From assembly GCA_012512805.1 (NCBI GenBank), contig JAAZDN010000035.1:1-42362 (forward strand): a stretch of 42,362 nt of DNA. Direction: 5' to 3'. This DNA comes from Erysipelothrix sp. GTDB taxonomy: Bacteria > Bacillota_I > Bacilli_A > Erysipelotrichales > Erysipelotrichaceae. Shown here piece after piece: positions 1-42,362 of the stretch. The notes beneath the pieces were generated by a model. It was not told the DNA's origin, ran no database searches, and was given only the letters and a program-made list of their open reading frames with translations. The stretch's first letter is position 1. The number at the start of each line of letters is the position of its first letter. A program made the position numbers and the translations under genes.

Positions 1-567
1 AAGGCGACGTTCACTACCTTCACCAGTACTGACTGTTTTAATGTTATTCATACCACTTAAGTAGTTATGGACAACACGACGTTCATCACTTGGTAAGAAA
101 TCTAATGTAGCATCAATTTTAGTCTCTTGAACTTCTCGAGCAATATTGTATACAAAGGATTCCAATTTTTCATAGATGTTTGCCTTGTAATTATTAACAT
201 CCATTACAAGACGGATATTCTTTTTAAAGTGAGCATTTACAGCGCTGCGGATAAGGTTGGTGTAGGCTTTAAGCGTACTTCCTTCTTTTCCAATAACAAT
301 ACTATTGTTTTCAGCATTAAGGAAAATTCGATACATGTTGTCTGAATAAAAGACATCAACGTGCACTGTATGTTGCATATTGTGAAAGAACGTTTCAATG
401 TATTCTTTTGTAAATTCAATAATATCAGCATCAGTAAAGATATTTAAAGTAATACTATCTTCACTTTTCTCTTGAATATTATAATGAATTATAGAAGGAT
501 CAATACCTTCTTCATAGGCAATATCATCTAAGATTTGCTTAATTGACTCTCCGCTGTAAGTTTTCAT
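1..567 (-). CDS. jag: Jag/KhpB (SpoIIIJ-associated) RNA-binding protein, partial
   Basis: This is an open frame of 189 codons read from an ATG at 567 to the window edge, so the C-terminal end is missing. The N-terminal stretch (MKTYSGESIKQILDDIA) fits the Jag-N domain. A KH domain follows, with a GxxG-type loop (VIGKEGSTL) near residue 95. An R3H domain comes next, with the signature ERRVVHNYL and the later TVSTGEGSERR near the edge. KhpB/Jag proteins bind RNA, usually with KhpA, and affect cell elongation and division in Gram-positives. A good ribosome site (GAGGA) precedes the ATG, and only one base separates it from the yidC stop, so the two are co-transcribed. Confidence 0.92.
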   Translation of the reverse strand, partial: MKTYSGESIKQILDDIAYEEGIDPSIIHYNIQEKSEDSITLNIFTDADIIEFTKEYIETFFHNMQHTVHVDVFYSDNMYRIFLNAENNSIVIGKEGSTLKAYTNLIRSAVNAHFKKNIRLVMDVNNYKANIYEKLESFVYNIAREVQETKIDATLDFLPSDERRVVHNYLSGMNNIKTVSTGEGSERRL

Positions 568-568
568 T

Positions 569-1480
569 TTATCGTCCTCGGTTTGCTTTTTCGCGTTCGC
601 GACCAATAATGACATCACCAAGATATGTTCTAACGATGGCCATTAATGATGAGAAGATGTAATAAATTGACATTGTAGTTGGTGTTGTAGCTGCAATGAA
701 GATCATCATCACGATCATCATGTTTGCCATACCACCCATTGGATCCTTAGGTACTTGTGCTTTATCATATGCTTTGAAACTACGTTCTTTTTCCATACGA
801 CGTTTGTTTAAGAACTGTGGAAGTTTCATTGAAATGTATTGTGATCCCATCATTAAGATGATAATAACAATAAAGATCCAACCATTAGGTCCTGCTCTAA
901 AGCCATCAAATGGTTTTTCACTTAAGTTTGCTCCTAAGAATAACCGCGGAGTACTTTCACTATGCCATAATGAGCTTGTATAGTATACCGCTGATAACAT
1001 TGCCATTAATAATGGTAATGGAATAAATGATCCCATTAAAGTTGAGAACATTTTGATATCGTTATCCTTGTACAATCTTTGTGTTTCTTGAGATTTCATC
1101 ATCATCGATTGTTGATCAGTACGACCTTCATATTTCTTTTCAATCTTATTAATTTGAGGTTGTAGAAGTTGCATCTTACTACTTCCTTTTTGTGAGTTAA
1201 GCATTAATGGCATTGTAATTAAGTTAACGAGAATTGTTGCGATTCCAATTCCAGCAATCGTTCCCCAACCTAATACTTCAATAACATAGTTAATAACATA
1301 TGTAATAGGTAAGACAAATAATGCGTTAAATTTACTGTTTGCCCACACTTCACCAAATGAAGTCGTTAACGTATAGAAACTCGTTGGATCATTTAAATCA
1401 GGACGTGAACATCCTACTAATACTACTAGAGCTATTATTGCGAATAAAATTCTTTTTTGCATTCTACTAAAATGGTTCAT
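569..1480 (-). CDS. yidC: YidC/Oxa1-family membrane protein insertase (lipoprotein type)
   Basis: 303-residue membrane insertase of the YidC/SpoIIIJ/OxaA family, which inserts proteins into the cytoplasmic membrane with or without SecYEG. A lipoprotein signal runs to LVGC with Cys24 as the predicted lipidated residue. The YidC core follows with about five membrane segments, a basic cytoplasmic loop (KGSSKMQLLQPQ) and a charged tail (IIGREREKANRGR). The usual groove motif reads VNLITMPL, so the position normally held by a conserved arginine is Asn86. The start at 1480 has GGAGA seven bases upstream and overlaps the rnpA stop by one base. The order rpmH-rnpA-yidC-jag is the standard one. Confidence 0.95.
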   Translation of the reverse strand: MNHFSRMQKRILFAIIALVVLVGCSRPDLNDPTSFYTLTTSFGEVWANSKFNALFVLPITYVINYVIEVLGWGTIAGIGIATILVNLITMPLMLNSQKGSSKMQLLQPQINKIEKKYEGRTDQQSMMMKSQETQRLYKDNDIKMFSTLMGSFIPLPLLMAMLSAVYYTSSLWHSESTPRLFLGANLSEKPFDGFRAGPNGWIFIVIIILMMGSQYISMKLPQFLNKRRMEKERSFKAYDKAQVPKDPMGGMANMMIVMMIFIAATTPTTMSIYYIFSSLMAIVRTYLGDVIIGREREKANRGR

Positions 1481-1815
1481 TAGTATCTCCTTTTTTCTAT
1501 GGTCTTAAATAAGTCTTCTAATTGTTGATAATTAGAATGATAGTCATCTTTGAAATATTTAAATCTCACGATAATGACACAATCAAATGAATAATCTGCT
1601 TTATAGATATCTTGCATCATCATGCGTAACTGGCGCTTTACCTTGTTACGAAAGACGGCATTCCCCATTTTCTTCCCAACGGAGATCCCAGCTCGAGCAT
1701 ATGCTTCAGTCTTGGGTTGATGATAAATCACAAAGTGATGGTTCTTATCTGATTTCTTACGTTCAATCAGTGCTTGAAACTCTGTAGCACTTTTAACTCG
1801 ATATTGTACTTTCAT
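1480..1815 (-). CDS. rnpA: Ribonuclease P protein component
   Basis: 111-residue protein subunit of RNase P, which helps the catalytic RNA remove tRNA 5' leaders. The family signature is present: a phenylalanine-containing N-terminal segment (ATEFQALIERKK), AGISVGKKMGNAV, and the RNR box RNKVKRQLR around residues 55-65. Length is normal. It sits between rpmH and yidC as in most bacteria. There is no recognisable Shine-Dalgarno sequence: the ATG follows a hairpin plus U-run and a TATAAT-like sequence directly, so expression may be leaderless or coupled in an unusual way. Confidence 0.95.
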   Translation of the reverse strand: MKVQYRVKSATEFQALIERKKSDKNHHFVIYHQPKTEAYARAGISVGKKMGNAVFRNKVKRQLRMMMQDIYKADYSFDCVIIVRFKYFKDDYHSNYQQLEDLFKTIEKRRY

Positions 1816-1825
1816 ATTAAATTAT

Positions 1826-1847
1826 AAAAAAGTCACCAATTGGTGAC
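1826..1847 (-). terminator. Hairpin with U-run between rpmH and rnpA
   Basis: On the minus strand GTCACCAATTGGTGAC forms a perfect six-base-pair stem with an AATT loop, followed by six T. It lies five bases after the rpmH stop and ends 11 bases before the rnpA ATG. It looks like an intrinsic terminator or attenuator that would let rpmH be made in excess over rnpA. Confidence 0.7.
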
Positions 1848-1851
1848 AGTT

Positions 1852-1987
1852 TTATGCTGACAATACCTTTCTGCCTTTTTTTCTACGACGGGCTAAGACG
1901 CGACGTCCACCAGGTGTAGCCATTCTTGCTCTAAAGCCATGTACGTTTTTTCTTTTTCTTTTACTAGGCTGATATGTTCTTTTCATA
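1852..1987 (-). CDS. rpmH: 50S ribosomal protein L34, apparent frameshift at the start
   Basis: The minus-strand frame ending at TAA 1852-1854 encodes almost a whole L34, 43 residues from the second residue onward ([17 protein letters not shown]... ending [13 protein letters not shown]). This is the basic protein of the large subunit near the peptide exit side. The expected ATG is at 1987-1985 behind a strong GGAGGT site, but the run after it has five A instead of four. Read from that ATG the frame gives MKKNISA and then stops; read back from L34 it meets TGA immediately before the second codon. One base too many at 1981-1984 explains both. The gene is surely L34; whether the indel is real or a homopolymer error cannot be told here. 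Confidence 0.88.
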
Positions 1988-2076
1988 TAAAGTTACCTCC
2001 AATTCTGTTTTCTTTATATATCAAATTACCAAATTACAGGAAACTACTTTGGACCTGCAATAGTATTTGCTAGTAG

Positions 2077-2105
2077 ATTATACATAAAATCAGCACATAA
2101 GTCAA
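2077..2105 (-). promoter_or_regulatory. rpmH promoter
   Basis: On the minus strand TTGACT (2105-2100) and TATAAT (2082-2077) are separated by exactly 17 bases, a near-consensus housekeeping sigma promoter. Transcription would start about 2070, giving a leader of roughly 80 bases before rpmH. Confidence 0.85.
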
Positions 2106-2313
2106 TGAACATGGCTCAAATAGGCATCGAAACTTTATCCCCCATTTCATCCAAATAAATTCATAGGATCATATCTATTATGTATAGTATAGAAATAAAA
2201 TTATTTAACCGTTTATTAACCTCATATAACTACTTTTTAGCTCGATTATGTTTTGCAATTATTAATATTAAAATTAAGAACTCACTTACTATTTTATTTG
2301 ACTTATATTAACT

Positions 2314-2500
2314 TTATGTACCATTCTTTAATAACATCTTTCGACGGATGATGATTGCTGTCGTTTGAATAATAAGAACACCCATGAATATTCTAAATCC
2401 GAGTGCTAATTTGTTCATAAAAATATAGGTACCAATGCCTATAGCTAAAGGTGATACTATGTTAAACCAGCCGTGCCGCACATACTGCCACTATTCTCAT
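2314..2500 (-). pseudogene. Decayed small membrane-protein gene
   Basis: A minus-strand ATG at 2500, behind GGAGG, opens a frame that stops after 12 codons. A shifted frame then runs to TAA at 2314 and encodes a hydrophobic stretch (FNIVSPLAIGIGTYIFMNKL, then FRIFMGVLIIQTTAIIIRRK). This looks like a small membrane protein of one or two spans broken by a frameshift. Its start would overlap the stop of the preceding remnant by ATGA, as in a translationally coupled pair. I do not recognise the family. Confidence 0.4.
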
Positions 2501-2634
2501 TTTTGACCTCCCATAATCGTAAATATTTCCTCTACATTTGTTGCATTGATCAGTGCATGATTATTATCATCATACACAAGACAACGTGCAATATCCGCTA
2601 TGATTATTAATTGATCAATAAATATATCCTTACT
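2497..2634 (-). pseudogene. C-terminal remnant of an unknown gene
   Basis: An open minus-strand frame of 45 codons ending at TGA 2497-2499. It has no start codon and is bounded upstream by TAA at 2637-2635. The translation ends NATNVEEIFTIMGGQK and looks protein-like, mixing hydrophobic and acidic residues. It is probably the tail of a truncated gene that was coupled to the membrane-protein remnant just downstream. The rest of 1988-2697 is AT-rich and shows no other gene besides the rpmH promoter. Confidence 0.35.
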
Positions 2635-2697
2635 TTATAATGGTTTATTGGGGTTTATTATTTATTTTTTAATTGATTTTTATGTGATCTAATTATA

Positions 2698-2985
2698 CTA
2701 GTTTGTGTAAGATTGATCGAGTTCTTTCAACATGTCATACACTGCTTCATATGTTTCACAGACATCTGAAGGTACTGTATAGTTATTTGTGAAATCACGT
2801 AGGGCACTGAAATCTTCTTTAAGATTCTTTGTATCCTTTTCTTGAATTTTTAAGCTTAATCCTTCATATACTCTTTTGACATCATGAAACTCTGGGTGTG
2901 ATCCTCCATGTACACGTGCAACAACTGGAACGTATTGTTCTAGTTTTTCAAAGTTCTTTTCTAATACTTCATTAAATTTTTCCAT
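2698..2985 (-). CDS. Small RIC/hemerythrin-like histidine-containing protein
   Basis: 95-residue soluble, mainly helical protein. The segment VARVHGGSHPEFHDVKRVY (His26, His30, His34) and the C-terminal NYTVPSDVCETYEAVYDML resemble small Firmicutes proteins grouped with the RIC/ScdA iron-centre repair (hemerythrin-like) family. The spaced histidines could bind metal. This assignment is from remembered family pattern and is moderate. AGGAGA lies 7-8 bases before the ATG. The gene stands alone: a terminator of the upstream uracil permease precedes it, and an inverted repeat sits in its promoter region, suggesting its own control. Confidence 0.6.
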   Translation of the reverse strand: MEKFNEVLEKNFEKLEQYVPVVARVHGGSHPEFHDVKRVYEGLSLKIQEKDTKNLKEDFSALRDFTNNYTVPSDVCETYEAVYDMLKELDQSYTN

Positions 2986-3056
2986 TTTATGTCTCCTATC
3001 TTTCTCAAGGCTTGCTTGATTGTGTCTCCATCTTATCGTGATTTAGATTGTAAGTA

Positions 3057-3072
3057 CTTGACGCCTGTCAAG
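3057..3072. promoter_or_regulatory. Inverted repeat (possible operator) upstream of the RIC-like gene
   Basis: CTTGAC-GCCT-GTCAAG is a perfect six-base inverted repeat about 70 bases before the ATG of the gene ending at 2698. Read on the minus strand it contains TTGACA, so it may overlap a -35 element and serve as a repressor site. No T-run follows, so it is not a terminator. Confidence 0.35.
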
Positions 3073-3080
3073 TTTTAGCA

Positions 3081-3107
3081 AAAACTAGAAAAAAAGATTC
3101 TAGTTTT
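3081..3107 (-). terminator. Terminator after uracil permease
   Basis: AAAACTAGAA and TTCTAGTTTT form a ten-base-pair stem with a seven-base loop, with A and T runs on either side. It lies 35 bases past the permease stop at 3142 on the minus strand. Confidence 0.7.
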
Positions 3108-3141
3108 CACTAGAACCCTTGAATATATTGTTTTATGTTAA

Positions 3142-4422
3142 CTATACGTCTTTTGGTAATACTAGGTTTAATACAATCCCTAGGATTGCAGCGAGTGCCA
3201 TTCCTTCTAACATGAAGCCTCCACCAAATTGGATGACTGCTCCACCTAATCCAACGACGATCATTGTACTTGCGATGATGACGTTGCGTTGTAGTGAGAA
3301 GTTTACTTTTTCATCAACTAAGATACTTAATCCGTTTGATCCGATAACTCCGAATAAGACGATTGATAGTCCACCGAGTACTGGATCTGGTATTGTTCTG
3401 ATTAATGCTGTGAATGGTGCGATGAATGAGAGGATGATTGCGATTACCGCAGCTCCCATAACAACGTATACTGATCCAACTTTTGTCATTCCGATAACAC
3501 CTGTATTTTCACCGTATGTTGTAGTATCTGGTCCACCGATTAAACAGCTGATTGTTGAAGCGACACCATCTCCGATTAATGTTCTTGCATATCCTGGATC
3601 TTTCGCAAAGTTTTTACCTGTGATTTTTGATAAGACAGAGTGTGCTCCGATATGTTCACTAATTGTTACAAATGCGATCGGTATAATTGCTAGGGCACGA
3701 CCTGTTACTCTAAAGTCGTATGTATCGAAGTTACCAACTTTTACTGGGAACATAAACTCAGGAACTTTAATCCATCCTGCTCTTGCTGCTTCAACGACGG
3801 GTGTGAAATCAATCATACCGAGTGCTGTTGCTGTAAGGTATCCTGTAACAATTCCAAGTAAGAATGGAATAAGTTTTGAGAAGCCTTTACCCCAGATTGT
3901 GAAGATAACTACTGTTGAGAATGATACGAGTGCTACGAGCGCTGTTTTCCATTCAAAACCATTTTCTCCGACTACAAGTCCTGCTTGTGATACTGCGTTT
4001 GCTGACATTCCAAACCCGATGATAATGATCATTGATCCAATAACTACTGTTGGAAGTAATTTATCAATCCAGTCTGTACCAATAAGTTTAACTACAAATC
4101 CTACTGCGATAACTGTTAGTCCCGCGAAGACTAATCCACTTTGTCCTGCTGACATTTCTCCAGCCATGTTCGCTGCAGTTACTGCTCCGATAAATGAGAA
4201 TGATGATCCTAAATACATCGGTACTTTTTTCTTCGTTAAGAAGATATAGATTAGTGTACCAATCCCTGATGTGAAGAGTGCAACCCCAATTGATCTTCCT
4301 GTTAATATCGGAACTAAAATTGTTGCTCCGAACATCGCAAAAACGTGTTGGAATGATAACATCAACCATTTAACTGGTTGTGGTTTCTCATCAATTCCAA
4401 TGACTAAATTATTTTCATTCAT
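3142..4422 (-). CDS. uraA: Uracil permease (NCS2 family)
   Basis: 426-residue nucleobase transporter of the NCS2/UraA (PyrP) type, expected to import uracil with protons. It has about 12-14 hydrophobic segments, the N-terminal motif GIDEKPQPVKWLMLSFQH, the substrate-site region TISEHIGAHSVL, and the family signature GGPDTTTYGENTGVIGMTKV. Start choice: an upstream TTG at 4428 is one base from the ribosome site, whereas the ATG at 4422 has GAGGG seven bases before it, so the ATG is taken. The leader carries a PyrR-binding loop and a terminator, which ties the gene to pyrimidine control and supports uracil as substrate. Confidence 0.93.
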   Translation of the reverse strand: MNENNLVIGIDEKPQPVKWLMLSFQHVFAMFGATILVPILTGRSIGVALFTSGIGTLIYIFLTKKKVPMYLGSSFSFIGAVTAANMAGEMSAGQSGLVFAGLTVIAVGFVVKLIGTDWIDKLLPTVVIGSMIIIIGFGMSANAVSQAGLVVGENGFEWKTALVALVSFSTVVIFTIWGKGFSKLIPFLLGIVTGYLTATALGMIDFTPVVEAARAGWIKVPEFMFPVKVGNFDTYDFRVTGRALAIIPIAFVTISEHIGAHSVLSKITGKNFAKDPGYARTLIGDGVASTISCLIGGPDTTTYGENTGVIGMTKVGSVYVVMGAAVIAIILSFIAPFTALIRTIPDPVLGGLSIVLFGVIGSNGLSILVDEKVNFSLQRNVIIASTMIVVGLGGAVIQFGGGFMLEGMALAAILGIVLNLVLPKDV

Positions 4423-4452
4423 GTACAATCCCTCTTTCTCGTAGATCTCAAA

Positions 4453-4476
4453 TAAAAAGAACTCGCAAAGAGTCCT
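4453..4476 (-). terminator. Attenuator terminator of the pyr leader
   Basis: On the minus strand GGACTC-TTTGC-GAGTTC is followed by a U-rich tail (TTTTTATTT). It sits between the PyrR-binding loop and the uracil permease start and would be the PyrR-promoted terminator. Confidence 0.8.
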
Positions 4477-4493
4477 AAAGGGTATGTAATTCG

Positions 4494-4524
4494 CCTTATT
4501 AGTCTCACAGGACTAACTTAAAGG
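4494..4524 (-). promoter_or_regulatory. PyrR-binding leader element
   Basis: The minus-strand RNA contains CCUUUAAGUUAGUCCUGUGAGACUAAUAAGG split over a bulged hairpin: outer arms CCUU and AAGG, then the conserved AGUCC-UGUGAG-ACU loop. This matches the PyrR anti-antiterminator motif of Firmicutes pyr operons. With UMP or UTP present, PyrR should bind here and favour the terminator at 4453-4476, shutting off uracil uptake. Confidence 0.85.
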
Positions 4525-4538
4525 ACCTACTCTAATAG

Positions 4539-4566
4539 ATTATAGCACATAATTAATGCTTGGCAA
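4539..4566 (-). promoter_or_regulatory. Promoter of the pyr-controlled uracil permease
   Basis: Minus-strand TTGCCA (4566-4561) and TATAAT (4544-4539) are 16 bases apart. The start of transcription would fall just upstream of the PyrR-binding loop, as expected for a transcription-attenuation leader. Confidence 0.75.
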
Positions 4567-4703
4567 CTTGTAAACACTTTTTAATTTAAATTTTATATAT
4601 TTTCTATCTTACTTATTTGTAATGGTCTTATATTATATATAGTGATACTATTTTATTAAGAATACTGATGCATATTATTAATTTATAGTGAGGAGGAATT
4701 TTT

Positions 4704-5147
4704 ATGCAAAGGTTATATAAACTTGTGATTTTGAGTTGTCTATTATTTTTAGTTGGCTGTTCTTCAAATGATCGTGTCCTAATTTGTAACTACAGGGATA
4801 CAGGAATTGTTTATGACTTACTTGTTCGAGAAGTGAAGGGTGATATTACATATGCCACCACAACATTTTATGTTGAGCAGTTAAACAGTGACGTTTCTGA
4901 TTCAGATATTTCCAGTTATAAAGAACAACTTAAGTCTTTTGCTCATTTGGATTTAGATAGCGTATATCGATATACTGATGGAGTTGCTTTGAGTTCGTTT
5001 ATTAATCTTCAAGATTTTGATAAAAACCTTGATTATAGTATTTGGTTTGAAGATTTCAATTCATCTACTGAAATCTCATTTAAATCTTTACAAGAGCAAG
5101 CAAAGAATGCACTTGATTGTAAAGTAAGTAGTATAAAGACATCCTAG
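4704..5147 (+). CDS. Small predicted lipoprotein of unknown function
   Basis: 147-residue protein with a short basic N-terminus, a hydrophobic segment and the lipobox LVGC (Cys19), so it should be lipid-anchored on the outer face of the membrane. After the anchor comes a Ser/Asn-rich start and a probable beta-rich domain of about 120 residues with two further cysteines (ICNYRD and ALDCKV), which could pair. I do not recognise the family; DUF1307/YehR-type lipoproteins are a loose possibility. AGGAGG precedes the ATG by eight bases. It is monocistronic, closed by a terminator 17 bases downstream, and points away from the uracil permease. Confidence 0.8.
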   Translation: MQRLYKLVILSCLLFLVGCSSNDRVLICNYRDTGIVYDLLVREVKGDITYATTTFYVEQLNSDVSDSDISSYKEQLKSFAHLDLDSVYRYTDGVALSSFINLQDFDKNLDYSIWFEDFNSSTEISFKSLQEQAKNALDCKVSSIKTS

Positions 5148-5164
5148 AAATATTAGTTCTTTAG

Positions 5165-5197
5165 GGTACAAAATCATCGAGATTATGTACCTTTTTT
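5165..5197 (+). terminator. Terminator after the lipoprotein gene
   Basis: GGTACA...TGTACC with inner pairing AATC/GATT and a six-T tail, starting 17 bases after the stop codon. Confidence 0.85.
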
Positions 5198-5237
5198 GAT
5201 ATTTACTGTAAGATTACGCTTACAATAGTGATGTTTG

Positions 5238-5266
5238 TTGACAGGTGGTTTTTAATGTTTTATACT
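5238..5266 (+). promoter_or_regulatory. Promoter of the guanine-riboswitch permease gene
   Basis: A consensus TTGACA (5238-5243) and TATACT (5261-5266) with a 17-base spacer lie just before the purine aptamer. Confidence 0.85.
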
Positions 5267-5278
5267 TTCAGTGATTGA

Positions 5279-5356
5279 GATCAAATATAATGTCCTTAAT
5301 AAGGTAGGACAGTATCTACCAATAACCCGTAAAGTTATTGACTATCGTGATAACGT
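5279..5356 (+). promoter_or_regulatory. Purine (guanine-type) riboswitch
   Basis: The three-way-junction purine aptamer can be traced. TATAAT forms the J1/2 strand at 5286-5291. P2 is TGTCC/GGACA. TATCTACC is the J2/3 core. P3 is CAATAAC/GTTATTG with a CCGTAAA loop like that of the xpt aptamer, and GACTAT is the J3/1 strand. The base equivalent to position 74 is C (5342), which specifies guanine or hypoxanthine rather than adenine. P1 is weak and I cannot place its ends exactly. No clear terminator follows; TCCTC at 5365-5369 can pair with GAGGA at 5395-5399 in the ribosome site, so control may act on translation. Confidence 0.88.
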
Positions 5357-5409
5357 AACAATTATCCTCGATATATTTGCTTGATCAAATACAGGAGGAG
5401 AATAGAACT

Positions 5410-6777
5410 ATGGCTAAAAAAATTAGTAGCTTTTTTAAGCTTGACGAGAACAAGACAACAATCTCAACTGAAGTCTTAGCAGGCTTTACAACGTACTTTG
5501 CGATGGCATACATTTTAATTGTTAACCCGCAAATTTTATCAGAAGCAGGACTTCCAAGTAACGGTGTCTATGTGGCAACAATCGCAGCAGCATTTGTTGG
5601 GACAATCGTTATGGGATTATTTGCAAACGTTCCTTATGCGCAAGCACCAGGGATGGGATTAAACGCATTCTTTACGTACACAGTAGTATTTAAATTAGGT
5701 TATACACCTTATGAAGCATTAGCATTGGTCTTCATTTGTGGGATGATCAACATCTTAATTACTGTTACAAGTGTTAGAAAACATATCGTTCGTGCAATTC
5801 CAGAAACACTTCAACAAGCAATCGGAGCTGGTATTGGATTATTCATCGCATACATCGGATTATTAAACGTAAACTTTATCGGATTTGGAGCAGGTGTTCC
5901 AGAATTATCAGGATTTGCTGATCCATCAGTACAACTTGCAATGATCGGTTTAGTAATTATGATTGTTCTATTAATTAAGAAAGTAAAAGGTGCAATGTTG
6001 ATCGGTATCATTGCTACTACATTAATCGGTATTCCTATGGGTGTTGTTGACGTGAGCAACCTTAGCCTCGTAAGTGGATATTCAGAAGTATTTGCTGATT
6101 TCGGATCAATCTTCGGAAAAGCATTAGGTAGTGAAGGAATTGTAAGCTTATTTAAAAACCATAGCTTAATTGCAGTCTTCCCAATTATCTTTGCATTCAG
6201 CTTAACTGACACATTTGATACAATTGGAACATTCATTGGTACAGGACGTCGTTCAGGTATCTTCACTGATGATGATGTTGAAAACTTAGAGAATGGAAAA
6301 GGGTTCTCATCAAAAATGGACCGTGCAATGTTCGCAGACGCAATCGCAACTTCAGTAGGATCAATCTTCGGAACATCAAACACAACAACATTCGTTGAAA
6401 GTTCTGCAGGTATTGAAGCAGGTGGACGTACTGGATTAACTTCAGTTGTTACAGCATTATTATTTGTCGCATCATTAATCATTGCACCAATCGTTCAATT
6501 AGTTCCTGCAGCAGCAACTGCTCCAGCATTAATTATCGTAGGTATCCTTATGAGTTCATCATTTGCTGATATCGACTGGTCAGACTTCAGTGTTGCTGTA
6601 CCAGCGTTTATTACAGTTGTAATGACAGTATTAACATACAGTATCTCTAATGGTCTAGCATTTGGATTCATTGCTTACATCGTTGTTAAAGTTGCCCTAG
6701 GCGAAGCAAACAAAGTACACCCAATTGTTTATGGAAGTACATTACTATTCATCTTAAGTTTCATCATCGGAGCTTAG
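5410..6777 (+). CDS. pbuG: Guanine/hypoxanthine permease (AzgA-type NCS2)
   Basis: 455-residue membrane transporter of the AzgA/PbuG group, which imports guanine and hypoxanthine. The N-terminal TISTEVLAGFTTYFAMAYILIVNP, split here over the first span, is typical. APGMGLNAFF, SLTDTFDTIGT and the SNTTTFVESSAGIEAGGRTGLTS region mark the nucleobase site. About 12-14 membrane segments are visible. An upstream in-frame TTG at 5377 is rejected because AGGAGGAG lies between it and the ATG at 5410. The guanine riboswitch in the leader agrees with the substrate, and a strong terminator closes the unit. Confidence 0.92.
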   Translation: MAKKISSFFKLDENKTTISTEVLAGFTTYFAMAYILIVNPQILSEAGLPSNGVYVATIAAAFVGTIVMGLFANVPYAQAPGMGLNAFFTYTVVFKLGYTPYEALALVFICGMINILITVTSVRKHIVRAIPETLQQAIGAGIGLFIAYIGLLNVNFIGFGAGVPELSGFADPSVQLAMIGLVIMIVLLIKKVKGAMLIGIIATTLIGIPMGVVDVSNLSLVSGYSEVFADFGSIFGKALGSEGIVSLFKNHSLIAVFPIIFAFSLTDTFDTIGTFIGTGRRSGIFTDDDVENLENGKGFSSKMDRAMFADAIATSVGSIFGTSNTTTFVESSAGIEAGGRTGLTSVVTALLFVASLIIAPIVQLVPAAATAPALIIVGILMSSSFADIDWSDFSVAVPAFITVVMTVLTYSISNGLAFGFIAYIVVKVALGEANKVHPIVYGSTLLFILSFIIGA

Positions 6778-6800
6778 TAAAAATCAATTAGAATATTTTA

Positions 6801-6834
6801 AAGCCATATCTTAAATACAAGATATGGCTTTTAT
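6801..6834 (+). terminator. Terminator after pbuG
   Basis: AAGCCATATCTT and AAGATATGGCTT form a perfect 12-base-pair stem with a six-base loop and a T-rich tail, 24 bases past the stop. Confidence 0.9.
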
Positions 6835-6894
6835 TATGCATTAATTTCTTTTCTAAAATTGATTAATCAATAATATTAACTACTCTCCATACAA

Positions 6895-7080
6895 TCAATC
6901 CTTTGGTTTCAATGATAATTTAAGTGCCAAGGCGTCTAAATCATTCTTAGTCACACATCTAATCGGCTCTTTAATAGAAATATTTACTATATTTGCATGT
7001 TTCATTGCCTTTTCAAAACTATTGTATTCTTCATTCGTTAAATTAAATTACAATACACTCTAACCTTTGATCATACTTCA
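6895..7080 (-). pseudogene. Decayed gene remnant upstream of oriC
   Basis: A minus-strand frame of 50 codons ends at TGA 6895-6897 and encodes a polar, protein-like tail (FNLTNEEYNSFEKAMKHA, then VTKNDLDALALKL). It is bounded upstream by TAA at 7050-7048. A neighbouring frame continues it (KYDQRLECIVI), as if a frameshift separates a beta strand from the following helix. No start or ribosome site is visible. I do not recognise the family. The remainder of 6835-7100 shows nothing else. Confidence 0.35.
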
Positions 7081-7099
7081 AAAGACTTAGTGGTATCAG

Positions 7100-7477
7100 T
7101 TATCAACAATAGTATTTTTCCACAATTACTATTGAAATACATTACTATTTTATATTTATGATCATTATTGGTTTATTGATAGCAATGGTAAGCTTTCCCC
7201 ATCTTATCCATATTACTTTTTAAATGTTATCCACAGTGTGTGGATAAGGTGTATAACTAAGTTTAGCCTTTATACATAAGGTTTATTGCCACTTATCAAC
7301 TAACAATTACATTTTATTTTTTTATTCTTTACACCTTTATTAACAGTTTTAAATACCAAGGGGATAAGTCTTTAAATATTTATCTTATTTTATCCCCTAA
7401 AAAACTTGTGGATAACTGTGGATAACTTTTCTAAAGGTATGTGTAAAGGCTTGTTGAGAACTATCTGTTGTGGATAA
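7100..7477 (+). other. oriC, DnaA-box cluster upstream of dnaA
   Basis: A cluster of DnaA boxes in a very AT-rich stretch. Exact matches to TTATCCACA or its complement are at 7227-7235 (plus), 7239-7247 (minus), 7407-7415 (minus), 7417-7425 (minus) and 7469-7477 (minus). Near matches include TTATCAACA around 7100 and TTATCCATA around 7204. The first two exact boxes face each other. This is the expected position of the upstream origin sub-region in Firmicutes and marks the initiation region, together with the second element after dnaA. Confidence 0.88.
7359..7398. repeat. Inverted repeat inside oriC
   Basis: AGGGGATAA (7359-7367) and TTATCCCCT (7390-7398) are perfect nine-base arms around a 22-base AT-only-like core. 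They sit between two groups of DnaA boxes and resemble but do not match the box (CCCC instead of CCACA). Could be a cruciform or a binding site for an origin regulator. Confidence 0.5.
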
Positions 7478-7550
7478 TTTTTTATATAATATTTTTACTT
7501 TTAACTTACACAGTTTTAAGGTAGAATATTAATAATAAGGCGGTGATATA

Positions 7551-8924
7551 ATGACAAATAAGAATTCAAAATATAATGGTTATTGGGATAATATCGCCAC
7601 ACTTTTAAAAGAATCAATGGATAATGATGTTGTATTCGATACGTATTTTTTAGAAACACAGATTCATGAAATTACGGAGAATAATATTATTCGGTTGGAA
7701 GTAAAGTCTAATATGGATAAAATGGTTCATGGACAGTTTACAGATTTGATTAGTGCGGCAGCGAATACCGTTCTTGAAGGTAATTATAGTATTGAAGTAT
7801 ATAGTAAAGATGAATTAGAAGTACTCATTAAGAACAGTAAACCTAAAAAAGTTAATATGAAACTAGATTTGGATATTGATCTTGTCGATAACTTATTGGA
7901 TAAGTTTACCTTTGAAAATTTTATTGTTGGGGAAAGTAATAAAGAGAGTCATGCTGCTTCATTAGCAAGTGCAATTCGTCCTGGTGAGTTTTATAACCCA
8001 CTCTTTATTTATGGTAACTCTGGACTTGGAAAAACTCATTTACTGCATGCAATTGGAAACTATGTTAAGAAAAGTAGTAAGGGGAAGTTAAAGGTCTTAT
8101 ACATTACAAGTAATGATTATGTGACTCGTGTTGTAAATAGTTTTAAAAACAATAGTATTGAAGAGTTTAAACAAGACATGTATAACTTAGATGTACTCTT
8201 AATTGATGATATCCAATTTTTAGCTGGTAAGGAAAAGTCACATGAAATTTTCTTCTCCATCTTTAATGAACTTGTGAACAATAGAAAACAGATTGTCATA
8301 ACAAGTGATAAGCATCCTACTGAAATTAATGGACTTGAAGATCGTTTGATCAGTCGTTTCTATTCAGGATTGTCTACAAGTCTTGATTCTCCTGAGTTTG
8401 AAGTTGCTTATCGTATATTAGAGAAGAAGATGGAACAACAGATGATTAGTCCTGAGAGTGTTGATCCTGATGTTATATCCTATTTAGCAACAAACTTCTC
8501 TAAAGATGTTCGTAAACTTGAAGGAGCACTCAATCGTTTAATTTTCTTTGCAATTAACTTTGGTAAGGATTCACAGATTACGATGCAAGTTGCAACGAAG
8601 GCATTTAAGAATGATCATAAGAAGGTTAATGATATTCTTAGCTTAGATTCCATTAAAGAGACGGTAGCAACCTATTATGGCTTAACGATTAAACAAATTG
8701 ATTCTAAGAATAGAACGGGGATTATTGTTAACGCACGACATATCTCAATGTACTTAGTTCGTAAACATTTGGATATATCATATAATCAAATAGGACAAGC
8801 CTTTGGTGGGCGTGATCACTCAACGGTTATTAGTGCATATGATAAAATAATGGCGAAACTAAAGTCTGATACGAGTTATCAATTAGCAATATCAGAAATA
8901 GAAAAGAAGATTTTAGTGAATTAG
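7551..8924 (+). CDS. dnaA: Chromosomal replication initiator DnaA
   Basis: 457-residue AAA+ initiator that binds DnaA boxes and opens the origin. Domain I occupies about residues 1-90. A short linker leads to the AAA+ core with Walker A GNSGLGKTH (about 155-163) and Walker B VLLIDDIQFL. Sensor I (IVITSDKHP) and the arginine-finger region (GLEDRLISRF) follow. Domain IV ends with the DNA-binding signature GGRDHSTVISAYD near residue 419. Length is normal. The ribosome site is modest (GGCGGTG). DnaA boxes on both sides of the gene imply self-control and origin function. Confidence 0.98.
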   Translation: MTNKNSKYNGYWDNIATLLKESMDNDVVFDTYFLETQIHEITENNIIRLEVKSNMDKMVHGQFTDLISAAANTVLEGNYSIEVYSKDELEVLIKNSKPKKVNMKLDLDIDLVDNLLDKFTFENFIVGESNKESHAASLASAIRPGEFYNPLFIYGNSGLGKTHLLHAIGNYVKKSSKGKLKVLYITSNDYVTRVVNSFKNNSIEEFKQDMYNLDVLLIDDIQFLAGKEKSHEIFFSIFNELVNNRKQIVITSDKHPTEINGLEDRLISRFYSGLSTSLDSPEFEVAYRILEKKMEQQMISPESVDPDVISYLATNFSKDVRKLEGALNRLIFFAINFGKDSQITMQVATKAFKNDHKKVNDILSLDSIKETVATYYGLTIKQIDSKNRTGIIVNARHISMYLVRKHLDISYNQIGQAFGGRDHSTVISAYDKIMAKLKSDTSYQLAISEIEKKILVN

Positions 8925-8945
8925 TTAACCACAATAATTCACATG

Positions 8946-9032
8946 TTATTCACAGGTAAAAATGATATAATAGACTATATATAAAGGTTGTTTGTGACTT
9001 ATCCACGTTATCCACAGCCCTAATAGTAATAA
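8946..9032 (+). other. Second oriC element with DnaA boxes and DnaA-trio-like repeats
   Basis: Between dnaA and dnaN are TTATTCACA (8946-8954), TTATCCACG (8999-9007) and TTATCCACA (9008-9016), the last two in direct tandem. They are followed by GCCC and then TAATAGTAATAA (9021-9032), four successive TAA/TAG triplets. Tandem boxes, a short GC stretch and TA(G/A) triplets match the layout of the basal unwinding system described for Bacillus subtilis, so strand opening probably starts here. Confidence 0.7.
8963..8971 (+). promoter_or_regulatory. Extended -10 promoter for dnaN
   Basis: TGATATAAT is a perfect extended -10 element. No good -35 is seen at the normal distance. Transcription from it would run through the DnaA-box pair into dnaN. 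Confidence 0.5.
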
Positions 9033-9066
9033 GTACTTAAAGACATTAATACATAGGAGGAAATTT

Positions 9067-10188
9067 ATGCATTTTAAAATATCGAAGAAAACATTTTACC
9101 AAGCTTTAGATCGTGTTGCTCGAGCTATTTCTGCGAGTTCACCAATTCCAGCATTATCAGGAATTAAGATTGTTTTATTAAATGATGAAATTCAATTAAC
9201 CGCTAGTGATTCTGATATGTCTATTTATGATGTCATTAAAAGTGATGAAGATAATCAACTTGTTATTTATAAAACTGGATCCATCGTTATTGAAGGAAAA
9301 TACATTTTAGACATCGTTCGTAAAATTGATGCGACATCATTAGAAGTAAATTCAGAAGATGGCTATCTCACAAAAATTTCAGGAGGTAATACTGAATTCA
9401 AAATCAATGGTGTACCCACAAGTGACTATCCTTTAATTGATTTTGCGAAACCTGAAGACACATTTGTATTAAGTGCAAATGAACTTCATCAAATGATCGT
9501 TCAAACAAGCTTTGCAACAACAGATCGTGAAAACCGTCCAATCTTAACTGGTGTTAATGTTACACTTGAAAACGGTCGTTTAACATTCGCTGCAACAGAC
9601 AGTAATCGTTTAGCGCGTAAGACCTTAACAATTGATAATGAAAATAACATTAATTTTATTATTCCAGCATCTTCATTACAAAAAATCGCACGTATTATTG
9701 ATCGTAATACGGATGTTGAAGTTGCGGTATCAGATAAGAAGGTTCAATTCTACTTTGAAGACATGATCATTCAAAACCGTTTAATTGATGGAATATTCCC
9801 AGATACAAACCGCTTTATTCCAAATACATATCAAACAATCATTACCTTAGACAGCCGTGATTTACTAAATGCAATTGGCCGTGCTTCATTTATTAAGAGT
9901 ATTGATGGTGTTTCAATCGTAAACTTCCAAATTACTGAAAATAATTTCGTAATTTCAAGTCGTTCACAAGAAGTTGGATCATCAGTTGAAGAAATTATTA
10001 AATATACCTTTGAAGGAGAACCTTTAAACATATCATTCAGTGGTAAATTCCTATCAGAAGCCTTACGTGCAATTGATGGATCAGACATCAAAATCTCATT
10101 TGAAGGTGAAATGAAACCCTTCGTTGTTCGAGAAATTGAAGACTTGGATACAACACATTTAATCTTACCTGTTAGAACAAATTACTAA
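9067..10188 (+). CDS. dnaN: DNA polymerase III beta sliding clamp
   Basis: 373-residue ring-forming clamp that tethers replicative polymerase to DNA. The three-domain beta-clamp pattern is visible, from MHFKISKKTFYQALDRVARA through ATTDRENRPILTGVNV and ATDSNRLARK to the C-terminal hydrophobic-pocket end HLILPVRTNY. Length is normal. AGGAGG lies six bases before the ATG. It follows dnaA as usual and is closed by a terminator, so recF-gyrBA form a separate unit. Confidence 0.98.
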   Translation: MHFKISKKTFYQALDRVARAISASSPIPALSGIKIVLLNDEIQLTASDSDMSIYDVIKSDEDNQLVIYKTGSIVIEGKYILDIVRKIDATSLEVNSEDGYLTKISGGNTEFKINGVPTSDYPLIDFAKPEDTFVLSANELHQMIVQTSFATTDRENRPILTGVNVTLENGRLTFAATDSNRLARKTLTIDNENNINFIIPASSLQKIARIIDRNTDVEVAVSDKKVQFYFEDMIIQNRLIDGIFPDTNRFIPNTYQTIITLDSRDLLNAIGRASFIKSIDGVSIVNFQITENNFVISSRSQEVGSSVEEIIKYTFEGEPLNISFSGKFLSEALRAIDGSDIKISFEGEMKPFVVREIEDLDTTHLILPVRTNY

Positions 10189-10207
10189 TTCTAATAATAT
10201 AATTATA

Positions 10208-10245
10208 AAAACGAGTTATCATACTACGATAGTTCGTTTTTTTTT
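10208..10245 (+). terminator. Terminator after dnaN
   Basis: AAACGAGTTATC and GATAGTTCGTTT pair through two G-U wobbles around ATACTAC, followed by a run of nine or more T. Confidence 0.85.
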
Positions 10246-10361
10246 GATGTCCTAAAAAATACAATCATGCTTTAATTACAAAATAAGCAATATAAGCACT
10301 TTAATAGTCCAAGTACTCACTTTATTTAAGAACGCTATAAATAGAATTAAAAGACGATTTA

Positions 10362-10370
10362 TGATATAAT
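10362..10370 (+). promoter_or_regulatory. Extended -10 promoter of the yaaA-recF-gyrBA unit
   Basis: TGATATAAT is an extended -10 element 35 bases before the yaaA start. The -35 region is poor. The same nine bases occur before dnaN. Confidence 0.55.
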
Positions 10371-10404
10371 AGAGGGTGTAAAATGAATATTTAGGAGTGA
10401 TATT

Positions 10405-10603
10405 ATGGTAATAACAACAGAATATATTACATTAGGCCAATTGCTTAAATTTGCGGGTCTAGCATACTCTGGAGGCGACATAAAAGCGATCCTAGCAAAC
10501 AGTGAAATTTTTGTTAACGGAGAAGCTGAAAACCGTCGTGGTAAGAAATTATATGCTGGTGATATTATCAAAATTGATGATAATGACGAAATCATTATAA
10601 AAA

Positions 10604-10620
<17 letters not shown>
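10405..10620 (+). CDS. yaaA: S4-domain RNA-binding protein YaaA
   Basis: 71-residue S4-domain protein of the YaaA type, a small conserved neighbour of recF in Firmicutes thought to act near the ribosome. The S4 fold is seen in ITLGQLLKFAGLAYSGGDIK, INVNGE-like EIFVNGEAENRRGKKL and the basic YAGDIIKID. AGGAG lies seven bases before the ATG. Its last 17 bases overlap the start of recF, so translation is coupled. Confidence 0.92.
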
Positions 10621-13602
<2,982 letters not shown>

Positions 13603-13612
13603 GAGAATGACT

Positions 13613-16144
13613 ATGAATAATAATGATGATCAATTCCTTGAACATGAAGGAATAAAAACAAGAGATATATCCAAAGAAATAAAAACATCGTTTTTAGATT
13701 ATTCGATGTCAGTTATTGTAGCACGGGCACTACCAGACGTTCGAGATGGACTAAAACCTGTACACCGTCGTATTTTATATACAATGAATGATCTAGGAAT
13801 GTACAGTGATAAACCACATAAAAAATCAGCCCGTATTGTTGGGGATGTTATGGGGAAATATCACCCTCACGGTGACTCTGCAATTTATGAATCCATGGTA
13901 AGAATGTCACAAGACTTCTCATACCGTTATGAACTTGTAGATGGACACGGTAACTTCGGATCCATCGATGGTGATGGTGCCGCAGCGATGCGTTATACAG
14001 AAGCCCGTATGTCAAAGATCGCGATGGAAATGCTTCGTGACTTAAATAAAAATACGGTAAACTTCGTCGACAACTACGATGGGGAAGAACAAGAACCATC
14101 GGTACTACCAGCTCGTATTCCAAACTTACTCGTAAACGGAACAACAGGTATTGCGGTTGGTATGGCTACAAACATTCCACCACATAACCTAGGTGAGACG
14201 GTAGATGCTGCGATCGCAGTTATGGAAAATCCAGATATTACAATCTTAGAATTAATGGAAAACCATATTTTCGGACCAGACTTTCCAACCGGAGGTTACA
14301 TATTAGGACGCTCTGGCATTAAAAAAGCCTTTGAAACCGGACGCGGCTCTGTTATTATGCGCGCTAAGGTTGAAACAGAGACAATGAGCAATGGAAAAAT
14401 TCGCTTAATCGTTAAAGAAATTCCTTACCAAGTAAACAAGGCACGACTCGTTGAAAAAATAGCACAACTTGTCCGTGATAAACAAATAGAAGGTATTACT
14501 GATTTAAGAGATGAATCAAACCGTAATGGTATTCGAATCGTAATTGAACTTAGAAAAGATGTTCAAGAAGAAGTTATTTTAAATCAATTGTACCGTATGA
14601 CACAACTCCAATCTTCATTTGGAGTAAACATGTTAGCACTTGTTCGTAATGTACCACGCGTATTAAACTTAAAAGAAATACTCGAATACTTTATTGAACA
14701 TCAAATTGAAGTTGTTACAAGAATGACACAATTTGACTTAGACAAGGCACTTGATCGTGCACACATTCTTGAAGGATTGAAAATTGCACTTGATAATATT
14801 GATGAAATTATTAATATTATTCGTAATTCAAAGGATGATGCGAGTGCACAAGCTGAATTGAGTGAGAAGTTTGATTTAAGTGAACGTCAAACAAAGGCGA
14901 TCTTAGATATGCAACTTCGTCGTTTAACTGGATTACAACGTGATCGTATCGAAGGTGAATATGATGCCTTAGTCATTACCATTGAGGATTTAAAAGATAT
15001 ACTTGCAAATGAAGTGAGAATTCACAACATCATTAAAGAAGACCTACTTGAAATTAAAGCGAAGTTTGGCGATGAACGCCGTAGTGAAATCTCAACAGTT
15101 GAATACGGACTTGAAGATGAGGATCTTATCCCTGTTGAAGATATCTTTGTAACCTTAACAACAAATGGATATATTAAACGTGTTCTCGAAGATACATACC
15201 GTACACAAAATCGTGGTGGTCGTGGTATTCGAGGAATGAGCATGAATGATGATGATGCCATTGATTCAATCGTCAAAATGTCGACTCATGATGACCTCAT
15301 GATCTTTACAAACAAAGGGAAGGTATACCGTATTAAGGGATACAATGTTCCAGCCTCAGGCAGAACATCAAAAGGTATTCCAATCGTGAACCTTATTCAA
15401 CTTGAATCAAATGAAGTCGTTAATGCGATTTTCGCAAGTAACAATGATGAAGCGAAATATTATTTCTTCGTTACAAAACAAGGACTTGTGAAACGTGTTG
15501 AAATGAGTGAATTTGAATCCATCAGACAAAATGGTAAGATTGCGATTGCACTACGCGAAGACGATGAACTTGTAGGTGTTCGTCAAACAACGGGTAATAA
15601 TGAAATTATTATTGGTGGATCTAACGGTAATGCTGTCCGCTTTGAAGAGACTGATGTTCGCCAAATGGGACGTACTGCCTTCGGTGTTCGTGGATTTAAC
15701 GTTGGAGAGGGCGAAGTTATTGGTATCGCAACTGACATTGCTGGACAATACATTTTATCGATTACTGAAAATGGATACGGTAAGAAAACACCACTTGATA
15801 CATACCGACTCACAAAACGTGGTGGTAAGGGTGTTAAATCCATTCAACTTACAGAACGTAATGGACAATTAATTGCCCTAAGAGCTGTAGAAGGTAATGA
15901 AGACCTCATGATTATTTCAGACAGTGGTATTATTATTCGAATTAACCTTGAAGAGGTTGGAACGTACAGCCGTAATACACAGGGCGTTAAACTCATTAAC
16001 TTAACTGAGGGCAGTAAAGTATCGGCAGTCGCAATTATTGAACCTTCTGAAGACGAAGATGATCTCAATAACGAAACAGAAAATGTTGAGGAAAAAACAG
16101 AAGACATTATTGATGAAGCTCTAGTTAAAGAGAGTTTATCGTAA
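13613..16144 (+). CDS. gyrA: DNA gyrase subunit A
   Basis: 843-residue cleavage subunit of gyrase. The catalytic tyrosine lies in [10 protein letters not shown] (Tyr128). The quinolone region reads [11 protein letters not shown], with the serine and acidic residue seen in susceptible enzymes. The C-terminal beta-pinwheel has [11 protein letters not shown] as its GyrA box, and the end is an acidic tail rich in Glu and Asp. Two ATG codons are possible: the one at 13607 is only one base from AGGAG, whereas that at 13613 is seven bases away and is preferred. It follows gyrB closely. Confidence 0.97.
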
Positions 16145-16166
16145 ACGACTTCAAATACAATCAAAA

Positions 16167-16195
16167 TTGAAATAAATGAGTGATTACGTTATAAT
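16167..16195 (+). promoter_or_regulatory. serS T-box promoter
   Basis: TTGAAA (16167-16172) and TATAAT (16190-16195) are 17 bases apart, just before the T-box leader. No intrinsic terminator is evident between gyrA and this promoter. Confidence 0.8.
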
Positions 16196-16330
16196 TTATT
16201 AAAGCAATAAGAAAACAAAGTAAATGTTATTCCATGTATAGAGAGGTAGCGGTTGGTGTAAGTTACTCATGGATGCATTGAAATCTACTTTCTTGCACGG
16301 GAAACCCGGTAGCACCGTTATCGCTTAGAG

Positions 16331-16350
16331 GATGTTACACGTGTAACATC
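16331..16350. repeat. Palindrome copy 1 (TGTTACACGTGTAACA) in the T-box leader
   Basis: A perfect 20-base palindrome, GATGTTACACGTGTAACATC, lies just before the T-box core. The inner 16 bases recur twice more at 17696-17721 and 17812-17829. As RNA it would form an eight-base-pair stem with an ACGU loop. Confidence 0.8.
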
Positions 16351-16369
16351 AAATTAGGGTGGCAACACG

Positions 16370-16398
16370 AGATATCGTCCCTGGCGATATCTTTTTTT
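16370..16398 (+). terminator. T-box terminator hairpin
   Basis: AGATATCG/CGATATCT stem with loop TCCCTGG and a seven-T tail, ending 18 bases before the serS ATG. Confidence 0.88.
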
Positions 16399-16416
16399 AT
16401 TTTAAGGAGAGATAAA

Positions 16417-17700
16417 ATGTTAGACATTAAATTGATTAGAGAAAATCCAGAACTCGTACGTGAGAATATGCGTAAAAAATTCCAAGAAGAACGCGTTGGT
16501 CTTGTTGACGAAGTACTATTGATTGATAAAGAACTTCGTGAAATTCAAACAGAAGGTGACCAGCTTCGTTCTAAACGTAATACATTAAGTAAAGAAATTG
16601 GAGGCTTAATGCAAAAAGGTGATAAGGATGGAGCTGAACGCATCAAAAATGAGGTTAAACAAATTGGTGAAACCTTAGTACAACTAGAAACAGACTTAAC
16701 AGATAAACAGGAACGCTTCCAACAAATCATGTTAACAATACCAAACATCATTGATGATAGTGTACCAATTGGAAAAGATGACAGTGAAAATGTTGTAATT
16801 GAACAACACGGTTCAATCGTAGATCGTGACTTTGAAGTTCCATACCACGCAGACATTATGACGACACTAGGTGGTCTTGATTTAGAATCAGCACGTAAAA
16901 CAAGTGGCTCAGGATTCTACTATCTCTTAGGCGATATTGCGCGTCTTCATACGGCCGTTATTTCATATGCCCGTGAGTTTATGATTTCAAAAGGCTTTAC
17001 GTACGTCATTCCACCGTACATGATTCGTGAACAAGTTGCAAGTGGTGTTATGAGCTTTGAAGAAATGGATAACATGATGTATAAGATTGAAGGTGAAGAT
17101 CTTTATCTTATTGGAACAAGTGAACACTCTACAATTGGCCGCTACATGGATGAAATTATGAGTAAAGAATCACTTCCACAAACCTTAACAAGCTTCTCAC
17201 CATGCTTTAGAAAAGAAGTTGGGGCACATGGTATTGAAGAACGTGGAGTATACCGTGTTCACCAATTTGAAAAACAAGAGATGGTTGTCCTATGTGAGCC
17301 AGAAGAAAGTAAAGAATGGTTCGATAAACTATACAAATATTCAGTAGAGTTATTCTTAAACTTAGATGTTCCAGTACAAGTGCTTGAATGCTGTAGTGGG
17401 GACTTGGCTGACCTTAAAGTGAAGAGTGTTGATATTGAAGCATGGTCACCACGACAACAAAAATACTTTGAAGTGTGTAGCGCATCTAACCTAGGAGAAG
17501 CACAGGCACGTCGATTAAAAATACGAGTAAATGGAGAGAACGGAACATACTATCCACATACACTAAACAATACAGTTGTTGCACCACCAAGAATGCTTAT
17601 TGCCTTCTTAGAAAATAATGTGAACGCTGATGGATCTGTAAACATCCCAGAAGCACTCCGTCCATACATGGGCAATCAAGCTGTTATTAGTCCAAAGTAA
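16417..17700 (+). CDS. serS: Seryl-tRNA synthetase
   Basis: 427-residue class II synthetase that charges tRNA-Ser. The N-terminal coiled-coil tRNA-binding arm is long and charged (residues about 30-110). The class II core follows with motif 2 in FRKEVGAHG and VHQFEKQEM, and motif 3 near HTLNNTVVAPPRMLIAFLEN. Length is normal. AGGAG precedes the ATG. It is controlled by the T-box leader, and its stop codon lies within a 26-base palindrome. Confidence 0.97.
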   Translation: MLDIKLIRENPELVRENMRKKFQEERVGLVDEVLLIDKELREIQTEGDQLRSKRNTLSKEIGGLMQKGDKDGAERIKNEVKQIGETLVQLETDLTDKQERFQQIMLTIPNIIDDSVPIGKDDSENVVIEQHGSIVDRDFEVPYHADIMTTLGGLDLESARKTSGSGFYYLLGDIARLHTAVISYAREFMISKGFTYVIPPYMIREQVASGVMSFEEMDNMMYKIEGEDLYLIGTSEHSTIGRYMDEIMSKESLPQTLTSFSPCFRKEVGAHGIEERGVYRVHQFEKQEMVVLCEPEESKEWFDKLYKYSVELFLNLDVPVQVLECCSGDLADLKVKSVDIEAWSPRQQKYFEVCSASNLGEAQARRLKIRVNGENGTYYPHTLNNTVVAPPRMLIAFLENNVNADGSVNIPEALRPYMGNQAVISPK

Positions 17701-17721
17701 TGTTACACGTGTAACATTACT
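17696..17721. repeat. Palindrome copy 2 overlapping the serS stop codon
   Basis: A perfect 26-base palindrome centred on ACACGTGT that includes the TAA stop of serS (17698-17700). Its inner 16 bases are identical to the copies at 16331-16350 and 17812-17829. There is no T-run, so it is not a normal terminator; a real one follows at 17747. Confidence 0.8.
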
Positions 17722-17746
17722 AAAACACAAAATAAAAGTTGTATAT

Positions 17747-17788
17747 AAAAATCCAAGTAGTCGAATTATTCAGATTATTTGGATTTTT
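17747..17788 (+). terminator. Terminator after serS
   Basis: AAAAATCCAA...TTGGATTTTT with six more inner pairs including G-U, a ten-base loop and a T-rich end. Confidence 0.85.
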
Positions 17789-17811
17789 GTTTAGTAATAA
17801 ATAATCTAACA

Positions 17812-17829
17812 ATGTTACACGTGTAACAT
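17812..17829. repeat. Palindrome copy 3 upstream of the SRP RNA promoter
   Basis: A perfect 18-base palindrome, ATGTTACACGTGTAACAT, ends 20 bases before the -35 of the SRP RNA gene. It is in a position where a regulator could act. Confidence 0.8.
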
Positions 17830-17849
17830 AATTAAAGGGGTGAATCTGG

Positions 17850-17878
17850 TTGCTTTAATCCTTTAAAAAATGTATAAT
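17850..17878 (+). promoter_or_regulatory. SRP RNA promoter
   Basis: TTGCTT (17850-17855) and TATAAT (17873-17878) with a 17-base spacer place the start of transcription close to the 5' end of the SRP RNA. Confidence 0.8.
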
Positions 17879-17884
17879 AACTAC

Positions 17885-17960
17885 GGCACAACAATTATAT
17901 TGTAACCAGGTCAGGTTCGGAAGAAAGCAGCCTTACTCAATCCCTATTTGTGTGTGCCTT
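17885..17960 (+). ncRNA. ffs: Small signal recognition particle RNA (4.5S type)
   Basis: The Ffh-binding domain is visible: CAGGTCAGGTTCGGAAGAAAGCAGCC carries the GGAA-type apical tetraloop and the conserved asymmetric and symmetric loops. The ends pair as GGCACA with TGTGCC, giving a single hairpin of about 76 bases. It is the short form without an Alu domain. The RNA joins Ffh to target nascent membrane proteins. Location before tadA and dnaX matches other Firmicutes. Confidence 0.92.
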
Positions 17961-17989
17961 TATTATTTCTAATAAACAAAATAATCCAC

Positions 17990-18018
17990 AAGAGTCAGCC
18001 TAATAACTGCCTCTTTTT
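17990..18018 (+). terminator. Terminator downstream of the SRP RNA
   Basis: AAGAG-CAG pairs with CTG-CTCTT through one bulged base on each side, and six T follow. Confidence 0.75.
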
Positions 18019-18027
18019 TGTTCGGTA

Positions 18028-18036
18028 TGCTACAAT
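18028..18036 (+). promoter_or_regulatory. Extended -10 promoter for tadA-truB-ribF
   Basis: TGCTACAAT is an extended -10 just after the SRP terminator and 26 bases before the tadA start. The -35 is poor. Confidence 0.5.
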
Positions 18037-18061
18037 ATAGAGGATGTATGAGGTGAATCTA

Positions 18062-18526
18062 ATGATAAAAAATGATGAATATTTTATGCGGATTGCCTTG
18101 GAAGAAGCAGAGCTAGCATTTAGTAAGGGTGAGATCCCTGTAGGTGCTGTAATAGTACATGAAAATGAAATTATTGCACGAGGTCATAATTTAAAAGAGT
18201 TAAATAAAGATGTGACAGCTCATGCTGAAATTGTTGCGATACGCACTGCATCTCAACAAATAAATAACTGGCGTTTGGAAGACATGACAATGTATGTAAC
18301 CTTAGAGCCCTGTCCAATGTGCGCAGGAGCCATTGTTCAATCTCGTTTTAAACGGTTGGTCTTTGGTGCCCTAGATAATCGAGAAGGGGCTGTGGTCAGT
18401 TCTAAACATATTGTAGAGAACAACCATAATCACAACATGTTGGTTAGTAGTAAGATTTTAGAAGAAGAATGTCAAAATATCATTAATAAATTTCTCAACA
18501 GTAAAAGAAGATTGGTGAATGAATGA
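18062..18526 (+). CDS. tadA: tRNA adenosine(34) deaminase
   Basis: 154-residue zinc deaminase that converts wobble adenosine to inosine in tRNA-Arg(ACG). The zinc site and proton-shuttling glutamate are in TAHAEIV (His54, Glu56) and PCPMCAGAI (Cys84, Cys87). A possible ATG at 18044 directly abuts its purine run, whereas the ATG at 18062 has GAGGTG at good spacing, so the latter is chosen. Its stop overlaps the truB start (ATGA). Confidence 0.95.
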   Translation: MIKNDEYFMRIALEEAELAFSKGEIPVGAVIVHENEIIARGHNLKELNKDVTAHAEIVAIRTASQQINNWRLEDMTMYVTLEPCPMCAGAIVQSRFKRLVFGALDNREGAVVSSKHIVENNHNHNMLVSSKILEEECQNIINKFLNSKRRLVNE

Positions 18527-19362
18527 ATAAATTAATATTGATCTATAAGGAAGAAAATATGACCTCACATGATGTTGTAAATATGGCACGACGTAGTTTG
18601 AAGACAAAAAGAATTGGTCATACCGGAACACTGGATCCCAATGCAACAGGTCTAATGGTCTTAGCGATAAATAAGGCAACAAAGTTAGTCAACTATTTAC
18701 AGTATGATGATAAGGAGTACATTGTACAGATGGCCTTTGGTCAAATGAGTGACACGCAAGATCAGTGGGGAACAATTGTTAAAGAACAAGATGTAATGCC
18801 TTTTAGTAAAGAAGAGTTAGAACGTGTCCTTCAATCCTTTGTAGGTGATGTTATTCAAACACCACCCATATATTCCGCAATTAAAGTTAAGGGCAAGAAG
18901 TTATATGAATATGCTCGTAATAATGAACCGGTAGACATACCATCACGTACGATTACGATAAAAGAAATTGAACTATTGGATTTTGATGATGAGTATAAGT
19001 TTCGGGTTGTCTGTTCTGCAGGAACGTACATTAGAACACTTGTCAGTGATATTGCCGAAAAACTTAATAATATTGGGTTTATGACATCACTTGTTAGAAC
19101 ACGTGTTGGAAGTATGCACCTTGAAGATGCGAACTCTATTGAACAGTTAAAAGTAGGTGATGTACAGTTTATTGACTTTGAAGAGGTCTTAAGTGAGTAT
19201 CCTAAAATTGAATATCACACAGCGGCTGATATCTTTAACGGTCGTCGTATTGAATTAGAAAGTAAAGATGATCTGGTCATCATCACCATTGATAAGGTTA
19301 GCGTAGCGTTTTATGAACGTGAGCACAATCAAACATTTAAATGTAAGCGAGGTTTATGGTAA
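18523..19362 (+). CDS. truB: tRNA pseudouridine(55) synthase
   Basis: 279-residue enzyme making pseudouridine 55 in the tRNA T-loop. The catalytic motif is GHTGTLDPNATGLM with Asp38. Typical later motifs are TPPIYSAIKVKGKKLYEYAR and CSAGTYIRTL. Length is slightly short of 300, normal for this group. Start overlaps tadA by four bases; the stop overlaps the next ATG. Confidence 0.96.
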   Translation: MNKLILIYKEENMTSHDVVNMARRSLKTKRIGHTGTLDPNATGLMVLAINKATKLVNYLQYDDKEYIVQMAFGQMSDTQDQWGTIVKEQDVMPFSKEELERVLQSFVGDVIQTPPIYSAIKVKGKKLYEYARNNEPVDIPSRTITIKEIELLDFDDEYKFRVVCSAGTYIRTLVSDIAEKLNNIGFMTSLVRTRVGSMHLEDANSIEQLKVGDVQFIDFEEVLSEYPKIEYHTAADIFNGRRIELESKDDLVIITIDKVSVAFYEREHNQTFKCKRGLW

Positions 19363-20315
19363 TGCGAATAATATATATGGAAGTAGATGGACATTTAGAA
19401 AAACAACTGGCACCTAGTGTGTGTACTGTTGGTTTTTTTGATGGACTACATAAGGGACATCAAGCACTAATTAGCAAGGCGGTTTCTATTGCTAAAGAGA
19501 GCGGCATGGCGGCGTCAATGATCACATTCTCACCTTCACCTAAGGCCTTCCTTACAAAGACGCCAGAACAGTTATTAACGACGGTATCTGAACGTGCTAA
19601 GGTAGCGAAAGACTTAGGTATTGAACAGTTTATCGTCTTAAAGTTCAATAAAGAATTATCAAGTTTGAGTCCAGATCAATTTCATGAACTCTTTATTAAC
19701 AGTTTAAATATTAAACATGTTGTCTGTGGAGAAGACTTCCGCTATGGACATAAGGGCGCTGGATCTGTTATAACACTTCAAAAAGACCCTCGTATTAAGG
19801 TGAGTGTCATTAATGATGTTATTGAAGACGATGAACGCATCAGCTCAACACTCATTAAAGAAGGACTTACAAATGGTGATATTGATATGGTAACAAAGGC
19901 TTTAAACAAACCATACAGTATTGATGGTTTTGTAAAGCATGGACGAAAGGTTGGGCGTACGATTGGCTTTCCAACGGTAAATCTATCCTATCCATATAAT
20001 AAGATTCTTATTAAAGATGGTGTATATACAGGTATCACTACAGTTAAAGGAAAGCATTACATTTCAACGATTAATGTTGGACACAACCCAACGGTAAATC
20101 ACATGAGTAAAAAATCGATTGAATCCTTTATTCATCACTTTGATGAAGATATTTATAATGAGGCAGTTACCTTCAAATTTGTGAAGCGTCTACGTGATGA
20201 ACAGAAATTTGACTCTGTTGAGGCACTCATTGAACAAATGCATCGTGATATCGCGAACAGTGAGGCTTATTTTAGTCCTGATGTTAGAAAAGAGTATGAC
20301 ATTGAAGCTCTTTAA
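19362..20315 (+). CDS. ribF: Bifunctional riboflavin kinase/FAD synthetase
   Basis: 317-residue enzyme making FMN and FAD from riboflavin. The N-terminal adenylyltransferase has VGFFDGLHKGHQALI (about 23-37) and later GEDFRYGHKGAG. The C-terminal kinase has GRTIGFPTVNL and the beta-barrel segment DGVYTGITTVKGKHY. Three in-frame ATGs are close together; 19362 has GAGGT eight bases before it and forms TAATG with the truB stop, so it is preferred over 19356. The truB-ribF pair is standard. Confidence 0.95.
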   Translation: MRIIYMEVDGHLEKQLAPSVCTVGFFDGLHKGHQALISKAVSIAKESGMAASMITFSPSPKAFLTKTPEQLLTTVSERAKVAKDLGIEQFIVLKFNKELSSLSPDQFHELFINSLNIKHVVCGEDFRYGHKGAGSVITLQKDPRIKVSVINDVIEDDERISSTLIKEGLTNGDIDMVTKALNKPYSIDGFVKHGRKVGRTIGFPTVNLSYPYNKILIKDGVYTGITTVKGKHYISTINVGHNPTVNHMSKKSIESFIHHFDEDIYNEAVTFKFVKRLRDEQKFDSVEALIEQMHRDIANSEAYFSPDVRKEYDIEAL

Positions 20316-21642
20316 TCTTATCGACGAAACAATCGTCCTCTACAATGAAAAGAAGAATCACTATCGTGTTGTGGAACAATATGTTAATAATTTTCTTACT
20401 AACGCCGTTAAACAAAGTGACAACTATATTGGGAATAACTCACGCATTAAACAAGACTTAAGCCTTCGTAATAAAATTATTCAAAGATAGTACTACTTAG
20501 AATTCGATAATGCGGAAGCAATCATTGAGAATCTAACGGATCTTATAGGAATCACCATCGAGTGTCGCTTTAAAGAAGATGAACAAAAAATATACGAACT
20601 GTTAAAGTCACAGTTTGATGTCATCAATGGAGCATATTCTAAAGCAAAAAATGATGAACTTATATACATGAACTTTGCTATGGAACAACCACAGGTACAA
20701 AGTAAAGGCTTTGATATTTACCGTATTGATGGATATTATGAATTAGAAGGCGTAAGAACGAACTTTGAACTTCAAATACGCTCACTTATAAATACGTTTT
20801 GGTCAGGCATAGAACATGAGGTTATTTATAAAAACAATAACTACATTATGTTTGATAGTTTTCTTAAAGAATTACTCATATCAGTAAAAGGGAATCTCGA
20901 TATAATTGATAGTCAGCTCACTCAAATCTATTCTGAAATGAAACATAAGGATAATGAGAGTATCGGTATGGATGGAACAAACTTCAAAGCCTTTTTAAGC
21001 AAAGAAGTAAACAATATGTTTGCTCAAAAATTAAAAGAAGCCTCACATATTGATTTAGATATTAAAAAGATCAGCGCTCTTATTGGACATTATCTCTATT
21101 TAGAAGATTTTGTAACATCCGATCATCCCCAACTTGTAATGCTCAGTATGTTTGAGAAGATTGATTTGATTGCTAAGATGGAAATGGATTTTACAAAGGC
21201 AATCTACTTTAAAGATGATTTTGAATATAGAAATGAATTTGAACGTATATTTGGGAACTACTGTTATCGCGTCATAAATAGTGATTTTGATTGGCATGTG
21301 CTCTTTGTCATGCTCTTTGTCTTACGAGATGATGAGACAAGTCATAAGTTTTATAATTTCATTCAGTTTATTCAAAACTTAATTTTGGAGCCACGTTGGT
21401 TTGAAAGTATCACAAATGAAATTAGTGATGGTTTAGAACTTACTGATCTTCAGGCAAGAATCTATACACTCGTTGGACAAAGTATTGTTAAACAAAATTC
21501 TGTTGAAGCAATTTATGAAGAAAACTTGTACAATATTATGGTGAATGTCCGTCAAGCTTTAGAAGACTTAGCTTCCAAAGCAAAGCATAAGATTGATATT
21601 GATATTGAAGATTTTTATTTAAAATTAGAAGCATTAATATAA
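20296..21642 (+). pseudogene. RelA/SpoT-domain (ppGpp synthetase-like) gene interrupted by an amber codon
   Basis: One frame runs from ATG 20296 to 21642 (449 codons) except for TAG at 20488-20490 (codon 65). Both sides belong to one RelA/SpoT-type nucleotidyltransferase. Before the stop is YIGNNSRIKQDLSLRNKIIQ. After it come FDNAEAIIENLTDLIGITIE, GFDIYRIDGYYELEG and FELQIRSLINTFWSGIEHEV, matching the substrate-binding strands and the E-x-Q-I-R motif. A helical C-terminal region of about 250 residues follows. The downstream part has no ribosome site. AAG to TAG would be one base change. Whether the gene is dead, read through or misread cannot be told. It overlaps ribF by 20 bases. Confidence 0.75.
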
Positions 21643-21670
21643 AGAACTATTGTAGTGAAAGGGGAAGCAT

Positions 21671-23518
21671 ATGTCATATACCGCATTATATAGAAAATAC
21701 CGTCCATCAACCTTTGAAGAAGTCGTTGGGCAAAAGCATATCGTTCGTACGTTAAATAACGCACTTAATCGAAATCGCTTAGCTCATGCCTATCTTTTTA
21801 GTGGTCCAAGTGGAAACGGGAAAACAAGTATTGCTAAACTGTTTGCCAAGGCAATCAACTGTACAAGTGAAACAGAAGTCATTTGTGATCAGTGTGAAAA
21901 CTGTTTAAATACAAAAGCAAATACCCATCCTGATATTATTGAAATTGATGCCGCAAGTAATAACGGTGTTGACGAAATCAGATCTTTAATTGAAAAAGTA
22001 AAATATGCTCCACTTACTGGTAAATACAAAGTATATATTATTGATGAGGTCCATATGCTTTCAATTGGTGCTTTTAATGCCCTGTTAAAAACATTGGAAG
22101 AACCACCTGGTCATGTCATCTTCATTTTAGCGACAACAGAACCGCATAAGGTCATTCCAACAATCATATCCAGAACACAGCGTTATGACTTTACACGCGT
22201 TAGTGAAGAAGACATTCAATACAATATTGAACGTATCTTAAAGAATGAAGAGGTTGCCTATGATCAAGATGCAATCAATCTAATTAGTGTCCTTGCAGAT
22301 GGTGGAGTCCGTGAAAGTCTCTCAATACTTGAACAAACCATTGCCTACGCAGATGACAAGATTCAACTTGAAGATGTACAACGTATTTATGGAGTTGTGA
22401 CACCACAATTAAAACTTGAATTACTCAATCATATTCTCAATGGAAACATGGAAGAAACACTATCCTTACTCCGCAATATTGTCGATCAAGGAAATAACTT
22501 AGATCGTCTCATCGTAGACTACATTAATCTTTTAAAAGAAAGTGTCATATATAGTTATTCTAAAAGTGAAGGATTACTTAAGTTTTTAACACGTGATGAA
22601 GTAGAACATATTACAACAAAGGTAAGTGCAGAACAGATTATACAAATGATTGATATACTCGTAGATTTAACGAGCAGTCGAAAAAGTATTTCGGATCTTC
22701 CCTCATTTCTACAATTAGCGACAATTAAAATGATAAATATTGTTGAAAATTCACAAGTGAATACAGTAAGACCAGAAGTAGAACAACGTAATGATCAAAC
22801 CGTAAAACCAGAACCAAAACCAGAACCAAAACAAGTTTCACGAGTTCACGAAGCACCTGAAGAAAGTAAAGATGAACCACAGGCTGAAGCACCAGTTTCA
22901 ATGGACGCTAGAAAAGAAGAAACAATCATTCAAACAGAAGATAAAGTGGTGGCTAAAAATGAGAAGAATGAAGAATCTTCTACAACACCACCAGTAGTTA
23001 AACCAGAGCAAAAAAGCGTTCAACGATCAGCACAACGCATTAAAAAAGAAATTGATTTTGAAACATACTTATCACTGCTTGCCCATGCAAATAAGACAAA
23101 ACGGATTGAAATGGAAGCACAGTGGTCCAGCATTAACACCTATCTAACAGATCTAACCTTTGCGAAATATGTTCATAAATTAAAATTTGCTAAGCTCATG
23201 GCAGTAGGAGACGCATATATTTTAATTAATGTAGAAAACCGAATTACGGCAGATGACATTAATGATGATCTCAATCAGGCTGGACTGACAGATTTAATGC
23301 AAACTATCTTTAAAGATAAGTATCGTGTCTTTGCGATTTCTAAATTAGACAGTAATCAACTCATCTCACAATTTATGGAGCGCTCGAAAGCACAGAGTCT
23401 ACCTCTTCCAATAACCATTGAATTTGTTGAAGCTAAAAAAGATCAAAGTGTAAAAACTCTCGAAGATAAGGCAGCTGAACTCTTTGGGGAAGATAACTTT
23501 ATTGTTGAGGAAGACTAA
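21671..23518 (+). CDS. dnaX: DNA polymerase III gamma/tau subunit
   Basis: 615-residue clamp-loader subunit. The AAA+ core has Walker A GPSGNGKTS (about 45-53), a four-cysteine zinc module (Cys64, 72, 75, 78), Walker B YIIDEVHML and the SRC-like ISRTQRY. After residue 370 a Pro/Glu/Lys-rich linker with KPEPKPEPK leads to a C-terminal tau domain. AGGGG precedes the ATG. The stop overlaps the recR start as TAATG. I saw no in-phase slippery site, so only the long form is predicted. Confidence 0.96.
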   Translation: MSYTALYRKYRPSTFEEVVGQKHIVRTLNNALNRNRLAHAYLFSGPSGNGKTSIAKLFAKAINCTSETEVICDQCENCLNTKANTHPDIIEIDAASNNGVDEIRSLIEKVKYAPLTGKYKVYIIDEVHMLSIGAFNALLKTLEEPPGHVIFILATTEPHKVIPTIISRTQRYDFTRVSEEDIQYNIERILKNEEVAYDQDAINLISVLADGGVRESLSILEQTIAYADDKIQLEDVQRIYGVVTPQLKLELLNHILNGNMEETLSLLRNIVDQGNNLDRLIVDYINLLKESVIYSYSKSEGLLKFLTRDEVEHITTKVSAEQIIQMIDILVDLTSSRKSISDLPSFLQLATIKMINIVENSQVNTVRPEVEQRNDQTVKPEPKPEPKQVSRVHEAPEESKDEPQAEAPVSMDARKEETIIQTEDKVVAKNEKNEESSTTPPVVKPEQKSVQRSAQRIKKEIDFETYLSLLAHANKTKRIEMEAQWSSINTYLTDLTFAKYVHKLKFAKLMAVGDAYILINVENRITADDINDDLNQAGLTDLMQTIFKDKYRVFAISKLDSNQLISQFMERSKAQSLPLPITIEFVEAKKDQSVKTLEDKAAELFGEDNFIVEED

Positions 23519-24123
23519 TGTTATATCCTAAATCTTTAAATACTGTTATAGAACAATTACAAAAATTGCCTGGTGTCGGTCAAAAAACAGCTGAACGTTA
23601 TGCCTTAAGTCTATTAAATTTTGAACTTGAAGATGTTAACGCATTGAAAGACGCCATTGAAAGTGTTAAATTGAACATAAGATATTGTGAGCAGTGTGGT
23701 AATTTGACTGAAACACAGAAGTGTTCAATCTGTGAGGATACACAACGTGATCAAAGTATCATTTGTATTGTAGGACAAACTACCGATGCGATCGCAATGG
23801 AAAAAACCGCAAGTTACAATGGTTTATACCATGTACTTAACGGTTTAATATCACCATCAAAAGGTATTTTACCCGATGACTTAAATATTGAGAGTTTAAA
23901 ACACCGACTCACAGATGAGTACTTAAAAGAAATTATTATCGCAACAAACCTCACCATCGAAGGGGATACTACATCACTCTATTTATCAAAACTTATTAAC
24001 AGTTTGAATCCCAATATTATTGTTTCACGAATTGCCCAAGGACTACCTGTAGGTGGACACTTGGATTATGCCGATGATCTCACGATCATCAAAGCCCTAG
24101 AAGGTCGTAATAAAATTTTATAA
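23518..24123 (+). CDS. recR: Recombination protein RecR
   Basis: 201-residue DNA clamp of the RecFOR pathway. A helix-hairpin-helix (LQKLPGVGQKTAERYA) is followed by a zinc finger (Cys57, 60, 69, 72). The TOPRIM domain starts at IICIVGQTTDAIAMEKT and includes LNGLISPSKGI and the Walker-like IATNLTIEGDTTSLYL. The end SRIAQGLPVGGHLDYAD is a family signature. It directly abuts dnaX; the small YbaB/EbfC gene usually between them is absent. Confidence 0.97.
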   Translation: MLYPKSLNTVIEQLQKLPGVGQKTAERYALSLLNFELEDVNALKDAIESVKLNIRYCEQCGNLTETQKCSICEDTQRDQSIICIVGQTTDAIAMEKTASYNGLYHVLNGLISPSKGILPDDLNIESLKHRLTDEYLKEIIIATNLTIEGDTTSLYLSKLINSLNPNIIVSRIAQGLPVGGHLDYADDLTIIKALEGRNKIL

Positions 24124-24133
24124 GGAGGAATGT

Positions 24134-24919
24134 ATGCTTTATACAATTGTACATAGAAACGATGAACTTTCAATTGCAACGAGTAACTATATTAAAAGCA
24201 AATTAGAGAATACGAAGATGCACTATGATGAAGAACATCCAGAATTAATTATTGTTGTAGGGGGAGATGGAACCTTTTTACTCGGTGTCCATAAGTACCT
24301 TGAAAATATCTCCAATATCATTATGGTAGGTATTCACACTGGAACACTTGGATTTTTTGCGGACTTCCAACTTGATGAAGTCGACTATCTTATTGAATGT
24401 ATTCTAACAAAAGAGCCACGTGTCAATACAAAACGACTTTTAAAAGTAGATCTTCAAACAAAAGATGATCATAAAGCATACTATGCCTTAAATGAAGCGC
24501 GTATTGAAAATATAATTAAAACACAAATATTAGATGTAACGATTGATAATGTCCATCTTGAAACATTTAGAGGAACAGGATTATGTCTTTCAACCCAACC
24601 AGGATCAACAGGATACAACAGATCTTTAAAAGCTGCGGTAATTTCAGATAAAATAGAAATGATTCAAGTAGCAGAAATTACAGGAATCCATCATCGCTTG
24701 TTCCAATCCTTACAAGTGCCACTCATCTTACACCCTGATTCAGAAATTAAGCTTACAAGTCCGAGCTTCCATGAAGCAATTATGTGCTATGATCATTTAA
24801 GTATTCCAATTCATGATGTCACTGAGGTAAATGTGACATTATCCAAGTCAAAATCAGTAAACTTTGCCCGCTATCATGAAAACATTACGTATACACACCG
24901 TATTCGATCATTATTTTAA
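24134..24919 (+). CDS. nadK: NAD kinase
   Basis: 261-residue ATP-NAD kinase that makes NADP. The catalytic GGDGTFL motif is at residues 43-49, followed by GIHTGTLGFFADF. The second conserved segment reads NEARIE (usually NExxI) and then FRGTGLCLSTQPGSTGYNRS. Length is typical of the Gram-positive form. AGGAGG is at good spacing, ten bases after recR, so it probably belongs to the dnaX-recR unit. A strong terminator closes it. Confidence 0.95.
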   Translation: MLYTIVHRNDELSIATSNYIKSKLENTKMHYDEEHPELIIVVGGDGTFLLGVHKYLENISNIIMVGIHTGTLGFFADFQLDEVDYLIECILTKEPRVNTKRLLKVDLQTKDDHKAYYALNEARIENIIKTQILDVTIDNVHLETFRGTGLCLSTQPGSTGYNRSLKAAVISDKIEMIQVAEITGIHHRLFQSLQVPLILHPDSEIKLTSPSFHEAIMCYDHLSIPIHDVTEVNVTLSKSKSVNFARYHENITYTHRIRSLF

Positions 24920-24923
24920 ACAG

Positions 24924-24960
24924 AAAAACCCCTGATTTTACTATAAAATCAGGGGTTTTT
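24924..24960. terminator. Bidirectional terminator between nadK and rodA
   Basis: AAAAACCCCTGATTTTA and its complement form a perfect 17-base-pair stem with a three-base loop and A/T runs at both ends, between convergent genes. Confidence 0.93.
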
Positions 24961-24985
24961 GTGAGGTATCATCAAGATTAAATAA

Positions 24986-26179
24986 TTATTTGAAGAAGGC
25001 ACCATTTTTTTGAATGTTGTCACTCGACATTTTGAAGATGACTGCAAGTGGAATCATATAAGACCAGAGTGATGATCCACCATAAGATATAAAGGGAAGG
25101 GTAATTCCCGTTATCGGTAAGAGTCCGGTGATCATTCCCATATTTTCTACTTGTTGAAAGACGATCATTCCAAGCACGCCAGCAACCATTAATTTATCAC
25201 GTTGATTATCACTGTTGTATGCAATACTTAAGAATTTTAGATCAAGGATTCCGCTGAGTGTCACAACAAGTGTTGTTCCAATAAATCCAAAGTTTTGTCC
25301 AATGACCGCAAAGATGAAGTCATTTTGTGGTTCTGCAAAGGATACGACAACTTCTTTGAGAGGATGTCCTGTAAGTCCAGCTGATCCAAGGGCTAAGAGT
25401 CCTTGATACAGTTGATTACCCCAAGATCTAACATATTTTTCAGGTTCTAACCAACCATAGAAACGACTGATTCTTAGGGAGTCTCCAAATAGTTTAACGA
25501 GCAGTTGTTGATTCGTAAAGAAGATAAAGAGAAAGCCAATAAAGATTGCGGCGAAACCTAAGACAGAAACATAGATCCATGCCTTTTTTATACCACTGAC
25601 AAAGACCATGGCAACTAAACTAAAGATAATAATGAGTGGAATTCCTGTATCAGGTTGTAAAATAATTAATATTAATGGTGGGATCGCCACTTTAAATATT
25701 TTCATAAAGAGACTAAAGTCTTCAGCATATGAATTTGAGAGTTTTGTTTGATTGTGTGTACTGATAATTTCAGCAGATCTTAAGATTAAGACAATTTTCA
25801 TAAACTCACTCGGCTGGAAGTTTCCAATACCTGGAAAGACAAACCAAGCACGTGCATTATTAATTTCACGGACAAAGGGAACCATGTTTGTAAAGCGATC
25901 GATGATTAAGAGTGAGAGCATAAACATTAAAAACCAATAAATATAAGGAAGCATACCGTATAGATTATTAATTCCAAAGTTTAATAGCACTCCAACAAGC
26001 ATTGCCCCTGTAACATACCAGACAATTTGTCGATTCACAAGTCCACTAATACCAGCACTTAAGAGAGGTGTTGCCATGTAAATTGAAAGAAGGCTGACGG
26101 AAAAGAGACATCCGAGTATACCAAGCAGAACCCAGTCCATATTGAATTTCTGTTGCACAAGATTACTTGCTAAGCGCAT
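24986..26179 (-). CDS. rodA: Peptidoglycan polymerase RodA (SEDS family)
   Basis: 397-residue SEDS glycosyltransferase for lateral wall growth, working with a class B PBP. About ten membrane segments are visible. NNARAWFVFPGIGNFQPSEF carries the conserved N-terminal motif, and WGNQLYQGLLALGSAGLTG and FAVIGQNFGFIG follow. The hallmark GLLPITGITLPFISYGGSS is near the C-terminus. RodA fits better than FtsW by these motifs. GGAG precedes the ATG and lies within the end of the GNAT gene, which it overlaps by ten bases. Confidence 0.92.
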   Translation of the reverse strand: MRLASNLVQQKFNMDWVLLGILGCLFSVSLLSIYMATPLLSAGISGLVNRQIVWYVTGAMLVGVLLNFGINNLYGMLPYIYWFLMFMLSLLIIDRFTNMVPFVREINNARAWFVFPGIGNFQPSEFMKIVLILRSAEIISTHNQTKLSNSYAEDFSLFMKIFKVAIPPLILIILQPDTGIPLIIIFSLVAMVFVSGIKKAWIYVSVLGFAAIFIGFLFIFFTNQQLLVKLFGDSLRISRFYGWLEPEKYVRSWGNQLYQGLLALGSAGLTGHPLKEVVVSFAEPQNDFIFAVIGQNFGFIGTTLVVTLSGILDLKFLSIAYNSDNQRDKLMVAGVLGMIVFQQVENMGMITGLLPITGITLPFISYGGSSLWSYMIPLAVIFKMSSDNIQKNGAFFK

Positions 26180-26598
26180 AAGTCTAACTCCATATCATAA
26201 TGTTCAATATTTGCATCCAAGTACATTGGACCATAAGCTTTAAATCCCAGTTTTTCATAAAATCTAAGGGCATGTGTTTGAGCACCGAGTCGTACTTTTT
26301 TACATCCTTCATCTTTTAAAATGTTGAGGAGGTGTTCTATTAATGCATATCCATATCCTAAATTTCGATGTTCCTTTAAAATCGCAACACGTCCAATGAG
26401 TGCAGCATCTTCAATATATACAATACGAGCAGTTCCCACATAGGTATCATTACTTTCAATTAAGAAGTGTCTTGCCTCATAGTCTAATGTATCTAGTTCT
26501 TCTTCAACCGCAACATTTTGTTCAATCATAAATACATCTTTACGAATATTAATGACTGCAAATATTTCAGTTTGTGTTTGTGCATTAACTATTTTCAA
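26170..26598 (-). CDS. GNAT-family N-acetyltransferase (YjcF/ElaA-like)
   Basis: 142-residue acetyltransferase of unknown substrate. It starts with IRKDVFMIEQNVAVEEELD, typical of the YjcF/ElaA group, then has the acetyl-CoA loop in GRVAILKEHRNLGYGYALIE and the ending FYEKLGFKAYG. The start is TTG at 26598, supported by AAGGAGGG at correct distance; the next ATG is out of frame. Overlap with rodA makes them an operon. The target small molecule or protein cannot be told. Confidence 0.88.
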   Translation of the reverse strand: MKIVNAQTQTEIFAVINIRKDVFMIEQNVAVEEELDTLDYEARHFLIESNDTYVGTARIVYIEDAALIGRVAILKEHRNLGYGYALIEHLLNILKDEGCKKVRLGAQTHALRFYEKLGFKAYGPMYLDANIEHYDMELDLCA

Positions 26599-26612
26599 AA
26601 TAACCCTCCTTA

Positions 26613-26641
26613 TTGATAGTACTATGTAATAATGGTATCAT
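26613..26641 (+). promoter_or_regulatory. Promoter of the PTS-like gene
   Basis: TTGATA (26613-26618) and TATCAT (26636-26641) with a 17-base spacer, in the divergent gap with the GNAT gene. Confidence 0.6.
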
Positions 26642-26659
26642 ATTTAAGAGGTGTAGTGT

Positions 26660-28204
26660 ATGCGTAAATTCAAAATTGATTTTGAAACAATCAAATATCC
26701 ACTCATTATAATGTTAATGATGTCGGTTCTTAAAGGAATAAGTAATACCATTTTAAGTGATGCCGTTGCACCTTATATTGGAAGTAGTTACCAATGGTTA
26801 ATTGGGCTTATGGGTATTATGCAATACTTTAGTAGTGTTGTTATCCAATATTTACCTTTTATATTTATTATTATGTATTTAGTGAAAACGTATCGTGATC
26901 AAAGAATTATTGTTATGTTCTTTGTTTCATTTATTTTAATTGCCACAACAACAGCCGTTGTAGGATCGACAAGTTTACCGCAGCAAGCCTATGGTTCACT
27001 CTTTTCTCTAAACCTTGAAAAAACATTGAGCATTAACTCAATACAAGTAATACTACAACCGTTTCGGATTGGATTCTTTGCGACATTAATTTCCGCAACC
27101 ATTGTAGCCTATTCATACCGTGCTACTCGAACACGAACACGATATGCACTCTTTAACTTTATTGATAAAGATTCTTTAGCAACAATGTATACCGTTGTAA
27201 TTTCATTTATTGTCGGACTCATCCTTGTATTTGTGTGGCCAATAGTTATAAATATTTTATTTTCAATTATAAATTGGATTGGCAGTGACATTTCTAATCC
27301 AACACATTTATATGCCTATGGTATCCTTGATAAATTATTAGGAATCTTTGAACTCTCACCATTAAATAAAAGCACCTTCCTCTTCCAAGGAATGGGAGGT
27401 ACGTGGATCAGTAACACAGGTGTTAGTTTTGTAGGTGACGCCAACATCTGGAAGGCAGTCCTAAACTTTAGTGTCTTTGATACAGGATTTGGTCGTTACA
27501 TGACACCGTACTATATTATTAATCTCTTTGCGATACCAGGTATATTTGTAGGACTCATTAGTTTATATACAAAAAAGAGTGAACGTTACAATCATGCAGT
27601 GCTCTTAATTTTCTTAACAATATTTACCTTTATTGCGGATTTATCCTTACCAGTAGAAATTTTTATCTTTATTACAGCACCCTTACTGTTTGTCTTCCAT
27701 ATTATTATTACGGGCTTTCTCTTTGCGGTACTATCAACATCAAAGATCGTATTGGGGAGTGTCTTTGCGGATGGCGTAAATAATATAGCGTATGGTAACG
27801 GTCTTGAACTTATTGGTTATTTAAAAAATCATAACCTTGTCACAACCGTTATAAGTATCTTTATTATCGGAGTTATCGTACTCTTACTCTATGTCTTTGT
27901 TACTCGAATCTATTACAAGCACTTTGCAATTGGACTTATAAACAAATATGAGATAGATCATACCGTAGATCAATTCCTTGAAATTGTAGGTGGTATTGAT
28001 AATATTGAAGAAATTAACTCAAGTCCATTTAGAGTTTCCGTAAAATTAAAACGACCACAAATGTTTGATTATGATTTATTAGAACAATCAAATGTTTCAC
28101 GTGTTAATGAAACACGATCTGAATATGCACTGTACTACGGAACAATCAGTACAATTATTCGTAGTAATGTCTTACTTCGTAAACAATTAATCAGCGAGGA
28201 TTAA
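26660..28204 (+). CDS. PTS EIICB-like membrane protein lacking phosphorylation residues
   Basis: 514-residue protein with about ten membrane spans (about residues 10-420) and a C-terminal soluble domain, the order of glucose-family PTS EIICB. VLNFSVFDTGFGRYMTPYYI resembles the EIIC middle. The normal GITEP motif is replaced by LSLPVE (328-333), so the expected glutamate is gone. The EIIB region FLEIVGGIDNIEEINSSPFRVSV (about 439-461) matches GGxxNI...C-TRLRV but has Ser where the phosphocysteine belongs, and the whole protein has no cysteine. Group translocation therefore seems impossible by the known route. It may be a facilitator, a sugar sensor or a PTS decoy; this is inference. No EIIA or sugar enzyme is adjacent. 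Confidence 0.75.
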   Translation: MRKFKIDFETIKYPLIIMLMMSVLKGISNTILSDAVAPYIGSSYQWLIGLMGIMQYFSSVVIQYLPFIFIIMYLVKTYRDQRIIVMFFVSFILIATTTAVVGSTSLPQQAYGSLFSLNLEKTLSINSIQVILQPFRIGFFATLISATIVAYSYRATRTRTRYALFNFIDKDSLATMYTVVISFIVGLILVFVWPIVINILFSIINWIGSDISNPTHLYAYGILDKLLGIFELSPLNKSTFLFQGMGGTWISNTGVSFVGDANIWKAVLNFSVFDTGFGRYMTPYYIINLFAIPGIFVGLISLYTKKSERYNHAVLLIFLTIFTFIADLSLPVEIFIFITAPLLFVFHIIITGFLFAVLSTSKIVLGSVFADGVNNIAYGNGLELIGYLKNHNLVTTVISIFIIGVIVLLLYVFVTRIYYKHFAIGLINKYEIDHTVDQFLEIVGGIDNIEEINSSPFRVSVKLKRPQMFDYDLLEQSNVSRVNETRSEYALYYGTISTIIRSNVLLRKQLISED

Positions 28205-28224
28205 ACAATCTAAAAATTATATGA

Positions 28225-28258
28225 GATGGACACCACGTAACTGTGATGTCCATTTTTT
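28225..28258 (+). terminator. Terminator after the PTS-like gene
   Basis: GATGGACA-CAC and GTG-TGTCCAT pair with one bulge on each side around GTAACT; six T follow. Confidence 0.85.
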
Positions 28259-28305
28259 AAATTAGGAAGACTTAAAATAATCATCTATATTTAATTGGTG
28301 ATAAG

Positions 28306-29190
28306 ATGATCGACGTAAAAAACATAACAAAATACTATCGGAAACAAAAAGGAGTTGCTAACTTCTCACTTCAAGCAAAAAGTGGAGAGTGTATTGGTAT
28401 TATTGGAATCAACGGAAGTGGAAAAACCACCTTCTTTAAAGTGCTATTAAATCTTTTGAATCGAGATACAGGTACGATGCACTATCAAGGAAAAGACTTA
28501 AGTACATATAACAATACAATCCTGGGCTATCTACCAGAAGAACGGTGTCTCTATCTTGATCTTACCGTATACAAACAGGTACAACTTTTAGGACGCTTAA
28601 AAGAGATGAGTGATCAAAAAATTGAAGAGAGACTAGATAAGTATTTAAAACTTTTAAAAATAGTGGACTATAAATACAAAATCATTGGAAAATTATCAAA
28701 AGGCAATCAACAAAAGGTCCAAATCATTTGTTCACTCATCCACGATCCAAAAATCGTTGTCTTGGATGAGCCTTTATCAGGATTAGATATTATTAATGTG
28801 AACATTCTTAAGAAACTCATCTATCAATTAAAACGTGAGAATAAAATAATTTTAATGGCAAGTCATCAATTTGAACACATTGAACAATTTTGTGAACATA
28901 TCATTATTTTAAAACATGGAGACACACAGTTTAAAGGTAGCTTGAATGAACTTCAATCACTTTCAAAAAGATTTTATCTCACACTCGATCAGAGCGTATC
29001 AAAAAAATATCATGACAAAATAAACTACAGTCAAATTACACATAATGAACTCACAACGACCTATGAACTGAATGATTATGAGGAGTCATTAGAGCTTGTC
29101 AAAGAAATTATGAACAACAATGATGTGACAAGCATCAGTTTAAAGCCATCAAGTATTGAACAAATTGTAAGGGAGTTTAATCTCATATGA
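28306..29190 (+). CDS. ABC transporter ATP-binding protein (NatA-like)
   Basis: 294-residue ATPase of an ABC-2 type exporter. Walker A is GINGSGKTT (34-42), the Q-loop region is GYLPEERCLY, the signature is LSKGNQQKVQ, and Walker B is IVVLDEPLSGLD with a switch His in ASHQFEHIE. A C-terminal extension of about 80 residues is typical of NatA/CcmA-like exporters. Its last four bases overlap the permease start. Substrate unknown; sodium or peptide antibiotic export is seen in relatives. Confidence 0.9.
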   Translation: MIDVKNITKYYRKQKGVANFSLQAKSGECIGIIGINGSGKTTFFKVLLNLLNRDTGTMHYQGKDLSTYNNTILGYLPEERCLYLDLTVYKQVQLLGRLKEMSDQKIEERLDKYLKLLKIVDYKYKIIGKLSKGNQQKVQIICSLIHDPKIVVLDEPLSGLDIINVNILKKLIYQLKRENKIILMASHQFEHIEQFCEHIIILKHGDTQFKGSLNELQSLSKRFYLTLDQSVSKKYHDKINYSQITHNELTTTYELNDYEESLELVKEIMNNNDVTSISLKPSSIEQIVREFNLI

Positions 29191-30416
29191 AACACCTTAT
29201 CCAATTTGCACTTTCTCGACGCTTTAAAAATAAGGTGACGATCTTATTACATGTACTTACAATAACCTTAATGAGCGCAGTCTTTTTTGCTGATAAAATA
29301 ATAGTATGGATTCTACCACATGCTCAAGAACAAACGATAATTTACTATCCTGAAAGCTTGGAGTCCACGATCAATGACTATATCGATGAGAATTTTCGGT
29401 TCGAACGCGGATATGAATCAAAGGCTATTAATATTATCGAACAAGAATCAATCATTATTGAAAGTGAGTTCGCACTCGATCCAATTGTACAATTAGAAAT
29501 TCATACGATACTCACACGTTTAATATCTGAACAGTGGCTTAATCAACTTAACGATCAGGCCTATGCTGAGATTATAAATAATATTTCCCCGGAAATAAAT
29601 TTTGTAACGTTGTCAGAAAACAATCTGAGTCAAGATAAGATGAACATGAGTATGTTTCTCATTACTGGAATCTACTTTGCAATGTTATCTTTCTCAACAA
29701 TGATTGCGAACGAAGTTGTATATGAGAAGACATCCAAGGTATTGTCAATGATCCTTACATCTATTAGTACGACTGAACATTTTATTTCAAAGATGATTGT
29801 AGCGTGGTTAACGGTCACCATCCAAACAACAATGGTTGTAGCAGAAATCGTAAGTATAATGATGTTACGTAATCTGTATGATGAAGGCCATGGTCTGTTA
29901 AAAATTTTAAGTCGGTATAAACTTATTCAAACGCCCGCCTTAACATTCCAAAGTTTTATAGAGCACTTAGATATTGATGCCAGACTCATTACAATATTAG
30001 CGATAAGTCTTTTGTATATGTTTGTTGGAATTATACTTGTACAAATTATAATGGTTTGTCTATCCAGTTTTATTACTTCAATCGAAGAATCTTCCGGATT
30101 ACATGCACCTGTGTATATCATCTTTTTAGTCATATATTATATTGCCTTAGCGCTTAACTCTCCACTGAAACTTAGTCAAGGTTTAGGCTATTATTTTTCA
30201 ATGACGCCGATATTGTCGATGCTCTTTATGCCAATGCGCCTTATGCTCATGCGTGTCAGTATGTATGAGATTCTCTTAGGCCTACTGTTAAATCTTATAA
30301 GCTTAGTTATCTTTTTATATATCGGATCAAAAATATACAATCTTGGAATACTGGGTGGCTTTAGCTTTAGAAAGTATCACTTAAAGAGTACAAAAAATGA
30401 CGCCTCTTCTCACTGA
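29187..30416 (+). CDS. ABC-2 type permease (NatB-like)
   Basis: 409-residue partner permease. One N-terminal membrane segment is followed by a large extracellular domain (residues about 45-155) and then five or so spans, the NatB layout. The segment NEVVYEKTSKVLSMILTSIS is the diagnostic cytoplasmic loop of this family. The start overlaps the ATPase by ATGA, so the two are translated together. Confidence 0.88.
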   Translation: MKHLIQFALSRRFKNKVTILLHVLTITLMSAVFFADKIIVWILPHAQEQTIIYYPESLESTINDYIDENFRFERGYESKAINIIEQESIIIESEFALDPIVQLEIHTILTRLISEQWLNQLNDQAYAEIINNISPEINFVTLSENNLSQDKMNMSMFLITGIYFAMLSFSTMIANEVVYEKTSKVLSMILTSISTTEHFISKMIVAWLTVTIQTTMVVAEIVSIMMLRNLYDEGHGLLKILSRYKLIQTPALTFQSFIEHLDIDARLITILAISLLYMFVGIILVQIIMVCLSSFITSIEESSGLHAPVYIIFLVIYYIALALNSPLKLSQGLGYYFSMTPILSMLFMPMRLMLMRVSMYEILLGLLLNLISLVIFLYIGSKIYNLGILGGFSFRKYHLKSTKNDASSH

Positions 30417-30459
30417 GATATAATAGGTGTATAATACGTAAGAAGTTGAGGCGAAGTAA

Positions 30460-30801
30460 ATGCGTTTATTAAAAGGAATAAGTATTATTTTTGGTTTTAC
30501 GTTTTTAGGAGAGTTCTTAAGTTTAAACCTAAACTTGTTTATACCAGGGAGTATTGTCGGTTTATTACTACTCTTTGGAGCATTACAATTTAAAATCATT
30601 AAGCTTGAAGCAGTAGGAGATGTAGCAATGGCTTTTCAAAAAAACATGGCCTTTCTCTTTGTGCCATTAGTCGTGAATTTAACGAGTCAAAGTCGACTCT
30701 TAATAAAATATGGAATTCAATTACTCTTAATTATTGTGGTCTCAACAACGATCACATATTTTAGTGTTGCGAAAGTTAGTGAGCGATTAGATCATGAATA
30801 A
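30460..30801 (+). CDS. lrgA: LrgA/CidA-family holin-like protein
   Basis: 113-residue membrane protein with four spans. FIPGSIVGLLLLF and NMAFLFVPLVVNL are the recognisable LrgA/CidA motifs. These proteins were linked to murein hydrolase control and, in other Firmicutes, to pyruvate or small-acid transport with LrgB. GAGGCGAAG precedes the ATG. It overlaps lrgB by eight bases. LrgA and CidA cannot be separated by sequence alone. Confidence 0.9.
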   Translation: MRLLKGISIIFGFTFLGEFLSLNLNLFIPGSIVGLLLLFGALQFKIIKLEAVGDVAMAFQKNMAFLFVPLVVNLTSQSRLLIKYGIQLLLIIVVSTTITYFSVAKVSERLDHE

Positions 30802-31480
30802 TATATCATTTGGAATTGCAATGAGTTTAATTGCTTATTATTTCGTAGATGTGCTACAGAAGAAAACAAAGCAAGCATGGTTGAATCCGCTCTTATTTAG
30901 TGGTCTATTAATCATACTAATATTAAGTATATTTAATATTAGTATTGACGACTACATGCTTGGTGGTGATTTGATTAAGGCGTTGATTGCACCTGCAACG
31001 ATCTCTTTAGCCATTCCCTTATATAAGAATAAACAACTTATACTTGATAATGCAAAGCTCCTGTTTACTGCAGTGTGTTGTGGGATTGTGAGTAATCTTA
31101 TACTCGTACTTGCTGCGAAGCATCTTTTATCATTAAAAAATGAAGTGTTCTTATCGATTGTTCCTAAGTCGATCACAACTGCAATTGCAATAGATGTAGC
31201 AACGTATCTTGGTGGAATTACTGAGATAACGATCGCAACGGTTTTAATTACTGGAATCTTTGGTGCAATGTTATCACCACTATTCAATAAAATATTAAAC
31301 GTGAAGTCCGATAAAATTATAGGTTTAGCCTTAGGTACAAGTGCCCATGCGGTTGGAACTGCTAAGGCAGTAGGGACAAATGAAGTTCAAGGAGCCTTTG
31401 CAAGTACATCATTGATATTGAGTGGTTTATTAACCGTTTTACTTAATCCACTCTTTGTACAACTATTTAAGCTCTTATAA
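30794..31480 (+). CDS. lrgB: LrgB/CidB-family membrane protein
   Basis: 228-residue protein with about six to eight spans. The signature regions VPKSITTAIAIDVATYLGG, GIFGAMLSP and LGTSAHAVGTAKAVG are clear for the LrgB family. It pairs with LrgA as antiholin-like or small-acid transport system. No LytSR-type regulator is adjacent; a LacI-family gene follows instead. Confidence 0.93.
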   Translation: MNNISFGIAMSLIAYYFVDVLQKKTKQAWLNPLLFSGLLIILILSIFNISIDDYMLGGDLIKALIAPATISLAIPLYKNKQLILDNAKLLFTAVCCGIVSNLILVLAAKHLLSLKNEVFLSIVPKSITTAIAIDVATYLGGITEITIATVLITGIFGAMLSPLFNKILNVKSDKIIGLALGTSAHAVGTAKAVGTNEVQGAFASTSLILSGLLTVLLNPLFVQLFKLL

Positions 31481-31491
31481 AAGATAATAAT

Positions 31492-31520
31492 TTGACTAAG
31501 GAGGCTTAATTACTTATAAT
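31492..31520 (+). promoter_or_regulatory. Promoter of the LacI-family gene
   Basis: TTGACT (31492-31497) and TATAAT (31515-31520) with a 17-base spacer, 26 bases before the start codon, so the regulator has its own unit. Confidence 0.85.
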
Positions 31521-31546
31521 TCTATTGAAGTCTAAGGGATGATAAA

Positions 31547-32620
31547 ATGGCAAAATCTAAATTAACGATATCAGATGTCGCAAAGTTGGCAGGTGTTTCT
31601 AAAACAACGATATCACATTTTCTCAATGATAAATTTGAGTTTATGTCGGAATCAACACAAGAACATATTCGTAAAGTAATTATCGAATCTGGATACCAGC
31701 CAAGTAAAATTGCACAAAGTTTAAAAAGTCAAAATAGTTTTATTATTGGTGTTATTGTCTCTGATATTGAGAGTCCTTTTGTTGCGGGTTTAATTAAGAG
31801 TGTAGAGCGTGCCTTAGAAGGTACAAACTATCTCATTATGACCGCAAGTACGGATAATAGCTTAGATAAGGAAATTCAAGCCATTGAAGCGATGCGTGCT
31901 CAACAAGTTGATGGGCTTATCATCCATACGAGCAATAATGAAAACAATTATGTTCGAGAACTTGCAAAGAGTAATCTACCGATTGTTCTAGCAGATCGTT
32001 CCATAAAAAATGGTCAATTTGATATCGTATATGTCGATAATGTTCAACCAATTCAAAATGTGTTAGATCACTTACATGAAGAAGGATATGAAGATATTTA
32101 CTTCTTTACTGAAGATCCTGAATTTGTATCAACACGTGCCAATCGTGCAGAGGCCTTTAATGAGGCAATCAAAGCACATGATACTGATAATAAGGTACGT
32201 ATTATTAAGAGTGATGATTTTGATATGATTAAGGCTGAAATTGTTGAAATAATGGAACGCTATGTTCGTGAAGGAAAAAAACCAGCAATTGTTTGTGAGG
32301 GTGGACTGGTCCTCTTTGTCGTAGCGAAGTGTATGCGTGAGTTAGGTTTAAGCTTACCTGCAGAAATTGCCCTAAGTGGTTATGATGATTGGGGAGTCTT
32401 CTCACAATTAGGATGGGCAGACATGTTAGTCGATGGGATAACAACCGTAACACCATCCGTCTATGAACTTGGACAACGCGTCACAGACCTTCTTTTAACA
32501 CGTATTGCGAATCCAATGAGTGATCATGAGTCAGTCATTATTGAGGCTCCATTAATTATTCGTAACAGTACTGAACTTCGTAGCTATAACTTAAAACAAG
32601 CACAAAAGAAAAATGATTAA
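31547..32620 (+). CDS. LacI/GalR-family transcriptional regulator
   Basis: 357-residue regulator. The N-terminal helix-turn-helix reads TISDVAKLAGVSKTTISHFL (7-26), followed by a hinge (YQPSKIAQSLKSQ). A periplasmic-binding-like sensor domain follows, with IIGVIVSDIESPFVAGLIKS, VDGLIIH and ALSGYDDWGVFSQLG. The GYDDWG segment and the -IAQSLK- hinge recall KdgR-type members, but the ligand is not decidable. Possible targets are its neighbours: the PTS-like gene, natAB-like genes or lrgAB. Confidence 0.9.
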   Translation: MAKSKLTISDVAKLAGVSKTTISHFLNDKFEFMSESTQEHIRKVIIESGYQPSKIAQSLKSQNSFIIGVIVSDIESPFVAGLIKSVERALEGTNYLIMTASTDNSLDKEIQAIEAMRAQQVDGLIIHTSNNENNYVRELAKSNLPIVLADRSIKNGQFDIVYVDNVQPIQNVLDHLHEEGYEDIYFFTEDPEFVSTRANRAEAFNEAIKAHDTDNKVRIIKSDDFDMIKAEIVEIMERYVREGKKPAIVCEGGLVLFVVAKCMRELGLSLPAEIALSGYDDWGVFSQLGWADMLVDGITTVTPSVYELGQRVTDLLLTRIANPMSDHESVIIEAPLIIRNSTELRSYNLKQAQKKND

Positions 32621-32622
32621 TC

Positions 32623-32647
32623 AAGGGATGTCACTGACATCCTTTTT
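32623..32647 (+). terminator. Terminator after the LacI-family gene
   Basis: GGATGTC-ACT-GACATCC stem with five T, three bases after the stop codon. Confidence 0.88.
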
Positions 32648-32652
32648 AAATG

Positions 32653-32675
32653 AAAAGAAACCCTTAAGGTTTCTT
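32653..32675 (-). terminator. Terminator overlapping the rarA stop codon
   Basis: Minus-strand AAGAAACC-TTAAG-GGTTTCTT followed by TTC. The upstream arm is made of the last rarA codons (PKKP), and the stop codon TAA lies in the loop. Confidence 0.6.
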
Positions 32676-33923
32676 AGGATTGGATTTTAACTGTCTTATT
32701 TTGGAACTGCGTTTTAAACTATTCAACTTCGTATAGTTTTTCGCAAGTTGAACTTCATAAGCACTGGATCCTTTTAGCGTTAAAAATTTCTTGTTTTTAA
32801 TCGGTTCTGGTAAATACTGAATACTCATCCATAAATCAGGACGATCATAGGGATACTTATCTTCCTCATCCATATTGACGGGTGTATACCGAAGATAGTC
32901 TGGCATTTGATGAGGATTGTGTGTGACATATTGAATGGCTTCATCTAAGGCATCACAGGCTGAACGTGATTTTGGAGATAAGGCCAAATCCACAACGGCC
33001 ATACTGAGTGGAAGTTTAGCCTCGGGTAGTCCAAGTTGATTGGACGCAGTAACAGCCTCAATAGTTCGTGCAACTGCCGCCGGATTTCCAAGACCCACAT
33101 CTTCATAGGCAATGGCCACAAGCCGACGTTCAATCGATTGAAGATCACCTGCAAGAATAAGTTTAGCCAAATAGTATAAAGCAGCGTTCACATCACTACC
33201 TCGTATTGATTTTTGAAGCCCACTTAAAACATCATAGTGACCATCACCATCACTATCCATATCTAAGGATGGCTGTTTAGAGAGTGACGAAACAGTATGA
33301 TGATCTATTTCATTCGTACTTAAAATACACAGTTCAACAAGATTAATTGCGGTTCGCATGTCTCCATTTGAATGTTGGACGATTAAGGTAATCGCATCAT
33401 CAGTAATTGAAACGTCTTTAAACATCTCACGTGACATAATATTTCGAAGTGCAACAAAGAGACTGTCTTGATCAATGGGCTTTACTTCGAATAAATGCAA
33501 ACGCGATCGAATTGCGGGATTGATCGCAAAGTATGGATTTGAAGTTGTTGTTCCAATGATTGTGATCGTACCATCTTCAAGATGGGGTAATAATAAGTCC
33601 TGCTTATCCTTATTCAATCGATGAATCTCTTCAACAATGACGATCAGACCATTTGAAAGCTTTCCTTCTTCAAAAATAGCGTTTAAATCCTTCTTACTTC
33701 CAATGACCGCATTAAACATTCGATAGGGACGTTTTAACTCTTGAGCAATAACCGTCGCTAAGGTTGTCTTACCAGTTCCAGGATTACCAAAAAGAATCAT
33801 TGAAAGCAGTGCGTCTTCAGTGACCATTTTACGAATAATTTGTCCAGGTCCTGTTAAATGCTCCTGTCCGATAATATCGTCCAATAATGTTGGACGTAGT
33901 TTATGTGCTAATGGTGTTTTCAT
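32664..33923 (-). CDS. rarA: Replication-associated recombination protein RarA
   Basis: 419-residue AAA+ ATPase of the RarA/MgsA group, which acts at stalled forks. N-terminal MKTPLAHKLRPTLLDDIIGQ is typical. Walker A is GNPGTGKTT, and Walker B reads IVIVEEIHRLNKDKQD with Glu replacing the usual Asp. Sensor region IIGTTTSNPYFAINPAIRSR follows. The C-terminal tetramer domain has IAYEDVGLGNP and LALSPKSRSACDALD. AGAGGT precedes the ATG. It is divergent from dtd. Confidence 0.94.
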   Translation of the reverse strand: MKTPLAHKLRPTLLDDIIGQEHLTGPGQIIRKMVTEDALLSMILFGNPGTGKTTLATVIAQELKRPYRMFNAVIGSKKDLNAIFEEGKLSNGLIVIVEEIHRLNKDKQDLLLPHLEDGTITIIGTTTSNPYFAINPAIRSRLHLFEVKPIDQDSLFVALRNIMSREMFKDVSITDDAITLIVQHSNGDMRTAINLVELCILSTNEIDHHTVSSLSKQPSLDMDSDGDGHYDVLSGLQKSIRGSDVNAALYYLAKLILAGDLQSIERRLVAIAYEDVGLGNPAAVARTIEAVTASNQLGLPEAKLPLSMAVVDLALSPKSRSACDALDEAIQYVTHNPHQMPDYLRYTPVNMDEEDKYPYDRPDLWMSIQYLPEPIKNKKFLTLKGSSAYEVQLAKNYTKLNSLKRSSKIRQLKSNPKKP

Positions 33924-33934
33924 GTTTATACCTC

Positions 33935-33962
33935 TTTACTATTCTAGCATTGTTTGTATAAT
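33935..33962 (+). promoter_or_regulatory. Promoter of the dtd-folD operon
   Basis: TTTACT (33935-33940) and TATAAT (33957-33962) with 16 bases between, in the short gap divergent to rarA. Confidence 0.65.
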
Positions 33963-33984
33963 TAATGTAGAAAAGGGTGCTAAG

Positions 33985-34440
33985 ATGCGAGTACTCGTTC
34001 AAAAAGTAAGTAAGGCCTCGGTTAAAATTGAACAAGAGGTTTATAATAGTATTGGCGATGGACTGCTCTTATTTGTGGGCTTTTCAATCGATGATCATCA
34101 TACAATTATTGACAAAATGGTTGAAAAACTCATTAAACTTCGAATACTTGAGGATGAACATGGTAAAATAAATAATGGAATTTTAGAAAGTAACTTAGAA
34201 ATATTAAGCATTTCGCAGTTTACTTTGTATGCCGCAACAAAAAAAGGACGTCGACCAAGCTTTTCAATGTCAGCCAATCCTGAAGTTGCACGTGAATATT
34301 ATGATTATTTTAATGAACAATTAAACAATCATATACCCGTAAAGACCGGACAGTTTCAAGCTGATATGCAGGTGGAGCTGATCAATGATGGGCCCTTTAC
34401 GATAATGTTAGATAGCGAGGAATATCAATGGCACAAATAA
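33985..34440 (+). CDS. dtd: D-aminoacyl-tRNA deacylase
   Basis: 151-residue proofreading enzyme that removes D-amino acids from tRNA. It opens MRVLVQKVSKASVKIE, as the family does. The active-site motifs are SQFTLYA and, at the end, NDGPFTIML, which supplies the Gly-cisPro pair. The frame is open much further upstream, but the ATG at 33985 follows AAAAGGG and starts exactly where the family does. It overlaps folD by 13 bases. Confidence 0.95.
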   Translation: MRVLVQKVSKASVKIEQEVYNSIGDGLLLFVGFSIDDHHTIIDKMVEKLIKLRILEDEHGKINNGILESNLEILSISQFTLYAATKKGRRPSFSMSANPEVAREYYDYFNEQLNNHIPVKTGQFQADMQVELINDGPFTIMLDSEEYQWHK

Positions 34441-35270
34441 TCAAAGGTGATGAAATCGCCAAAACTATTACAGATAAAATTAAAGATGAAATTTCAAACT
34501 TAGATGTCAAACCAAAGTTAGCAGTCGTACTCGTTGGTGAAGACTTTGCAAGCGAAGCCTATGTTCGTGGTAAAGTTAAGGCAGGTAAACGCGTAGGTAT
34601 TGAGGTAGACATTGTTCGCTTTGAACAAGAAGTTAGTGAAGAGAAAGTAATTGATGTGATCAAACAATTAAATAGTGATGAGAAGGTTGACGGTATTATT
34701 GTTCAACTTCCACTGCCTGAGCACTTTGATGTTGCGAAGATCGTGAATGAAATTAGCGTAGAAAAAGATGTTGACGGCTTTACCTATTATAATGCAGGAC
34801 GACTCTTTAGAGGAAATCCATTATTAAGTCCATGTACACCACAGGGCGCAATGTACATGTTAGAAGCGATGAATGTTGAAATAAGTGGGAAACATGCAGT
34901 TGTCGTAGGACGAAGTAACTTAGTAGGACAACCTTTAGCACGCATGTTAACGGCAGCCGATGCGACCGTAACACTGTGTCATAGTAAAACAAAAAACTTA
35001 AAGAACATAACAAGTCAAGCTGATATTCTCATTGTGGCAATAGGACAAAGTCGATATATTACTGCGGACTACGTCAAAGAGGGAGCAATCATCCTTGATG
35101 TTGGTATTAGTCGCGATGAACATAATAAACTATCTGGAGATGTGGACTTTGACAACGTCTTTGATAAAGTAAGCATGATCAGCCCCGTACCAAAGGGTGT
35201 CGGCCCATTAACGGTAGCGATGTTACTGCATAATACATTGAAAGCATACAAAGGTGAGCTCTGTGGATAA
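34428..35270 (+). CDS. folD: Methylenetetrahydrofolate dehydrogenase/cyclohydrolase
   Basis: 280-residue bifunctional enzyme of one-carbon metabolism. Substrate motif ASEAYVRGKVKAGKRVGI contains Tyr45 and catalytic Lys49. GIIVQLPLPEH and KDVDGFTYYNAGRL follow, then the dinucleotide-binding VVVGRSNLVGQPLARML. The terminal PVPKGVGPLTVAMLL normally reads PVPGGVGP. Start lies in the end of dtd, the end overlaps DUF951, so four genes are closely packed. Confidence 0.96.
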   Translation: MAQIIKGDEIAKTITDKIKDEISNLDVKPKLAVVLVGEDFASEAYVRGKVKAGKRVGIEVDIVRFEQEVSEEKVIDVIKQLNSDEKVDGIIVQLPLPEHFDVAKIVNEISVEKDVDGFTYYNAGRLFRGNPLLSPCTPQGAMYMLEAMNVEISGKHAVVVGRSNLVGQPLARMLTAADATVTLCHSKTKNLKNITSQADILIVAIGQSRYITADYVKEGAIILDVGISRDEHNKLSGDVDFDNVFDKVSMISPVPKGVGPLTVAMLLHNTLKAYKGELCG

Positions 35271-35475
35271 TTATAAATTAAACGATATTGTTGAAATGAA
35301 GAAACAACATCCATGTCGAAAGTCAGTCTATTGGCAAATTATTCGTATGGGTGTCGATATTAAAATTAAATGTTTAGGTTGCGGTGCAGTCGTAATGTTA
35401 GAACGTCCGTATTTTGAACGACGTTTGAAAAAAATATTGACTGCACAAGAGCAAGAGAACTTAGATGTGCTATAA
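35263..35475 (+). CDS. DUF951 family protein
   Basis: 70-residue protein conserved in Firmicutes. NDIVEMKKQHPC, IKIKCLGCGAVVML and FERRLKKI are diagnostic for DUF951. Three cysteines (HPC and CLGCG) suggest a small metal site. Function is not known; it usually precedes ychF as here. The start is GTG at 35263 with AAAGGTGAG upstream, and it overlaps folD by eight bases; a GTG at 35254 is less well placed. Confidence 0.9.
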   Translation: MDNYKLNDIVEMKKQHPCRKSVYWQIIRMGVDIKIKCLGCGAVVMLERPYFERRLKKILTAQEQENLDVL

Positions 35476-35476
35476 T
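35468..35476 (+). promoter_or_regulatory. Extended -10 promoter for ychF
   Basis: TGCTATAAT overlaps the DUF951 stop codon and lies 33 bases before the ychF ATG. No clear -35. Confidence 0.5.
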
Positions 35477-35508
35477 AAATAAACAAAAAAGAATCTGGAG
35501 ATGAAAAT

Positions 35509-36609
35509 ATGGCTTTAGTAGCTGGGATCGTTGGTCTACCTAACGTTGGTAAATCAACATTATTTAATGCAATAACAAAATCAAAGGTTGAAGCTGCGAA
35601 TTATCCATTCGCAACAATCGATCCAAACGTAGGTGTCGTTGAGGTACCTGACCAACGTTTAGAAGAAATTACAAAAAGAATCGTTCCTCAAAAAGTAATC
35701 CCAGCAACATTCGAATTCATCGATATTGCGGGACTTGTTGAAGGTGCAAGTAAGGGTGAAGGTTTAGGTAACCGTTTCTTAGCCCACATTCGTGAAGTTG
35801 ATGCAATTTGTCATGTTGTCAGATGTTTTGATAATGATCAAATTACTCACGTGGCAGAAAGTGTCGATCCAATTCGTGATATTGAAATTATCAATTTAGA
35901 ACTCATCTTTGCGGATCTACAATCGATTGAAAACCGCCTAGGTCGTATTAAAAGCAAGGTTAAGGCAAAAGATAAAGAAGCGATTGCTGAAGATGTACTT
36001 TTAACTCGTTTTCAGACTGCACTTGAAGACAATCAACTTATTCGTAATCTTGACTTATCAACAGACGAAAAGAAACTTGCGAAAAGTTTCCATCTACTCA
36101 CGTCAAAACCAGTCTTATATATTGCGAACATGAGTGATGAAGAGGTAGGAAATCCAGAAGCAAATGCTTACTACAATTCAGTTTTAGAATTCGCTGAAAA
36201 AGAAAAAAGTGAAGTCATTCCAATTAGTGCAAAAACAGAAGAAGATTTAATGGACATGGATGCTGAAGATAAGGCAATGTTCTTTGAAGAATTAGGCATT
36301 AATGAAAGTGGACTTGATCGTGTTATTCGTCAAGCATATTCACTCTTAAGTTTAAGAACGTATTTCACAGCAGGTGAAAAAGAAGTACGTGCTTGGACAT
36401 TTAAGGCTGGAGCAAAGGCTCCTGAGGCCGCAGGTGTAATCCATTCTGACTTTGAACGTGGATTCATTCGCGCTGAAATCTATGCATATGATGATTTAAT
36501 TGAATATGGTAGTGAACAAGAAATTAAAAACGCAGGTCGTTTACGATCAGAAGGAAAAGAATATGTTGTTGCAGATGGCGACATCATCCTATTTAGATTT
36601 AATGTTTAA
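35509..36609 (+). CDS. ychF: Redox-regulated ribosome-associated ATPase YchF
   Basis: 366-residue P-loop protein of the Obg/YchF (OLA1) group, which binds ribosomes and prefers ATP. P-loop is GLPNVGKST (9-17), G2 NYPFATIDPN, G3 DIAGLVEGASKGEGLGN, and the altered G4 position YIANMSDEE. The C-terminal TGS domain ends with YVVADGDIILFRFNV, a hallmark. Intact and of normal length. Confidence 0.96.
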   Translation: MALVAGIVGLPNVGKSTLFNAITKSKVEAANYPFATIDPNVGVVEVPDQRLEEITKRIVPQKVIPATFEFIDIAGLVEGASKGEGLGNRFLAHIREVDAICHVVRCFDNDQITHVAESVDPIRDIEIINLELIFADLQSIENRLGRIKSKVKAKDKEAIAEDVLLTRFQTALEDNQLIRNLDLSTDEKKLAKSFHLLTSKPVLYIANMSDEEVGNPEANAYYNSVLEFAEKEKSEVIPISAKTEEDLMDMDAEDKAMFFEELGINESGLDRVIRQAYSLLSLRTYFTAGEKEVRAWTFKAGAKAPEAAGVIHSDFERGFIRAEIYAYDDLIEYGSEQEIKNAGRLRSEGKEYVVADGDIILFRFNV

Positions 36610-36645
36610 TGTGTTAAAATAAGGTTATAAGAGAGGTGGATATTT

Positions 36646-36969
36646 ATGAAATTAATATTAGCAATCGTATCAAACGATGATAGCCAAAACGTATCAACTT
36701 TATTAACGAAAGAAAATTATTCAGTCACACGCTTAGCGACTACCGGAGGATTTTTAAAAGCCGGAAATACCACAATTATTATTGGTACAGAAGCAAAGAA
36801 TGTTGACCGTGTTATTGAGCTTATTGCTCAAGAAAGTAAAAAACGTGTTGAAGTCGTTCCATCTTCAGCATCTTACGACTTAGGTCGTTTTGCATCATTC
36901 CCAGTAGAAGTTGAAGTGGGTGGCGCAACGGTCTTTGTTATCGATGTACAACAATTTGTAAAACTATAG
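36646..36969 (+). CDS. darA: Cyclic-di-AMP receptor protein (DarA/PstA, PII-like)
   Basis: 107-residue PII-like signal protein (YaaQ family). MKLILAIVSNDDSQNVS, RLATTGGFLKAGNTTIIIG and the long B/T-loop-like region VVPSSASYDLGRFASFPVEV match cyclic-di-AMP receptors of Firmicutes. It forms a trimer in relatives; its targets are unknown. AGAGGTGG precedes the ATG, 36 bases after ychF. Confidence 0.93.
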   Translation: MKLILAIVSNDDSQNVSTLLTKENYSVTRLATTGGFLKAGNTTIIIGTEAKNVDRVIELIAQESKKRVEVVPSSASYDLGRFASFPVEVEVGGATVFVIDVQQFVKL

Positions 36970-37014
36970 TAATGAATATGCTTAGTTATTAATTTAGAAG
37001 GAGTTAATTTATAA

Positions 37015-38457
37015 ATGAAAAGAGTTAGAGTAAGATATGCCCCAAGTCCAACTGGACACTTACACATTGGAAACGCCCGTACTGCATTGTTTAACTATTT
37101 ATTTGCGAAACATCACGGTGGCGATTTCATCTTAAGAATTGAAGATACTGATATTGAACGTAATGTGGAAGGTGGCGAAGAGTCACAGTTAGAATACTTA
37201 CAGTGGCTAAACATCTTACCTGATGAAGCTCCACATCTTCCAAATCCAAAGTATGCACCATACCGTCAGATGGAAAGATTGGACATTTATAATGAATACG
37301 TAGATCAACTCATTGAAGCAAAACATGCATATAAATGTTACTGTACACCAGAAGAATTAGAAGCAGACTACGCAGAACAAAAAGCTGCTGGACATGCGAG
37401 TACACGTTATAATCAAAAATGTTTACATTTAAGTGATGAAGAAATTGCTGCAAATGAAGCAAATGAAAAACCATTCATGGTTCGTCTTCGTGTTCCTGCA
37501 AATGAAACATACAAATTTACAGATATGATTCGTGGAGAAGTTTCCTTTGAATCAAAAGACATTGGAGACTGGGTCATTCGTAAATCTAATGGTATTCCAA
37601 CATACAACTTTGCGGTTGTAATTGATGATCATTTAATGGATATTACACATGTCTTCCGTGGTGAAGAACATCTAAGTAACACACCACGCCAATTAATGGT
37701 CTACAACATGTTTGATTGGGAAGCTCCAATCTTCGGACATATGACATTAATTGTAAACAGCGAAGGTAAAAAACTTTCAAAACGTGATAATTCAATCATG
37801 CAATTTATGAGCCAATATAAAGAAGCAGGATTCTTATCCGATGCGATGGTAAACTTCATGTCACTTTTAGGATGGTCACCAGCAACTGAAGATGAAATCT
37901 TTACGCACGATCAACTTATTGAAATCTTCGACGAAAACCGTTTATCAAAATCACCTTCAATGTTTGATAAAGATAAACTCATGTGGATGAACAATAAGTA
38001 CATTCAAGCCTTAGACAGTGAAACATACTATGATCTTGTCATGCCATTTGTAGAAGCTGCCTTTGACATTAGTGATAAAGATGAAGCATGGTTACATACA
38101 CTTGTTAATCTCTATCAACCACAGTTAGCATACGCAGAAGAAATCGTTGGACTCATTGCACCATTCTTTAACGCATTTGAAGTCATTGAAACAGCACGTG
38201 AATACTACGATGCTGAAACAACAGAAACCGTTCGACTTGCACTACGTGAACAACTCAATGCTTTATCAGAATGGAACGTTACGGAAATTAACCAAGCAAT
38301 TAAAAATGTTCAAAATGAAACTGGAATTAAAGGAAAACCACTCTTTATGGGGGCACGTACTTTAGTTACAGGTAGTGATCATGGTCCAGACTTAGGAAGT
38401 TCAATTTATTCAATTGGACAAACTGAAGCCGTCCGTCGTTTAACTGAAAAAATATAA
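37015..38457 (+). CDS. gltX: Glutamyl-tRNA synthetase
   Basis: 480-residue class I synthetase charging tRNA-Glu. HIGH appears as GHLHIGN (14-20) and KMSKS as KLSKRDN (about 252). YKCYCTPEEL and RGEEHLSNTPRQL are typical. The C-terminal helical anticodon domain is complete and ends QTEAVRRLTEKI. Whether it also charges tRNA-Gln depends on GatCAB elsewhere. AGGAG precedes the ATG at a distance of 11 bases. Terminator follows. Confidence 0.96.
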   Translation: MKRVRVRYAPSPTGHLHIGNARTALFNYLFAKHHGGDFILRIEDTDIERNVEGGEESQLEYLQWLNILPDEAPHLPNPKYAPYRQMERLDIYNEYVDQLIEAKHAYKCYCTPEELEADYAEQKAAGHASTRYNQKCLHLSDEEIAANEANEKPFMVRLRVPANETYKFTDMIRGEVSFESKDIGDWVIRKSNGIPTYNFAVVIDDHLMDITHVFRGEEHLSNTPRQLMVYNMFDWEAPIFGHMTLIVNSEGKKLSKRDNSIMQFMSQYKEAGFLSDAMVNFMSLLGWSPATEDEIFTHDQLIEIFDENRLSKSPSMFDKDKLMWMNNKYIQALDSETYYDLVMPFVEAAFDISDKDEAWLHTLVNLYQPQLAYAEEIVGLIAPFFNAFEVIETAREYYDAETTETVRLALREQLNALSEWNVTEINQAIKNVQNETGIKGKPLFMGARTLVTGSDHGPDLGSSIYSIGQTEAVRRLTEKI

Positions 38458-38462
38458 AAAAT

Positions 38463-38506
38463 AAAATGAACTACTTATCCATTTTCAGATATGTAGTTCA
38501 TTTTTT
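38463..38506 (+). terminator. Terminator after gltX
   Basis: AAAATGAACTAC and GTAGTTCATTTT form a 12-base-pair stem over a loop of about 18 bases with a T-run. Confidence 0.85.
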
Positions 38507-38616
38507 ATTGAAAAATGATAGTTCAATATATTTATAGGATTTTGAATAGTAATTTCATTGTTATCCAAAAGTAAAAGGTATACTACAAACAAGGGACTTA
38601 TACAAGGAGGTAAACA

Positions 38617-39225
38617 ATGGCTGAACAAGTGTTAAGTGCAATAATATCTGTAATATTGATTACATGTTTGACAATTATTTTTTTATATCTATATTATCGG
38701 TATATATATGAAATTTTAGAAAATAAAGAATTAAAAGAAAAGGGAATAGTTAGATTTTTTCATATATTTATTTCAGATAAAATTGTTGACGGAATATTAA
38801 TAGATATTTTGAATTCTGATTAAATATTTGAAAACAATGAAATATTAGAAAACAATGAAATAAGCAAATTAACAATAAAAAATAACTCTAACCTAATAGA
38901 ACAGAAAGAAAAGATCTATTTTAGAAATAGTAAAAACTATGGAGAAGATGAAAAATTTGCAGTGAGAACTTGGTATGGTGTTTATAGACAAAAAATTGAA
39001 CTAGAGGACTATAATTACATATGTTTTAATATAAAAGGGAAAAGAAAATTCTATTTTGAAAAAGAACAGTTTATTGGACTTATAGAAAATATTATTACAA
39101 AACCCGAGCAAGTAAAATATGATAAACGTAAATCATATGATAATTACATCTATCAAAATCATCAAGGAGATTGGTACATTAAACGCTTAGGATCTCACCT
39201 ATTAACGCATATTAAAATAGTTTAA
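38617..39225 (+). pseudogene. AT-rich membrane-anchored hypothetical gene split by an in-frame TAA
   Basis: An ATG behind a strong AAGGAGG at 38617 opens a 68-residue product with one membrane segment (ISVILITCLTIIFLYLYYRY) and a charged tail. The frame meets TAA at 38821-38823 but then stays open for a further 133 codons to 39225. The downstream part has no ribosome site and encodes a Lys/Tyr/Asn-rich domain (VRTWYGVYRQKIELEDYNYI, WYIKRLGSHLLTHIKIV). One nonsense change in a roughly 203-codon gene explains this best; the short upstream part could still be made. The region is more AT-rich than its neighbours. I do not recognise the family. Confidence 0.6.
38830..38862 (+). repeat. Short direct repeat after the in-frame TAA
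   Basis: GAAAACAATGAAATA occurs twice, 18 bases apart, encoding ENNEI twice if the frame is read through. Multiple of three in period, so length change here would keep the frame. Confidence 0.6.
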
Positions 39226-39228
39226 AAG

Positions 39229-39268
39229 AAATACAGCCCTTAATCATAAGATCAAAGGCTGTATTTTT
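39229..39268. terminator. Bidirectional terminator
   Basis: AAATACAGCC and GGCTGTATTT form a ten-base-pair stem with an 18-base loop and a seven-T tail. It separates the split gene from the convergent DUF1846 gene. Confidence 0.85.
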
Positions 39269-40753
39269 TTATTTTCTAAATAAACGATTATTACGATAAG
39301 AAGGGTTGGTTGTTAGGTTAATGTCTAACTCCTTTATGACCTTTTTATCAGTTGACGATAAAATAACGGATGAGTGCATTTCACATGCTGCAAGTTTAGG
39401 CAGTTGCTCAAGCGCAAGTTTTGCGTACTTGTTATCAATTGCAGCAATCGATAACATAATAAGTACTTCATCAATGTGTAACATCGGGCTACTGTTTCCA
39501 AGTCGTGTGACCTTTAATTGTTGGACAGGTTTAATGACACTACTTGAAATTAATGGAATCGCATCATCAATATTACCAAGATGTTTGAGTGCATTAAGTA
39601 ATGCAGCACTTGCGGCACCAAGTAAGTCAGATGTTTTACCCGTAATGATCACTCCGTCATTTAACTCAATAGCAACAGCTGGTTTTTCAGTAGCTTTAGC
39701 AACAGCAATTGCCGCATCCACAACCTTACGATCACTAACGGTTAATTCAGATTGATTCATGATCATTTCCAAACGCTCTACAGTTTCAACAACTTCTTTT
39801 TGACGCTTTAAATTTACGACAGCTTCCATATAACGACGAATGATCTCATCATTGGACGCCTTACGAACAACCTCATCATCAACAATACAACTTCCAATAA
39901 CGTTTACTCCCATATCAGTTGGAGACTTATATGGAGAATCTTTATATATACTTTTGAAGACACTGTTTAAAACAGGGAAGACTTCACTATCACGATTGTA
40001 TGATGTTGCGACTTCATTGTAGGCCGCATAGTGATAGGGGTCTATAATATTAACATCCACAAGATTTGCAGTTGCGGCTTCATATGCTAATTGTAAAGGA
40101 TGGTTAAGTGGAACATCCCAAACTGGGAATGTTTCAAATTTGGCATATCCGGATTTTAAACCCTTAGTAAAATCTTGATACAACTGGGATAAACAGAGGG
40201 CCATCTTACCACTACCTGAACCCGGTGCAGTAACCATAACGAGAGGACGACTTGTTTCAATATAGTCATTCTTACCAAAACCTTCTTCACTTAAGATAAG
40301 TGGAACATTACTTGGATATCCTTCAATACGATAATGAAGATATGTTTTCATACCTAAGACTTCTAGTTTATGTTTAAATTTTAATGAACTGTCTTGTCCA
40401 TCAAACTGTGTAATAACAACACTACCAACAAAGAGTCCGTTGGCCTTAAAAACATCAACCAAGCGTAAAACTTCTTGATCGTAGGATAAATCATTATCAT
40501 TACGCATTTTATTATGTTCAATATCTAGAGCACTTATTGCGATAACAATTTCAATATCATTTTTTAATTGTTTCATTAATTCTATTTTATTGTCTTTAAG
40601 AAAACCTGGTAAAACCCGTTGGGCATGGTAGTCATCAAATAACTTTCCGCCAAATTCCATGTATAACTTATTATCAAACATTGAAATTCTATCCTGAATT
40701 TTTTGTTTTTGCAATCTAAAATACTTATCGTTATCAAATCCAATTTTATTCAT
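39269..40753 (-). CDS. DUF1846 family protein
   Basis: 494-residue protein conserved in Firmicutes with a P-loop-like nucleotide site. MEFGGKLFDDYHAQRVLPGF, ITQFDGQDSSLKFK, VMVTAPGSGSGKMALCLSQL and YKSPTDMGVN are the family's invariant stretches. GSGSGKM suggests ATP or similar binding. Function is unknown; the family has a solved structure but no agreed role. AGAGGTG precedes the ATG. It stands alone, divergent from gpmI. Confidence 0.9.
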   Translation of the reverse strand: MNKIGFDNDKYFRLQKQKIQDRISMFDNKLYMEFGGKLFDDYHAQRVLPGFLKDNKIELMKQLKNDIEIVIAISALDIEHNKMRNDNDLSYDQEVLRLVDVFKANGLFVGSVVITQFDGQDSSLKFKHKLEVLGMKTYLHYRIEGYPSNVPLILSEEGFGKNDYIETSRPLVMVTAPGSGSGKMALCLSQLYQDFTKGLKSGYAKFETFPVWDVPLNHPLQLAYEAATANLVDVNIIDPYHYAAYNEVATSYNRDSEVFPVLNSVFKSIYKDSPYKSPTDMGVNVIGSCIVDDEVVRKASNDEIIRRYMEAVVNLKRQKEVVETVERLEMIMNQSELTVSDRKVVDAAIAVAKATEKPAVAIELNDGVIITGKTSDLLGAASAALLNALKHLGNIDDAIPLISSSVIKPVQQLKVTRLGNSSPMLHIDEVLIMLSIAAIDNKYAKLALEQLPKLAACEMHSSVILSSTDKKVIKELDINLTTNPSYRNNRLFRK

Positions 40754-40887
40754 CTTAACACCTCTAAACCATTATAACAAAAGAGCGCACCAAAAAACCG
40801 CTAGTGAGTAAAAATCTATTCAAAAGTTTCCAAAAAGTGATAAGATATAGGGGTAGAAAATATATAAATAGATAAAGGAAGGTAATT

Positions 40888-42362
40888 ATGGAAAGAAGAC
40901 CCGTTATACTTGCTATTATGGATGGAGTTGGACTTAGCGATTCAACAGAAGGTAATGCCGTACGTAATGCACACATGCCAAATTTACAATATTTAATTGA
41001 AAATGGAGCTTATACAACATTGAAAGCACATGGTACAGCAGTTGGATTACCATCAGATGATGATATGGGTAACTCAGAAGTTGGACACAACGCACTTGGA
41101 TCAGGACAAATCTATAGCCAAGGATCAAAACTCGTAAATGAATCAATCGCATCAAAAGAATTATATAGTACAGATACATGGAAACAAATCGTGAGTGTTT
41201 CAGATGATAATACTGTCCACTTTATTGGATTATTATCAGATGGTGGAATTCACTCAAACATTGAACATATTAAAGACTTAATCGTTAATGCAAAAGCAGC
41301 TGGTGTAAAAAATGTTCGTCTACATACACTTATGGATGGACGTGACGTTCCGGAAACATCAGGATTAGAATACATTGAAGTAATGGAAACATTATTTAAT
41401 GAATTAAACGATGAAAACTTTAACGCTAAAATCGCAAGTGGTGGTGGAAGAATGTACATTACAATGGACCGCTACGATGCAGACTGGGATATGGTTGAAC
41501 GCGGATGGAAGGCACACGTACTTGGAGAAGGACGTCAATTTGAAAATGCCGCAACCGCAATCACAACATACCGTGAAGAATTAGGTGTTAACGACCAAGA
41601 CTTACGTGAATTCGTAATCGTTGAAGATGGTAAACCAGTTGGAACAATCGAAGATAATGATAGTGTTGTGTTCATTAACTTTAGAGGAGACCGTGCTATC
41701 GAAATTACAAAGGCATTCACATATGGTGATGAATTTGATAAATTTGATCGTGTACGTGTTCCAAAAGTATTCTATGCAGGAATGTTACAATATGATGGTG
41801 ACTCAAACTTACCAGAACATTACCTCGTACAACCACCACACATTACAAATACATTAACTGAAAGATTAGTTGAAGAAGGATTAAACGAATACGCAATTTC
41901 AGAAACACAAAAATACGGTCACGTAACTTACTTCTGGAATGGAAACAAATTAAATAAAGTATCAGAAGAATTAGAAACATGGGTAGAAATTAAATCAGAC
42001 ATGGTTCCATTTGAACAACGTCCTTGGATGAAGGCTGCTGAAACTACGGATCTATTAATAGAAGCTCTAGAATCAAACGCGTACCAATTCTTAAGAATCA
42101 ATTATCCAAACGGAGACATGGTTGGACATACTGGTAGTTATTTAGCAACATTAATCAGTGTTGAAACTGTAGATCTACAAGTTGGACGATTATTAAAAGC
42201 TGCTCAAAAAGCAAATGCAATTCTTATCGTTACAGCAGATCATGGTAATGCAGAAGAAATGTTAGAGAAAAAGAAAAAACCAACAGATGCAGATGCACCA
42301 AAAACAAGTCACACTACAAACCTTGTTCCATTTGTTATTTACAATGCAGATGTTGAATTAAA
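40888..42362 (+). CDS. gpmI: 2,3-bisphosphoglycerate-independent phosphoglycerate mutase, partial
   Basis: Open from ATG 40888 to the window edge (491 codons, 3' end missing). It is the manganese-dependent glycolytic enzyme interconverting 3- and 2-phosphoglycerate. ILAIMDGVGL gives the first metal site, and GNSEVGHNALG carries the phosphoserine Ser63. HTLMDGRDVPETS, FINFRGDRAIEITKAF, NYPNGDMVGHTG and TADHGNAEEM complete the metal sites. Since relatives are about 510 residues, only a short tail is lost. GGAAGG precedes the ATG. Confidence 0.95.
   Translation, partial: MERRPVILAIMDGVGLSDSTEGNAVRNAHMPNLQYLIENGAYTTLKAHGTAVGLPSDDDMGNSEVGHNALGSGQIYSQGSKLVNESIASKELYSTDTWKQIVSVSDDNTVHFIGLLSDGGIHSNIEHIKDLIVNAKAAGVKNVRLHTLMDGRDVPETSGLEYIEVMETLFNELNDENFNAKIASGGGRMYITMDRYDADWDMVERGWKAHVLGEGRQFENAATAITTYREELGVNDQDLREFVIVEDGKPVGTIEDNDSVVFINFRGDRAIEITKAFTYGDEFDKFDRVRVPKVFYAGMLQYDGDSNLPEHYLVQPPHITNTLTERLVEEGLNEYAISETQKYGHVTYFWNGNKLNKVSEELETWVEIKSDMVPFEQRPWMKAAETTDLLIEALESNAYQFLRINYPNGDMVGHTGSYLATLISVETVDLQVGRLLKAAQKANAILIVTADHGNAEEMLEKKKKPTDADAPKTSHTTNLVPFVIYNADVEL

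Follow-up and report, generated by a model that had tools for sequence, protein, structure and literature searches.

A probable basal unwinding element with divergent DnaA-trios between dnaA and dnaN of an Erysipelothrix chromosome

Introduction

Where does the chromosome of this Erysipelothrix sp. open, and does its DnaA read the opening strand as the Bacillus subtilis protein does? The atomic-level view of how DnaA chooses an opening site is recent and comes from one species. We analysed a stretch of 42,362 nucleotides (the window), one contig of a 1.17-Mb assembly that is 94.9% complete; among named relatives, metagenome assemblies of Erysipelothrix sp. come closest (dnaN identity 84 and 71%). 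The window carries dnaA (7551–8924) and dnaN (9067–10188) on the plus strand, followed 3' of dnaN by an S4-domain gene and then recF, and its cumulative GC skew has a minimum at about 4–5 kb, which is compatible with an origin near dnaA. The gene order upstream of dnaA differs from the usual rpmH–dnaA neighbourhood. rnpA (1480–1815) and the gene for a 60-kDa inner-membrane protein (569–1480), both on the minus strand, stand apart from dnaA, with two NCS2-type permease genes lying in between (3142–4428, minus strand, and 5377–6777, plus strand); a 44-residue open reading frame at 1852–1986 on the minus strand may be rpmH.

Anatomy of the dnaA–dnaN interval

Two weak DnaA-boxes, TTAACCACA (8925–8933) and TTATTCACA (8946–8954), each on the plus strand with one mismatch, lie at the start of the interval. 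They are followed on the same strand by a tandem pair in which TTATCCACG (8999–9007, one mismatch), the upstream member, abuts TTATCCACA (9008–9016), the consensus without mismatch. A reading of this DNA from its letters alone (the sequence-only reading) had proposed tandem boxes here and a GCCC step behind them, and both are present. GCC(C) occupies 9017–9020, its GC-rich first three nucleotides (9017–9019, plus strand) separating the box from the first trio, and 3 nt is also the commonest box-to-trio spacer in the family. Beyond the step the upper strand reads CTA ATA GTA ATA (CTAATAGTAATA, 9020–9031). After this comes an AT-rich stretch (9032–9062), presumably where opening would propagate, which ends at the dnaN ribosome-binding site (GGAGG at 9056).

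The same reading had also described four TAA/TAG triplets. Those letters do occur on the upper strand at 9021–9032, but they are on the wrong strand and one base out of register. The DnaA-trio, of consensus 3'-GAT-5', lies on the strand opposite TTATCCACA, and the published search accepts 3'-NAN-5' (PMC8287927); the box-strand sequence of the B. subtilis trios is CTACTATTACTTCTACTA (PMC10201434). Because the published trio sits opposite the TTATCCACA strand, the right reading is that of four NAT-type trios on the lower strand, 3'-GAT-TAT-CAT-TAT-5', at 9020–9031. One congener (G001, L002) tells the two readings apart, since its sequence, GCCC TTA TTA CTA TTA, holds four lower-strand NAT triplets and no upper-strand TAA/TAG run, keeping the one motif and losing the other. 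We rejected the upper-strand reading, as runs of at least three TAA/TAG triplets were found in just 24 of 82 relatives and in this congener not at all. The proposed comparison of triplets across relatives thus came out for those on the lower strand, which are conserved in the family and the class, and not for TAA/TAG.

Several other features were seen around the element. A short inverted repeat, AAGTACTT, follows the trios (9031–9038) and is present in one congener too, and TTATCTT...AAGATAA hairpins stand past the trios in some relatives (L012, L017 and L024). Upstream of the boxes, TGATATAAT (8963–8971) resembles an extended −10 promoter, and TGnTAAAAT is found at the same place in most of the family. 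Transcription of dnaN probably runs through the element, as judged from this motif.

Conservation of the trio register

The published rule for a basal unwinding system (BUS) specifies a box with at most two mismatches, a spacer of 0–16 and at least three consecutive 3'-NAN-5' triplets (PMC8287927). The window has boxes with zero (TTATCCACA) and one (TTATCCACG) mismatch, where up to four are allowed in the second box, spacers of 3 bp from the near box and 12 bp from the far box, and four trios. Only one of these is of the GAT consensus, which the rule does not require. Since the rule alone is too permissive in AT-rich DNA, we used the conserved register as our criterion. Exact boxes exceed the chance expectation: 0.45 would be expected in the whole window, and six are seen at the origin, five upstream of dnaA and one before dnaN.

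We compared 82 genomes of the same family with 200 dinucleotide shuffles. At least four lower-strand NAN triplets follow the boxes in 69 of the 82 (shuffle mean 10.8, maximum 20). Past the last box, 48 of the 82 have three or more NAT triplets, against 4.8 in shuffles; when a wider spacer was allowed, this count was 56 of 83 against about 7. In a family alignment anchored on the last box, T occupies offsets 5, 8, 11 and 14 from the box end in 81, 77, 72 and 70% of sequences. For 83 family genomes both dnaN and the DNA preceding it were available, and by eye almost every one shows two boxes, about 3 nt and a repeating NTA on the box strand ahead of dnaN; the layout of boxes and trios recurs in most of the other families that were sampled from the class. 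Deviant forms were also seen. Families f3 and f6 (G110, G252, G206, G248, G236 and others) have triplets CTA ACA ACA ATA, in which trios 2 and 3 lack the middle A on the trio strand, and their DnaA has Glu at the place of Asn187. In family f2 (G216, G223, G245 and G255) the boxes before dnaN, TTATGCACA and TTGTGCACA, form a shifted box consensus.

Taken by its sequence features, the region 8999–9031 is very probably the basal unwinding element of the chromosome origin and ordinary in kind.

The site of opening

The sequence-only reading also held that the origin is bipartite, with dnaA in the middle, and the layout fits this, with boxes on both flanks of the gene and trios solely on the dnaN side. 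An oriC1/incAB-like cluster of mixed orientation (7100–7477) holds eight boxes, five exact (at 7227 and, on the minus strand, at 7239, 7407, 7417 and 7469) and three near matches with a single mismatch (7100, 7116 and 7204), and the four boxes between 8925 and 9016 lie on the other side. Each of the three members of the genus has four NAT triplets on the dnaN side. No run of three NAT trios was found beside any upstream box in the window genome or its two congeners. Clostridioides difficile also has a bipartite origin, and its melting site was mapped to the dnaA–dnaN region (PMC7561715). The confinement of trios to the dnaN side supports opening on that side, as in C. difficile, and we infer that the chromosome would open at the dnaN-side element, as the earlier reading had predicted.

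Opening might instead begin in the upstream cluster (7100–7550), leaving the boxes between dnaA and dnaN a merely regulatory role, such as in dnaN expression or the titration of DnaA. That cluster does hold five of the six perfect origin boxes, together with the window's least stable 30 bp (7474–7503). The position of this unstable site varies, however: it lies elsewhere upstream in one congener (G001) and right after the trios in the other (G002). We dropped duplex stability as a discriminator of the opening site, as its minimum is upstream in the window genome and near the trios in a congener. The runs of three NAT triplets, which in the three genus members occur only before dnaN, the conservation of their register across the class and the melting of the C. 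difficile origin on the dnaN side all speak against upstream opening, which we regard as improbable. A second alternative is that T is kept at every third base for transcription or translation of dnaN, through its leader RNA, rather than for DnaA. The conserved extended −10-like TGnTAWAAT upstream of the boxes would place the element within the dnaN leader, and some relatives have a hairpin directly after the triplets. That hairpin is missing from the genus of the window and from most of the family, and it is the end of the DnaA-box that sets the three-base register, both boxes being conserved along with it. The same arrangement is a proven unwinding element in other Firmicutes (PMC8287927). 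An explanation by leader RNA therefore seems very improbable to us.

Under the preferred reading, an unwinding element read by DnaA, we infer DnaA binding, opening and an order of events from what was observed: the anatomy of the element, the conservation of its register, the residues of DnaA and the genes for helicase loading. DnaA on the tandem boxes (8999–9016) would be loaded onto the lower strand across 9020–9031, where adjacent subunits would each capture one NAT triplet and so separate the strands. The upstream cluster (7100–7477) probably assists by delivering DnaA across a loop. Homologues of DnaD, DnaB and DnaI would then load the helicase; the genome encodes a DnaD of 165 residues and DnaB-like and DnaI-like proteins.

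DnaA pocket residues and the first base of the trio

In the cryo-EM structure of B. subtilis DnaA, Arg202 and Glu228 bond base 1 of the trio (G), Asn187 (and Glu183) bonds base 2 (A), and Ile190 and Ile193 flank base 3; alanine at N187, I190, I193, R202 or E228 is severely harmful in that organism (PMC10721633). In a gap-free alignment, R202, E228, N187, E183, I190 and I193 correspond to K207, I233, T192, N188, V195 and F198 of the window DnaA. Hydrophobic residues (V195 and F198) thus stay at the places of I190 and I193, and the window protein keeps the arginine finger (R269, B. subtilis R264) and the backbone contacts K227/E228 (B. subtilis K222/E223). Across the family, 72 of 80 DnaA proteins have K at the position of R202, and none has E at that of E228, where I or V is usual. 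In Erysipelotrichaceae, as in most of the related families, A or T predominates at base 1 of the trio.

The two traits go together across all genomes, with G at trio base 1 in 59% of cases when DnaA has [RH]202 and E228, as in origins of the Bacillus/Clostridium type, in 12% when it has E228 only and in 8% when it has neither. On a DnaA tree built without the pocket-residue columns, all 13 rows with R202 and E228 are G-rich, and 77 of the 80 other rows are not. In this tree the trios of B. subtilis were taken from the literature, and those of family f7 (two genomes) and Paenibacillus cellulosilyticus, which the automatic finder had missed, were identified by visual inspection; the tree excludes ten outside sequences in which no confident element stood beside dnaA. 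Each trait changes about three times on the tree, and a sign test on independent pairs, with three pairs of which one is informative, cannot reach significance. Family f7, the sole family of the window's class that keeps both residues, also keeps GAT trios. There are exceptions in both directions: a member of f17 (G218) has K202 and I228 yet is G-rich (ATA CTA CTA ATA CTA), and one of f19 (G230) has H202 and E228 yet carries ATA repeats. These two cases do not conform to a simple residue/base code.

The outside comparison set consisted of Firmicute chromosomal stretches deposited in plasmid and phage collections (Priestia, Listeria, Staphylococcus, Clostridioides, Acetoanaerobium, Latilactobacillus, Enterococcus, Aerococcus and others). 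Many such plasmid- or phage-named records (H1–H80) hold chromosomal dnaA–dnaN origins and are apparently misassigned pieces of chromosome; a search of viral_contigs with B. subtilis DnaA found no relatives. In every outside sequence with a confident element and a DnaA carrying Arg/His202 and Glu228, the trios are CTA/TTA, with G or A as their first base. Staphylococcus aureus and C. difficile are AT-rich and keep GAT trios, so AT-richness is unlikely to be the cause of the loss of G.

The association of DnaA residues and trio bases has a structural rationale, and the split follows ancestry; our hypothesis is that the two have co-evolved. It is possible, and we propose it tentatively from the aligned residues, that base 1 would no longer be read as guanine here, R202 having given way to K207 and E228 to I233.

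DnaD and the opposite strand

In B. subtilis, DnaD reads the strand opposite the trios through its C-terminal tail, which recognizes TnnT motifs; a DnaD truncated to residues 1–205 loses single-stranded DNA binding, and cytosines on the opposite strand help DnaD (PMC10201434). In the window, the upper strand opposite the trios has three overlapping 5'-TnnT-3' motifs of the DnaD type, TAAT, TAGT and TAAT (9021–9030), and the rule for a DnaD recognition element (DRE) asks for at least two. A DRE also calls for a C-terminal DnaD tail able to bind single-stranded DNA, and no such tail was found in the window genome or in the two congeners. The DnaD of the window genome (G000:C29, locus L209, 1486–1983 on the minus strand) has 165 residues and matches B. 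subtilis DnaD to about residue 191, and in all three genus members (L209, L230 and L231) the protein ends about six residues past its C-terminal domain. Among the roughly 20 DnaD proteins compared, whose tails are judged by needs for DNA binding defined in B. subtilis alone, tails span 6–22 residues in f1 (16–22 in family members beyond the genus), 33 in f2, with YKWW, 41 in f13 and 49 in the GAT-type f7.

These tails bear on another explanation, which concerns the variant part of the element alone: G at base 1 may have been lost because DnaD, which prefers T and C, stopped reading the opposite strand, and not through the change in the DnaA pocket. The tail-less DnaD of the window genome fits this, given that the B. 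subtilis protein needs its tail for single-stranded DNA and gains from cytosine, and so does the long tail of f7 compared with those of f1. However, f2 and f13 have longer tails and yet lack G at base 1, and we consider this explanation unlikely. Joining the DnaA and DnaD findings, a readable recognition code between DnaA and its trios is conceivable, although we would not put it at even chances: the guanine-reading pair would have been replaced in Erysipelotrichaceae and in most families related to it, with loss of the base-1 G but not of the captured middle A, and in Erysipelothrix, which in addition has a tail-less DnaD, both strand-reading steps would have been rewired.

Comparison with known systems

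No such change of trio and DnaA pocket is described in the papers searched, a partial sample of the literature. What appears to be new here, as read from sequence, is the loss of base-1 G together with replacement of the G-contacting DnaA residues in the family and most related families. Natural variation of this kind, with trio base 1 and its pocket in DnaA differing jointly, allows a direct test of whether DnaA reads trios through a base code.

The closest model is the B. subtilis incC BUS, with boxes 6/7 and trios CTACTATTACTTCTACTA (PMC6669920, PMC10721633, PMC10201434). The window element shares with it the position between dnaA and dnaN, co-oriented tandem boxes, a GC-rich step, repeating triplets opposite TTATCCACA and a bipartite origin with dnaA at its centre. 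The B. subtilis-like arrangement that had been proposed for this site holds for all sequence criteria of the basal unwinding system, but not for the trios, which are not of the GAT type, or for the residues of the base-1 pocket. G stands at base 1 in one of the four trios of the window, the others having T, C and T; the consensus box is downstream, whereas in B. subtilis it is the upstream box 6; and the window DnaA lacks equivalents of Arg202, Glu228 and Asn187, as the DnaD of its genome lacks the DRE-binding tail. The C. difficile oriC2 region (PMC7561715) is alike in belonging to a bipartite origin of an AT-rich genome with trios only on the dnaN side, but has GAT-type trios (CTACTACTATTACTACTA) and a DnaA with R202 and E228. 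BUS elements have been predicted in 1755 of 2070 origins, with GAT the most frequent trio overall (PMC8287927). The window element satisfies the search rule that defines this set and departs from it in its trios, base 1 being mainly A or T in the family and in most related families.
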